Source: Gloeocapsa sp. DLM2.Bin57 (GTDB taxonomy: Bacteria > Cyanobacteriota > Cyanobacteriia > Cyanobacteriales > Gloeocapsaceae). Taken from it: 36,928 nucleotides of DNA. The first letter of the stretch is position 1. Every line of letters starts with the position of its first letter. The position numbers and the translations under genes are program-made. The stretch is taken from positions 1-36,928 of the forward strand of contig RECR01000068.1 of NCBI GenBank assembly GCA_007693955.1. The letters run 5' to 3'. Under the pieces are notes generated by a model, which made no database searches, was not told the origin of the DNA, and saw only the letters and a program-made list of their open reading frames with translations. Of the stretch, positions 1-36,928 are shown one piece after another.

Positions 1-65
1 AAATAAGGACGCGATTCATCTCACGCTTATTTGAGAAAATAAAGCTTGAGGCTTCTCGCGGTTAA
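1..65 (+). mobile_element. Right end of an IS200/IS605-type element (partial copy)
   Basis: These 65 bases are the exact reverse complement of 36720-36784, where they directly follow a recognisable Y1 transposase (tnpA) reading frame. Here only the last lysine codon and the TAA stop (4-6) of tnpA remain; the rest of the element lies left of the window. An imperfect subterminal hairpin, CTCACGCTTATTT pairing with AAATAAAGCTTGAG (20-50), fits the right-end hairpins used by single-strand IS200/IS605 transposases. Identity between the two copies stops at GGTTAA (60-65), which I take as the element boundary. Confidence 0.8.
20..50 (+). repeat. Subterminal imperfect hairpin of the IS right end
   Basis: CTCA pairs with TGAG and GCTTATTT pairs with AAATAAAGC with one extra A; the loop is GAGA. 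The same hairpin occurs in reverse orientation near 36735-36765. Y1 transposases of the IS200/IS605 family recognise such end hairpins, so this is probably the transposase-binding structure. Confidence 0.6.
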
Positions 66-917
66 GCTAAAATTGACCAACAGGCTAAAAGCATCAAATA
101 TAATGGTACATCAGTATCAGAATTAGCCCGTTTATTATCAGCTCATGCTACCACAGACTTAGAAAAAGCGAGAATAATCTATACTTGGCTTGCAGTTAAC
201 ATCGCTTATGACGTTCAAGGTTATTATACTGGAGAATATGGGGATTTAACCCCCGAAGGAGTTTTAAAAAGGAGACAAGCGGTTTGTTCAGGTTATGCTA
301 ATCTCTACCAAGCTTTAAGTCAAGAAATGGGTTTAGAAAGTTTTATTATTTCTGGATATGCTAAAGGATTAAGTTATGAGTCAACTGCAAATCTTCGAGA
401 AACTAATCACGCTTGGAATGGAGTTAAAATTAACGGTAACTGGTATTTAGTTGATGCTACTTGGGCTGCAGGTACAGTTGATAGTCATCAGTTTACACCT
501 AATTTTAATCAATTTTATTTCGCTACTCCCCCAGAGCAGTTGATTTATTCTCATTTACCTGAAGATGAAAATTGGCAGTTATTAACTAATAAATATACTA
601 GAGAACAGTTTCTCGCTTTGCCTAAAGTATCACCACATTTTTTTACCACTCAATTAAATTTACTCTCTCATGGTTATAATAGTCAAGGTAATTTTCAAGT
701 GGTATTAACTGCTCCTGAAAATGTAGAAATTATTGCTGGGTTAACTGTACAAGAAGAGTATTTACCTAGAGAAACTGTCCAAATCCAAAAACATAATAAT
801 CAAATATTTATTATCGCCGATACTTCTAGAAACAAAGCCGATAAATTAAATATTTTTGCTAAATTTAGTCATCAAGAAGGAAGCTACCCTCATGCTGTTT
901 CCTTCAAAGTACCATAA
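66..917 (+). pseudogene. Transglutaminase-like protein, 5' end removed by the IS
   Basis: The frame is open from base 66 to the stop at 917. It encodes a transglutaminase-like (papain-fold) domain with the usual triad: Cys codon 285-287 in AVCSGYA, His 408-410 in NHAWN, and Asp 453-455 in VDATW. A beta-rich C-terminal part follows. The frame begins exactly at the IS boundary, with TAA at 63-65. I see no in-frame ATG, GTG or TTG between 66 and the Cys codon. The first ATG (327) lies after the catalytic Cys, so a product started there would lack the nucleophile. The N-terminal part and any signal peptide were cut off by the insertion. The family includes cyanobacterial secreted or periplasmic proteins; the substrate is unknown. 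Part of the 3' end (769-815) is repeated at 1850-1896. Confidence 0.75.
769..815 (+). repeat. Direct repeat, left copy (end of transglutaminase-like gene)
   Basis: This 47-base segment inside the transglutaminase-like frame aligns without gaps to 1850-1896 with four mismatches by eye. With the paired repeat 936-976 / 1914-1954 it brackets the DUF4351 gene, showing that the locus was duplicated. Confidence 0.8.
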
Positions 918-935
918 GCTTAGTTATGATTGTAC

Positions 936-980
936 ATGGATTTAAGTACTTACGAAAGTGACTTTTACCCTTGGACTTGA
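936..980 (+). pseudogene. DUF29 N-terminal relic
   Basis: ATG at 936 opens a 14-codon frame, MDLSTYESDFYPWT, closed by TGA at 978-980. It matches the start of the downstream DUF29 gene (MDLSIYERDFYAWT at 1914); 37 of 41 bases agree. Homology stops abruptly after TTGGAC near 976, where the sequence becomes the 3' end of the minus-strand DUF4351 gene. It is a decapitated copy of the DUF29 gene left by a duplication or insertion. Confidence 0.75.
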
Positions 981-1840
981 TTGTCTAACCAATCAGATAC
1001 ATCACCCCAACTAGAAAAATCAAAGATACTTTCTCCTAACCCTTCTCTTTGAGAGACTCCTAGTTGACGTATTCGCGATTCTAAAGAGGGGTCAATTTCA
1101 CCAAATCGCTTGGAGAGTAAACGTATTAATAAATTAGCTTCTCCTTCTTCTCTCCCTCTTTCTTCTCCCAATTGTAAACCTTCCTTCAAAATTTCTTGAT
1201 ACCAAGGAGATTCTCTAAGTATAACCATATCCCACCTCATTATTTCTTGAACTAACGGCATTTCTAAGACAAAAGACGCAAAAAACGATAATAAAGGTTC
1301 TAAATCTGTTAACTCTTCCTCTTCTCTTAACTTCCTTACTGCTTCTCTGACTACTACTTCCTCCCCTCCTCCCTTTAAAATAGGTACAAAGGGTAATAAA
1401 CTTGAGATGTTGTCTCTAAATACTAATTCTACTGGTACTTCCCATAAGTTGACCACTCGATAACTTTGATAACTTCTAATCCCCATAAATTCTTCTTCGT
1501 AGAAATTGGGGATGTTGGGATTCTTGACATGTGGTAAAATGTTAATCAGTACTGGATACACAGGTAAATTATATCTCTCTTGAGCTAAAGCTGCATACAC
1601 TCTCATTCTCAAGGGTCCATTGTCTTGATAACGGAGTTGCAATTCGTTTAGCATCAAGAATTCACCTTCTTTTTTCCCCACTATTTTCATCAGCACATCA
1701 TTTTCCCGACTTAACCACTGAAATTCTCCCGAGAGAAACTCACAAAAAGTTAAATCTTGTCTCTGTGTAATCCATCTAATCCAATTATTGGGTGCTAGAC
1801 TAATTAAACGTTTACTCCCTATATCTGCTTTTTTAATCAT
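965..1840 (-). CDS. DUF4351 domain protein, Rpn/PD-(D/E)XK nuclease-like
   Basis: A 291-residue protein of a type widely expanded in cyanobacteria and usually annotated as DUF4351 or Rpn-family (recombination-promoting nuclease/putative transposase). The LNELQL segment near residue 66 looks like the E-x-Q part of a PD-(D/E)XK core. It is followed by RMRVYAALAQ and by a hydrophobic strand, YPVLINIL. The C-terminal part (about 230-290), LLIRLLSKRFGEI then a conserved FSSWGDVSDWL, is the DUF4351 region. A Glu/Gly-rich linker lies at about 222-234. The start is ATG with no strong ribosome binding site. The gene is an island: both flanks are duplicated pieces of the neighbouring transglutaminase and DUF29 genes, so it probably arrived by a rearrangement. 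The nuclease role is inferred from family, and the active site has not been checked. Confidence 0.7.
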   Translation of the reverse strand: MIKKADIGSKRLISLAPNNWIRWITQRQDLTFCEFLSGEFQWLSRENDVLMKIVGKKEGEFLMLNELQLRYQDNGPLRMRVYAALAQERYNLPVYPVLINILPHVKNPNIPNFYEEEFMGIRSYQSYRVVNLWEVPVELVFRDNISSLLPFVPILKGGGEEVVVREAVRKLREEEELTDLEPLLSFFASFVLEMPLVQEIMRWDMVILRESPWYQEILKEGLQLGEERGREEGEANLLIRLLSKRFGEIDPSLESRIRQLGVSQREGLGESIFDFSSWGDVSDWLDNQVQG

Positions 1841-1849
1841 GGTTGGGTT

Positions 1850-1896
1850 GAGAAACTGTCCAAATCCAAAAATGTAACAATCAAATATTTACTATC
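1850..1896 (+). repeat. Direct repeat, right copy (stranded transglutaminase 3' fragment)
   Basis: Non-coding copy of 769-815, starting ten bases beyond the DUF4351 start codon. It runs on towards a second match (1914-1954 to 936-976). About 100 bases present between the two repeats on the left are missing here. Confidence 0.8.
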
Positions 1897-1913
1897 TTAA
1901 GGTATAAGTACAT

Positions 1914-2338
1914 ATGGATTTAAGTATTTACGAGAGAGACTTTTACGCTTGGACAAACAAGGGGATTTACTACGCAACCAACAGCTAACAGAAATTGATT
2001 GGGAGAATATAGCAGCTGAAATTGAGAGTATGGGAAAGTCAGAAAAACGACAGCTAGAAAGTCGATTAGAAGTATTAATTGTGCATTTACTCCAATGGCA
2101 ATTTCAACCTAATTTACGATCTCGCAGTTGGGAATTAACCATTAAAGAACAAAGGTTGCGCATAGAAAGATTCTTAGAAGAGAATCCTAGTTTACAAAGA
2201 TATCTAGATAATATTTGTGCCAAAATTTACCCAGTTGCTTTAATTAGTGCAGAAAAAGAAACAGGTTTATCTATTTTTCCTGCTGATTGTCCTTATAATA
2301 TCTTGGATCTGCTTAACGGTGAATTCTTACCCGAATAA
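1914..2338 (+). pseudogene. DUF29 family protein with an N-terminal frameshift
   Basis: The DUF29 family (small cyanobacterial proteins of unknown function) typically starts with a YERDFYAW motif, then an I-D-W-E-N-I-A-E-E-I block. Here ATG at 1914 encodes MDLSIYERDFYAWT in one frame. The rest (DKQGDLLRNQQL, then IDWENIAAEIESMGKSEKRQLESRL) is in another frame that runs to 2338. Joining them needs one extra base near 1955-1957 (AAA, perhaps originally AAAA). The remaining open frame has only a TTG (1949) as possible start. Either the gene is freshly broken, or a base was lost in sequencing or assembly. A relic of the same gene start lies at 936-980. Confidence 0.75.
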
Positions 2339-2343
2339 ATATA

Positions 2344-2931
2344 ATGTTTGCCAAATTACCCTTAATTGACTATCAGCCTCTTAAAATAATCGATATTGCC
2401 CAAGTTTATTGTACTCTCACTCATCCTCATTTTAGCAATCAAATAATTACAGATATTGACCAGGAAATAAATATTATTGCTAATAAAAGTCAGATTACTT
2501 GTCAACAATCTATTCCCAAACATGAAGAGGAATTAAAGATAATAGCAGTAGTCAAGCAATTATTAACCAATTTACCTAAATATAGTTATCCTAAACTAAG
2601 TCTAAAATTTAAAAGGATTATTTCTCTACCAGGAAAATCAGACCAAGCGATCGCTTATTTTCAAACAGATTTACTAACAGATTCTATTTCTACAGACTTA
2701 ATCGGTGGTAAACTTAACCTTACCTATAACTTAAACTCTTGTCCCCTGTATTTTAGCTTACAATCAGCTTTAATTCGCCAACAAGATCATCGTCTTTTAC
2801 CAGCTTTAGCTTTTGAGGGAGAATTTGCTTACGGTAACAAAGATCCTAGAGAAATCCTACAGATAATCAATAATTGGTCAGAAGATTGGTTAACTTTTAA
2901 AGAGATAATTAATCAAGGTTTTTTAGGGTAA
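2344..2931 (+). CDS. Hypothetical protein, unrecognised
   Basis: A 195-residue soluble-looking protein with no membrane segment or motif that I recognise. It starts with ATG six bases after the DUF29 stop, so the two may share a transcript. The sequence is rich in Ile, Leu and Gln, and codon use is A/T-rich like that of its left neighbours. Its last nine bases overlap the end of the convergent exbD-like gene. The function is unknown. Confidence 0.55.
   Translation: MFAKLPLIDYQPLKIIDIAQVYCTLTHPHFSNQIITDIDQEINIIANKSQITCQQSIPKHEEELKIIAVVKQLLTNLPKYSYPKLSLKFKRIISLPGKSDQAIAYFQTDLLTDSISTDLIGGKLNLTYNLNSCPLYFSLQSALIRQQDHRLLPALAFEGEFAYGNKDPREILQIINNWSEDWLTFKEIINQGFLG
2647..2654. repeat. HIP1 octamer GCGATCGC (example of many)
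   Basis: The palindrome GCGATCGC recurs throughout the window: for example 2983, 7442, 10841, 12903, 13322, 16240, 29501 and 36430. The motif is strongly over-represented in many cyanobacterial genomes and points to the host group. It lies mostly inside genes here. Confidence 0.85.
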
Positions 2932-3408
2932 AATAGGGCTAAAGGGTTCTTGTGAATCCAGGGGAAGAGTAGCTAAAGCGACGCGATCGCCCCCAAAAGT
3001 ACGTAATAAATCTAATAACTCTACCACTTCATTGTAACGAGTTTCTCTAGAAGCGTGTAGCACTACCAAACCCCGAGGATTAATCAAATAATAATTTCGC
3101 AAAGTTTGAATTAACTGCTCATTAGTTACCATTTGTTGTTCTATATAAACCTGACCATTTTGATCTAAACTAACTACTAACATCTCATTAACTTGAGGTT
3201 GTCCTGTACTAGCGCTAGGTAAATCCAGATTAATCGCTTGTTGTCGGGAAAAAGTAACCGCAGCCAGGATAAAAAAGGTTAAAATACAGAAAATAACATC
3301 AATTAATGGTAAAATTTCTAAGCGTACCTCTTCTTGGCTAGATTGATCTTGCCATAATTTCAGAGGACGAGCTAAAAGAGTTGATTTTGGGGGGATTTTT
3401 TGACTCAT
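2923..3408 (-). CDS. exbD: ExbD/TolR-family biopolymer transport protein
   Basis: ExbD/TolR proteins work with an ExbB/TolQ channel to harness proton flow for outer-membrane transport or envelope maintenance. The protein has a short cytoplasmic N-terminus, then VRLEILPLIDVIFCILTFFILAAVTF, the single membrane helix with the conserved Asp in PLIDVIF. A periplasmic domain follows with ISLDQNGQVYI-like strands (here VVSLDQNGQVYIE). I chose ATG at 3408 (161 residues), because the longer frame to 3432 needs a TTG start and its first bases (GGAGGGGGG) look like the ribosome binding site. No exbB or tonB is visible beside it. The end overlaps the convergent gene by nine bases. Confidence 0.82.
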   Translation of the reverse strand: MSQKIPPKSTLLARPLKLWQDQSSQEEVRLEILPLIDVIFCILTFFILAAVTFSRQQAINLDLPSASTGQPQVNEMLVVSLDQNGQVYIEQQMVTNEQLIQTLRNYYLINPRGLVVLHASRETRYNEVVELLDLLRTFGGDRVALATLPLDSQEPFSPILP

Positions 3409-3453
3409 AACCTTAAAATTTCCCCCCTCCAACAGGAGAGGGAAGAGAAAAAC

Positions 3454-4152
3454 TTAAACAGTAGCTAATTCAGGACGTTTGCTATTACGAATACCTTCAA
3501 TCGCTGTAGCATAATCAGGAGCTTTAAACACAGCAGATCCTGCTACGATCGCATTAGCACCCACTTCCAAAACTTGCCAAGTATTACTAGGTTTAAGTCC
3601 CCCATCAACTTCAATCCAGGGGTCTAGACCTTTATCAGCACACATTTTGCGTAATTTCTGTATCTTTGGCAACACATTAGGAATAAAACTTTGACCACCA
3701 AAACCAGGATTAACGCTCATAATCAAAATCAGGTCACAAACTTCGAGAACATACTCAATCAATTCTAGAGGACTAGAGGGATTAAGAACCACTCCCGCTT
3801 GTTTACCGAGTTCGCGAATCTGACATAAAGTACGATGTAGGTGAGGAGAAGCATTATGTTCCGCGTGAACAGAGATAATATCAGCTCCCGCTTTAGCGAA
3901 ATCTTCCACATACTTTTCTGGTTCAACGATCATCAAGTGTACATCCAGAGGTTTCTGTGTGTAAGGGCGAATCGCTTCCACAATCAGCGGACCGATGGTA
4001 ATATTGGGGACAAAGCGACCATCCATAACATCAACGTGAATCCAGTCAGCACCAGCTGCATCTACAGCTTGAATTTCAGCTCCTAATTTGCTAAAATCAG
4101 CAGAGAGGATAGAGGGAGCAATAACGATTGGTTTATCTGATTGTGTTGTCAT
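3454..4152 (-). CDS. rpe: Ribulose-phosphate 3-epimerase
   Basis: This enzyme interconverts D-ribulose 5-phosphate and D-xylulose 5-phosphate in the Calvin-Benson cycle and the pentose phosphate pathway. The 232-residue TIM-barrel protein shows the family signatures: APSILSADF at the N-terminus, [14 protein letters not shown] with metal-binding His and Asp, VHLMI, and [10 protein letters not shown]. The late IEVDGGL carries the second Asp, and AGSAVF forms the phosphate site. Start ATG at 4152. The DUF1269 gene ends ten bases upstream on the same strand, so the two are probably co-transcribed. Full length and without oddities. Confidence 0.97.
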
Positions 4153-4161
4153 AATTATTTA

Positions 4162-4674
4162 TTAACCTTGGATTGTTTCAGGAGTGATACCTCTATTGGT
4201 GAGGACTTCTTGTAACTGTTCTTCTTTGTCCTTAGTTAGAGATGTACGTAACACTTTACCACCATAGGGTGCTATTTCCTCAAGAACTTTATCAGGAGTT
4301 ACTTTACGTACTAAAACAAATAAAGCAGAAGTAGAAGGTGTGAGGGTTTCCCCTAATTCTCTCATAAAGTTGTCATCTACACCAATATCGCTAAGTGCTC
4401 CCGAAAGCGCTCCACCGGCTGCACCTAAAGCTAAACCTGCGATAGGAACAAAAAATAAAGTCCCGATGAGTAAACCCCAGAAACTACCGCTAACAGCACC
4501 AGCTGCGGTTAAATTAATGGCTTGTTTGAGTTTGACTTTACCGTCTTTATCCTTAACTACTACAGCTGCGTCTTCTAATTCAATCAGATGCTCTTTTTGC
4601 ATCTTAGCTAAATCTAAGCGTACTTGTTCAGCTTTATATTCATCATCGTAAGCGATCGCGATTAAGTCACTCAT
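4162..4674 (-). CDS. DUF1269 domain membrane protein
   Basis: A 170-residue DUF1269-family protein. The N-terminal part is soluble and charged (VVVKDKDGKVKLKQ). It is followed by a Gly/Ala-rich hydrophobic hairpin at about residues 58-90 (FWGLLIGTLFF, then GLALGAAGGALSGALSD), then LFVLVRKVTPDKVLEEI and a Lys/Glu-rich tail. Proteins of this family are membrane-associated and of unknown function, sometimes linked to stress. It lies directly upstream of rpe. The 93-base gap to the divergent hhoA-like gene must hold both promoters. Confidence 0.85.
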   Translation of the reverse strand: MSDLIAIAYDDEYKAEQVRLDLAKMQKEHLIELEDAAVVVKDKDGKVKLKQAINLTAAGAVSGSFWGLLIGTLFFVPIAGLALGAAGGALSGALSDIGVDDNFMRELGETLTPSTSALFVLVRKVTPDKVLEEIAPYGGKVLRTSLTKDKEEQLQEVLTNRGITPETIQG

Positions 4675-4767
4675 GTTATTTACCTAAAAATTATTAGCTA
4701 CTGTTAGATTATCACAATGGGTAAAATTATTAGAGTATCCTAGAAGAAAGAACCCTCACCAATAGCC

Positions 4768-5937
4768 ATGAAACTTAAACAACTTATTATATATACTAGC
4801 TTATTAGCCCTGGGAACTAGTGCAGGATTTTTTACTCGTTCCTATCTTCATAACCAAGAAGAAACTGTGCTCAATCCTCAATTAATTCCTGCAGCTAGTC
4901 GTAGCTATTCTCCACCGGTCGATATTCCCAATCCAGAAGATTTAAACTTTGTCGCTAAAGCTGTACAACAAGTAGGACCTGCGGTAGTGAGAATAGACGC
5001 TTCGCGGATTGTCTCACCCAATCATAACCCCTTTGATCCTTTACGTAGATTTTTCGGTGAATCAGAAATACCTCCAGAAATGGAAAGACTAGAACGAGGT
5101 ACAGGAACAGGTTTTATCTTAAGCGAAGACGGTATAATTATTACTAATGCTCACGTTGTCGCAGGAGCAAATAAAGTTATCGTTACCCTCACCAATGGAG
5201 AAACTGTCGAAGGAAAAATACTCGGAACAGACGAATTAACCGATATAGCAGTTGTCAAAATCCCTGGTAATAATTTGCCTATCGTAACTTTAGGTCAATC
5301 CGTCAATCTTATTCCAGGAGAATGGGCGATCGCCATTGGTAACCCTTTAGGATTAGATAATACAGTTACTGTAGGGATTATTAGTGCTTTAGGAAGATCT
5401 AGCAGTGAAGTAGGTATCCCAGATAAAAGAGTCAAATTTATTCAAACCGACGCAGCGATTAACCCAGGTAATTCAGGTGGACCATTGCTCAACGCTAAAG
5501 GCGAAGTAATTGGGATGAATACAGCTATACGGATTGATGGTCAAGGTTTAGGTTTTGCCATTCCCATAGAAACTATCCAAAGAGTAGCACAAGATTTGTA
5601 CGTCCATGGAGAAGCCCAACACCCCTATCTCGGGGTTCAGATGACTAATATCACTGCTAGTAACCTCAAAAATATTGAGTCAGAATTCGGCTTAAAACTA
5701 AAAGACGCAACAGGAGTATTAATAGTACAAGTAGTGCCTAATTCTCCCGCTGCTCAAGCAGGTATTCAACCAGGAGATATAATTAAAAAAATAGGCGATC
5801 GCCCTATACTAGAATCAAAAGACGTACAAGAAACAGTCGAAGCTAGTCAAATAGGCGCACCTCTAGAAATAGAAATCATCCGTAAACAAGAACTTCAGGT
5901 TCTCCAAGTAATCCCTGGTGTATTTCCCAAACCTTAA
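4768..5937 (+). CDS. hhoA: HhoA/HtrA (Deg)-family serine protease
   Basis: Trypsin-like periplasmic or thylakoid-lumen protease of the Deg family, which degrades or refolds damaged proteins. In the 389-residue sequence, residues 4-24 form a signal or membrane anchor. The catalytic triad is His129 (TNAHVV), Asp159 (LTDIAV) and Ser236 (NPGNSGGPL). One C-terminal PDZ domain covers about residues 285-385, with GVLIVQVVPNSPAAQAGIQPGD. The single PDZ domain and short N-terminal anchor fit the cyanobacterial HhoA/HhoB/HtrA group. Which of the three paralogues this is cannot be decided here, so the symbol is tentative. It is divergent from the DUF1269-rpe pair; mnmG follows 16 bases downstream. Confidence 0.9.
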   Translation: MKLKQLIIYTSLLALGTSAGFFTRSYLHNQEETVLNPQLIPAASRSYSPPVDIPNPEDLNFVAKAVQQVGPAVVRIDASRIVSPNHNPFDPLRRFFGESEIPPEMERLERGTGTGFILSEDGIIITNAHVVAGANKVIVTLTNGETVEGKILGTDELTDIAVVKIPGNNLPIVTLGQSVNLIPGEWAIAIGNPLGLDNTVTVGIISALGRSSSEVGIPDKRVKFIQTDAAINPGNSGGPLLNAKGEVIGMNTAIRIDGQGLGFAIPIETIQRVAQDLYVHGEAQHPYLGVQMTNITASNLKNIESEFGLKLKDATGVLIVQVVPNSPAAQAGIQPGDIIKKIGDRPILESKDVQETVEASQIGAPLEIEIIRKQELQVLQVIPGVFPKP

Positions 5938-5953
5938 CTAATTCCTATTGATT

Positions 5954-7837
5954 ATGACCGTAGAATTTCAAGACTCCTTTGAGATAATTGTAGTTGGTGG
6001 TGGACATTCAGGATGTGAAGCAGCTTTAGCTAGCGCACGTCTTGGCTGTCGCACCTTAATGTTAACCCTTAACCTCGATAAAATTGCTTGGCAACCCTGT
6101 AACCCAGCGGTAGGAGGTCCGGCTAAGTCCCAACTAACCCACGAAGTAGATGCTCTTGGGGGTGAAATTGGTAAAATGGCTGACCGTACTTATTTACAGA
6201 AACGATTACTCAATTCTTCCCGAGGTCCTGCGGTGTGGGCTTTAAGAGCACAAACAGATAAGCGGGAATACGCCAAAGTCATGCAAGAAATCGTCGAAAA
6301 TCAAGAGAATCTGACGATTAGGGAGGGAATGGTTACGGATTTATTGCTAGGTAACAACGATGAGGTTATCGGAGTAAAAACTTATTTTGGTACTTGTTTC
6401 CAAACTCAAGCAGTAATATTGACTACAGGTACTTTTTTAGGTGGTACAATCTGGATTGGCTCTCAATCTATGTCCGCAGGAAGAGCAGGAGAATTCGCCG
6501 CGGTAGGATTAACCGAAACCCTCAACCGTCTAGGATTTGAAACAGGAAGGTTAAAAACAGGAACTCCCGCTAGAGTAGATAAACGCTCTGTTGACTATAG
6601 TAAAATGGAGGTTCAACCCCCTGATGATCAGGTACGCTGGTTTAGTTTTGACCCCGAGGTTTGGGTAGAAAGAGAGCAGATGAACTGTTACCTCACTCGT
6701 ACCACTAGTCAAACACACCAGTTAATTCGAGATAATTTACATCTTTCTCCTATCTATGGGGGATGGATTGACTCCGTAGGTCCTCGCTATTGTCCTAGTA
6801 TTGAAGATAAAATCGTTCGTTTTGCTAGTAAAGAGTCTCATCAGATTTTTATTGAACCCGAAGGGCGATATATACCAGAATTGTATATACAAGGGTTTTC
6901 TACTGGATTACCAGAAAAGCTCCAACTAGCTATGTTGCAAACTCTACCAGGTTTAGAAAACTGTGCCATGTTGCGTCCTGCTTATGCGGTAGAATACGAC
7001 TATCTCCCCGCTACTCAATGTTATCCTACCCTGATGACTAAAAAAATAGCAGGTTTGTTCTGTGCAGGTCAAGTAAATGGCACAACAGGTTATGAAGAAG
7101 CAGCAGCTCAAGGAATCGTCGCAGGAATCAACGCTACACGCTTCGTCAAAGGTCAAGACATGATCGTCTTCTCTCGTGAAGAGAGTTATCTAGGGACTTT
7201 GATTGATGACTTGTGTACAAAAGACTTGCGCGAACCCTATCGAATGCTTACCTCTCGTTCAGAATATCGTCTCGTCTTACGCTCAGATAACGCTGATCAA
7301 CGCTTAACCCCCCTAGGGAGAAAGATTGGCTTGATTGACGATCGCCGTTGGGAACTGTTTACTCGGAAACAAGAAAATATCCTCGCTGAAAAAGAAAGAT
7401 TATACGCAACTAGGATTAAAGCACAAGAGCCAGTAGGAGAAGCGATCGCCGCTGATACTCAACAAAAAATCAAAGGTTCAATCACATTAGCTGATTTATT
7501 GCGTCGTCCTGGTTTTCATTACGTTAATCTAGAGCAATACGGTTTAGGAAATGCTAACCTTACTCTTGAAGAAAAACATGGAGCAGAAGTTGACATCAAA
7601 TACTCTGGTTATATCAAACGTCAGGAACAACAGATAGAGCAAATCAGTCGTCAAGCTCATCGTAATCTCCCTAACAACCTAGATTATCTGAGTATCGAGA
7701 CTCTCTCCATGGAAGCTAGAGAAAAACTTTCTCGTGTACAACCTTTAACCATTGGTCAAGCTTCTCGCATTGGTGGAGTTAATCCCGCTGATATTAATGC
7801 TCTGTTGATCCATCTTGAGTTAAAATCTTCTCTATAA
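5954..7837 (+). CDS. mnmG: tRNA uridine-5-carboxymethylaminomethyl(34) synthesis enzyme MnmG
   Basis: FAD- and tetrahydrofolate-dependent enzyme that, with MnmE, builds the cmnm5 group on the wobble uridine of several tRNAs. The FAD-binding motif [14 protein letters not shown] is at residues 13-26. [20 protein letters not shown] and the [18 protein letters not shown] block are all typical. The start is taken as ATG at 5954 (627 residues); an in-frame TTG two codons earlier is less likely. Length is normal. It lies 16 bases after the hhoA-like gene on the same strand and may be read from the same transcript. Confidence 0.97.
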
Positions 7838-7859
7838 TCCAATTATTTATCTTATAACG

Positions 7860-9068
7860 ATGAAATTAAGGTCTCAGGTTTATAAATTTCTCGATCCTAT
7901 TTACCAAAAATATTTGACCAATTTGACCATCAATCTTTTTAAATTCCTGAAAAAAGGTCCTAGTCGATTAGTTGATGCTTCTTCTCTACCCAAGTCTGAA
8001 GATTTTGCTATATCTTACCTTCCCGATACATATAAAATAGAACAACCCTTTCCAATCCCATTTTGTTTACCAGAAGAAATAGACCTAGAAAATAGATTAA
8101 AACAATATCAAAGATTTGCGGATATTGCCAAGACAACAGAACATAAAATAGCCATAGTTTCTCTGAAGAATGTGTTGATAGAATTTCCGAGTAATTTACA
8201 TATATGGCAAGGAAAAGTTATCCGCGATGTAACTACACATATCAGAGCATTCTTCTTACGGAATTTAGAAGATCTTTATCTTATGTTAAAACTCGAATCA
8301 ATATTAGGTAGTAAAAAAACAAAAATAGAACAAGAATGTATTTTTATCTTAGGAAGTTTCCCTGGAAATTACTGGCATTGGCTTGTACAAATATTACCAA
8401 AAATGCGAATTTTTGATCAAGATCCAACCTTAAAAGATTTACCAATACTGTTGCCTAAAGACTTACAACCATTTTGTAAAGAAACTTTAGAAATAGCTGG
8501 TTATCTAGATCGTGTAATTTTTTTAGAAAATGGTGTTTATCAAATTGACAAGTTACACGTATGCAATAGTTTGTTTACTAAGCATCCTGATATTACCTAC
8601 GCTGAAACAGTAGAATGGTTAAGAGAAAAATTACCTAAACAAGAAAATTTTACTGAGAAAAAAAGACGTATTTATATTAGTAGAAAAGATGCTAGATCTC
8701 GTCAGATAACTAATGAATCTGAGCTAGAACCTATTTTAGAAAAATATGGGTTTGAAATTATAGCTCTAACAGATTTTTCTGTTGAACAAAAAATTAAATT
8801 TTTTCAACAAGCAGAAATTATAATAGGAATTTTTGGTGCAGGAATGTCAAACTTAGTATTTGCTACACCTGGTTCTGTAGTTATAGAAATATTTCCAGAA
8901 AATATGATAAAACAAACATATTACGTAATTTCTGTGCTTTTAAATCTTAAATATGGTTTTTTAGTAGGAAATCAAGATGGAAATGGACTTTATGTAGAGC
9001 CTGAAAAAATGGAAAAAATAATTGAGGAAAGTTTATCACGGTTAAACACGGTTACAACTAGTACATAA
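7860..9068 (+). CDS. Family-61-like glycosyltransferase (DUF563)
   Basis: A 402-residue protein whose C-terminal half carries features of GT61/DUF563 glycosyltransferases: RIYISRKDA, then a Leu/Ile-rich segment, then IIGIFGAGMSNLVFATPGSVVIEIFP near residue 330. The central NYWHWLVQILPKM resembles the FxHWL block of the same family. It probably adds sugars to a cell-surface polysaccharide; donor and acceptor are unknown. ATG start 22 bases after mnmG. Codon use is noticeably more A/T-rich than in mnmG and lepB, which may reflect later acquisition. A 10-bp inverted repeat lies downstream (9121-9157). Confidence 0.8.
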   Translation: MKLRSQVYKFLDPIYQKYLTNLTINLFKFLKKGPSRLVDASSLPKSEDFAISYLPDTYKIEQPFPIPFCLPEEIDLENRLKQYQRFADIAKTTEHKIAIVSLKNVLIEFPSNLHIWQGKVIRDVTTHIRAFFLRNLEDLYLMLKLESILGSKKTKIEQECIFILGSFPGNYWHWLVQILPKMRIFDQDPTLKDLPILLPKDLQPFCKETLEIAGYLDRVIFLENGVYQIDKLHVCNSLFTKHPDITYAETVEWLREKLPKQENFTEKKRRIYISRKDARSRQITNESELEPILEKYGFEIIALTDFSVEQKIKFFQQAEIIIGIFGAGMSNLVFATPGSVVIEIFPENMIKQTYYVISVLLNLKYGFLVGNQDGNGLYVEPEKMEKIIEESLSRLNTVTTST

Positions 9069-9120
9069 ACTATAAATTCAAAGAAGCTTACACCTTGATT
9101 AAAAAATTTTACTTGCGTTT

Positions 9121-9157
9121 TGGGTATATTACTCAAAGAAATTACCAAATATACCCA
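9121..9157. repeat. Perfect 10-bp inverted repeat between the glycosyltransferase gene and lepB
   Basis: TGGGTATATT (9121-9130) is the exact complement of AATATACCCA (9148-9157) with a 17-base centre. It could be a weak transcript-end hairpin for the glycosyltransferase gene or a protein-binding site ahead of lepB. There is no T-run after it on either strand, so a normal intrinsic terminator is unlikely. Confidence 0.45.
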
Positions 9158-9209
9158 GCCGCTATTCTCTATTGCTACAATTAATCCAAAGGTATGATTT
9201 TTGCAAAAT

Positions 9210-9815
9210 ATGAGTACTGTTGATAACCAGAAAAAAAAACAAGAAGAACAAACAGAGAATTTTTGGGTAGAAATGTTTAAAACCCTGGCTTTAGCTGGGG
9301 TATTGGCTTTTGGGATTCGTACTTTTATCGCTGAAGCGCGGTATATTCCCTCTGGTTCGATGGAACCTACCTTACAAATAAACGATCATCTCATGATTGA
9401 AAAGGTAACCTATCTGTTTCATGAACCCGATAGAGGAGATATTGTCGTCTTTAGACCAACAGAAGCACTTAAGCAAGAAAGTTATCATCAAGCTTTTATA
9501 AAAAGGATTATTGGTTTACCAGGAGAAACAGTGGAGGTAAGAGACGGTCAAGTTTTGATCAATGGTCAAGTACTCCTAGAAGATTATATTAAAGAATTAC
9601 CCAAATATAATTATGGTCCAGAAATTGTCCCCGATGACCAGTATCTAGTCTTAGGGGATAATCGTAATAATAGTTATGATTCTCACGCTTGGGGTTTTGT
9701 ACCAAGGCAAAATCTAATTGGTAGAGCTTTTGTGCGTTTTTGGCCCCTCAATCGTGTTGGTACTATAGAGCATGATGTTGTTGATTTTAAGACAAATCCA
9801 GTTACTCAAGAGTAG
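9210..9815 (+). CDS. lepB: Signal peptidase I
   Basis: Membrane-bound serine protease that removes signal peptides from exported proteins. The start is taken as ATG at 9210 (201 residues) rather than the TTG at 9201. One membrane segment lies at about 24-42 ([16 protein letters not shown]). It is followed by the catalytic serine, Ser50, in [10 protein letters not shown], and the catalytic lysine, Lys98, in [11 protein letters not shown]. The late [14 protein letters not shown] block completes the family signature. The last 14 bases overlap the convergent aroB gene. Confidence 0.95.
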
Positions 9816-10893
9816 TTAAAACATCTTTAATTAACTCTGTAGGGACGTTATCAGTCATAATCGCCTTGCCAATAGCGGTAGGAAGGATAAAACGTATTTT
9901 ACCATCTTTCACTTTTTTATCACTAGAAAGAGCAGTAATAATCGCGTTGATATCTAGAGATTGATTAACAGTAGTAGGTAAACCCGCTTTGACAATTAAC
10001 TGATTTTGGCGTTCATTTTCAGCTGAGGTCCACAAATTTAGTCTAGTAGCGATTTCTCCTGCCATAATCATACCAATTCCTACCGCTTCACCATGGCTAA
10101 GGGTATTATAACCTGTAAGACTTTCTAGAGCGTGTCCAATAGTATGACCATAGTTTAAAATAGCTCTCAACCCCCCTTCCTTCTCGTCTTGGGTAACCAC
10201 ATCTACCTTAGCTTGACAGGAACGAGTAATAATGGTTTCTAATAAGTCTGGTGTAAGTTCAGACATACTATTTAAAGTAGGAGTCGCTTCTAACTTAGAA
10301 AATAACTCCTTATCCCAAATTACACCATATTTAATCACTTCCGCCATTCCCGCGCGCCATTCCCGATTAGGAAGGGTTTTTAACACGCTAGGATCGATTA
10401 AAACTAATTTTGGTTGATAAAAAGCACCGATTAAATTTTTACCCAAGGGATGATTAACACCTGTTTTACCACCAATAGAAGCGTCAACCATAGCTAAGAG
10501 AGTAGTAGGAACTTGGATAAAATTAACCCCTCTGAGCCAGGTAGCAGCAGCAAAACCTGTCATATCCCCAATTACTCCCCCACCAAGAGCTAAAAAAGTC
10601 GAATTACGCTCTAAACGATGTTCTAAGGCTAAATCATAGATTTTACTGATAGAATCTAGGTGTTTATGACTTTCACCCGCGGGAATTAAATGAATAGTTA
10701 GGTTAAATCCTGCTTCTTCTAAACTAGTGACTACTATATCTCCCCAAAAGTCAAAAATCTCCCGATTAGAGATAACTAAAATCTTTTTACCTAGTTTGAG
10801 ATTGAGTAAGTAATTACCAACTTCGGTTAAAATTCCTGGGGCGATCGCTATTTCATAGGGGTTTTGTGGTAATTTAACAGAGATAGTTTGCAT
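9802..10893 (-). CDS. aroB: 3-dehydroquinate synthase
   Basis: NAD-dependent second enzyme of the shikimate pathway, converting DAHP to 3-dehydroquinate. The 363-residue protein carries [48 protein letters not shown] and the metal-binding [12 protein letters not shown] motif with GEAVGIGM. Length and order are normal. ATG at 10893. It is divergent from petL with a 23-base gap, and its 3' end overlaps lepB by 14 bases. Confidence 0.97.
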
Positions 10894-10916
10894 TTTGATT
10901 TACAGGAATAAAAATA

Positions 10917-11015
10917 ATGTTTTCTGCTAGTATTGCCTTTGTTGGTATATTTTTGGGATTCACCGTGCTCGCTTTAGGACTCTATTTCGGTTTACGTCTA
11001 GTCAAACTGATCTAG
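10917..11015 (+). CDS. petL: Probable cytochrome b6f complex subunit PetL
   Basis: A 32-residue frame: one hydrophobic helix from about residue 5 to 24, then a basic tail ending GLRLVKLI. This size, a single thylakoid-type helix and the C-terminal G-L-R/K-x-V/I-K-L-I pattern are what I know of cyanobacterial PetL. An AGGA ribosome binding site lies ahead of ATG 10917. The gene stands between aroB and the photosynthesis genes rubA-ycf48-psbEFLJ, and a hairpin at 11026-11054 follows. PetL stabilises the b6f dimer in thylakoids. Another small photosynthetic subunit is the main alternative. Confidence 0.65.
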   Translation: MFSASIAFVGIFLGFTVLALGLYFGLRLVKLI

Positions 11016-11025
11016 TATAGCAACC

Positions 11026-11054
11026 TTCCCAGCTTGAATCTTCATAGCTGGGAA
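11026..11054 (+). terminator. Strong hairpin after petL
   Basis: TTCCCAGCT (11026-11034) pairs perfectly with AGCTGGGAA (11046-11054), and the centre can add TGAA/TTCA pairs. It lies 10 bases after the petL stop. The following bases are CAAAAATAAA, so there is no U-run on the + strand. It may be a 3'-end stabilising or processing hairpin rather than a classical intrinsic terminator. Confidence 0.55.
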
Positions 11055-11131
11055 CAAAAATAAATGAGAATTTGCTTAATTATATGTCATAATTTGTTAC
11101 AGAAGCCTTAAGATTTGCTTAAAGATTAATC

Positions 11132-11479
11132 ATGAGCGAGCGACCAGAAGAAAAAACTATAGCAGAAACTGCCCCAGCTAATTACGAATGTCGTAGCTGT
11201 GGTTATGTATATGAACCTGCTAAAGGAGACGGAAAAAGCAATACACCTCCAGGGACTCTCTTTGCAGATTTACCGAGTACGTGGCGTTGTCCCGTTTGTG
11301 GCGTGGGTAAAGCCCAATTCGCCAACATAGGTGCTAGTAACGCTCCTTCAGGATTTGAAGAAAACCTCAAATATGGTTTAGGAGTTAATACTCTGACACC
11401 CGCACAAAAAAACTTGTTAATTTTCGGTGGTTTAGCCCTAGGGTTTCTCTTCTTTATCAGTCTCTATGGGCTTAAATAA
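11132..11479 (+). CDS. rubA: Rubredoxin-like photosystem assembly protein RubA
   Basis: Membrane-anchored rubredoxin needed for photosystem biogenesis in cyanobacteria and chloroplasts. In this 115-residue protein the iron-binding cysteines are Cys20 and Cys23 (YECRSCGYVYEP) and Cys53 and Cys56 (WRCPVCGVG). A single C-terminal membrane helix lies at about residues 93-112 (LLIFGGLALGFLFFISLY), anchoring the domain to the thylakoid. It precedes ycf48 and psbEFLJ, the usual cyanobacterial order, with a 21-base gap to ycf48; the whole block is probably one transcription unit. Confidence 0.92.
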   Translation: MSERPEEKTIAETAPANYECRSCGYVYEPAKGDGKSNTPPGTLFADLPSTWRCPVCGVGKAQFANIGASNAPSGFEENLKYGLGVNTLTPAQKNLLIFGGLALGFLFFISLYGLK

Positions 11480-11500
11480 GTTTATATTTAGAGAGCATTA

Positions 11501-12490
11501 ATGAAAAAACTGCAACAAATTGTTATAATTTTACTATTTGCTATCCTTTGTGTAGGTTGTAGTTCTCTACCATCTACTAGTAATAATCCGTGGAAACTAG
11601 TTGAGTTACCCACAGAAGCAACTTTCTCTGATATAGCTTTTACAGATGACCCAAATCACGGCTGGTTAGTAGGTACAAGAGCAACTCTGTTTGAAACTAA
11701 AGACGGAGGAGATACCTGGACACCAGTTAACATCGATTTTGGGGAAGAAAAAATTGGCTTTACAGGAATTAGCTTCTCAGGACAAGAAGGATGGATTACA
11801 GGAGAACCATCTCTCTTATTGCGTACTACAGATGGTGGAGAAAATTGGACAAGAATCGCCCTCAGTTCTAAACTACCAGGCGCACCCTATGATATCCTAG
11901 CTCTAGGACCAAATTCGGCGGAGATGGTAACTAAATTAGGAGCTATCTATAAAACCGTAGATGGAGGTAAAAACTGGAAAGCTTTAGTAGAGGGTTCAGT
12001 AGGAGTAGCTAGAATCATAAATCGCGCTCCTAGCGGGGAATATGTAGCTGTTTCAGCCCGTGGTAACTTCTATTCTACCTGGTCTCCTGGTGATACAGAA
12101 TGGACTCCCCATAATCGAACCTCCTCCAGGAGATTACAGAATATGGGTTTTGGGGAAGACGGAAGACTCTGGCTATTAGCAAGAGGTGGTCAAATTCAGT
12201 TTAGCGAACCTAAAGAATGGGAAAACTGGGGAGAAGTACAATACCCTGAATTCTCCACAAGTTGGGGATTGCTAGATATGGGTTATCGAACACCAGAAGA
12301 ACTATGGGCTGCAGGCGGTAGCGGTAATCTACTAGTTAGTACAGACGACGGCGAAACCTGGGCAAAAGATAGAGCAGTAGAAGAAATACCCTCTAATTTC
12401 TACAAGGTCGTATTTATTTCCCCTGACCAGGGATTTGTTCTCGGTCAAAATGGTATATTGCTAAAATATCAACCAGAGACAGCAGCTTAA
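11501..12490 (+). CDS. ycf48: Photosystem II assembly factor Ycf48 (HCF136)
   Basis: Luminal beta-propeller protein that binds newly made D1 during photosystem II reaction-centre assembly. The 329-residue sequence begins with a lipoprotein-like signal peptide ending in VGC at Cys20. It then shows repeated propeller blades with the hallmark D-G-G-x-T/N-W (KDGGDTW, TDGGENW, VDGGKNW, DDGETW). It sits between rubA and psbE, consistent with a role in building the cytochrome b559/D1/D2 core. Full length. Confidence 0.95.
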   Translation: MKKLQQIVIILLFAILCVGCSSLPSTSNNPWKLVELPTEATFSDIAFTDDPNHGWLVGTRATLFETKDGGDTWTPVNIDFGEEKIGFTGISFSGQEGWITGEPSLLLRTTDGGENWTRIALSSKLPGAPYDILALGPNSAEMVTKLGAIYKTVDGGKNWKALVEGSVGVARIINRAPSGEYVAVSARGNFYSTWSPGDTEWTPHNRTSSRRLQNMGFGEDGRLWLLARGGQIQFSEPKEWENWGEVQYPEFSTSWGLLDMGYRTPEELWAAGGSGNLLVSTDDGETWAKDRAVEEIPSNFYKVVFISPDQGFVLGQNGILLKYQPETAA

Positions 12491-12533
12491 ACATCTTTTG
12501 GGAAAATCATCAATTCAATAGGAGTAATAAAAA

Positions 12534-12779
12534 ATGTCAGGTACTACTGGAGAGCGTCCCTTTTCTGATATCGTAACTAGTGTTCGTTACTGGGTGATCC
12601 ATAGCATCACTATCCCTATGTTATTTATAGCAGGTTGGCTATTCGTGAGCACAGGGTTAGCTTATGAAGCTTTTGGGACACCTCGTCCTAATGAATACTT
12701 CACAGAGACAAGAGAAGAAATACCTATCGTCTCAGATCGTTACGAAGCTATCAAACAAATCGAAGAATTTAATCGTTAG
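12534..12779 (+). CDS. psbE: Cytochrome b559 alpha subunit
   Basis: An 81-residue photosystem II subunit. It has one membrane helix and the haem-ligand His23 in [11 protein letters not shown], the conserved GERPFSDI start, and the soluble [10 protein letters not shown] tail. It pairs with PsbF to bind haem between the two subunits. ATG follows an AATAGGAG ribosome binding site 43 bases after ycf48. First gene of psbEFLJ. Confidence 0.98.
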
Positions 12780-12800
12780 ATCAATTAAAAGGTGAATAAT

Positions 12801-12935
12801 ATGGCAACAAATAGCCCTAATCAACCAGTTTCCTACCCTATCTTTACAGTAAGATGGCTAGCAGTTCATACTCTAGCTGTACCTAGCGTTTTCTTCTTAG
12901 GCGCGATCGCCGCAATGCAGTTTATCCAAAGGTAA
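12801..12935 (+). CDS. psbF: Cytochrome b559 beta subunit
   Basis: A 44-residue frame: [20 protein letters not shown] with the haem ligand His23, then a single membrane helix ending AMQFIQR. It is the partner of PsbE in cytochrome b559. ATG at 12801 follows AAAAGGTG, 21 bases after psbE. A HIP1 octamer (12903-12910) lies inside the coding sequence. Confidence 0.98.
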
Positions 12936-12939
12936 AAAA

Positions 12940-13059
12940 ATGGAAAGAAACACTAACCCCAATAGACAACCAGTAGAATTAAACCGCACTTCCCTTTATT
13001 TAGGTTTGCTCTTAGTCGCGGTTCTTGGTATTCTCTTTTCTAGCTATTTCTTCAATTAA
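12940..13059 (+). CDS. psbL: Photosystem II protein L
   Basis: A 39-residue single-helix subunit at the photosystem II dimer interface. It has an N-terminal polar segment with the conserved [15 protein letters not shown], then a helix ending SSYFFN. It starts four bases after the psbF stop, so translation is probably coupled. Confidence 0.97.
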
Positions 13060-13078
13060 TTTCTAGGAGGTCATCAAT

Positions 13079-13198
13079 ATGTCAGGAGAAGCTCGTATCC
13101 CCCTCTGGGTAGTAGCAACCATCGCAGGTTTAGGTGTAATTGCTGTAGTTGGTCTGTTTTTCTATGGCGCTTACGCGGGAGTTGGTTCAGGTCAATAA
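13079..13198 (+). CDS. psbJ: Photosystem II protein J
   Basis: A 39-residue frame: [19 protein letters not shown], a single helix, then the conserved [11 protein letters not shown] end. PsbJ influences plastoquinone exchange and photosystem II assembly. A strong TAGGAGG ribosome binding site (13063-13069) precedes the ATG. Last gene of psbEFLJ; a terminator follows at 13227. Confidence 0.97.
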
Positions 13199-13226
13199 AT
13201 CAAGTTATCATCTTGGTTAAAATTCA

Positions 13227-13256
13227 AAAACCGTCAATATTAGCGTTGGCGGTTTT
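13227..13256 (+). terminator. Hairpin terminator after psbEFLJ
   Basis: AAAACCGTCAA (13227-13237) pairs with TTGGCGGTTTT (13246-13256), 11 pairs including one G-U, with an 8-base loop. The arms end in a T-run, so the stem works as an intrinsic terminator for the photosystem operon about 30 bases after psbJ. Confidence 0.8.
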
Positions 13257-13288
13257 ATCATTATATATAGTGCACAAAATTAAACAAC

Positions 13289-13678
13289 ATGACTAAGACA
13301 GAAATTAAATACGGCGAAAGAGCGATCGCAGAAGGTGAGTTAATTACCTTTCCTAACCCTAGAATAGGTCGTGATTATCAAATTCAAATTACCCTACCAG
13401 AATTTACCTGTAAATGTCCTTTCTCAGGTTACCCAGATTTTGCTACTATCTATCTAACTTATACTCCTGATCAGTTGATCGTAGAATTAAAAGCCCTGAA
13501 ACTATATATCAATAGCTATCGCGATCGCTATATCTCCCATGAAGAAGTAGTCAATCAAATTCTTGATGACTTTGTCGCAGCTTGTGCTCCTCTTAAAGCA
13601 ACCTTTAAAGGTGATTTTAGCCCCAGAGGTAATGTTCACACGGTGATAGAAGTTACTCATCACAAAAATCAGTCATAA
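13289..13678 (+). CDS. queF: NADPH-dependent 7-cyano-7-deazaguanine reductase
   Basis: Reduces the nitrile preQ0 to the amine preQ1 in queuosine synthesis. The 129-residue protein is the short (type I) form: FTCKCPFSGYPDFATIYL holds the nucleophilic Cys (Cys43, by alignment to known QueF) and Asp50. It is followed by ELKALKLYINSYRD and a His-Glu pair in ISHEEVVNQI. ATG at 13289. I see no preQ1 riboswitch-like sequence in the short leader, which is taken up by the psbJ terminator. pxcA follows 29 bases downstream. Confidence 0.95.
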   Translation: MTKTEIKYGERAIAEGELITFPNPRIGRDYQIQITLPEFTCKCPFSGYPDFATIYLTYTPDQLIVELKALKLYINSYRDRYISHEEVVNQILDDFVAACAPLKATFKGDFSPRGNVHTVIEVTHHKNQS

Positions 13679-13707
13679 TAAAGCTAGATTTTTTCCCTAG
13701 TTAGAGC

Positions 13708-14940
13708 ATGCTAGTTTCTATCTTTAAACCGTTACACAAATTATCTAAAAAAGCTAACTCACGAGCTTTAGATAAAGCTTTAGAAGCAGCAAAAAACATC
13801 AAAAAAATCGAAAATGAACACTTTCAAGGTCAAGCGATCGCCTTTGATCCTGATAAGGGGAAAACCGTCTCTGACTACTTTCAAACGCAACTAGATCAAC
13901 AACTGTTAAAAGTTCGTTATCATCTAAGTAGTTTTCGCGTCAGTGGTTTCTTATTTAACCGTGAACAGTACTCCCGAGAACAACAAGCAGAAATCTTAAA
14001 CAAGTTAGAATTTATTGAGGGAGTCTTAAAAAGATACCGCGATCGCCCCAATAGTGCTAATCTAATCGATACTAGGGTAGTTACTGACTCTGTTAATCCT
14101 TCGGAAGATACCAATACAATTAGTAAAAACCTCGTGATTGGTTTACCCAAATTCCGCGGTAAAAATGGTGAACATAACTCCTTAGTAGATGCTGTGTCTC
14201 AAATTCGTCGGGAATTATCCCCCCAATACGAAGATGAAGTAATCGAAAGTGTTCGAGCACAAAAACGAGAGAAAGAAATCGCTATTCGTTGGCTCTTAAT
14301 TTTACTTTTGATTCCTTTATTTTTTCAAATAGTTACTCGTAACTTAGTTTTTGAACCTCTTTTTGATTATTATCGTGACAGATTTCCAGATCGAGTCCAA
14401 ATTTCAGAAGAAGTCTCAGAAAGATTTTTAACAGAATATAATCACCAAAAAGATAACCTAGAAATTGCTACGTTACTAGGGCTAATTGAGGAAGAAAGGA
14501 AACAAGAAAAACTCCAAGAAATGGCTCAAGAAATTTATCAAGAAGCAGGTTATCGCAGTTTAGACGCTTATAAAAATATAGCTGCTGATGGTGTATCTTT
14601 AGCAATTTTTATCTTTCTAGCGATTATCGGAAGGAAACAATTAATTTATATCAGAATGTTTATAGATCGTATCTTTCGCAGTCTCAATGATATTGCTAAA
14701 GTATATCTATTTATTCTACTTACTGATTTATTTGTTGGTTTCCACTCCGCTGAAGGTTGGGAAGTAATTTTACAAGGAATAGCTCACCATTTTGGGTTGC
14801 CAGAAAATGATAAACTAGTCTATATTTTTATTGCTACTGTACCTGTTATACTTGATTCAACCTTCAAACTTTGGATTTTTGTTTATTTAACTCGTTCTTC
14901 TCCTACCTCAGTAGCAATTTATGAAAAAATGAATCAGTAG
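13708..14940 (+). CDS. pxcA: Proton extrusion protein PxcA (CemA/CotA family)
   Basis: Envelope protein involved in light-dependent proton extrusion, related to the chloroplast CemA protein. The 410-residue sequence has a soluble N-terminal half with a KEKEIAIRWLL junction near residue 188. About four membrane segments follow: residues 190-212, roughly 295-312, about 330-350, and the C-terminal KLVYIFIATVPVILDSTFK region. The order and the last segment are typical of PxcA. Downstream of queF and possibly co-transcribed. The last 38 bases overlap the convergent small membrane gene. Confidence 0.92.
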   Translation: MLVSIFKPLHKLSKKANSRALDKALEAAKNIKKIENEHFQGQAIAFDPDKGKTVSDYFQTQLDQQLLKVRYHLSSFRVSGFLFNREQYSREQQAEILNKLEFIEGVLKRYRDRPNSANLIDTRVVTDSVNPSEDTNTISKNLVIGLPKFRGKNGEHNSLVDAVSQIRRELSPQYEDEVIESVRAQKREKEIAIRWLLILLLIPLFFQIVTRNLVFEPLFDYYRDRFPDRVQISEEVSERFLTEYNHQKDNLEIATLLGLIEEERKQEKLQEMAQEIYQEAGYRSLDAYKNIAADGVSLAIFIFLAIIGRKQLIYIRMFIDRIFRSLNDIAKVYLFILLTDLFVGFHSAEGWEVILQGIAHHFGLPENDKLVYIFIATVPVILDSTFKLWIFVYLTRSSPTSVAIYEKMNQ

Positions 14941-15238
14941 GATTAAATATCGTGACCATACCTAGATTAATTGCTAAGCATAAACAAGCTAAAGTAATTA
15001 AAACATAGGTTGGACCAAGTACTACTCCTACAGCAAACCAGCTAAAGACATGAAGTAGCATTACTAAAGATAGTAAAATTCCTAAACTAGCTGTAAATAT
15101 TGATTTACTTTCACTTTTGCCCATAATAACTAAGATAATTGTAGCTAAAGTTACAAGTAAAATACTGGGAACAAGAAAAGAGCAAATACCTACACAATGA
15201 TGACGGGATAATTGCCAAAGCAAATTAGTTTCAAACAT
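14903..15238 (-). CDS. Small hypothetical membrane protein
   Basis: A 111-residue protein with three hydrophobic segments (residues about 16-39, 46-70 and 76-100) and a short polar N-terminus, NLLWQLSRHH. I recognise no family motif. Its end overlaps pxcA by 38 bases in the opposite direction. The ATG lacks a clear ribosome binding site. The reading frame is long for a membrane-spanning random frame, so I think it is real, but function is unknown. Confidence 0.55.
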   Translation of the reverse strand: MFETNLLWQLSRHHCVGICSFLVPSILLVTLATIILVIMGKSESKSIFTASLGILLSLVMLLHVFSWFAVGVVLGPTYVLITLACLCLAINLGMVTIFNPTDSFFHKLLLR

Positions 15239-15392
15239 TAAAAATAACCTATTTTCTTTCTTTATAACGTCTTTTTTAAGTATTTCCTCCTTGAGTTTAA
15301 AAAAATTAACCTAATTATAGGGGAGGAAAGGAGTTATCCCGAATTAAGACTCAATTATTCCCTATTGCCCTTACCCTCCACCCATAGCAAAA

Positions 15393-15409
15393 TATTATTG
15401 AGAATAATA
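15393..15409 (-). terminator. Possible AU-rich terminator hairpin after the 2Fe-2S gene
   Basis: TATTATT (15393-15399) pairs with AATAATA (15403-15409) around GAG. Read on the minus strand it is followed by TTTTG. It lies about 56 bases past the stop of the minus-strand gene at 15466. The stem is weak because it is all A-T. Confidence 0.3.
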
Positions 15410-15465
15410 CTATCTTATTGACAAGCAATAGTTAAGGTTTGCTGACATTCTCTCATTCGGAGCCC

Positions 15466-16029
15466 CTATTCCCTTGCGCCTAGTGCTATATGTTGTGCGA
15501 GTATCTCGGAGACTTCCTCACAGCTGACACAACTATAACGAGCGCGATCTGGCATAAATACTAAGTTAGGAGGTTGTTTACATTTCTTTAAACAGCCCGT
15601 AGTTTTAATCAACACTTGATCCTCTAACCCATATTTAGATAGAGTTTCCGTTAATTCTCTATAAATAGCCGCCCCTCCACGTTTCCAACAAGTGGATTTT
15701 TGACAAATCAGAATAGAGGCTTTTTGAGCTTTCTTACAGGGAGTAGGGTTATTAGCTAAGTTATCAGGACTGATTATCTTTATTTCCTCAGCGTTAAGGG
15801 TCATTTTGCGGGTTTTATGACAGATATCGATTTCCCCTGTCACTTTTAACTCGATACCTTCTGGATTGAGATGCTCAAATTGTGGACGGTGTTCTTTTTT
15901 GACTTTAATCCAATATTCTATATTTTCTACTTGGAGACGTAGGTATTTAAGTTTATAGCCATCCTTAAAGATAAACCCTTTTAATTGACCAACTAGGCTG
16001 AATTGTTGACTTATTGCTTTATTTTTCAT
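15466..16029 (-). CDS. (2Fe-2S) ferredoxin-like protein (thioredoxin-fold type)
   Basis: A 187-residue protein. The N-terminal part (about 1-90) looks like an OB-fold-type domain (VGQLKGFIFKDGYKLKYLRLQ). The C-terminal part carries a thioredoxin-like 2Fe-2S pattern: CQKSTCWKRGG, then TTGCLKKCKQPPNLVFMPD; the four cysteines could bind a cluster. The extra CVSC near the end is unusual. It lies nine bases behind the Asr1405-like gene on the same strand and is divergent from the Dps ferritin. This suggests a role in iron or redox homeostasis, but the exact function is not known. Confidence 0.8.
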   Translation of the reverse strand: MKNKAISQQFSLVGQLKGFIFKDGYKLKYLRLQVENIEYWIKVKKEHRPQFEHLNPEGIELKVTGEIDICHKTRKMTLNAEEIKIISPDNLANNPTPCKKAQKASILICQKSTCWKRGGAAIYRELTETLSKYGLEDQVLIKTTGCLKKCKQPPNLVFMPDRARYSCVSCEEVSEILAQHIALGARE

Positions 16030-16038
16030 AATTTCTCT

Positions 16039-16251
16039 CTAGTTTAAGTAAGTAACTTCTTGATTAGTCCAGCAATTCTCTAACCAGGTGATTAGTTTTG
16101 CACGAGAAATGGTTTCTTGTCTGACTACGTGCCAAACTTGAATAGCAGCCGAGGGAGTAGTGATCTCAATTTGCAAGGGTTGGTGAAGATTACAGCTACA
16201 GGATACACCTAAATCTTGTAAACGGTAATAAATAGACCAGCGATCGCTCAT
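16039..16251 (-). CDS. Asr1405/Asl0597 family protein
   Basis: Small cyanobacterial protein (70 residues from the chosen start) of the family named after Anabaena Asr1405/Asl0597, of unknown function. The family signature is visible: SDRWSIYYRLQDLGVSCSCNLHQPLQIEI, then AAIQVWHVVRQ and a W-L-E-x-C-W end. I prefer the ATG at 16251 because family members start at this point; the frame could also start at ATG 16302 (87 residues). It is transcribed with the 2Fe-2S gene. Confidence 0.75.
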   Translation of the reverse strand: MSDRWSIYYRLQDLGVSCSCNLHQPLQIEITTPSAAIQVWHVVRQETISRAKLITWLENCWTNQEVTYLN

Positions 16252-16356
16252 AGCTACTGAGACAGTTTGATAGTAGTTAGTAGAGGGTGAGTAACTTTGC
16301 ATATTCTTTAATTTACTGGGAAATATTTTTAATTATTTTTTTCACTATAGCATTAG

Positions 16357-16373
16357 TTGCAAATAATTAGCAA
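16357..16373. promoter_or_regulatory. Candidate Fur-type operator between the 2Fe-2S operon and the Dps gene
   Basis: TTGCAAATAATTAGCAA is an imperfect palindrome with TTGC/GCAA ends and an AATAATT core, similar in length and A/T content to cyanobacterial iron boxes. It lies between the two divergent iron/redox transcription units, 55 bases upstream of the Asr1405-like gene (longer start) and about 90 upstream of the Dps start. A FurA gene is in the same window. The match to the classical 19-bp consensus is loose. Confidence 0.4.
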
Positions 16374-16424
16374 TAGTTTTTTGATTAATGTACTTAGATA
16401 CACCAAATAGAGTTAAGACTCGGG

Positions 16425-16430
16425 TATAAT
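16425..16430 (+). promoter_or_regulatory. -10 element for the Dps gene
   Basis: A perfect TATAAT 33 bases before the Dps ATG. I do not see a good -35 at 17 bases; an inverted GAGT/ACTC motif (16411-16422) lies there instead and might be an activator site. Confidence 0.4.
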
Positions 16431-16463
16431 GATATATGTAGAAACGTAAAATTATAGGTAAAT

Positions 16464-17015
16464 ATGATTACCAGTACAGGATTATTACAAAGTTTCGACC
16501 AAATAGGCGAAAACCCGATATTACTAGAGAAAAGTACTACCGTTCCCGTTTGTGAAGGATTAAATATAGCTTTAGCTAGCTTTCAAGCCCTCTATCTACA
16601 GTATCAAAAACATCATTTTGTGGTAGAAGGGACAGAATTTTATCAGTTACACGACTACTTTCAAGAGTCATACGACGCTGTACAAGGACACGTTCACGAT
16701 TTAGCAGAGCGTTTAAACGGCTTAGGAGGAATCCCCGCCGCTAGTTTTAGCAAGTTAGCTGAGTTATGCTGTTTTAAACCAGAAGAGGATGGCGCCTATA
16801 ACTCTCGCACAATGATTGAAAACGATTTAAGCGCAGAGCAAGAAATTATCAAGGTATTACGACGTCAAGCAGCTCAAGCGGAAAGTTTAGGCGATCGCGC
16901 TACTCGCTATCTCTATGAACAGATTCTGTTAAAAACTGAAGAAAGAGCCTATCATTTAGATCATTTCTTAGCACCAGATAGTTTAACCTTGGGTTTAAAC
17001 CGCAACGGTAACTAA
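16464..17015 (+). CDS. dpsA: Dps-family ferritin (DNA-binding protein from starved cells)
   Basis: Dps proteins form 12-subunit shells that oxidise and store iron using hydrogen peroxide and protect DNA. The 183-residue sequence has the four-helix ferritin layout. The ligand region includes [22 protein letters not shown], where the pattern H-x-x-F-H/Q-x-L-H with Asp/Glu carries the inter-subunit ferroxidase site, and [14 protein letters not shown]. It is longer at the N-terminus and C-terminus than the minimal Dps. Divergent from the 2Fe-2S operon, with a possible Fur box between. A hairpin terminator follows. Confidence 0.9.
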
Positions 17016-17035
17016 TGGATTGATCATCTAAAGTA

Positions 17036-17064
17036 AGCTAGGACATTGTTGAGATGTTCTAGCT
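17036..17064 (+). terminator. Hairpin terminator after the Dps gene
   Basis: AGCTAGGACAT (17036-17046) pairs with ATGTTCTAGCT (17054-17064), 11 pairs including one G-U, with a 7-base loop. The following ATTATTATTTGC is T-rich but not a pure run. Confidence 0.6.
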
Positions 17065-17258
17065 ATTATTATTTGCTCTAGAAAATTCTCTTAATAATAT
17101 CCGTAATATGCCTTGAGTGATAGCATCTGTGGCTAGATTTGGCTAAATATACCTAAAAGCATCACAAAATGTGCTAAGATTTGAGAGATAATCGCACAGT
17201 AGTGGGCTAAATAAGGCAAAGAAAAGCCACAATTAAACACAAAAGGAGTACTAGAGTT

Positions 17259-19808
17259 ATGACCACTCCCCAAGAGCGGATTATACCCACAGATTTGAGC
17301 AATGAAATGTCTCAATCATATTTAGAATACGCCATGAGCGTAATCGTGGGTAGAGCTTTACCAGATGCGCGGGATGGTCTTAAACCAGTTCATCGACGCA
17401 TACTCTACGCTATGTATGAATTGGGCTTAACACCAGATCGCCCCTTTCGTAAATGTGCTAGGGTAGTCGGAGAAGTATTAGGTAAATATCATCCTCACGG
17501 CGATAGTTCAGTATATGACGCCTTGGTGAGAATGGCGCAAAATTTCTCCATGCGTAACCCCCTCATCCAAGGACATGGAAATTTTGGCTCAATAGATAAC
17601 GACCCACCCGCGGCGATGCGTTATACGGAATGTCGCTTGCAAAGGTTAACCACTGATGCTTTATTACAAGATATAGAAGCAGAAACCGTAGATTATGTCG
17701 ATAACTTTGATGGTTCTCAACAAGAACCAGTAGTCCTACCTGCTAGAATACCACAACTACTCTTAAATGGTTCTTCAGGAATAGCGGTAGGGATGGCGAC
17801 GAATATCCCCCCCCATAACCTCGGAGAGGTAATCGATGGTTTGATTGCCGTTATTGAAAACCCAGAAATAACTAACCAGGAATTATTCAAATATATACCA
17901 GGTCCTGATTTCCCCACAGGAGCACAAATACTCGGATACAGCGGCATAAAAGACGCCTACACCTGCGCTAGAGGTTCGATTACTATGCGGGGAGTAGCTA
18001 GAATAGAAAGTCAAGATAACCGCAGAGAAACCATCATTATCACCGAATTACCCTACCAAACCAATAAAGCAGCTTTAATTGAAAAAATAGCTGAATTGGT
18101 TAACGAGAAACGCTTAGAGGGAATTTCTGATATTAGGGATGAAAGCGATCGCGATGGGATGCGCATTGTCTTAGAATTAAAAAGAGACGCCTATTCCCGA
18201 GTAGTTTTAAATAACCTCTACAAGTTAACACCTATACAATCTAACTTTGGGGCTAATATGGTAGCCCTAGTTAATGGTGAACCCCAATTACTCACCCTCA
18301 AAGAATTTTTAACCGTATTTGTCGATTTTCGGGTGGAAACAATTACCCGACGCACAACCTATCTACTGCGTAAAGCCGAAGAAAGAGACCATATCCTGCA
18401 AGGGTTATTAATCGCTTTAGACAATCTAGATAGGATCATCCAATTAATTCGTCAAGCTGCAGATACAACCACAGCCAAAGCAGAATTAATTAGTGAGATT
18501 AATCTCTCAACCCCCCAAGCAGAGGCAATTTTACAAATGCAATTGCGTCGTTTAACCGCTTTAGAAGCCGAAAAAATTAAAGCAGAACATGAAGAGTTAC
18601 AGATACAAATTATAGATTATCGCGACATTCTCGCTAAAAAAGAAAGAATCGACGAGATAATTATTAACGAACTCAAACAAATTCAATCTACTCACGCTAC
18701 CCCGAGATTAACCCAAATTATCCCCGACGAGGGAGAAATAGTCGATACAGATTTAATCGCTAACGAAAAAGCCGTAATTTTACTCACCGAACAAGGATAT
18801 ATTAAGAGAATGCCTGTGAGTAACTTTGAAGCTCAAAGTCGAGCAACTAAAGGTAAAGCAGGAGCAAAAATTAAAGAAGACGACGTAGTAGAACATTTTC
18901 TCACCTGTTGTGATCATAATTATCTCTTGTTTTTTAGCGATCGCGGGGTAGTTTACAGTCTCAACGCTTATCATATTCCTCTAGCTTCACGTATTGCTAG
19001 GGGTACTCCTTTAATACAAATGTTACCGATTAATAACAAAGAAAAAATCACCTCTATGGTGGCGGTAACAGAATTTAGCCCTGAGCAATATTTGGTGATG
19101 TTGACGCGTAAAGGATACATCAAAAAAACAGCCCTATCAGCCTTTAGCAATATTCGTAGTAGTGGTTTAATCGCTATTTCCCTAGGAGAAGGGGATCAAC
19201 TGCGCTGGGTACGTTTAGCTAAAACAGAAGATAGTATCATTATCGGTTCTACTCAAGGTATGGCGATACACTTCAAAGCCGATGAACAGCAATTACGCCC
19301 TATGGGAAGAGCAACCCGAGGAGTAAAAGCAATGAAACTCAGAAGCGGTGATGAAATAATCAGCATGGATGTCCTCCCGAGTCAAATTAGCGCTACTATC
19401 GAGGCAGATACTACAGAGGAGGAAGAAGAAATAACCCACGATCAGAATGATAACGGACCTTGGTTATTAGCTATAACTAAAGGAGGTTATGGCAAAAGAG
19501 TACCAGTAAAAGCCTTTAGAATGCAGAAACGCGCGGGTATAGGCTTAAAAATGATTCGTTTTCGTCGAGAAAAAGAACGATTAGCAGCTATACACATAGT
19601 TAACCCAGCAGATGAGTTGATGCTTATCACCAGTCGCGGTATCATTATTCGTCAAACAGTAGATGCAATTTCCCTGCAATCTCGCTCAGCTACAGGGGTA
19701 AGAGTACAAAGATTAGACGAAGAAGACGCGATCGCCGCAGTAGCTTTAGTCCCCCCTACTAGTGAAGAATCTTATACCGATAGTAACGAGGAGAATGTCA
19801 CTCCATGA
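17259..19808 (+). CDS. gyrA: DNA gyrase subunit A
   Basis: Type II topoisomerase A subunit that cuts and rejoins DNA to introduce negative supercoils. In the 849-residue protein the active-site tyrosine is Tyr122 ([10 protein letters not shown]). The quinolone-contact region [13 protein letters not shown] gives Ser83 and Asp87, as in drug-sensitive E. coli. The C-terminal beta-pinwheel holds blades such as GYIKRMP and [11 protein letters not shown]. The Gyr-box is not the classical QRRGGKG but [10 protein letters not shown] (near residue 530), as I recall for cyanobacterial GyrA. A ParC-like role is the alternative. AAGGAG precedes the ATG at 17259. It overlaps sufE by four bases (ATGA). Confidence 0.93.
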
Positions 19809-20230
19809 CCTTACCAGAAAACCTAGATAAAATTGTCCAACGCTTTAAATCTCGTCGTGATCCTAAAAAACGTTATGAGCAACTACTCTGGTACGCTAAA
19901 AAACTAGAACCCATACCAGAATCAGCCAAAACCAGCGCTAATAAGGTCAACGGATGTGTCTCTCAAGTCTATATCACCGCAGATTTTCGTGATGGTCGCG
20001 TTTGGTATCAGGGAGAATCAGACGCGCAACTAGTCAAAGGTTTAGTGGCTTTTTTAATCGAAGGACTTAACGGTTTAACCCCTGATGAGATTCTCGCGGT
20101 TACCCCCGATTTTATCGAAGAGACAGGGCTAAAAATGAGTTTAACCCCTTCTCGCGCTAATGGATTTTATAATATCTTTCAAACTATGCAGAAAAAAGCC
20201 CTAGGGTTTCAACTAGGGACTTCTTCATAG
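19805..20230 (+). CDS. sufE: SufE family Fe-S cluster assembly protein
   Basis: Accepts sulfur from the cysteine desulfurase SufS and passes it to the SUF scaffold. The 141-residue protein holds the acceptor Cys51 in [10 protein letters not shown], followed by a Leu-rich region and a DFIEETGL motif. It starts within the gyrA stop (ATGA), so translation is coupled. No other suf genes are nearby. It converges on furA with a one-base gap between the stops. Confidence 0.94.
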
Positions 20231-20231
20231 T

Positions 20232-20738
20232 TCACTCATGGCTTTCAGAAATAGCCCGAGTACAAGCCCAATTACTCGGTAAAGCTGAAGGCCAGCCCAT
20301 CCTAATCGCTTCAGGACAAATCGCCATAATCGTTAACTGACAATCGATTAATTGAAAACCTTCTTTCTCACACTGTTTTAAACTTTGTTTCAGTATAGAA
20401 TCATTATTAAACTCCAAAGTTTTGTTACACTGGATACATACTAAATGGTGGTGATGGTGAGGATGAGGATGGTTTAACTCATAGTGTTTATGACCTTCGG
20501 CTAGTTCTAACTCTCTGAGAATACCCATGCGTGACATAAGTTTGACACTACGATAAATAGTCGAGAGACTGATTCCCTCTCCTCTGGTTTCTAAGAGATT
20601 GTGTAATTCTTCAGCACTTAAATGATTACCTTGGGGTAAATTCTGAAAAACTTGTAGAATTTTCTCCCGTTGCGGTGTTAAGCGCCAACCCCTGGCATTT
20701 AGTTCTGATTTGAGAGATGTTGCTGTGTAGGGAGGCAT
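20232..20738 (-). CDS. furA: Ferric uptake regulator FurA
   Basis: Iron-responsive repressor. I chose ATG at 20738 (168 residues), because family members start M-x-x-Y-T-x-x-S-L-K-x-E-L; the longer frame uses TTG. The winged-helix domain covers about 1-85 (RGWRLTPQREKILQVF, GISLSTIYRSVKLM). The histidine cluster HPHPHHHHH sits before CIQC, which is Cys101 and Cys104. Cys133 and Cys141 also occupy the positions known from Anabaena FurA, so I call this FurA rather than Zur or PerR. An additional Cys123 is present. The upstream minus-strand region carries A/T-rich CAATTACCTTTATCATTG, a possible autoregulatory site. Confidence 0.9.
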   Translation of the reverse strand: MPPYTATSLKSELNARGWRLTPQREKILQVFQNLPQGNHLSAEELHNLLETRGEGISLSTIYRSVKLMSRMGILRELELAEGHKHYELNHPHPHHHHHLVCIQCNKTLEFNNDSILKQSLKQCEKEGFQLIDCQLTIMAICPEAIRMGWPSALPSNWACTRAISESHE

Positions 20739-20764
20739 AAATATAGTTTCAATAAGCTCATCTA

Positions 20765-20785
20765 TTGACAATGATAAAGGTAATT
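20765..20785. promoter_or_regulatory. Possible iron-box-like site upstream of furA
   Basis: CAATGATAAAGGTAATTG (near 20768-20785) contains a half-site similar to the Fur consensus (ATGATAA). It is in the furA upstream region, where FurA autoregulation is known in Anabaena. The other half does not mirror well, so confidence is low. Confidence 0.3.
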
Positions 20786-20850
20786 GCTCAGTTTGGCAAC
20801 ATTTTTATTGTTAAAATACCCGTAGTGGTTAGAAAATAAGGACAATACTA

Positions 20851-21279
20851 TTGATTAGAAATAATACTCAAACAAATTTCATCTTCTCCAATACCAAAAT
20901 CCAGCAGTTCAGCCTCTTGGGGTTTACCACCATATTAGTCGCTTGTTTTTCTACTTTGAATATAATTATAGAATCTCAAGCAATGGCTCAAACCCTTACA
21001 GGAAATGACGCTAAACAACAATTACTTTCCACTAATCAATGTCCTGGTTGCGATCTCCAAGGTGCTGATTTAGAAGAAGCTAATCTCAGTAGTGCTAACT
21101 TGAGTGGTGCTAATCTCAGTGGTGCTGATTTAGAAGAAGCTAATCTCAGTGGTGCAAATTTGCAAAACGCTGATTTTACAGGAGCTGATTTAGAAGACGC
21201 CAACCTTACTAATGCTGATGTAACTGGTGCAAACTTCACAGGAGCAAAGTTACAAGGAGTTATCGGGTTAAATCGGTAA
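20851..21279 (+). CDS. Secreted pentapeptide-repeat protein
   Basis: A 142-residue protein. Residues about 20-43 are a hydrophobic signal region ending AMAQ, a likely signal peptidase site; the mature part is short. From residue 67 onward it consists of about 13 pentapeptide repeats ([18 protein letters not shown] and similar), which fold as a right-handed square helix. The start is taken as TTG at 20851, with AAGGA nine bases upstream. The next ATG (20983) is after the signal sequence, so a cytoplasmic form is possible. The role is unknown; it is divergent from furA. Confidence 0.75.
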
Positions 21280-21281
21280 AC

Positions 21282-21602
21282 TCAGGAGTTTAGACAAGAT
21301 CCTAACCAATCTAAATAGGGTACAGCTCCTTGAACGATTGGTATAGCGATGATTTCGGGCACTTCGTAGGAGTGAATAGCAGTAATTTTCGCGGCAATAG
21401 TAGCAAAGAGATTTAAATCTGTTTTGATGACTAATTGCCATTCTGTATCTGAGTTAATTTCTCCTCGCCAACGATAAAGAGATTTAATGGGGTGAACACT
21501 GACACAAGCGGCTAAATGTTCGGTGATTAAAGCAGAAGCGATTGTTTCTGCTTCGGTTTCCGAACCTGCTGTTACTAAAATTAAACCGTATTTTTTACTC
21601 AT
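21282..21602 (-). CDS. cutA: CutA-type divalent cation tolerance protein
   Basis: Small trimeric protein related to copper tolerance and signalling. The 106-residue sequence has the CutA pattern: LVTAGSETEAETIASALI, HLAACVSVHPIKSLYRWRGEI, and late SYEVPEIIAIPI. Its ATG overlaps the stop of larE (ATGA), indicating coupled translation. It converges on the pentapeptide gene with a two-base gap. Confidence 0.92.
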   Translation of the reverse strand: MSKKYGLILVTAGSETEAETIASALITEHLAACVSVHPIKSLYRWRGEINSDTEWQLVIKTDLNLFATIAAKITAIHSYEVPEIIAIPIVQGAVPYLDWLGSCLNS

Positions 21603-22414
21603 CGGGAGTTCATCACGGTTAAGACTTGGTTAAGTTTACCACTACGGTAACCTTCCAAATCTAGGGTAACATAAATAAAACCATAACTCTGAAAGACTTC
21701 TACTAATTCGGGTAGATTGGTTTTACTGATAAATTCAGGTATTTGTTCTGCGGGTAATTCTATTCTAGCGGTATCTTCTACAGAACGTACTCTCAGATTC
21801 TTATAGCCTAGGTTACGTAAATACACCTCAGCCCTCCCTACTCTATGGAGTTTAGCGACGGTAATTTCTTCACCGTAGGGAAATCGTGAGGAGAGACAGG
21901 GTTGAGATGGTTTATCCCACCAGGGAAGATCAAGGATTTTACTGATTTCTCTGACTTCTAGTTTAGTGATTCCTAATTCAGCTAAAGGCGATCGCACTCC
22001 TCTTTCTTTAGCTGCTTGAATTCCGGGACGATAATCTTGTAAATCATCGGCGTTGACACCATCAATAACGTAGGGATAACCTCTTTCTAGGGCTATTGGT
22101 TTGAGGGTATCGTGAAGTTCACTTTTACAAAAATAACAGCGATTAACAGGGTTACTGGTGTAATTAGGGTTCTCCATTTCTCGGGTAAAGACTAATTCAT
22201 GGGGTATCCCGATTATTTCTGCTTGAAATTGGGCTTCGTCTAATTCCTCTGGTAGCAAGGAGGGAGAGACTGCTGTAATCGCCAAGGCGCGATCGCCTAA
22301 TACTTCATAGGCTATTTTGGCTACTAAAGTGCTATCTATTCCCCCAGAATAGGCAATCAGTGCTTTTTCTAACCCGCTAAATAATTCTTGTAGTTTGCTA
22401 AGTTTACTAGACAT
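21599..22414 (-). CDS. larE: ATP-dependent sulfur transferase LarE
   Basis: LarE makes the nickel-pincer cofactor of lactate racemase by sulfurating a pyridinium precursor. The start is taken as ATG at 22414 (271 residues), as the longer frame needs TTG. The PP-loop is SGGIDS (residues 23-28). The conserved KPSQPCLSSRFPYG holds Cys173, equivalent to the sacrificial cysteine. A C93-x-x-C96 pair (NRCYFCKSEL) also occurs, giving a three-cysteine set as in LarE types that bind a 4Fe-4S cluster. No larB or larC is close, so its role here may differ. It lies upstream of the tRNA-Ser gene, in the opposite direction. Confidence 0.88.
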   Translation of the reverse strand: MSSKLSKLQELFSGLEKALIAYSGGIDSTLVAKIAYEVLGDRALAITAVSPSLLPEELDEAQFQAEIIGIPHELVFTREMENPNYTSNPVNRCYFCKSELHDTLKPIALERGYPYVIDGVNADDLQDYRPGIQAAKERGVRSPLAELGITKLEVREISKILDLPWWDKPSQPCLSSRFPYGEEITVAKLHRVGRAEVYLRNLGYKNLRVRSVEDTARIELPAEQIPEFISKTNLPELVEVFQSYGFIYVTLDLEGYRSGKLNQVLTVMNSR

Positions 22415-22495
22415 TTTTTTAAACAATTCTTCATATTTTATTTTACTTTTTTCTTGGCAAAATACCAAAATAGTGTTAAGATTAGAATCTATATT

Positions 22496-22585
22496 GGAGA
22501 GATGGCTGAGTCGGTCGAAAGCGGCAGATTGCTAATCTGTTGTACCATGTAAGTGGTACCGAGGGTTCGAATCCCTCTCTCTCCG
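22496..22585 (+). tRNA. trnS: tRNA-Ser(GCU)
   Basis: A 90-base class II tRNA. The acceptor stem GGAGAGA pairs with TCTCTCC. The anticodon GCT is in CAGATTGCTAATCTG (stem CAGAT/ATCTG). The long variable arm (TGTACCATGTAAGTGGTACC) identifies serine, and the T-arm is GAGGGTTCGAATCCCTC. CCA is not encoded; TAA follows. It reads serine codons AGC and AGU. Confidence 0.96.
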
Positions 22586-22599
22586 TAACTTGATAATTT

Positions 22600-22629
22600 T
22601 TGTTAAGTCTTAGTGGTTACTTGTATAAT
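22600..22629 (+). promoter_or_regulatory. Probable promoter of the peroxiredoxin gene
   Basis: TTGTTA (22600-22605) and a perfect TATAAT (22624-22629) with an 18-base spacer lie about 70 bases upstream of the start codon, between the tRNA-Ser gene and the peroxiredoxin gene. Confidence 0.5.
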
Positions 22630-22696
22630 TAGTTACTTTATAGCTTTAAGCTTGAAAATGTACTCAAGATACTAGACTCTCAAAGGAATTAAACCT

Positions 22697-23335
22697 ATGC
22701 CTTTACAACTTGGTGATCAAGTTCCCGATTTTAAACAAGCTTCCTCGATGGGGGAAATTTCTTTTTATGAATGGGCTGGTGATAGTTGGGTAGTTCTTTT
22801 CTCTCACCCTGCTGATTATACCCCAGTTTGCACTACTGAATTAGGTACAGTAGCTAAACTTAAACCCGAATTTGACAAACGCAATGTCAAAACTATCGCC
22901 CTCAGTGTCGATGATGTAGAATCTCATTTAGGTTGGATCAAAGATATTGAGGAAACTCAAACTATTACCCTCAATTATCCCATTCTTGCCGATCCAGATC
23001 GCCAAGTCTCAGATCTCTACGGGATGATTCATCCTAATGCTAATAATACCCTAACCGTGCGCTCTGTGTTTATTATTGATCCACAGAAAAAATTACGTTT
23101 AACCATTACTTATCCTGCTAGTACTGGTCGTAACTTTGCTGAAATTTTAAGAGTTATTGACTCTTTACAATTGACAGATAACTATCAAGTAGCCACACCC
23201 GCTAATTGGGAAGATGGAGGAGATTGTGTGATTGTACCATCTCTTAAAGATCCTGAAGAATTAAAACAAAAATTTCCTAAAGGGTATCAAGAAGTTAAAC
23301 CTTATTTACGTATGACTCCCCAACCTAATAAATAG
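22697..23335 (+). CDS. 1-Cys peroxiredoxin (Prx6 type)
   Basis: Reduces hydrogen peroxide and alkyl hydroperoxides. The 212-residue protein has the peroxidatic Cys45 in ADYTPVCTTELG. It lacks a resolving cysteine in the 2-Cys position and has the long C-terminal extension of Prx6, WEDGGDCVIVPS and KPYLRMTPQP. The ATG has AAAGGAA upstream. Transcription likely starts from the promoter at 22600-22629, and a terminator hairpin follows the stop. Confidence 0.95.
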   Translation: MPLQLGDQVPDFKQASSMGEISFYEWAGDSWVVLFSHPADYTPVCTTELGTVAKLKPEFDKRNVKTIALSVDDVESHLGWIKDIEETQTITLNYPILADPDRQVSDLYGMIHPNANNTLTVRSVFIIDPQKKLRLTITYPASTGRNFAEILRVIDSLQLTDNYQVATPANWEDGGDCVIVPSLKDPEELKQKFPKGYQEVKPYLRMTPQPNK

Positions 23336-23342
23336 AATTTAT

Positions 23343-23361
23343 AGGGACTCATGGAGTCCCT
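23343..23361 (+). terminator. Hairpin terminator after the peroxiredoxin gene
   Basis: AGGGACTC (23343-23350) pairs perfectly with GAGTCCCT (23354-23361) around ATG; TTATTGGTT follows. The stem lies between convergent genes and could also stop transcription of the minus-strand gene at 23388. Confidence 0.65.
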
Positions 23362-23387
23362 TTATTGGTTATTTAATAATATATGAT

Positions 23388-23726
23388 TTACTCATTTTCA
23401 TCGCTATCATAACCCAAAGTTTTTTTAAGCCAAGTCAAAAATTTATTAACATCATCTCCCGAAATTTTGAGAATAGATACTACTCCAGTAATAATCAAAA
23501 CTGCTCCGAGAAGAAAACTAAACCAAGAATCATTATCGTATAAATACAAACCCACTAAAACAATAAAATAAGGAGATAAGACTCCACTAATTTTTTCAAT
23601 TACTGTGACTATTTCTTGAGGTTGGTTTTTAGTCAGAGGATTCTGAGGATTACTAGGCAGTATTGGTTCTTGTAATTTCCTTTGTGTCTCTGGTGGTGTT
23701 GTATCTTTGGGATCTCTGCTAAACAT
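23388..23726 (-). CDS. Hypothetical membrane protein
   Basis: A 112-residue protein from ATG 23726 (the longer frame uses TTG). The N-terminal 40 residues are Pro/Gln-rich and polar (TPPETQRKLQEPILPSNPQN). Two membrane helices follow at about residues 51-66 and 71-87, then a KTLGYDSDENE acidic tail. I do not recognise a family. It is convergent with the peroxiredoxin gene. Confidence 0.6.
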   Translation of the reverse strand: MFSRDPKDTTPPETQRKLQEPILPSNPQNPLTKNQPQEIVTVIEKISGVLSPYFIVLVGLYLYDNDSWFSFLLGAVLIITGVVSILKISGDDVNKFLTWLKKTLGYDSDENE

Positions 23727-23779
23727 GATTTTTCTGCTCTCAATCTTTGTCAAATTATTATAACTATAGCAAGGAAGGT

Positions 23780-23808
23780 ATTAGGAGTTAGATATTAGGT
23801 TTTATTAT
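23780..23808. repeat. Short intergenic TTAGG-type repeat
   Basis: GTATTAGGAGTTAGATATTAGG, followed by TTTTATT. A close relative lies at 36622-36646 (GTTAGGTATTAGGTGTTAGG then TTTTATT). Both are intergenic. Such variable GGTATTAGG tracts are common in cyanobacterial spacers. Confidence 0.5.
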
Positions 23809-23855
23809 TACTAAACACTATACCACTTATTCCCTTTTACCTATTGCCTTTTAAA

Positions 23856-25007
23856 CTAAATCTCACCTACTTCGGAAGTTTCGTTATCATGATTATCTAG
23901 AAGAGGTAAAATATCTGTTTCTAAATTATGATCAGGATGCTCTAAATCTGCGAAAGGATCTATTTCAAAAGAAGAAGTATTCCAATGATCTAAGATATCT
24001 TTAAATAATAACTCTTCAATCCAAGTTTTAGCTACTACAGTTAAAGGAAGCGCTAATAACAATCCTAATACCCCCAAAGCAGAAGTAAAGAAGATTTGCG
24101 CCATTAAAGTAACTGCGGGTAAGAGAGAAACTTGTTTAGCCATTACCATTGGTGTTAACCAATAACTCTCGATATTTTGAATAATAAAATACCAAATTAA
24201 AATAGCGATAATTTTCCAAGGCTCATCAAGGACTGCTACCATAATAGGAAAAATAACACTAGCAGTAGGACCAAAATTAGGAATAAAATTAAGTAACCCT
24301 GCTAATAAGGCATGAACTAACACAAAATCTATTTTTAAAACAGATAAACCAATACCGCTAAGACTACCAATAAAGAAACAATTAATTAAAATCCCAATTA
24401 CCCAATTAGCGATCGAAGTTTCCGTTAAGGTGAGAATTTCATTAGCTCGACGACGATAAAAAGAGGGAAATAACCTTAATAAACCCTTGCGGTAGGCTTG
24501 GGGATCAACTAACATCATGACTGTAAGTACTATCACAAATAAAATCCTTAACAACACAAATAAGGAATTAGAAAATAACGCTAAAAAGTTTTTAAATAAA
24601 TCTGTAGTAAAATTAGGTAATTGAATAACTAGGTCAGATAAAGTCGGTAATTCAGGTATCCAGTCTAGCTCTTGTTCTAATTTTTGTAAAGATTCATACA
24701 CTTCGCGAGAAAATGCAGGTACTCTAGTCATTAGTTGCTGAAACTGTTCTATAAAAGCAGGAACAATCACTAATGTACAGAGAAAAGCAATAATAGTTGT
24801 AGCTAGTAAAACAATAACAATCGCCAGAGTACGATTAAATTGCCACCGTTGTAACCATCGCCACCTTTGTAACCGACAGACTAAACGGTTAAGTGCTGTA
24901 GCAATAATAACCGCAGTAAACACTAAAAGTATTAATTGACGGATGTGCCAAATTATATAGATGGCGAGTATTAAACTTAACAAGCCAAGCCATTGACCAA
25001 ATTTCAC
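23856..25007 (-). CDS. AI-2E family transporter-like membrane protein
   Basis: A 383-residue membrane protein of the AI-2E/PerM family. The pattern is about seven to eight helices: an N-terminal pair, a soluble loop (roughly 80-140), then LLNFIPNFGPTASVIFPI and a YWLTPMVMAKQVSLLPAVTLMAQIFF block, the family signature. The C-terminal tail is acidic (NHDNETSEVGEI). Start is GTG at 25007 with AGAGG eight bases upstream. Substrate unknown; the AI-2 name is historical. It is divergent from pyrC with about 50 bases between. Confidence 0.85.
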   Translation of the reverse strand: MKFGQWLGLLSLILAIYIIWHIRQLILLVFTAVIIATALNRLVCRLQRWRWLQRWQFNRTLAIVIVLLATTIIAFLCTLVIVPAFIEQFQQLMTRVPAFSREVYESLQKLEQELDWIPELPTLSDLVIQLPNFTTDLFKNFLALFSNSLFVLLRILFVIVLTVMMLVDPQAYRKGLLRLFPSFYRRRANEILTLTETSIANWVIGILINCFFIGSLSGIGLSVLKIDFVLVHALLAGLLNFIPNFGPTASVIFPIMVAVLDEPWKIIAILIWYFIIQNIESYWLTPMVMAKQVSLLPAVTLMAQIFFTSALGVLGLLLALPLTVVAKTWIEELLFKDILDHWNTSSFEIDPFADLEHPDHNLETDILPLLDNHDNETSEVGEI

Positions 25008-25057
25008 CTAAATTACCTCTAAAGAGTTTACCTAATCAAAATAATACCAAAAAGAAG

Positions 25058-26365
25058 ATGAAATATATAATTAGATCAGCCCAAGTCCTTTTACCTAATG
25101 GTGAGTTTGCTTTAACAGATGTCGCGGTAAACCAAGGCAAGATTACCACAATTGGGGACAATCTCCAAGATACAGAAGACACAGAAATTATCAAGGCAGA
25201 AGGATTAACCCTATTACCAGGAGTAATTGATCCTCAAGTTCATTTCCGCGAACCAGGTTTAGAGCATAAAGAAGATTTATTTACCGCTAGTTGTGCTTGT
25301 GCTAAAGGTGGAGTTACTTCTTTCCTAGAAATGCCCAATACTCGCCCCCTAACTATCAATCAAGCTACTTTAGATGATAAATTACAACGAGCAGCGAGTA
25401 AATGCGTAGTTAATTATGGATTTTTCATCGGTGCAACTGCTGATAATCTAGAAGATTTATTGACCGTAAACCCTGTCTGTGGTATCAAGATATTTATGGG
25501 TTCAATGCACGGGGATTTGTTAGTTAGTCAAGAAGAGAAATTAGAGCAGATTTTTGCTCACGGCGATCGCCTCATTGCTGTACACGCAGAAGATCAAGCT
25601 AGAATCAATCAACGTCGTCAACAGTTTGTCGGGATTACTACCCCTAGCATTCACTCAGAGATTCAAGACGAACAAGCAGCTCTCAACGCCACCCAATTAG
25701 CCGTTAAATTAGCCAAAAAATATCAACGTCGCTTACATATTTTACACCTATCTACGGGAATAGAAGCAGAATGGCTACGGGAAAATAAACCAGCTTGGGT
25801 AACCACAGAAGTAACCCCCCAACATCTATTACTCAATACCACCGCTTATGAGCAAATCGGAACATTAGCCCAGATGAATCCTCCCCTGCGATCGCCTGAA
25901 AATAACGCTATACTTTGGCAAGCCCTTGTTGATGGTGTTATTGACTTTATCGCCACGGATCATGCACCCCATACCCTAGCAGAAAAAGCCAAAACCTACC
26001 CCCATAGCCCTTCAGGAATGCCAGGAGTAGAAACCTCCCTAGCCTTAATGTTAACAGAAGCCATGAAAGGACGTTGCAGTGTTGCTCAAGTTTCCCACTG
26101 GATGTCAACTGCTGTAGCTAAAGGTTATAACATCCCTAACAAAGGTTTAATTACCCCTGGTTATGACGCCGATTTAATCCTGGTAGATTTAAACACCTAT
26201 CGCCCTGTTGTACGTGAAGAATTATTAACTAAATCTGGCTGGAGTCCTTTTGAAGGGTGGAATCTCACGGGTTGGACAGTATTAACCATGGTTAATGGAG
26301 AAATTGTTTATCAAAACGGTAAAGTAGATACAAGCAAAAGGGGCAAAGCTCTAAAATTTGCTTAG
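25058..26365 (+). CDS. pyrC: Dihydroorotase (class I, variant metal motif)
   Basis: Cyclises carbamoyl aspartate in pyrimidine synthesis. The 435-residue amidohydrolase shows GVIDPQVHFREPG, with Gln60 in place of the first His of the HxH metal motif and His62 intact. It keeps a Lys144 of GIKIFMGS in the position usually carboxylated, His176 (VHAED), His230 (HILHLST) and Asp302 (ATDHAPHT). As I recall, related cyanobacterial and Bacteroidetes enzymes also carry this Gln, so it may still be active. It heads a co-directional run of six genes up to recQ. Confidence 0.9.
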   Translation: MKYIIRSAQVLLPNGEFALTDVAVNQGKITTIGDNLQDTEDTEIIKAEGLTLLPGVIDPQVHFREPGLEHKEDLFTASCACAKGGVTSFLEMPNTRPLTINQATLDDKLQRAASKCVVNYGFFIGATADNLEDLLTVNPVCGIKIFMGSMHGDLLVSQEEKLEQIFAHGDRLIAVHAEDQARINQRRQQFVGITTPSIHSEIQDEQAALNATQLAVKLAKKYQRRLHILHLSTGIEAEWLRENKPAWVTTEVTPQHLLLNTTAYEQIGTLAQMNPPLRSPENNAILWQALVDGVIDFIATDHAPHTLAEKAKTYPHSPSGMPGVETSLALMLTEAMKGRCSVAQVSHWMSTAVAKGYNIPNKGLITPGYDADLILVDLNTYRPVVREELLTKSGWSPFEGWNLTGWTVLTMVNGEIVYQNGKVDTSKRGKALKFA

Positions 26366-26402
26366 AATAGAAACATAAGTAGGTTTTGAAGGTAAAATCA
26401 CC

Positions 26403-26681
26403 ATGGCAGGTTTAGGAGATCTAGTACAAAAAGCGATCTATCTCGGTATTGGTATAGCTGATTACGCCGCGGAAAGAGCAGGAATGACCTTTCAAGATTT
26501 GAGAGTTCAAGCTCAAAAAATTGCTGATGAGATGGTCGCCAGAGGTGAAATCAGTGTAGAAGATGCGCGCAAATATGTTGACGAATTAGTCAAAGAAGCT
26601 CAAGAATCTAACCCAGAATCGGTAGAAACTACTCAATCTAACGAGCCTCGGCGTATCGAAATAGTTAGTGATGACGAATAG
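26403..26681 (+). CDS. Phasin-like small protein
   Basis: A 92-residue protein with an amphipathic helix-rich pattern, YLGIGIADYAAERAG then ADEMVARGEISVEDARKYVDELVKEA. It resembles the short phasin/PHA-granule-associated type seen in many bacteria. The acidic tail is disordered-looking. It follows pyrC by 37 bases. Its binding partner is unknown; the phasin label is from pattern only. Confidence 0.6.
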   Translation: MAGLGDLVQKAIYLGIGIADYAAERAGMTFQDLRVQAQKIADEMVARGEISVEDARKYVDELVKEAQESNPESVETTQSNEPRRIEIVSDDE

Positions 26682-26704
26682 AATAAAACCAAACAGAGGG
26701 AATA

Positions 26705-27184
26705 ATGAAAGATTGGTCAGATGATATCTTTACTGCTTTAGAAAAAACTCTCAAAGACTTCGAGCAATTATCCTACAATATATCGGAATGGGTAGAAACA
26801 GTTACAGAAGAAGTCACCGAGGAAGTAATAGAAACGGTGGATTTTCTAACTGAACAAATAGATATTTACCTACCTAGAGAAATAGAAGACTTTGTCCAAG
26901 ATGTACTGCAAACTTTTAGAGATATAGAAAATGATTGGTCAGGAGAAAACTTTAGAGATGATTTTTCCGAGGATAATCAAAATTACTGGCGTAACCCCTT
27001 TTATGATGATTTAGGTTGGAATCCTAAAATAGAACCAAGTTCTGAGTTTCATCCCGCTTGTATTGGCTGTGTTAACTATCATGGCAGAATCTATAATGGT
27101 AATATTTTAATCTGTGGAATGCACCCCTACGGTTGGGAAACAGAAGATTGTCCTGATTGGGAAAGTCAAGGCGATAAAGATTAG
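26705..27184 (+). CDS. Hypothetical protein with a C-terminal Cys/His cluster
   Basis: A 159-residue protein. An acidic helical N-terminal region (residues about 1-90, with EEVTEEVIETVDF) is followed by HPACIGCVNYHGRIYNGNILICGMHPYGWETEDCPDW. The C-x-x-C, Cys, His and Cys spacing suggests a zinc or Fe-S site. This tail recurs in cyanobacterial hypothetical proteins, as far as I know. It lies 23 bases after the phasin-like gene and 39 bases before the kinase. Confidence 0.65.
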   Translation: MKDWSDDIFTALEKTLKDFEQLSYNISEWVETVTEEVTEEVIETVDFLTEQIDIYLPREIEDFVQDVLQTFRDIENDWSGENFRDDFSEDNQNYWRNPFYDDLGWNPKIEPSSEFHPACIGCVNYHGRIYNGNILICGMHPYGWETEDCPDWESQGDKD

Positions 27185-27223
27185 ATTATTTTATAGTTAA
27201 ATCAACTAAGAGATAACACCAGA

Positions 27224-28849
27224 ATGATCACTCAACTACTTAATAATCGTTATCGCATTGTCCAAACTATCGGTAGGGGAGGCTTTGGGGAAACCTTTAT
27301 AGCGACAGATACCCATATGCCTTCAGAACGTAAATGCGTGATTAAACAGCTCAAACCAGCGATTCAACCGCCAGAAACTTGGGTAAAAGAACGCTTTCAA
27401 CGAGAAGCAGCTATTTTAGAGGAATTAGGAGAACATAGTCCCCAGATACCTCGCTTATACGCTTATTTCGCTGAAGGAAGTGACTTTTATCTAGTCCAAG
27501 AATTAATTCCTGGAATTAATCTCAGACAAAAAATAGCAGCAGATGGAGTATTAACCCCCAAAGAAGTAACAGATCTTCTCCTGAAGTTATTACCAGTTTT
27601 AGAATATACTCATAATCATAAAATTATTCATCGGGATATTAAACCAGAAAATATTATTCTACGGGAAAAGGATAACCTACCTGTATTAATCGATTTTGGC
27701 GCGCTAAAAGAAGCAATTATTACTCAAGCTAATCCACAAGCTAACTCAGTATCTATTAGTATTGGCACACCTGGTTATATGAGTTCAGAACAAGCAGCAG
27801 GTCGCCCTGTGTACTCTAGTGACCTCTATAGTCTCGGTTTGACCGCAATCTATCTATTAACGGGAAAAAGTCCCCAAGAATTACCAGTAGATTCCCAAAC
27901 AGGAGAGATCCTCTGGCGAGAAGAAGCACCACAAATACATTCTAACCTAGCTTCGGTAATCGATCGCTCCATTCGCTTTCATCCGCGCGATCGCTTTCAA
28001 AACGCATCAGAAATGCTTAAAGCTTTAAACCCCGAAAATGCAGTACTAGAGTCTGATACTCACGTAGTAGCACCAGTATATAATAGCAGTAAACAAGAGA
28101 TACCTACAGGGAGTACGGTAGTCTTAAACCATCCCTATCTGAAGGAATCGGGTAATAACCCTTTGAAAATGATCCTGTGGTTATTACTATTAGGAGCAGG
28201 GGTTACCCTAGGGGCGATCGCTTTACTAATTAGTTTAATCATACCACGTCCTCAAGATCGTCCTGCGGTTACTCCTGATGTAGAAGATACCTCAACCCCA
28301 GTAATCACTCTACCACCTTTAGAACCCCATCAACAGGGTGATTTAGAGCCTTTCGCCGAAGCTATACCTATTCCCGAAGAGGTAGCCGAAGTACCAGAAG
28401 CTGAACCCCCAGTAATTGAAACTCCAAGGGAACCCATAGCCCCAGAAGATACTCCTATCTTTACCTTGGGTACTACACAACAGGATATTGCAGCTAATCT
28501 TGGCAAACCAACTTCTCAATATAGAGGATATCATGACAAGACAATAGTGTGGGCTTATAGAGATTTAAGTCCAGGAGTAGAGGTAAGATATACATTTAAT
28601 ACTGAAAATGAAGAACTACGTCAGAGTGAGGCGATTTTCAACGAGGGAACTAGTTTAGAGATAATCGCAGAAACACTCAATCTTTTATTAGGAGGAGAAG
28701 CACCTAATTCCATTTCTAGCGCTCTAGAAGCAGTATATCGGAATCAAACTGATTTACGCTCTTTTACTTATCAAGATCAACGCGGAATGATTAGAAGAGA
28801 TAATAGACAAAAAATTAAGATAATTATTTCGGCGTCTGATTTCAACTAA
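27224..28849 (+). CDS. Membrane-anchored Ser/Thr protein kinase
   Basis: A 541-residue Hanks-type kinase. The glycine loop is GRGGFGETF, the ATP lysine is Lys41, the catalytic loop is HRDIKPENI (Asp138, Asn143), and Asp157 is in DFG. In place of the usual APE motif it has SSEQ. The kinase domain ends near residue 268. A membrane helix follows at about 315-340. An external region is rich in Pro/Glu, then contains a GTTQQDIAANLGKPTSQY domain that resembles the SmpA/OmlA type in pattern only. It precedes the pentapeptide gene by six bases. Confidence 0.92.
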   Translation: MITQLLNNRYRIVQTIGRGGFGETFIATDTHMPSERKCVIKQLKPAIQPPETWVKERFQREAAILEELGEHSPQIPRLYAYFAEGSDFYLVQELIPGINLRQKIAADGVLTPKEVTDLLLKLLPVLEYTHNHKIIHRDIKPENIILREKDNLPVLIDFGALKEAIITQANPQANSVSISIGTPGYMSSEQAAGRPVYSSDLYSLGLTAIYLLTGKSPQELPVDSQTGEILWREEAPQIHSNLASVIDRSIRFHPRDRFQNASEMLKALNPENAVLESDTHVVAPVYNSSKQEIPTGSTVVLNHPYLKESGNNPLKMILWLLLLGAGVTLGAIALLISLIIPRPQDRPAVTPDVEDTSTPVITLPPLEPHQQGDLEPFAEAIPIPEEVAEVPEAEPPVIETPREPIAPEDTPIFTLGTTQQDIAANLGKPTSQYRGYHDKTIVWAYRDLSPGVEVRYTFNTENEELRQSEAIFNEGTSLEIIAETLNLLLGGEAPNSISSALEAVYRNQTDLRSFTYQDQRGMIRRDNRQKIKIIISASDFN

Positions 28850-28855
28850 AATTAT

Positions 28856-30097
28856 ATGAGCACATCACCAAATAGTGACTTAGAAACCAATAATCATCAG
28901 GTGACTTCCCCAGAGCCAGTCAAAACCCCTCAACCGAGAGAATCATGGTATTTACCTAAATTACCCCTAAAAACGAAAATATTTAGACCCAATCGCTCTT
29001 ATTCTCGTCTAGCTATCCTAGTATTGGGTTTAATTCTCATGGCTTTGGGATTAAGTTGGAAGGTAGCTTGGATTGGTTTACCTGGAGCTATTTTTTCCCT
29101 GTTATTATCCATAACGATTATTCTACCAGGTTTAAAGGCTTGGTTATTAACTTATCTTAGTCCCGATGAACGTCGCACTTTAGCTGGATTTATTGGTTTT
29201 ATCTTCGCACTATTAGGATTATTTAACTATCTCGGTGTTTATAGGATAATTAGTGGTTGGCTAGATACGATCAAATGGGATGAATTTGGCTCATGGGCTG
29301 AATGGTTTGGAGCGTTTGGACAGATTTTAATCGCTGTATTAGCGGTATATGTGGCTTGGGAACAATATGTTATCTCTCGTGATTTAACGATTCAACAAAA
29401 TAGAATTACTCAACAACAAACTATCGACGCTTATTTTCAAGGAGTGTCAGAATTAGCACTTAACGATGAAGGATTATTAGAAGATTGGCCCCAAGAAAGA
29501 GCGATCGCCGAAGGACGTACCGCAGCGATTATGAGTAGTATCGATGCCAATGGTAAAGCTAAAGTCTTACGGTTTTTGTCTCAATCTCGTCTGATTATCC
29601 CTTTAAAAAGAGATCAACAATTAGGAAGACCAATTTTAGACGGTTTAGGTAATTACGCCGAAGATCGCGCCAATGGTATCAGAGTGATTTCCCTAGGAGT
29701 AATGTTAGCAGGAGCAGATCTTTCTAGTCAAGATTTGCGCTGGACTGATTTAAGTGAAGCTAATATGGTAAGAGCTGACTTGAGTAAAACTGATTTAGTG
29801 AAAGCTAATCTAAGTCGTACTGTACTCTATGACGCTAATCTAAGTGGAGCGGATCTCAAATCCGCTCGTTTTTTCTATGGCTCAGCCGAAACTGCTACCC
29901 CTCGTAGTCGTAAATACCCCCCTAATTATGAGACGGGAGCTTATACGGGAGCTGTAGTAGAAAATGCAGACTTTAGTAATGTGCAAAATTTAAACCGTGA
30001 ACAAAGATATTATATTTGTGCTTGGGGTGGTAAACTAACTAGAAGTACTGTTCCCGGTGGTTGTGAAGGTATTCCTAATCTGTTAGAGGGGGAGTAA
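28856..30097 (+). CDS. Membrane protein with pentapeptide repeats
   Basis: A 413-residue protein. Three to four hydrophobic segments lie between residues about 50 and 175, including LAILVLGLILMALGLSW and FGQILIAVLAVYVAWEQY. The soluble C-terminal part has about eight pentapeptide repeats, from ADLSSQDLRWTDLSEAN onward, then a GAVVENADFSNVQNL block and CAWGGK. It begins six bases after the kinase stop and ends two bases before recQ. Function unknown. Confidence 0.75.
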   Translation: MSTSPNSDLETNNHQVTSPEPVKTPQPRESWYLPKLPLKTKIFRPNRSYSRLAILVLGLILMALGLSWKVAWIGLPGAIFSLLLSITIILPGLKAWLLTYLSPDERRTLAGFIGFIFALLGLFNYLGVYRIISGWLDTIKWDEFGSWAEWFGAFGQILIAVLAVYVAWEQYVISRDLTIQQNRITQQQTIDAYFQGVSELALNDEGLLEDWPQERAIAEGRTAAIMSSIDANGKAKVLRFLSQSRLIIPLKRDQQLGRPILDGLGNYAEDRANGIRVISLGVMLAGADLSSQDLRWTDLSEANMVRADLSKTDLVKANLSRTVLYDANLSGADLKSARFFYGSAETATPRSRKYPPNYETGAYTGAVVENADFSNVQNLNREQRYYICAWGGKLTRSTVPGGCEGIPNLLEGE

Positions 30098-30099
30098 GT

Positions 30100-31983
30100 T
30101 TGTTGGAGTTAGAAGCCGCTTTACAACGATTTTTTGGTTATTCTGTATTTCGTCCTCTCCAGGGTCAAATCGTCTCAGACGCTTTAGAAAACCGTGATTT
30201 ATTAATAATTATGCCCACAGGTGGGGGAAAGTCTCTCTGTTATCAGTTACCCGCTTTATTACAACCTGGTTTGACTGTAGTGGTGTCTCCTTTAATCTCT
30301 TTAATGTTAGATCAAGTTGATGCTTTACAAAGTAGGGGGATTGGGGCGACTTTTTTAAATAGTAGTTTAAATTCAACAGAGATTAGTGAGCGAATTAGGG
30401 GAATTCTCCAAGGAAAGATTAAATTACTCTATGTTGCTCCTGAAAGGTTATTATCAGATAATTTTGCTATTTTATTAAATCAGATACAGCAACAGATAGG
30501 TATCTCTAGTTTTGCTATTGATGAAGCTCATTGTGTCTCAGAATGGGGTCACGATTTTCGCCCAGAATACCGTCAGATTAAACAATTACGCGATCGCTAT
30601 CCGCGCATACCTATGTTAGCTCTAACGGCTACTGCTACGACAAAAGTACGTCAAGACATCATTCAACAGTTACAATTACGCGAACCGAGTATTTATATCG
30701 CTAGTTTTAATCGTCCTAATCTCTATTATAAAGTTGTCCCTAAAGATAAGCGGGGTTATGTCCAATTATTAAGTTATATCAAAAAACAATCGGGTTCGGG
30801 GATAGTTTATTGTCTGAGTCGTCGTCGGGTAGAAGAAGTAGCCTCGCGTCTTCAAGGCGATGGTATCTCAGCGTTAGCTTATCATGGGGGAATGGGGGAT
30901 AGTACCAGGAGTTTACACCAGAATCGCTTTCTTAATAATGAAGTCAAGGTAATGGTAGCAACGATCGCCTTTGGAATGGGAATCAATAAACCCGATATCC
31001 GCTTTGTCTTTCACTACGATTTACCGAGAAGTTTAGAAAATTATTATCAAGAAGTAGGTAGAGCCGGAAGAGACGGTAAAAGCGCTCTGTGCGTGTTATT
31101 CTATGCTAAGGCTGATGTACGTGGAATCGACTATCTAATTAAACAAAAAAGTGATCCCAAAGAACAACTTTTAGCCCGTCAACGTCTCAATCACATGCTT
31201 AATTACGCAGAATCGCTCCAATGCAGACGTAAAATACAATTAAGTTATTTTGGGGAAAAATGGTCAGGAAATTGTCAAAATTGTGATAACTGTCTCAACA
31301 CCCAACCCTCAGAAGATTGGACGATTGAAGCGCAAAAATTCCTTTCTTGTGTAGCACGTTGTCAAGAACGTTTTGGTATGAATCATATCGTCAATGTCTT
31401 GAGAGGATCACTTAATCAGAAAATTTTAAAATATGGACATCATCTCCTCTCTACCTATGGTATCGGTAAAGATATTAGCGCCGAAAATTGGCAAAAGTTA
31501 GGCAGATTTTTACTAGAGAAGAATTTACTCACCGCTACTTCTGATGGCTACGCTATCCTCAAGCTGAATAAATATAGTTGGGAAATTCTGCGCAATTTGC
31601 GTACCGTCTCCATTCCTCTTGAGAAAACAACAGCCAAAAAAGCCTTACCAGGGAAATCAGATTATCTCCCCGAAGCAATACCCACTAGGACAGAAATGAT
31701 TACTTTAAGCTTATATCAACAAGGATTAAGCCCAGAAATTATCGCCATTGAACGTAATTTAACCATTCAAACCATTTATAAACATTTAAGCGAGTTAATC
31801 GCTCTCAATCAACCCGTTAACCTAGATTCTTTCGTATCACCCGCTAAACAAGAGGTCATTATAGCGGCTTTGCAAAAATTAGGGATGGATGCGAATGCTT
31901 TCAAACTGATTAAAGATCATCTCGGTGACGATTATAGTTATACAGAAATTATGTTAGTACGTGCTTGGTTAGAGAGAAGCTAA
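30100..31983 (+). CDS. recQ: RecQ-family ATP-dependent DNA helicase
   Basis: 3'-5' helicase for DNA repair and recombination. In the 627-residue protein, motif I is GGGKS (41-45), motif II is DEAHCVSEWGHDFRPEY (141 onward), motif III is ALTATAT, and motif VI is QEVGRAGRDG. Four Zn cysteines (C-R-R-K then CQNCDNC) follow, then an RQC winged-helix region and a C-terminal HTH-like block (SLYQQGLSPEIIAIERNL). The HRDC domain of E. coli RecQ is not obvious. The start is TTG at 30100 or 30103, after GGGGGAG. It is tightly joined to the pentapeptide gene upstream. Confidence 0.93.
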   Translation: MLELEAALQRFFGYSVFRPLQGQIVSDALENRDLLIIMPTGGGKSLCYQLPALLQPGLTVVVSPLISLMLDQVDALQSRGIGATFLNSSLNSTEISERIRGILQGKIKLLYVAPERLLSDNFAILLNQIQQQIGISSFAIDEAHCVSEWGHDFRPEYRQIKQLRDRYPRIPMLALTATATTKVRQDIIQQLQLREPSIYIASFNRPNLYYKVVPKDKRGYVQLLSYIKKQSGSGIVYCLSRRRVEEVASRLQGDGISALAYHGGMGDSTRSLHQNRFLNNEVKVMVATIAFGMGINKPDIRFVFHYDLPRSLENYYQEVGRAGRDGKSALCVLFYAKADVRGIDYLIKQKSDPKEQLLARQRLNHMLNYAESLQCRRKIQLSYFGEKWSGNCQNCDNCLNTQPSEDWTIEAQKFLSCVARCQERFGMNHIVNVLRGSLNQKILKYGHHLLSTYGIGKDISAENWQKLGRFLLEKNLLTATSDGYAILKLNKYSWEILRNLRTVSIPLEKTTAKKALPGKSDYLPEAIPTRTEMITLSLYQQGLSPEIIAIERNLTIQTIYKHLSELIALNQPVNLDSFVSPAKQEVIIAALQKLGMDANAFKLIKDHLGDDYSYTEIMLVRAWLERS

Positions 31984-32079
31984 ACATCTCAATTTGATCA
32001 GAAAAATGGGTTTAAAACCCCCTCCTTGGCAGATGGCTTTACTTTTTCATTATACTACTATTTGAATTGTAGAACGTGA

Positions 32080-32105
32080 CTTAATCTAGGTTAGACTGGT
32101 TTAAG
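32080..32105 (+). repeat. Left-end-like hairpin of an IS200/IS605 remnant
   Basis: CTTAATCTA (32080-32088), loop GGT, TAGA, a CTGGT bulge, then TTAAG (32101-32105) form a nested hairpin. It is just upstream of the TnpB relic, where the left end of an IS605-type element should be. Confidence 0.4.
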
Positions 32106-32123
32106 CTAAAGGTCAAGCATAAG

Positions 32124-32205
32124 ATGATAGTTGACGAGTTCAAAATCAAAGCAAAACCCCACCAATATAAAGCTATTGACGAAGCTATTCGTATAGGTCA
32201 ATTCA
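32124..32205 (+). pseudogene. TnpB (OrfB) N-terminal remnant of an IS200/IS605 element
   Basis: ATG at 32124 encodes MIVDEFKIKAKPHQYKAIDE, then AIRIGQFI. This is the start of TnpB, the RNA-guided nuclease of IS200/IS605 elements, whose family begins with similar E-x-K-L-x-P-x-x-x-Q-x-x-x-I-D-x-x-I. The match ends at about codon 27, where the frame runs into the opposite-strand methyltransferase gene. No active-site motif remains, so it cannot work. An IS left-end hairpin (32080-32105) precedes it. tnpA is not present here. Confidence 0.65.
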
Positions 32206-32832
32206 TACCCTCTGACTCTGTGCTGTCATCATCCCCCAAAACCAGTTAATCTTATATTTGCTGACTTGAATATCGGTTAATCCTTGACTGTGAAATAATT
32301 GCTCAAACTCTTTAACGGTATAAGTATGTACATGAGCGCGATTAAATAAGCGTAACCATAAATCCAATAATCCACAAGTCCAATAGTCAGCACACCAATC
32401 AGTAATGACTAGATTACCGTTAGTTTTTACAACTCTGGTTGCTTCTTGTATCGCTACAACAGGATTAGGGAAATAATGAAAAGCACTGGTAGAAATCACT
32501 AGCTCAAAACTATTCTCGGTAAAGGGGAGATCCTCAGCACTACCTAAATGCAATTCTACTGTGTCTGGTAACCTCTGTTTAGCGATATTGAGCATTTCTA
32601 GAGAGTAATCTATCCCCACTAGTTTAGCTTCGGGAAATCGAGCTAACAGAGCTTGTAATAATAAACCAGTTCCACATCCTAAATCTAAGATCTGCTTAGG
32701 AGGGTTGATGTGTAATAGGTTAAGGGTTTTAGTAATACTTTTGTCTAGATAAATAGACCAACGGCGATCGTATTGGGGTGCTAGACGAGCGTATTCTTCT
32801 TGCACAGGTTTTAGGGTTTGTTTGCGCCACAT
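32203..32832 (-). CDS. Class I SAM-dependent methyltransferase
   Basis: A 209-residue protein from ATG 32832 (the longer frame to 32871 uses TTG). Motif I is ILDLGCGTGLLLQALL, followed by LVGIDYSLEML and ELHLGSAEDLPF, then the SAFHYFPNP block. The pattern is that of small-molecule methyltransferases (UbiE/quinone type) but the substrate is unknown. It is divergent from psbK with a 44-base gap. The last codons (MTAQSQRV) are next to the TnpB relic, which may have altered the C-terminus. Confidence 0.88.
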   Translation of the reverse strand: MWRKQTLKPVQEEYARLAPQYDRRWSIYLDKSITKTLNLLHINPPKQILDLGCGTGLLLQALLARFPEAKLVGIDYSLEMLNIAKQRLPDTVELHLGSAEDLPFTENSFELVISTSAFHYFPNPVVAIQEATRVVKTNGNLVITDWCADYWTCGLLDLWLRLFNRAHVHTYTVKEFEQLFHSQGLTDIQVSKYKINWFWGMMTAQSQRV

Positions 32833-32876
32833 TTTGCTAAAATATTGAACACGATAAGAACAATCAAACAATACTC

Positions 32877-33011
32877 ATGGAACTAACTTTATTACTCAAT
32901 TTACCAGAAGCTTACGCAATTTTTGACCCCCTGATTGATGTTTTACCCATAATTCCCGTATTTTTCCTGGCTCTTGCTTTTGTTTGGCAAGCTGCGGTAG
33001 GTTTTAAATAA
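32877..33011 (+). CDS. psbK: Photosystem II protein K
   Basis: A 44-residue precursor. The short N-terminus [16 protein letters not shown] is cut in the mature protein before the family's KLPEAY-like site. [28 protein letters not shown] is the conserved single helix. PsbK sits near CP43 at the edge of photosystem II. It is divergent from the methyltransferase gene, and a strong terminator follows. Confidence 0.95.
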
Positions 33012-33021
33012 GTTAATTTTG

Positions 33022-33059
33022 CTTGAGTATCCTAACCCCAAGGATGCTCAAGAATTTTT
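33022..33059 (+). terminator. Intrinsic terminator after psbK
   Basis: CTTGAGTATCCT (33022-33033) pairs with AGGATGCTCAAG (33041-33052), 12 pairs including one T-G, with a 7-base loop. AATTTTTTT follows, giving a classical intrinsic terminator. Confidence 0.9.
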
Positions 33060-33071
33060 TTAGTAAAACCC

Positions 33072-33102
33072 TTGACAAATATGAGGTAGTTAATGTTAAG
33101 AT
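33072..33102 (+). promoter_or_regulatory. Probable promoter of tRNA-Gln
   Basis: A perfect TTGACA (33072-33077) and TAAGAT (33097-33102) with a 19-base spacer lie about 19 bases before the tRNA. The spacing is slightly long. Confidence 0.6.
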
Positions 33103-33120
33103 AAAATACGTTAAAAGCTT

Positions 33121-33192
33121 TGGGGTGTAGCCAAGCGGTAAGGCAGCGGGTTTTGGTCCCGCCATTCCTAGGTTCGAATCCTAGCACCCCAG
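33121..33192 (+). tRNA. trnQ: tRNA-Gln(UUG)
   Basis: A 72-base tRNA. The acceptor TGGGGTG pairs with CACCCCA, the D-arm is AGCCAAGCGGTAAGGC, and the anticodon TTG is in GCGGGTTTTGGTCCCGC. The T-arm is CCTAGGTTCGAATCCTAG-like. CCA is not encoded. Reads CAA and CAG. Confidence 0.96.
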
Positions 33193-33270
33193 TTAAAATG
33201 ATAATATTGTAAGCTTGGTTAAAACTAGTTAGGATAATGATATAAGCAATTTTAATCAGATTGATAACTC

Positions 33271-34557
33271 ATGACTCTAACTCTCACTCCCTCTGCTCGC
33301 GTAAATTTTCCGACTATCCAACACTTAGCTAATGGATTAACCATCGTAGCAGAGCAAGTGCCTGTGGAAGCAGTAAATATGAATGTTTGGTTCAAGGTTG
33401 GTTCAGCTTATGAATCAGACGCTATTAACGGTATGGCTCATTTTCTCGAACACATGATTTTTAAAGGCACAAATAAACTAGAATGTGGAGAGTTTGAGCG
33501 TCAAATCGAAGCTAGAGGAGCGATTACCAACGCAGCAACTAGCCAAGATTATACTCAATATTATATTACTACCGCTCCTGGAGATTTTGCCCAACTCGCA
33601 CCCCTACAGTTAGATGTTGTTTTTAATGCCGGAATTCCTGATTTAGCCTTTGAAAAAGAAAGACTCGTAGTTTTAGAAGAAATCAGACGCTCAGAAGATA
33701 GCCCTCAACGTCGTACTTTTGCTCGCGCGATGGAAACTTGTTTTAATAGTTTACCCTATCGTCGTCCTATTTTAGGTCCTCTTGAGGTAATCGAAGCTTT
33801 AACACCCCAACAAATGCGAGACTTTCACTCCTATTGGTATAAGCCACAGCATACTACAATTTCCGTTGTGGGTAATCTGCCTGTGGAAGAACTAATTAAT
33901 ATCGTTAGTGAGGGAGTTGAGCAAACTTATCAATCTACAGTTGATGATACTCTAGATTTTCTCCCCTTGTCTTGGTCAAATGAGCATCCTTTTGAAGAAA
34001 TAGAGCGCAGAGAATATGTAGATTCTAGTTTACAACAGGCTCGCTTGGTGATGATGTGGCGCGTACCTGGTTTAAGTGATGTAGATGATACCTATCCTTT
34101 AGATATTATTGCAGCGATTTTAGGACAGGGTAAAGTTGCTCGTCTTTTTCGGGATTTACGGGAGGAAAGGGGTTTAGTTACTCAGATTAGCGCTAGTAAT
34201 TTGACTCAATATCTCCAAGGGGTATTTTATATCAGCGCACGTTTACCTGTAGCTAATCTGGAGGTGGTAGAAGCAGAAATCGCCCTTCATATCGAAAAAT
34301 TGCACCAAGAATTAATCACTGAAACAGAAATAGCGCGCATTCGCACCCAAGTAGCTAATAAATTTATTTTTGGTAATGAAAAACCAAGCGATCGCGCTTT
34401 ATTGTATGGTTATTATCAATCCCTGTTAGCTTCTGTTGAACCCGCGATTAACTATCCTCATCAAATTCAGAGTATTAATCCTGTTCAATTGCAAAGTGCA
34501 GCTCAAAAATATCTTAATCCAGAAGCTTACGGTGTAGTTGTCATTAAACCTGCTTAA
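33271..34557 (+). CDS. M16 family zinc peptidase
   Basis: A 428-residue inverzincin-type peptidase. The inverted zinc motif HFLEH (57-61) and the distal glutamate at 136/137 in VVLEEIRRSED are present. A second, inactive-type lobe follows, with an RxxLR-like RDLREERGLVTQI. It is related to processing peptidases and PqqL/YmxG. Its target is unknown, and it is likely cytoplasmic as no signal peptide is seen. Together with the next gene (three-base gap) it may form an operon. Confidence 0.92.
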   Translation: MTLTLTPSARVNFPTIQHLANGLTIVAEQVPVEAVNMNVWFKVGSAYESDAINGMAHFLEHMIFKGTNKLECGEFERQIEARGAITNAATSQDYTQYYITTAPGDFAQLAPLQLDVVFNAGIPDLAFEKERLVVLEEIRRSEDSPQRRTFARAMETCFNSLPYRRPILGPLEVIEALTPQQMRDFHSYWYKPQHTTISVVGNLPVEELINIVSEGVEQTYQSTVDDTLDFLPLSWSNEHPFEEIERREYVDSSLQQARLVMMWRVPGLSDVDDTYPLDIIAAILGQGKVARLFRDLREERGLVTQISASNLTQYLQGVFYISARLPVANLEVVEAEIALHIEKLHQELITETEIARIRTQVANKFIFGNEKPSDRALLYGYYQSLLASVEPAINYPHQIQSINPVQLQSAAQKYLNPEAYGVVVIKPA

Positions 34558-34560
34558 CCC

Positions 34561-35424
34561 ATGTGGAATCAAATTAGCACCCAAATTAGCCAAGTTACGG
34601 GAAAACCCTTTAAAATCAGCGATCGCCGTTCTGTAAGTGGTGGTTGTATTAATCAGGGTTACCAACTCATTGACGATAATCAAAGTTATTTTCTCAAAAT
34701 CAATCAAGCTAGTCGTCTAGAAATGTTTAGAGCTGAAGCTTTAGGTTTAAAACAAATGCTAGAAACTAAGACTATTAGAGTACCTCAACCTATATGTTAT
34801 GGTACGGAAGCTAGCTCCAGCTATTTAGTTTTAGAATGGCTAGATTTTGCTAGAGGTGGAGATAATCAAGCTTGGGAAAAAATGGGGCGAAAACTGGCTA
34901 ATATGCACCAAGTTCAAGGAGTTAATCAATTTGGTTGGGAACAAAATAACACCATTGGTTCAACTCCTCAAATCAACACTTGGACTCCTAATTGGGCTGA
35001 TTTTTTTGCTGAACATCGTATTGGTTATCAATTGAAACTAGCTAGACGTCGGGGGGGGAACCTCCCTGACTCTGAACTAGTTATAGCCAAAGTCAGAGAA
35101 TTTTTGCAAGATAGACACCCTCAACCCTCTTTAGTACATGGTGATTTGTGGTCAGGAAATGTGGCTATTCTAGAATCTGGCGAACCAGTTATTTTAGATC
35201 CCGCGATTTATTATGGCGATCGCGAGGTTGACATTGCCATGACTGAGTTATTCGGTGGTTTTCCTGGTGCTTTTTATCGAGGTTATGAAGAGGTTTGGTC
35301 TTTAGATCCAGGCTATCAGAAGCGTAAACCCCTCTATAACCTCTACCATATTCTTAATCACTTTAATCTCTTTGGTGGGGGTTATGGTGCTCAAGCTAAC
35401 AGGATGTTGTTGCAAATACTTTAA
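34561..35424 (+). CDS. Fructosamine kinase family protein
   Basis: A 287-residue protein with the aminoglycoside-kinase-like fold of fructosamine-3-kinases. These phosphorylate sugar adducts on protein lysines and so help deglycation. The signatures are [13 protein letters not shown] near the N-terminus, YFLKINQ, VLEWLDF, and [13 protein letters not shown] followed by [17 protein letters not shown] (catalytic and metal Asp). A run of eight G (35051-35058) lies in the coding sequence. The last four bases overlap the end of the convergent rpsU gene. Confidence 0.9.
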
Positions 35425-35597
35425 CGAAAGCGTTTTTTCCGACGCGCAACAGCTTTGCGTTTACGCTTTTCAATTGGTGTTTCGTAGTGACGACGGCGTT
35501 TGATATCGGCAAAAATACCAGCTTTAGAAACTTGACGTTTAAAGCGTCTGAGTGCAGATTCTATATTTTCATTTTGTCCTACGATAACTTGGGTCAT
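35421..35597 (-). CDS. rpsU: 30S ribosomal protein S21
   Basis: A 58-residue basic protein: [20 protein letters not shown], then [20 protein letters not shown] and an Arg/Lys-rich end. It binds the 3' part of 16S rRNA and helps initiation. A strong AGGAGG lies eight bases before the ATG. The TAA overlaps the stop of the convergent fructosamine-kinase-like gene by four bases. A leader hairpin (35629-35664) and a TATAAT are upstream. Confidence 0.96.
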
Positions 35598-35628
35598 TCA
35601 TTATCCTCCTAATTGGTTTTTTAAAATT

Positions 35629-35664
35629 TGGTTAATACCGTCTTTTTTCAGACACAGTTAACCA
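35629..35664 (-). promoter_or_regulatory. Hairpin in the rpsU leader
   Basis: TGGTTAA (35629-35635) pairs with TTAACCA (35658-35664), and inside it GTCT (35640-35643) pairs with AGAC (35650-35653), leaving an internal loop. It lies just after the expected transcript start of rpsU, so it would be the 5' end of the mRNA. It could be a stability element or a control site. Confidence 0.45.
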
Positions 35665-35669
35665 GATTA

Positions 35670-35698
35670 ATTATAACATATCAAGAGCGAATCAATAA
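35670..35698 (-). promoter_or_regulatory. Probable promoter of rpsU
   Basis: On the minus strand, TTATTG (35693-35698) is followed by 17 bases and a perfect TATAAT (35670-35675). The start codon is about 75 bases downstream. It overlaps the 3' end of the GNAT gene. Confidence 0.5.
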
Positions 35699-36121
35699 CC
35701 GACGCATCCAACGATGTTCAATACCCGCATCGAGAAATACTTCTCCAAAAGTACTAAACCCTAATTTTTGATAGAATTTAAGGGCTGCTAATTGTGCACC
35801 AAGAATAACGATGGCAACGTTAGTGTGTTGTTGTAAATCCTTGAGAATAAAGTTAATTAGCCTACTACCGTATCCTTGACCTTGGTATGACTCTAAAATC
35901 GCTACTCTCTCTATTTTCGCTTCTTGTGGATTAATTAAACGAACTCTAGCTGTACCAATAGCTAACTTATCAACATAAACAAGATAGTGTGTCGCTTCTT
36001 GATCTAAACCATCAATTTCCAACTCTTCAGGGACGTTTTGTCCTACAATAAAGACTTGACGGCGAATATCATAACAGATAGTTAAATCAGCTTCATTACC
36101 CTGAATTTTAACAATGCGCAT
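35681..36121 (-). CDS. GNAT-family N-acetyltransferase
   Basis: A 146-residue protein with the acetyl-CoA-binding motif ERVAILESYQGQGYGSRLINFIL (Q-x-x-G-Y-G) and a C-terminal LKFYQKLGF. IRRQVFIVGQNVPEELEIDG near the start resembles the ElaA-type subgroup. The substrate is unknown. The rpsU promoter overlaps its 3' end, and it is divergent from the EamA-like gene by 41 bases. Confidence 0.88.
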   Translation of the reverse strand: MRIVKIQGNEADLTICYDIRRQVFIVGQNVPEELEIDGLDQEATHYLVYVDKLAIGTARVRLINPQEAKIERVAILESYQGQGYGSRLINFILKDLQQHTNVAIVILGAQLAALKFYQKLGFSTFGEVFLDAGIEHRWMRRLLIRS

Positions 36122-36162
36122 AAGAATATTGTACCCTAGGCTTAGAATAACTTTTAAAAATC

Positions 36163-36609
36163 ATGTTTACCAATAATCTAGGTATCATCATCGGTGGTTT
36201 AGCACCTGCTTTATTGTTTGGAGTTTTTGCTATTTTAACTAAAGCAAGTACTCAGTATAACTTAGGATCTAGTTTTTTTATCATCATCGTTGGGATTGCT
36301 TGTATAGTTTTAGGTTTAGGTAGTGTTCCTATCTTGGCTGATAATTTGGGTAAACTATCTTTGATGGGTGTCTTGTTAGCTGGGTTAGGTGGATTAGCTT
36401 GGGGTTTGGGCATGTTGCTAGTTAATGTGGCGATCGCCAAGTTTGACACCCCTATTTCTCTGTTAGCCCCCATTTATAACATGAATACCCTAGTGTCGAT
36501 TCTATTGGGGTTATGGATTTTTGCAGAATGGCGTCATGTTTCTCTGCCAACCTTAATGTTAGGCTCTTTTTTAATTACTCTCGGTGGAGTTATTCTTTCT
36601 AAAGCTTAG
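36163..36609 (+). CDS. EamA/DMT-type membrane protein, half-length
   Basis: A 148-residue protein with about five membrane helices: residues 5-28, 37-58, 66-95 and two more towards the C-terminus (LLGLWIFAEWRH, LPTLMLGSFLITLGGVIL). The pattern of AKFDTPISLLAPIYNMNTLVS and IFAEWRHVS fits the EamA/drug-metabolite family, but the usual two repeats are only one here. Such short forms act as dimers in related families. Start ATG 36163. Substrate unknown. Confidence 0.75.
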   Translation: MFTNNLGIIIGGLAPALLFGVFAILTKASTQYNLGSSFFIIIVGIACIVLGLGSVPILADNLGKLSLMGVLLAGLGGLAWGLGMLLVNVAIAKFDTPISLLAPIYNMNTLVSILLGLWIFAEWRHVSLPTLMLGSFLITLGGVILSKA

Positions 36610-36621
36610 GAGGGAAGAGGA

Positions 36622-36646
36622 GTTAGGTATTAGGTGTTAGGTTTTA
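36622..36646. repeat. Short intergenic TTAGG-type repeat
   Basis: GTTAGGTATTAGGTGTTAGG, followed by TTTTATT; related to 23780-23808. It lies between the EamA-like gene and the IS right end. Confidence 0.5.
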
Positions 36647-36719
36647 TTCCAAATTAATTCTTCATGGCCAAGACTGCCTTCGTTAAGAAATTATAAGTTT
36701 TACTCCTAGTAGATTTAGT

Positions 36720-36928
36720 TTAACCGCGAGAAGCCTCAAGCTTTATTTTCTCAAATAAGCGTGAGATGAATCGCGTCCTTATTTTATTTCATCTTGATTC
36801 TGTATATAAGTTTTAAGGGTTGAAATAGTAACACCACCACAACTAGCCACAAAATATGAACCATTCCAAAATACATCTTTATGGTAGCTTTGCTCTATCT
36901 CAGGGAATTCTTGTCTTAACCTTCTACT
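36720..36928 (-). mobile_element. Right end of an IS200/IS605-type element with partial tnpA
   Basis: From 36720 (GGTTAA read on the minus strand) to the window end. Bases 36720-36784 are the exact reverse complement of 1-65. The hairpin seen at 20-50 recurs here. The tnpA frame (36779-36928) continues out of the window, so the transposase start and the left end are not visible. Confidence 0.8.
36779..36928 (-). CDS. tnpA: IS200/IS605-type Y1 transposase TnpA, C-terminal part
   Basis: A 49-codon open frame on the minus strand with its stop at 36779-36781, 5'-truncated by the window edge. The residues VFWNGSYFVASCGGVTIS, then TLKTYIQNQDEIK, are the typical C-terminus of Y1 (HUH) transposases: the W-N-G-S-Y-F-V-A-S-x-G-G-V-T run and the Y-I-x-x-Q helix that carries the nucleophilic tyrosine. 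TnpA cuts and joins single-strand element ends. Only the last third is seen, so activity is undetermined. Confidence 0.85.
   Translation of the reverse strand, partial: SRRLRQEFPEIEQSYHKDVFWNGSYFVASCGGVTISTLKTYIQNQDEIK

What the first reader, a model, noticed from the sequence alone, without database searches (positions are those of the whole stretch)
769..1954. DUF4351 (Rpn-like) gene bracketed by duplicated pieces of its neighbours
Repeat pairs 769-815/1850-1896 (43 of 47 identical) and 936-976/1914-1954 (37 of 41) lie in the same order on each side of the DUF4351 gene. The order transglutaminase end then DUF29 start exists twice. An ancestral transglutaminase-DUF29 junction was therefore duplicated, with the DUF4351 gene in between. 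Since Rpn-type proteins are linked to recombination, this could be a footprint of how such genes spread.
Basis: partly seen in the sequence, partly recalled or inferred. Interest (0 to 1): 0.6.

Follow-up and report, generated by a model that had tools for sequence, protein, structure and literature searches.

The report
Nuclease gene inserted with target duplication
A small nuclease-type gene slipped between two neighbouring genes of a cyanobacterium and left a doubled stretch of those neighbours on either side; the same scar surrounds related genes elsewhere, which is a clue to how such genes move.

Summary
The insert (977-1849, 873 nt) is almost exactly the gene. No relative with the transglutaminase-DUF29 junction was found, so this site has no empty-site proof. 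But two other DUF4351 loci in the same genome carry the same scar: C37 (duplicated cofH/mutS2 junction, 332/342 nt) and C47 (494-nt span, partial copy). Same-genus genomes have both sites single and empty. Cleaner cases also exist in three other genomes (G014, G046, G001). By one fixed criterion 13 of 86 DUF4351/Rpn places are bracketed against 16 of 901 other genes; with a site-unique filter, 7 of 86 against 8 of 1180. This matches 'insertion with long target duplication', known for restriction-modification genes, whereas a 2023 preprint says rpn genes lack target-site duplications. That Rpn proteins drive it is not shown: a toxin-antitoxin pair and a few ordinary genes show the scar too.

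The parts
66..917 (+). transglutaminase-like gene, left neighbour; C-terminus intact, N-terminal part missing
   Evidence: Pfam PF01841 and PF23265; relatives 454-507 aa, here 283 aa after a stop at 63-65
769..815 (+). repeat R1, copy A (inside the transglutaminase gene)
922..976 (+). repeat R2, copy A (left-over DUF29 start, runs into a stop after 14 codons)
977..1849 (.). insert, 873 nt, between the two copies
   Evidence: bounded by the repeats
965..1840 (-). DUF4351 (Rpn-like) gene, 291 aa: N-terminal nuclease-like domain, C-terminal DUF4351; last codons come from R2 copy A
   Evidence: PF14261; alignment with 29 relatives; fold
1850..1896 (+). repeat R1, copy B (outside any gene)
1897..1899 (.). 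place where copy B lacks 103 nt that copy A has between R1 and R2
   Evidence: spacings 1081 and 978
1900..1954 (+). repeat R2, copy B (start of the surviving DUF29 gene)
1914..2338 (+). DUF29 gene, right neighbour; frame broken near 1954 (open frame 1949-2338)
   Evidence: PF01724

Best explanation
A horizontally acquired DUF4351 (Rpn-like nuclease) gene was inserted at the transglutaminase-DUF29 junction in one event that duplicated about 208 nt of the target: 'insertion with long target duplication'. The left copy kept the end of the transglutaminase gene whole, the right copy kept the start of DUF29; the spare halves then decayed (103 nt lost from copy B). Shown: the ordered duplication, a gene-sized insert, no terminal repeats, the same anatomy at two other loci of this genome whose single-copy empty sites exist in sister genomes, and similar scars in three other genomes. 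Inferred: the chemistry. Most likely (about 0.45) DNA synthesis at a break switched template onto incoming DNA carrying the gene and then re-entered the chromosome upstream of where it left, so the stretch between was copied twice; next (about 0.3) filling-in of a break whose two strands were cut a few hundred nt apart. Such insertions survive because the duplication leaves both neighbours whole.
For: Repeats are site-specific and ordered. C37: cofH/mutS2 junction duplicated, 332 and 342 nt at 83%, insert 1004 nt; sister genome G001 has cofH and mutS2 adjacent, single, no DUF4351, and aligns with the left copy on the cofH side and the right copy on the mutS2 side. C47: repeats 98% and 95% in the same order; sister G002 has the small ORF directly before the helicase, single, no DUF4351. 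G014: last 95 nt of a HAD gene repeated beyond the DUF4351 gene, only 2 copies in that genome. G046 and G001: site-specific 99-nt and 83-nt pairs. Enrichment: 13 of 86 vs 16 of 901, own genome 3 of 13 vs 1 of 456; site-unique 7 of 86 vs 8 of 1180, p 2e-5. RpnA is reported as a non-specific double-strand nuclease whose ends prime synthesis and fit a template-switch model (PMC5350276, passages).
Against: No empty site for the window itself. Most DUF4351 loci show no scar. Of the 13 bracketed, three are one tandem array with REP-like spacers (L283), one has a repeat array (L284), one a dispersed repeat (L298), two are only about 40 nt (L263, L293). Among 54 places of the window's own subfamily only one more non-tandem, gene-unrelated case appeared (L178). 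The automatic site-unique filter also drops C37 (mutS2 ortholog in another genome) and L300 (third partial copy). For C47 the left flank in G000 is a contig start and cannot be matched to G002. Donor sequences are unknown, so microhomology at the joins could not be tested.
Confidence: 0.72

Rival explanations
1. Rpn-driven self-insertion: the nuclease made by the gene cuts the target with widely spaced nicks or provokes repair that copies its own gene in. It would be a mobile unit without terminal repeats.
For: Enrichment at DUF4351 loci; PD-(D/E)XK-like fold with invariant D48, E66, Q68; published RecA-independent recombination by RpnA (PMC5350276, passages).
Against: The same scar at a HigBA-type toxin-antitoxin pair (L291) and at a few other genes (L337, L277); insert ends differ between loci and share no sequence; only a minority of loci scarred; PMC10327210 (section 4) finds no sign of transposition by rpn genes.
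Confidence: 0.18
2. Two steps: the TG-DUF29 junction was first duplicated in tandem by ordinary slippage or recombination, and a DUF4351 gene later landed between the copies.
For: Cannot be excluded at the window, where no empty site was found.
Against: The duplication edges coincide with the gene ends at the window (976 and 1850 around a gene at 965-1840), and comparable brackets recur at C37 and C47; short spaced duplications are rare elsewhere in this genome.
Confidence: 0.1
3. Single-crossover integration of a circle that carried the gene and a homologous copy of the junction.
For: It would give direct repeats around the insert; the C37 insert has a 53-nt terminal overlap, as a circle or tandem array would.
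Against: It needs the donor to carry each of several different chromosomal junctions; no other copy of these junctions was found in the genome.
Confidence: 0.05
4. The repeats are dispersed elements (REP, MITE) that happen to flank the gene.
For: True for some bracketed loci (L283, L284, L298).
Against: At the window, C37, C47 and L257 the repeats are pieces of the flanking genes and have only two copies in their genome.
Confidence: 0.02

Closest known systems
Insertion with long target duplication (Nobusato et al. 2000, Gene 259:99; original not read, known here through PMC1643837, PMC3031569 and PMC4978471, passages)
   Same: A gene unit inserted between direct repeats of the target, long and of variable length, without inverted ends; one copy in genomes without the insert.
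   Different: Described in the passages read for restriction-modification genes, chiefly in Helicobacter pylori; here the cargo is a single DUF4351/Rpn-like gene in cyanobacteria.
Rpn (recombination-promoting nuclease, YhgA-like) genes
   Same: PD-(D/E)XK-like N-terminal domain, DUF4351 as C-terminal part, horizontal spread, tandem arrays.
   Different: The window protein does not match TIGR01784 or PF04754; rpn genes are reported to lack target-site duplications (PMC10327210, section 4).
Classical insertion sequences
   Same: Insert between direct repeats of the target.
   Different: No terminal inverted repeats; duplications of 83-494 nt instead of a few nt to about 14 nt (the usual range is recalled).
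Transposed genes with flanking repeats in Arabidopsis (PMC2869330, passages)
   Same: Genes at new places flanked by repeats that match the empty site of a relative.
   Different: Eukaryotic, no special gene class tied to a nuclease.

Membership tests
Insertion with long target duplication | Direct repeats of target sequence, in order, on both sides of the insert | tested here: met
   window; C47, C37
Insertion with long target duplication | Duplication long and variable in length | tested here: met
   about 208 nt (window), 332/342 (C37), 494 (C47), 95/99 (L257), 99/98 (L292), 83 (L300):
Insertion with long target duplication | Empty site with one copy in a relative | tested here: inconclusive
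   window: no relative has the junction; met for C37 and C47
Rpn family | PD-(D/E)XK nuclease domain | tested here: inconclusive
   model pLDDT 77, pTM 0.60; Foldseek best E 0.04, none below 0.001; VIA-align best rows mostly PD-(D/E)XK nucleases, EndoMS Z 8.0, rmsd 3.8, 107 aligned (the fold class of the rows is recalled); D48, E66, Q68 invariant in 14 sequences
Rpn family | Match to TIGR01784 or PF04754 | tested here: not met
   no match at E 0.1 in Pfam or E 0.01 in NCBIfam for the window protein; relatives on plasmids (52-58%) are annotated Rpn family; hence called Rpn-like, not filed as Rpn
Rpn family | DUF4351 as C-terminal part | tested here: met
   PF14261 E 1.8e-18
Insertion sequence | Terminal inverted repeats and a short target duplication | tested here: not met
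   only two weak inverted pairs, 75-80%, not at the insert ends; no shared ends between inserts

The most novel reading that the evidence does not exclude
DUF4351/Rpn-like nucleases are themselves the agents: each acts at its target with widely spaced cuts and has its own gene copied in, making a minimal one-gene mobile element with a PD-(D/E)XK enzyme, no terminal repeats, and target duplications so long that they were not recognised as such.
Probability: 0.15. Interest if true: 0.85.

Novelty: new variant of a known kind. Interest (0 to 1): 0.6.

Why it matters
How rpn/DUF4351 genes move has been open: they spread horizontally, yet were reported to lack target-site duplications. If long target duplications mark their insertion sites, the question becomes testable by comparing empty and filled sites, and rpn genes join restriction-modification genes (and perhaps toxin-antitoxin pairs) in a shared way of entering genomes that keeps both neighbours alive. 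It also links an observed scar to the published template-switch model for RpnA.

Tried and rejected
An empty site for the window was sought in 60 relatives, in the same-genus genomes and in genome contigs (36 loci); none has DUF29 or DUF4351 near the transglutaminase in the flanks held. Relatives of the next gene, 2344-2931, gave no synteny.

Bracketed loci dropped after inspection: L283 (three places of one array; REP-like spacers), L284 (repeat array), L298 (dispersed); L263 and L293 kept only as weak. Non-DUF4351 brackets dropped as dispersed or internal repeats: L246, L249, L264, L334. TnpA-type genes (L227, L283) and group II intron or IS genes (L227, L336) among the controls are ordinary mobile elements (names by eye from the translations).

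A donor was sought: plasmids hold only relatives below 60%, phages none. PADLOC gave nothing for the window protein. Search of solved structures by sequence gave nothing useful. Some PD-(D/E)XK families did not appear in the fold lists; nothing is concluded from that.

Literature: searches. No paper holding both 'long target duplication' and 'cyanobacteria'; the only paper with 'rpn genes' and 'target-site duplications' is the one that denies them. Most subscription papers are not held; Furuta et al. 2010 was not held. Of PMC2654758 and PMC11708052 only reference-list lines were seen.

Full report
The window is the first 36,928 bases of contig C68 of a 3.45-Mb, 138-contig genome whose family is represented by only three genomes in the collection. 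The named relatives of its genes are mostly cyanobacteria. At its left end lie a transglutaminase-like gene (66-917, +), a DUF4351 gene (965-1840, -), a DUF29 gene (1914 or 1949 to 2338, +) and an uncharacterised gene (2344-2931, +).

The repeats are as described. One search gives 769-815/1850-1896 at 91% and 922-976/1900-1954 at 82%; the core 936-976/1914-1954 is 90%. In the whole own genome these sequences occur only at the two places (E 1.7e-12 and 3e-9; next best 0.23). In the window no other spaced direct repeats of 35 nt or more exist except inside one repeat-rich gene. Copy B lacks 103 nt of copy A between the two blocks. R1 is coding in copy A, where the transglutaminase gene runs on to its stop and aligns to the end with ten relatives; R2 is the DUF29 start in copy B, while in copy A it reads MDLSTYESDFYPWT and stops. 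So each copy keeps one neighbour whole and the spare half decays.

What lies between, 977-1849, is hardly more than the DUF4351 gene: nine bases precede its start codon, and its last codons and stop are taken from R2 copy A. In an alignment with 29 relatives the gene has about their usual length and ends about where relatives with the same C-terminus end. The gene is alone of its subfamily in this genome: of 13 matches the next is 31% identical; 53 of 60 related genomes have some match, the best about 50-63% identical. The same-genus genome G001 has only distant ones. It therefore looks acquired (inference).

None of these loci holds DUF29 or DUF4351 near it in the DNA fetched. The junction was seen only in this genome, so the window's own empty site could not be shown.

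Test of the second idea, other DUF4351 loci: the own genome has 15 PF14261 places. Fourteen regions around them (173 kb with the window) and 20 control regions (396 kb) were scanned for spaced direct repeats. Three DUF4351 loci are bracketed, the window among them. C37 (L209): cofH (-) and mutS2 (+) starts, 332 and 342 nt, 83%, on both sides of a broken DUF4351 gene (5128-6069), insert 5100-6103 (gene names). C47 (L211/L068): 197-318 and 314-379 repeated as 1445-1566 (98%) and 1833-1898 (95%), i.e. the start of a small ORF and an inner part of a helicase, with about 266 nt missing from the left copy, around a DUF4351 gene at 513-1388. In the own-genome controls the only bracketed gene, by the rule below, is a TnpA-type transposase with its own repeats.

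Empty sites exist for both. In G001 (same genus) cofH and mutS2 lie side by side, divergent, 77-78% identical, single, without DUF4351; a three-way alignment shows the left G000 copy continuing into cofH and the right copy into mutS2. In G002 (same genus) the small ORF directly precedes the helicase (69% and 83% identical), without DUF4351. The decayed left copy of mutS2 in G000 was also found independently, with stops.

Wider survey: 86 PF14261 places in eight further genomes, 60 regions fetched, which do not cover all 86. With one rule (repeat of 35 nt or more, E 1e-4, each copy within 600 nt of the gene, DUF4351 tandem repeats excluded) 10 of 73 DUF4351/Rpn places there and 3 of 13 in the own genome are bracketed, against 15 of 445, 0 of 129 and 1 of 327 other genes: 13 of 86 vs 16 of 901, p 1.5e-7 (that total of 86 is by coincidence the same number). 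By hand I keep L257 (G014: last 95 nt of a HAD gene repeated beyond the gene), L292 (G046) and L300 (G001), whose repeats have two copies in their genome (L292 plus a 27-nt fragment, L300 plus a third partial copy); L263 and L293 are weak; L283 (three places), L284 and L298 are dropped. For L300, G046 has YggT and accC 50 nt apart, so the G001 interval is probably an insertion. For L257 the same-genus G041 has the HAD gene without a DUF4351 gene beside it, but with another right neighbour. With an automatic site-unique filter and 400 kb of unselected sequence from five genomes added, the count is 7 of 86 vs 8 of 1180 (one-sided p 2e-5); own genome 2 of 13 vs 1 of 456; other genomes 5 of 73 vs 3 of 300 unselected genes (p 0.009). 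The 7 include L298, which one search had already shown to be dispersed, and exclude C37 and L300 for the technical reasons given above; the two corrections pull in opposite directions. In 54 places of the window's own subfamily five were bracketed: three in one array (L163, the same as L283), one by a 65% repeat that looks like paralogous genes (L160, by eye), and one (L178, G018) by a 181-nt, 99.4% identical pair, with a second gene inside.

The scar is not exclusive to DUF4351. Site-unique pairs also bracket a HigBA-type pair in G046 (142 nt, 97%), a hydrolase next to a kinase start in G018, and a few others (names by eye). This speaks for a general route of entry with DUF4351 genes as frequent passengers, and against assuming that the nuclease does it.

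The protein: AlphaFold model pLDDT 77. Foldseek has no match below E 0.001; VIA-align ranks EndoMS (Z 8.0), PaqCI, McrC, Card1 and BspD6I nucleases high on residues 1-151, at the level where chance arrangements can occur. With invariant D48, E66 and Q68 a PD-(D/E)XK domain is likely but not proven. The sequence models TIGR01784 and PF04754 do not match it, though TIGR01784 passes its cut-off for the C47 protein and is hit below cut-off by L257, L292 and L263 proteins. I therefore say Rpn-like.

Literature: 'insertion with long target duplication' was described from two H. pylori genomes, frequently with restriction-modification genes (PMC1643837, passages); [quoted passage not shown] For rpn genes the preprint PMC10327210 (section 4) states that they are not flanked by target-site duplications and that their ends vary; it also notes DUF4351 as RpnS in some species. 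RpnA is described as a non-specific double-strand nuclease leaving 3' hydroxyls, fitting a template-switch model (PMC5350276, passages). The variable ends agree with what is seen here; [quoted passage not shown]

The agent and the chemistry remain open.

Noticed in passing
window 1914-1960: The DUF29 frame that starts at 1914 and the frame of the rest (1949-2338) do not agree: the gene is broken or uses a later start.
   Followed up: partly
window 1-65 and L068 1-57: Contigs C68 and C47 begin with the same sequence of about 55 nt, perhaps an IS200/IS605-type right end (recalled, not tested); the transglutaminase gene has lost its N-terminal part just there.
   Followed up: no
L209 5108-5160 and 6046-6098: The C37 insert has a 53-nt overlap at its ends: the gene's end is fused to a gene start on both sides, as if taken from a tandem array or a circle.
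   Followed up: partly
L300 5278-5360, 6539-6621, 6861-6908: Three copies (one partial) of the same sequence separate YggT, a DUF4351-type gene, a small HicB-like gene (by eye) and accC, as if two genes entered one after the other.
   Followed up: partly
L291 6308-6449 and 7154-7294: A HigBA-type toxin-antitoxin pair (by eye) next to a DUF4351/Rpn gene is bracketed by its own 142-nt duplication, 97% identical.
   Followed up: partly
L178 429-609 and 2353-2533: A 181-nt, 99.4% identical pair encloses a PEP-CTERM-like gene (by eye) and a DUF4351-subfamily gene: a young case.
   Followed up: partly
L249 5432-9710, L242, L247, L262: Tandem arrays of two to four nearly identical DUF4351/Rpn genes in G041 and G058.
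   Followed up: no
L337 11699-13174: A hydrolase gene sits between two copies of the start of a protein kinase gene (by eye): a possible long target duplication around a non-defence gene.
   Followed up: no
window 21060-21262: Pentapeptide-like repeat gene, the only other local direct repeat in the window.
   Followed up: no
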